Source of the DNA: Planctomycetota bacterium
GTDB taxonomy: Bacteria; Planctomycetota; UBA1135; UBA2386
Assembly (NCBI GenBank): GCA_003235605.1
Contig: QJVU01000115.1
Coordinates: 1-6,050, forward strand
Direction: 5' to 3'
DNA length: 6,050 nucleotides
The position numbers and the translations under genes were made by a program. This document shows positions 1-6,050 of this stretch, piece by piece (positions within the stretch are counted from its first letter, which is position 1; each line of letters begins with the position of its first letter). The notes under the pieces were generated by a model. It saw nothing but the letters and a program-made list of their open reading frames with translations. It did no database searches and was not told the DNA's origin.

Positions 1-900
1 GTACAGCACGAAGCCACCCCACAACCCGGCGAGGGTGGTCAAGACGGCCAGGACCAAGGAAGGACTTCCGACAAAAACGTGCCAGGCGCTTTCGATGGTC
101 GACAGCTTGACTCGCTCTCGACCGGCCTTGGCGGCCATCGCCTGGCTGTCGGAGATCAGCGGCGGACCGAGGAGCAAAGTCAGACCCAGCCCTACGCATG
201 CCCCCATCCGCACCAGGGAACGCCAGTCCGGCAGATCGCGTGTCTTGCGCACGACCTTCTCGGTCAATCCGAACAACAGAGGCGACAGGAGAAAGACGAT
301 GCTGGTCAAGTGGAAGTAGGGTCCCAGGATCGCGCACGCGACGTACCCTGCTCCCCATCGCTTGTCTCGCGAAGCCCACCACTCATAGAACGCTATCGCC
401 CCAAGGCCTGACAGCAGGACGACGAAAGCGTAGGGCCGCGCATAACGGCTGTAGAAGACCAGCAGCGGCGAGATAGCGATGAGCCAGGCAAAGACGTGGG
501 CAGGGGGGCTTCCAATACGCTTCCTGATCGCCATGGGCATCGCGATCAGGGCAATGATTCCTGCCGAGAGGACCGGGAGGCGCATGATCCACTCCGAGAG
601 GCCATACACATCAAAGGCAATTCGGTAGAGGAGGGTCAGGGGAATGCAGTGGTCCGCACCTCCAAAATGGGTGGCAATCGACGCGTACGTTCCTGTCATG
701 AGCGCATGGAGAGCATGCCACTCGTCGTCCGCGATGATCTGACCGGAGAGGTCGTAGAGACGCAGTGACACTCCGGCCAGTATCGCCGCGAGAAGGCTCG
801 CCCGGGTTCTCAGGACCTCGAGAACCCACGCCGGAGTCATCCACCCTGAGACTCCCGCGTCCTTCCAACCGGACTCGGACCGCACCTGCTGCACCTGCAT
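1..900 (-). CDS. GT39/ArnT-like polytopic glycosyltransferase, N-terminal part (runs off window)
   Basis: This is an open frame of 300 codons with no stop before the window edge, so the C-terminal part is missing. It reads as a multi-pass membrane protein of the family 39 (dolichyl-/undecaprenyl-phosphate sugar) glycosyltransferase type. These enzymes move a sugar from a lipid-phosphate carrier to a protein or lipid on the outer face of the membrane. Visible support: a first membrane helix (about residues 35-48) running into LRLYDLSGQ, then an acidic D58-D59-E60 in the first external loop where this family places its catalytic Asp-Glu; LSEWIMRLP at 101-109, the usual 'R-P' step into the next helix; and SPLLVFYSRYARPYAF at 144-159, matching the family's 'SP-hhhYS-ARPY' segment. 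Further hydrophobic helices lie near 110-124, 184-210 and 232-248. The start chosen is ATG at 900, the first after an in-frame stop; an internal ATG at 840 is possible. Neither has a clear ribosome site. Acceptor unknown. Confidence 0.82.
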   Translation of the reverse strand, partial: MQVQQVRSESGWKDAGVSGWMTPAWVLEVLRTRASLLAAILAGVSLRLYDLSGQIIADDEWHALHALMTGTYASIATHFGGADHCIPLTLLYRIAFDVYGLSEWIMRLPVLSAGIIALIAMPMAIRKRIGSPPAHVFAWLIAISPLLVFYSRYARPYAFVVLLSGLGAIAFYEWWASRDKRWGAGYVACAILGPYFHLTSIVFLLSPLLFGLTEKVVRKTRDLPDWRSLVRMGACVGLGLTLLLGPPLISDSQAMAAKAGRERVKLSTIESAWHVFVGSPSLVLAVLTTLAGLWGGFVLY

Positions 901-1018
901 GTCGGCTGGTGTAGTCTAACTTGGTGTTCCTGCCGAAAGCCACATGGAGCAGAACCACACAATCGGCCTGGGCGGTGGTGCAAGAGGGTCACGGCGCGCA
1001 AGTGATCGGTCCTGCACC

Positions 1019-1687
1019 ATGCGCAACGAGCTCGCCACCAACCTGGACCTTGCCCCCAAGCGTCGGTGGACGCTGCTCATGGTGGGTATCGGCGTCGTGC
1101 TGACGGATCTGGCGTTCTTCACGGGCGGCGACATGGCCCACAGTCCCTGGCGAATCGCGATGGGGCTCGGGGCACTGATCGTGATCTTCACCCTGTGCCG
1201 CGGGCAGGCGCCGGCGATTGGCCTGCGTTGCAAGCCGGAGCCGTCGCTGCAGTTCTGGGGCGTCGCCGTTCTCGCGCTGGCAGTCCTGTCCGCGGTCGTC
1301 CTGGGTCTTGGCGGTGCGTGGCTCTGGTACCGCGGGGACCCGCTGCCGCCGAGCCTGTTTCGCAGCACGGCGGACATGTGGCCCACGTTCCAGCGAAGCG
1401 TCCTTCGTGCTCCAGTGTCTGAGGAACTCGTCTACCGACTCGCCCTGTGTGTGCCCGTTGTCGTCACGCTGGGACCGTGGCGAGCGATCCTGATCTCCGG
1501 CGTGGCCTTCGCGTACCTTCACCAAGTCTACGGCAACTTCGCGCTGAACCATGTGGCGGCTGGCTTCATCCTCAGCTGGTCCTACGTGCGCAGCGGCTGC
1601 CTGTGGATCCCGATCATGCTGCATGCCCTCGGCAACCTGCAGGTATTCGCGTTGAACGTCGTGCTTTGGTCGTGGGCAGGGGGGTAG
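1019..1687 (+). CDS. CPBP (CAAX/Abi) family intramembrane glutamic endopeptidase
   Basis: A 222-residue membrane protein with the three signature motifs of the CPBP family, relatives of the CAAX prenyl protease Rce1. Motif 1 is E135-E136-L-V-Y-R140 (EExxxR), motif 2 is F164-A-Y-L-H168 (FxxxH), and motif 3 is H202-A-L-G-N206 (HxxxN); H178 in NHVAAG is also typical. The Glu pair and the His residues activate water inside the membrane. Hydrophobic segments lie near residues 17-35, 45-58, 80-100, 143-166, 177-192 and 195-217. In bacteria such proteins are linked to bacteriocin immunity, protein maturation or signalling; the substrate here cannot be told. The start is uncertain. ATG 944 would add 25 residues, but those codons (AGA, TCA, ACA, AGT, several GCA/GGT) are unlike the GC-ending codons that follow ATG 1019, so I prefer 1019. 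Neither start has a clear ribosome site. The gene is divergent from the glycosyltransferase and lies 81 bases upstream of the selenoprotein on the same strand. Confidence 0.88.
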   Translation: MRNELATNLDLAPKRRWTLLMVGIGVVLTDLAFFTGGDMAHSPWRIAMGLGALIVIFTLCRGQAPAIGLRCKPEPSLQFWGVAVLALAVLSAVVLGLGGAWLWYRGDPLPPSLFRSTADMWPTFQRSVLRAPVSEELVYRLALCVPVVVTLGPWRAILISGVAFAYLHQVYGNFALNHVAAGFILSWSYVRSGCLWIPIMLHALGNLQVFALNVVLWSWAGG

Positions 1688-1688
1688 G

Positions 1689-1702
1689 CACGCAGGTGCG
1701 TG
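1689..1702 (+). terminator. Short hairpin after the CPBP stop codon
   Basis: CACGC and GCGTG form a 5-bp stem around an AGGT loop, beginning one base after the TAG stop at 1685-1687. No T-run follows, so it is at best a weak or Rho-assisted terminator. Confidence 0.25.
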
Positions 1703-1718
1703 AACGGGACCGGCTCGG

Positions 1719-1756
1719 CCAGGCCATGGATCTTGTGCCACGGCGAGCAGGCCTGG
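1719..1756. repeat. 7-bp inverted repeat upstream of the selenoprotein gene
   Basis: CCAGGCC (1719-1725) and GGCCTGG (1750-1756) are exact reverse complements separated by 24 bases. The pair sits in the short gap before the selenoprotein start and overlaps the possible promoter at 1733-1762, so it could be an operator or an RNA stem. Function is inference. Confidence 0.4.
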
Positions 1757-1762
1757 TATTGT
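1733..1762 (+). promoter_or_regulatory. Possible promoter of the selenoprotein gene (leaderless arrangement)
   Basis: TATTGT at 1757-1762, preceded by TGG, resembles an extended -10 box; TTGTGC at 1733-1738 is a weak -35 match, 18 bases upstream. The -10 box ends six bases before ATG 1769, so transcription would start at or beside the start codon. That fits the absence of any ribosome site there. The -35 match is poor. Confidence 0.25.
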
Positions 1763-1768
1763 GCTCTC

Positions 1769-2773
1769 ATGGTTTCGCGTTGCTTCGGGGTCCCGCTTGT
1801 CGCACTTCTTGCCGCGGCCGCCGGCGCACAGAAACCGGCACAGAAACCGGCGACGCTCGCGGCCATCAGACAGAGCCACGCGCTGGAGCTTGCCAGGCTG
1901 AGTGACTCCTGTGTGGAGAACAAGCTCCTCAACGACGCCGGGCGGCTGCTGGGCAGTGCCCTGCGCCTTGCTCCCGAGGATGACAGCCTCCTGCAGCGTC
2001 GGGAGCAGCTTCGCCAGGTGTGGATCAGCATCAACCAGGCTGGCGAGAAGCGAGAGGCCTACAAGAGCTTCTGGCAGTCCGGTGCCTACAAGAACGCCTG
2101 CGCGGATCTGGCGAAGCGCGAGCTGAAGGTGCGCAGCGAAGCCATCCAGGGCTACCTCGACTTCGCCGCTCGCGTTGGCAAGACCGATGCCACGGCAACG
2201 GACGGAGCCTTCAAGCTGGCGTTTGAGGTCGACCCCGCCAGCCAGGCACTGGCGTCCGCCGCAGGGACAGAACGCATGGCGATGTTCCGCCACCGGCGCC
2301 CAGGCCTTGCTGCCCTGCAGTTGGGCGAGACCGTGGTCGGCACGCCCACGGACCTGAGGAAGCTCAAGGGGAAGGTGGTGCTCTGGCGCTCGTTTTCGCT
2401 TTGAGGCGCTTGAACGCGGCGCTGGCCGCCGTTTGCCGGTCTGGCAGACAAGTATCGCAAGAAGCCCTTCCACATCCTCATGGCGAACCCCTTCCGGATG
2501 AACGACAGCGTCTTTCCCAAGACGGTCAAGGCGGCGGCCGCAAAAGGAGTTGCCAAGAGGGAGAACCTCACCTTCCACCGGCAGACCATCCATCCTCTGG
2601 TCGACAAGCAAGCGCCCGTCATGACGCCCGGGTGGAATGTGAGCAACGGCGAGATCACCGCAAACGGGCGGGCGGCCTGCTACGTGCTCTTCGACAAGGA
2701 CGGCCGGCTGGTGTTCCAGGGGCGTCTCACATTCGAGGAAGTGGAAGCCAGGGTCGCCCGGCTGTTGCGATAG
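1769..2773 (+). CDS. Exported thioredoxin-fold selenoprotein with a UxxU (double selenocysteine) motif; TGA 2402 and TGA 2411 read as Sec
   Basis: One continuous 334-residue frame if two in-frame TGA codons are decoded as selenocysteine (Sec212, Sec215); it ends at TAG 2771-2773. Residues 1-20 are a signal peptide (basic start, VPLVALLAAAA core, AGA-Q cleavage), so the protein is exported; C5 is not in a lipobox. Residues 28-175 are helical and charged, possibly TPR-like. A thioredoxin/TlpA-like domain follows: LKGKVVLWRSFSL at 199-211 matches the strand before the redox motif, then U-G-A-U at 212-215 in place of CxxC, and P220 at +5 from the second Sec, as Pro40 is to Cys35 in E. coli thioredoxin. 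FAGLADKY continues the active-site helix. YVLFDKDGRLVFQG at 305-318 is the late beta hairpin; A303-C304 replace the usual cis-Pro-Thr. A SECIS-like hairpin follows the TGAs. The likely role is a thiol/diselenide oxidoreductase outside the cytoplasm; the partner is unknown. The alternative, a pseudogene with two nonsense mutations, explains neither the spacing nor the hairpin. Confidence 0.9.
1827..1850 (+). repeat. 12-nt tandem duplication in the selenoprotein gene
   Basis: CACAGAAACCGG occurs twice in succession (1827-1838, 1839-1850), coding AQKP-AQKP at the signal peptidase site. It is in frame and lengthens only the linker after cleavage. Confidence 0.7.
2402..2413 (+). other. Two selenocysteine codons (TGA-GGC-GCT-TGA) forming the UxxU motif
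   Basis: TGA at 2402-2404 and TGA at 2411-2413 are the only in-frame stops between ATG 1769 and TAG 2771. They are separated by Gly-Ala, giving U-G-A-U, the exact spacing of a CxxC redox pair. The frame is the same before, between and after them, so no frameshift is needed. Confidence 0.88.
2414..2432 (+). promoter_or_regulatory. First hairpin after the Sec codons (possible SECIS for TGA 2402)
   Basis: ACGCGGCGCTGGCCGCCGT folds into a 7-bp stem (A2414-T2432, C2415-G2431, then G2416-C2420 with G2425-C2429) with C2430 bulged and a GCTG loop at 2421-2424. The loop begins 16 bases after the first TGA, the short end of the usual bacterial SECIS spacing. It starts immediately after the second TGA, so it could not serve that one. 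It shares two bases with the next hairpin. Confidence 0.45.
2431..2449 (+). promoter_or_regulatory. Bacterial SECIS element (GGUCU apical loop)
   Basis: GTTTGCCGGTCTGGCAGAC pairs 2431-2437 with 2443-2449 (seven pairs, one of them T-G wobble) around the loop GGTCT at 2438-2442. The E. coli fdhF SECIS has the same GGUCU loop, whose G and U contact SelB. The surrounding TTGCxGGTCTG also matches it, placing a T just before the upper stem, where fdhF has its bulged U. The loop begins 24 bases after the second TGA and 33 after the first, both inside the range seen in bacterial SECIS elements (about 16-37). It lies within the coding sequence (PFAGLAD), as bacterial SECIS elements do. Confidence 0.82.
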
Positions 2774-2775
2774 GT

Positions 2776-2823
2776 CGCCTGGTGACGTCGCCCGGTGACG
2801 TCACCGGGTAACGTCACCAGGCG
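2776..2823. terminator. 48-nt near-perfect palindrome between convergent genes (likely bidirectional terminator)
   Basis: Outer arms CGCCTGGTGACGT (2776-2788) and ACGTCACCAGGCG (2811-2823) are exact complements. The centre CCCGGTGACGTCACCGGG (2791-2808) is a perfect palindrome. Only 2789/2810 and 2790/2809 fail to match, and one of those is a G-T wobble. It begins three bases after the selenoprotein stop and ends 50 bases from the kelch stop on the other strand, the right place for a shared terminator. No T-run is present. Confidence 0.6.
2781..2819. repeat. Three tandem 13-nt GGTGACGTCACC-type units
   Basis: Units start at 2781, 2794 and 2807: GGTGACGTCGCCC, GGTGACGTCACCG, GGTAACGTCACCA. 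The 12-nt core GGTGACGTCACC is itself a palindrome, so the larger palindrome is built from palindromic units of fixed 13-nt period. Confidence 0.75.
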
Positions 2824-2873
2824 CATCCTTGGCGCTGGCACCTGGTGGACGTATCCAACAGACTAGTCTCAGC

Positions 2874-4313
2874 CTAGTTGCCGATTGTCGCGGTCGCTCC
2901 GTTCGTCGCGACCACACCCAGCGCGTTGCCCGCGTTGGGATCGACCACGACGCCCTGGGCGAAGACCTGCATGCCAAGGAGGCGGGGATCGTTCGGCAGC
3001 GAGGTCGTGAACACACCCTCCTCCGTCGGGAGGTAGAAGTCGAAGCTGACGTAGAGCATGCAGCCCGGCATGCCGAGGAAAGAGAGGTCCAGCGGGAGCG
3101 GCTTCGCTCCCCACGCGGTGCGCGATACCCCGATGATGAGCATGCTCGTCGCACCGGCGGGCCGATTGTTGATCACGAGGTCCAGCGACCGACCGACCAC
3201 GCAGTTCGTGGTGTTTCTACCCGTAAGCAGGGGTACACCGACGCTACCGGGACAGCCAAAGCCGAAAGTCGTGACGCCGGCGGGGAAGTGATACTCCCAC
3301 ACGTCGTCAAGCCTGACACCGCCGTAGTCACCTCCCAACAGGATCGTGTGGCTCACGGCTGGATCGAACACCATGGCAACACCGGATCGGCACTGCGGCA
3401 GTGGCAGCTTCGCCTGGCGCTGGGTCCAGTCCACACCATCCCACTCCCAGGTGTCGTTCAAGTCCTGGACTGATCCTATCCCACCGAAGAGCACGACAAC
3501 GCCGCGCTGATCGTCAAACGCGATCGCCGCTCTCATCCGCGGGGGAGGCGAGTGCTTGGGCTGCAGTTGCCGCCAATTGGAGCCATCGTAGTCCCAGGTG
3601 TCGTTCCCGAAGGTAGAGCCTGAGATCTGTCCGCCAAACAACAGGACGCGCTGTCGCACTGGGTCAAAGACCATCGCGTGCCCCGCGCGGGGTGTTGGAA
3701 ACGTGCTGGGGAAGAGCGGAATCCACTTGGAGCCGTCGAACTCATGGGTATCCGCAAGCAGGTTGACCCGGTCGCTGCCGCCGAAGAGAACGACACGGGA
3801 GCGCACCGAGTCATACGCCAAGCCATGTTGGAAGCGTGCCGGAGGCAGGCTGGTCAGCGACAACTTCGCCCAGCTGGATCCGCTCCAGGTCCAGGTCTCA
3901 TTGTAGACGGTTGTTCCCGCGATGCCGCCGAACAGGATGGCGCGCTTGTTGACTACATCCCAGACCATGGCGTGCCCGTACCGGCCGGGCCCATTGGAAC
4001 GCTGGGTCCAGTAGCCTCGGTACGGAGGTACCGGGTTGCTGGGGTAGAACGGCGTCCACTCCCACGAGTCAACGAGCACATTGTTGGACGCTCCGTAGCC
4101 ACCGTGGAAGAAGGCCTTCTTCCGGGTTGCATCGTAGACGACGGCATGATCCGAGCGCGCGACCGGCCGCGTCGTCCCGGGATCCTGTGTGAACCAGGCG
4201 GGTTCTCGTTGGGCATGCAGCGCTGCGGCAAGCGCAGCGATGCTGGCAACGAGCGTGACACCCCCGGCGAGGTGGCTTGTAGCGTGCCACCAACGGGTAT
4301 GTCTTGAGGTCAT
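2874..4313 (-). CDS. Secreted six-repeat kelch beta-propeller protein with planctomycete-type C-terminal module
   Basis: A 479-residue protein. Residues 1-34 form a signal peptide (basic start, hydrophobic VTLVASIAALAAAL, cut after LHA before Q35). Six kelch repeats follow, marked by Gly-Gly after a hydrophobic strand at 71-72, 129-130, 178-179, 227-228, 277-278 and 327-328. Most are followed by aromatic pairs such as WEW, WTW, WDY and WEY, and preceded by R-GHAMV-D-type turns. This predicts a six-bladed propeller, generally a binding scaffold. Residues 350-479 are a separate beta-rich module opening with FGFGCPGSVGVPLL, with C371 and C418, and closing in VVVDPNAGN-LGVVATNG, a form frequent at the C-termini of secreted Planctomycetota proteins; its role (anchoring or sorting) is not known to me. 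The start at ATG 4313 is set by AAGGAGG six bases upstream (4320-4326) and by the signal peptide, although the frame stays open to 4484. No catalytic residues are evident. It is on the same strand as the cupin but 224 bases downstream, so probably transcribed separately. Confidence 0.9.
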   Translation of the reverse strand: MTSRHTRWWHATSHLAGGVTLVASIAALAAALHAQREPAWFTQDPGTTRPVARSDHAVVYDATRKKAFFHGGYGASNNVLVDSWEWTPFYPSNPVPPYRGYWTQRSNGPGRYGHAMVWDVVNKRAILFGGIAGTTVYNETWTWSGSSWAKLSLTSLPPARFQHGLAYDSVRSRVVLFGGSDRVNLLADTHEFDGSKWIPLFPSTFPTPRAGHAMVFDPVRQRVLLFGGQISGSTFGNDTWDYDGSNWRQLQPKHSPPPRMRAAIAFDDQRGVVVLFGGIGSVQDLNDTWEWDGVDWTQRQAKLPLPQCRSGVAMVFDPAVSHTILLGGDYGGVRLDDVWEYHFPAGVTTFGFGCPGSVGVPLLTGRNTTNCVVGRSLDLVINNRPAGATSMLIIGVSRTAWGAKPLPLDLSFLGMPGCMLYVSFDFYLPTEEGVFTTSLPNDPRLLGMQVFAQGVVVDPNAGNALGVVATNGATATIGN

Positions 4314-4537
4314 TGCAGTCCTCCTTGTCTTGATAGAGTGACCGAGTCTAGCTGTCCTCGTCTGATGGACCGATCCGATCGCTTTCGGATGCCGCGAGCA
4401 CACTTGTGCGTAGCGCCCCGAAGCCGCGGTGTCTGTCGCGCCACGCCCTCGTCGTGTTCCGGAGGACCCGGATGCCACCTCCAACGAACGTCAAGAGGGG
4501 TCGTCCTGGGCAGTGAGGGGCTGGGTCAGGTGCTCGC
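4314..4537 (-). other. 224-base gap between the cupin stop and the kelch start
   Basis: I see no gene here. It holds the kelch ribosome site and one 6-bp stem, ATCCGA (4373-4378) with TCGGAT (4385-4390) around TCGCTT. On the minus strand TAGACT (4350-4345) could be a -10 box but has no convincing -35 partner. The kelch frame runs open through part of it, but the signal peptide begins only at 4313. Confidence 0.4.
4320..4326 (-). promoter_or_regulatory. Ribosome binding site of the kelch gene
   Basis: AAGGAGG on the minus strand, six bases before ATG 4313-4311. This strong match decides the start against upstream in-frame codons. Confidence 0.85.
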
Positions 4538-4999
4538 TCAATCGGTGTCGGACTCCGCTGCCAGGAACGTCACGTCATGCTCGCGGCAGAGGAGGTTCAG
4601 GTGTTCCGGACCGAGAGGCCCCTTGCTGCTCAAGCGATGCACGGCCCTGAAGAAGTCCACGAAGGCGGGTGGTGTGACCGTCACCAGCTGCCGGGCAGGG
4701 ACCGACCCCACGTTCTTGAAGCTGTGTGCCACTCCCGCGGGCGCATAGACGACCGTGCCCTTGGAAGCACGAAACGCGGTGTCGCCACACTGGAACTCCA
4801 GTTCGCCCTCCAGCACGAAAAACGTCTCGGATACTCCCTTGTGCTGATGAGGGGGTATTCCGGCGCCCGGTGCGGTGATCTCCTCGATGACCGCGAATTG
4901 CCCATTGGTCTGCTCCCGGTCGAGCTTCACGATGATCTGGTCGCCCATCACATCCAGGACCTCTCCTTCTTGTGGCTGGGCTGCTGCACCTTTTGGCAT
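4538..4999 (-). CDS. Small single-domain cupin (Cupin_2 type)
   Basis: A 153-residue cytoplasmic protein with one complete cupin barrel. Motif 1 is PGAGIPPH51-Q-H53-KGVSE58-TFFVLEG. Motif 2 is GTVVYAPAGVAH92-SFKN. The four metal ligands (H51, H53, E58, H92) are all present, so it should bind a divalent metal. Small cupins of this type include dioxygenases, isomerases and sensor-like proteins, and the sequence does not say which. After the barrel a tail from about residue 110 (PAFVDFFRAVHRL) resembles the end of cupins annotated as quercetin-dioxygenase-like, but I would not name a substrate. The start is ATG 4999: AAAGGAG lies six bases before it, whereas the in-frame TTG at 5002 is too close to that site. 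There is no signal peptide. It is divergent from the O-methyltransferase, and the shared 172-base region suggests possible common control and a role in the same small-molecule pathway, which is inference. Confidence 0.9.
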   Translation of the reverse strand: MPKGAAAQPQEGEVLDVMGDQIIVKLDREQTNGQFAVIEEITAPGAGIPPHQHKGVSETFFVLEGELEFQCGDTAFRASKGTVVYAPAGVAHSFKNVGSVPARQLVTVTPPAFVDFFRAVHRLSSKGPLGPEHLNLLCREHDVTFLAAESDTD

Positions 5000-5005
5000 C
5001 AACTT

Positions 5006-5012
5006 CTCCTTT
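5006..5012 (-). promoter_or_regulatory. Ribosome binding site of the cupin gene
   Basis: AAAGGAG on the minus strand, six bases before ATG 4999-4997. It favours that start over the TTG at 5002. Confidence 0.8.
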
Positions 5013-5091
5013 CGAGGACGGACTCTGGGCCGAGATTAGCACCCTTGGGGATCCAGGGCAGGCCGGTGGTTGCGGATTGGTCCGACCATTG

Positions 5092-5154
5092 GAGGGTTCT
5101 TCCAGGGTCGCTATCCTGGAGGGGCTCGGTCCGGAGCTCGCTGAGCGAACCCTC
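5092..5154 (+). promoter_or_regulatory. Possible three-way-junction RNA in the O-methyltransferase leader
   Basis: GAGGGTTC (5092-5099) and GAACCCTC (5147-5154) are exact complements, closing a domain with two inner stems: TCCAGG/CCTGGA (5101-5106 with 5115-5120) and GCTC/GAGC (5124-5127 with 5134-5137). The closing stem ends four bases before the ribosome site. It matches no riboswitch class I recognise. As DNA, the TCGCTGAGCGA palindrome (5138-5148) could instead be a repressor site. Confidence 0.35.
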
Positions 5155-5158
5155 TCCC

Positions 5159-5164
5159 AAGGAG
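5159..5164 (+). promoter_or_regulatory. Ribosome binding site of the O-methyltransferase gene
   Basis: AAGGAG, seven bases before ATG 5172. It sets the start clearly. Confidence 0.85.
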
Positions 5165-5171
5165 TGTGTGC

Positions 5172-6050
5172 ATGGATCCCCAGCGCACGGAACTCTTCCA
5201 GATCGCCACCGGCTACTGGCTGTCGAAGGCCTTGTTCTGCGCCGCCCGCGCCGGCGTTGCAGACCAGCTCGCAGCCGGACCACGACCCGTGAACGAGGTC
5301 GCGCGCGCTGCGGAAGTGGATGCAGGGAGCCTGTACCGGATCCTACGGGCGCTGGCGAGCGTCGGAATCTTCGAGGAGACCGAGGCGGGCGTGTTCGCGT
5401 TGACTCCCAAGGCGCAGTACCTCCGCGCGGACCACCCCGAAAGCGTAAAGCACTTCGTGCTCATGGTTGTGGATGAACTGTACGACGTATGGTGTGACCT
5501 GTACGACGCTGTCGAGCGTGGAGGCAGCGCACTCGAAAAGCGGTTCGGACGCGACTTCTTTGCGCGTCTAGGACAGGACCTGCAGAAGTCCCAACTGTTC
5601 GACCGGGCCATGCAGGAGATCCACGGTGACGAGACACGCTTGATGCTGGAGCACTACGACTTCGCCAGGCACTCGACCGTGCTCGACATCGGAGGCGGCA
5701 ACGGGTCGACGCTGTGTGGAATCCTGGCCGCGCACCCCCACCTGCAAGGTCGCCTGTTCGACCTGCCGCAGGTGGTGGCCAACGCCCGCACGCTGCTGGC
5801 AAACAACGAGCCGATGGCCGAGCCAGTTGCCCGCATCGAGTTCCTGCCGGGGGACTTCTTCCAGGCGATCCCCGGGATCGCAGACTGCATCGTGCTGCGG
5901 CACGTGATCCACGACTGGAACGACGAGCGCGCGCTCACGATCCTGCGCAACGCAGCCAGCGCGATGGATGCCCGCGGCAGCCTGCTGATCGTGGAGAAGG
6001 TGATCACGTCCGGCAACGAGCCGAGCTTCGTCAAGCTGTTGGACCTCAAC
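5172..6050 (+). CDS. SAM-dependent O-methyltransferase (Methyltransf_2/COMT type), C-terminus beyond window
   Basis: 293 codons are visible and the frame is open at the window edge. The family is usually about 330-350 residues, so some 40-60 are missing. Residues 8-90 are the winged-helix dimerisation domain (YWLSKALFCAARAGVADQLA, then SLYRILRALASVGIFEE and FALTPKAQYL). The Rossmann methyltransferase domain follows: motif I VLDIGGGNG at 170-178 binds S-adenosylmethionine, FDLPQVV at 196-202 binds its ribose and adenine region, and LPGDFF at 225-230 is the next conserved step. LRHVIHDWNDERALTILRN at 242-260 carries the catalytic base, H247 by alignment with plant caffeate-type enzymes. LLIVEKVI at 271-278 holds E275. 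The enzyme transfers a methyl group to a hydroxyl, or less often an amine, on a small, typically aromatic molecule; the acceptor is not identifiable. Bacterial relatives often sit in secondary-metabolite loci. It is divergent from the cupin, and the start has a strong AAGGAG site. Confidence 0.93.
   Translation, partial: MDPQRTELFQIATGYWLSKALFCAARAGVADQLAAGPRPVNEVARAAEVDAGSLYRILRALASVGIFEETEAGVFALTPKAQYLRADHPESVKHFVLMVVDELYDVWCDLYDAVERGGSALEKRFGRDFFARLGQDLQKSQLFDRAMQEIHGDETRLMLEHYDFARHSTVLDIGGGNGSTLCGILAAHPHLQGRLFDLPQVVANARTLLANNEPMAEPVARIEFLPGDFFQAIPGIADCIVLRHVIHDWNDERALTILRNAASAMDARGSLLIVEKVITSGNEPSFVKLLDLN

Follow-up and report, generated by a model that had tools for sequence, protein, structure and literature searches.

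Does a reading frame broken solely by two TGA codons encode one selenoprotein, or is it a decayed gene or a pair of adjacent genes? The question is raised by positions 1769−2773 (plus strand) of the window, i.e. the whole 6,050-nucleotide stretch of Planctomycetota DNA analysed here. A single frame of 334 codons leads from ATG at 1769 to TAG at 2771−2773. Its internal stops are two plus-strand TGA codons only, at 2402−2404 and 2411−2413, which confirms the claim of a preliminary description that these are the sole breaks of a 334-residue frame. The two TGAs lie three codons apart in the sequence GKVVLWRSFSL-U-G-A-U-TRRWPPF. The UxxU pattern is therefore present as codons, whereas selenocysteine (Sec) is predicted, at residues 212 and 215.

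Coding signal across the TGA codons

Frame and codon use had also been described as running on across the TGAs, and coding statistics agree. With the five neighbouring genes as reference, mean codon log-odds in the gene frame are 0.166 before the TGAs, 0.208 after them and 0.219 in 2414−2479, the 66 bases that separate the second TGA from the ATG (2480) of the second ORF; values of the gene frame exceed those of the five alternative frames over the same bases. GC3 is likewise similar on either side (0.81 before, 0.84 after and 0.82 in 2414−2479), one minus-strand frame being equally high. We also considered a minus-strand ORF at 989−2611. Its log-odds over 1769−2611 are −0.006, and it looks like a shadow of the gene.

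Relatives are split into two halves at the same residue

To collect homologs, we searched 5.8 billion proteins with the joined 334-residue sequence, scoring 7993 candidates and accepting relatives of 0.55−1.75 times the query length at E ≤ 1e−3. Seven matches were obtained, one of which is the window's own first half. The six others (P0003−P0008) are N-half homologs of 196−223 residues, with E-values from 1e−88 to 2e−68 and 61−75% identity to the window protein over aligned positions; identity among all seven N-half sequences is 61−79%. All six non-self homologs end at GKVVLWRSFSL, that is, at the residue directly preceding UGA212. When the last 97 residues served as the query, 21 candidates were scored and 17 matched, again including the window's own. 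The 16 non-self C-half homologs are separate ORFs of 61−105 residues, 51−84% identical to the window sequence and 48−89% (median 74%) to each other. Thirteen of the 16 start with MAN, MLAN or LAN, and P0022, P0023 and P0025 start later. Two of the 22 relatives, P0007 and P0013, are assigned to MAGs of Planctomycetota bacterium; the remaining entries are nameless or annotated as 'hypothetical protein'. Splitting by automatic annotation had been predicted, and the 22 non-self fragment entries (six N-half, 16 C-half) are what that prediction describes. The longest source contig is of the same length for P0003 and P0012 (11503 bases) and for P0004 and P0011 (1651 bases), and each of these pairs probably represents one gene.

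For conservation counts the N and C halves were aligned separately. Among the seven N-half sequences (window included), 85 of 211 columns are invariant. The final 11 columns before U212 are all invariant (7/7), forming the longest such run in the alignment, compared with 74 of the 200 preceding columns, and none of 20000 column shuffles reproduced such a final run. The natural end of a protein is seldom its most conserved part, whereas the active-site strand frequently is. Judged from the alignments, selection appears to act on both halves, and the same break recurs. That the relatives' stop at 212 is UGA, and that any of them has a further UGA at 215, is inferred from protein ends only; the second TGA of the window is not visible in the relatives. 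Two pattern scans of genome contigs (10 and 38 matched stretches) and two of viral contigs (45 and 6 matched stretches) yielded no stretch encoding a relative, and tblastn against plasmids and phages found none; the scan patterns were short and conserved, and absence from those collections is not proof.

Unbroken homologs, with Cys or any other residue at the break, were not found at E ≤ 1e−3 among the 7993 candidates (lengths 0.55−1.75 × 334). When residues 184−334 served as the word source, 411 candidates were scored and just two passed E ≤ 1, both of them N-half fragments (P0002 and P0007). These searches need shared 5-residue words, and the joined-sequence search scored only the candidates with most shared words, so that distant homologs (by our estimate, below about 40% identity) could escape them. 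Within such limits the family looks Sec-only; bacterial selenoproteins usually, though not necessarily, have homologs with Cys in place of Sec. Close relatives with ordinary residues at the TGA positions, which had been named among the findings that would speak against Sec, were looked for within the same limits and none came to light.

Domain architecture and predicted fold

The protein opens with a predicted Sec-type signal peptide (residues 1−20, 1769−1828, plus strand; MVSRCFGVPLVALLAAAAGA followed by Q), recognized by eye from a basic residue, a hydrophobic core and AGA ahead of the cleavage point. The pattern is kept in relatives, e.g. ALLATAASA followed by Q, and by this visual judgement the signal peptide of the preliminary description is borne out. 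The structural model likewise agrees with the long helical N-terminal domain proposed there: residues 30−176 (1856−2296, plus strand) are predicted to form an all-helical domain, possibly TPR-like, with pLDDT block means of 69−95 over residues 31−170.

Residues 184−334 (2318−2770, plus strand) likely form a thioredoxin-like (redoxin/ResA/GPx-like) domain. With TGA translated as Cys, the best Pfam match is Redoxin (PF08534), at 23.6 bits below its cut-off of 26.6 and partly circular, CxxC being what the profile weighs; for PF00578 the score is 13.7 bits (cut-off 26). With S, W, G, A, D, F, H, K, L, Q, R, T or Y at the TGAs, no redoxin match is obtained at E ≤ 1, and none of the fragment relatives, searched singly, matches Redoxin. 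Neither the whole protein nor residues 185−334 matched any NCBIfam family, selenoprotein models included, at E ≤ 10, a scope within which the HMMER filters discard most matches above about 0.1. In a PDB sequence search the top row, ahead of the oxidoreductases, was 4yer (E = 0.025 and 0.014), an ABC-transporter ATPase and thus unrelated. Among the oxidoreductases, U212 and U215 are aligned to both Cys residues of CxxC in 2lja (E = 0.093) and 4nmu (E = 0.16), U215 pairing with the second Cys. The helix proline P220 follows the second U by five residues, as in these two thiol-disulfide oxidoreductases, and the register of motif and proline that had been pointed out thus holds.

The model places strands at 203−208 and 234−239, a helix at 220−228, and further strands and a helix within 303−333. 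This order of elements is, in the model, that of thioredoxin, with the motif between the first strand and the helix. Structure search matches, among those listed, are mostly thiol-disulfide oxidoreductases, thioredoxins, peroxiredoxins or GPx, the thioredoxin half of the model having low pLDDT. A second model, built from another alignment, was poor (pLDDT 43) and was not used for structure search. Strand 303−308 appears in both models.

Residues 267−302, beyond the alignment to ResA/TlpA-type proteins, contain many invariant residues. His275 and Trp289-Asn290 (2633−2638, plus strand) are invariant in all 17 C-half sequences, window included, as is Cys304 (2678−2680, plus strand), a candidate third redox residue near the start of the predicted core strand 303−308. 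Cys304 lies near what we take to be the place where thioredoxins carry the cis-Pro loop facing the active site, and because of this position it could, if the model is right, trap or resolve selenium. The glutathione peroxidase tetrad includes a Trp-Asn. Correspondence of Trp289-Asn290 to that pair was considered and is not claimed, the model being weak in this part.

Candidate SECIS hairpins

A candidate bacterial SECIS hairpin is located at 2431−2449 (plus strand), 33 nt past UGA212 and 24 nt past UGA215, with a 7-bp stem, the loop GGUCU from 2438 and an energy of −8.7 kcal/mol. The bSECIS model as given in the Fig. 2 legend of PMC13188914 has a loop of 3−9 nt with G in the first two places, a stem of 4−16 bp, a spacing of 16−37 nt after UGA and an energy of −7.5 kcal/mol or below. 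The hairpin is within these limits for both UGAs. A second candidate, GCGGC-GCUG-GCCGC (2416−2429, plus strand), 16 nt after UGA212, passes the loose model for that UGA only. Among the 71 plus-strand TGAs of the window, five pass the loose form and three the strict one, the two TGAs of the gene being included each time; of the 66 on the minus strand, four pass the loose form and two the strict one. Among synonymous recodings, 728 of 10000 weighted by codon usage and 163 of 10000 drawn flat also pass the strict form, as do 45 of 1372 codon positions of neighbouring genes. Five of the seven folds computed around the UGAs (2395−2455, 2398−2440, 2402−2447, 2411−2470 and 2405−2455) lie less than one s.d. 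from their shuffles; the other two, 2411−2450 and 2428−2452, have z-scores of −2.5 and −2.3. The hairpin at 2431−2449 thus fits a SECIS role, although by itself it is weak evidence. The scan was gap-free, i.e. it allowed no bulges, and it misses the known element of fdhF; E. coli fdhF likewise has GGTCT, 18 nt past the TGA of codon 140. The Rfam scan of the window gave no SECIS match.

Genomic neighbourhood

The gene is preceded on the same strand by one encoding a CPBP/Rce1-like intramembrane protease (944−1687; PF02517, E = 2.8e−14), which ends 81 bases upstream and is possibly co-transcribed with it. Further upstream, 1−900 (minus strand) encodes a membrane protein, cut by the window start, weakly resembling dolichyl-phosphate-mannose mannosyltransferases (PF13231, below cut-off). 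Downstream are genes for a secreted-looking kelch-repeat protein (2874−4313, minus strand; PF24681, E = 2.8e−32), a cupin protein (4538−5002, minus strand; PF07883) with TGA as its stop, and an O-methyltransferase with a dimerisation domain (5172−6050, plus strand; PF00891, PF08100), cut by the window end. No tRNA genes were found in the 6-kb window.

A near-perfect hairpin at 2774−2824 directly follows the stop codon. Its energy is −44.5 kcal/mol (z = −8.6), and none of 200 shuffles was equally stable. It contains repeated GTGACGTC/GACGTCAC motifs, has no T run and is possibly a terminator; it was not among the calls of the terminator scan. Situated between two convergent genes, it may end both. 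Rfam matches at 2773−2825 score far under the gathering thresholds of their families and appear to be chance hits of miRNA families on a strong palindrome. A terminator-like site inside the gene (2377−2390) is at shuffle level.

One selenoprotein gene or another explanation

Our best explanation, which we hold with considerable confidence, is that 1769−2773 is a single gene for a selenoprotein, predicted to be exported, with a U-G-A-U active site and a probable thioredoxin-like domain. This reading, already put forward in the preliminary description, gives the best fit to the frame, the motif register, the signal-peptide-like start and the relatives. It is likely that the gene represents a new bacterial selenoprotein family whose relatives appeared in our protein searches only as broken halves. 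The recurrence of the same break in relatives, together with the lack of an unbroken homolog in the searches, argues against a pseudogene, a sequence error or two separate genes. The window by itself shows a frame with two stops, just as would be left if one or two stops, genuine or introduced by sequencing or assembly, had broken an old thioredoxin-like gene. However, six of six N-half homologs at 61−75% identity carry the identical break, both halves are conserved, most strongly at the break, and codon use is intact on either side, all of which makes decay or error highly improbable. Two proteins, an exported helical one of 211 residues and one of 97 residues from ATG 2480, are exactly what the ORF listing and the database entries contain, and the common MAN/MLAN/LAN start of 13 of the 16 C-half entries is in keeping with them. 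That start equally fits the absence of an earlier start codon. The first product would have its most conserved block at its very end, just past a predicted strand, the second would begin midway through the likely thioredoxin fold, and 2414−2479, lying outside both ORFs, has an equal coding signal. We thus regard a pair of genes as very unlikely, if slightly less so than decay or error.

The frame as such requires only that translation reads on past TGA, and an ordinary amino acid could be inserted there through read-through or a changed code, e.g. with TGA as Trp. We give this the smallest chance of all, since TGG occurs 44 times and TGA never in the 1472 codons of the five neighbouring genes, and the redoxin match appears with Cys alone out of 14 residues tried; in addition, the TGA stop of the cupin gene argues against a genome-wide change in the meaning of this codon. 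A different possibility, compatible with the selenoprotein reading, is that most family members have Sec at the first UGA alone and that UxxU of the window arose recently from UxxC. The relatives show the break at 212 and tell nothing about 215, which leaves room for such an ancestry. On the other side, no C-half entry reaches 215 with a Cys, a weak point that may reflect the lack of an early start codon there. UxxC ancestry seems to us unlikely, albeit clearly less so than the other alternatives.

Relationship to known selenoproteins and oxidoreductases

SelL shares with the window protein the UxxU motif and a Prx-like character. It occurs in aquatic animals and some bacteria and reportedly forms a diselenide; it is not known to have an exported helical N domain. 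The preliminary description had given SelL as the established example of UxxU, but it is not the sole precedent (PMC13188914, PMC2398784). In Table 1 of a 2026 review (PMC13188914), the families entered with UxxU include Prx-like thiol:disulfide oxidoreductases (PF00578), one of metal-binding proteins/putative mercuric reductases and an FmdB-like family, and UxxC is given for a redoxin family (PF08534); in passages of PMC2398784, UxxU is assigned to the 'Prx-like 2' proteins of GOS. UxxU Prx-like proteins are thus already known in prokaryotes, and what is new here is a variant rather than a new kind. With PF00578 selenoproteins, for which the review's table allows UxxU, the window protein would have in common a thioredoxin-like fold, predicted in its case, and a prokaryotic origin. 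It differs in its subthreshold score (13.7 bits), an additional N domain, predicted to be helical and about 150 residues long, and the lack of a Cys form in our searches. PF08534, whose selenoprotein is listed in that table with UxxC, is its best Pfam match, although the score is below the cut-off and UGA occupies both motif positions. By analogy, the protein would work like Prx-like/redoxin selenoproteins. Membership in either family is not claimed because it scores below both Pfam cut-offs and lacks an NCBIfam match.

ResA/TlpA-type exported oxidoreductases (4nmu, 1su9, 2lja) resemble the window protein in the place of the motif and the helix proline, and they provide the best-ranked fold rows. 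Unlike the window protein, they have CxxC, and they resemble it only weakly in sequence (E = 0.093 for 2lja and 0.16 for 4nmu), in an alignment that does not span residues 267−302. Mainly open-access literature was searched for a published description of the family, and none appeared among the matches listed, judged by titles and abstract openings. As to the phylum, sections of PMC4807772 report Sec genes in some Planctomycetes and none in another.

Proposed mechanism and implications

The mechanism that we infer, from Sec insertion (and a second Sec in the relatives) through export and fold to diselenide and substrate, would run as follows. Translation would start at ATG 1769, and with the hairpin at 2431−2449 SelB would be able to bring Sec-tRNA to the two UGAs, which would be read as selenocysteine and give the U-G-A-U active site. 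The signal peptide would direct the protein across the inner membrane. There, the two selenols would alternate between the diselenol and the diselenide state, or one of them would form a selenenyl-sulfide with invariant Cys304, and the protein would act as a periplasmic thiol/disulfide or peroxide reductase. Judged from the predicted fold, its most likely substrate is a peroxide or a disulfide, and the helical N domain probably serves to dock a partner. Going further, we lean somewhat towards the view that this is a Planctomycetota-specific exported family which is solely double-Sec: an obligate-diselenide UxxU enzyme with invariant Cys304 and the Trp-Asn pair around the motif, of which no Cys version evolved or survived.

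Homology-based discovery of selenoproteins leans on Cys/Sec pairs. For instance, deep-Sep, as described in PMC12013277, retains a candidate only when a Sec homolog is known or when two or more Cys homologs are among the top ten matches. Since no Cys homolog was found for the present family, a pipeline of this type would drop it. If the double-Sec-only reading is true, the family would be a periplasmic diselenide enzyme invisible to Cys-based selenoprotein finders. If the selenoprotein itself is confirmed, searching for conserved fragment pairs cut at one residue could reveal more Sec-only families. Confirmation would also mean that a phylum sampled poorly so far gains an exported redox family with two Sec residues, and diselenide chemistry outside the cytoplasm could then be studied in a bacterial system.
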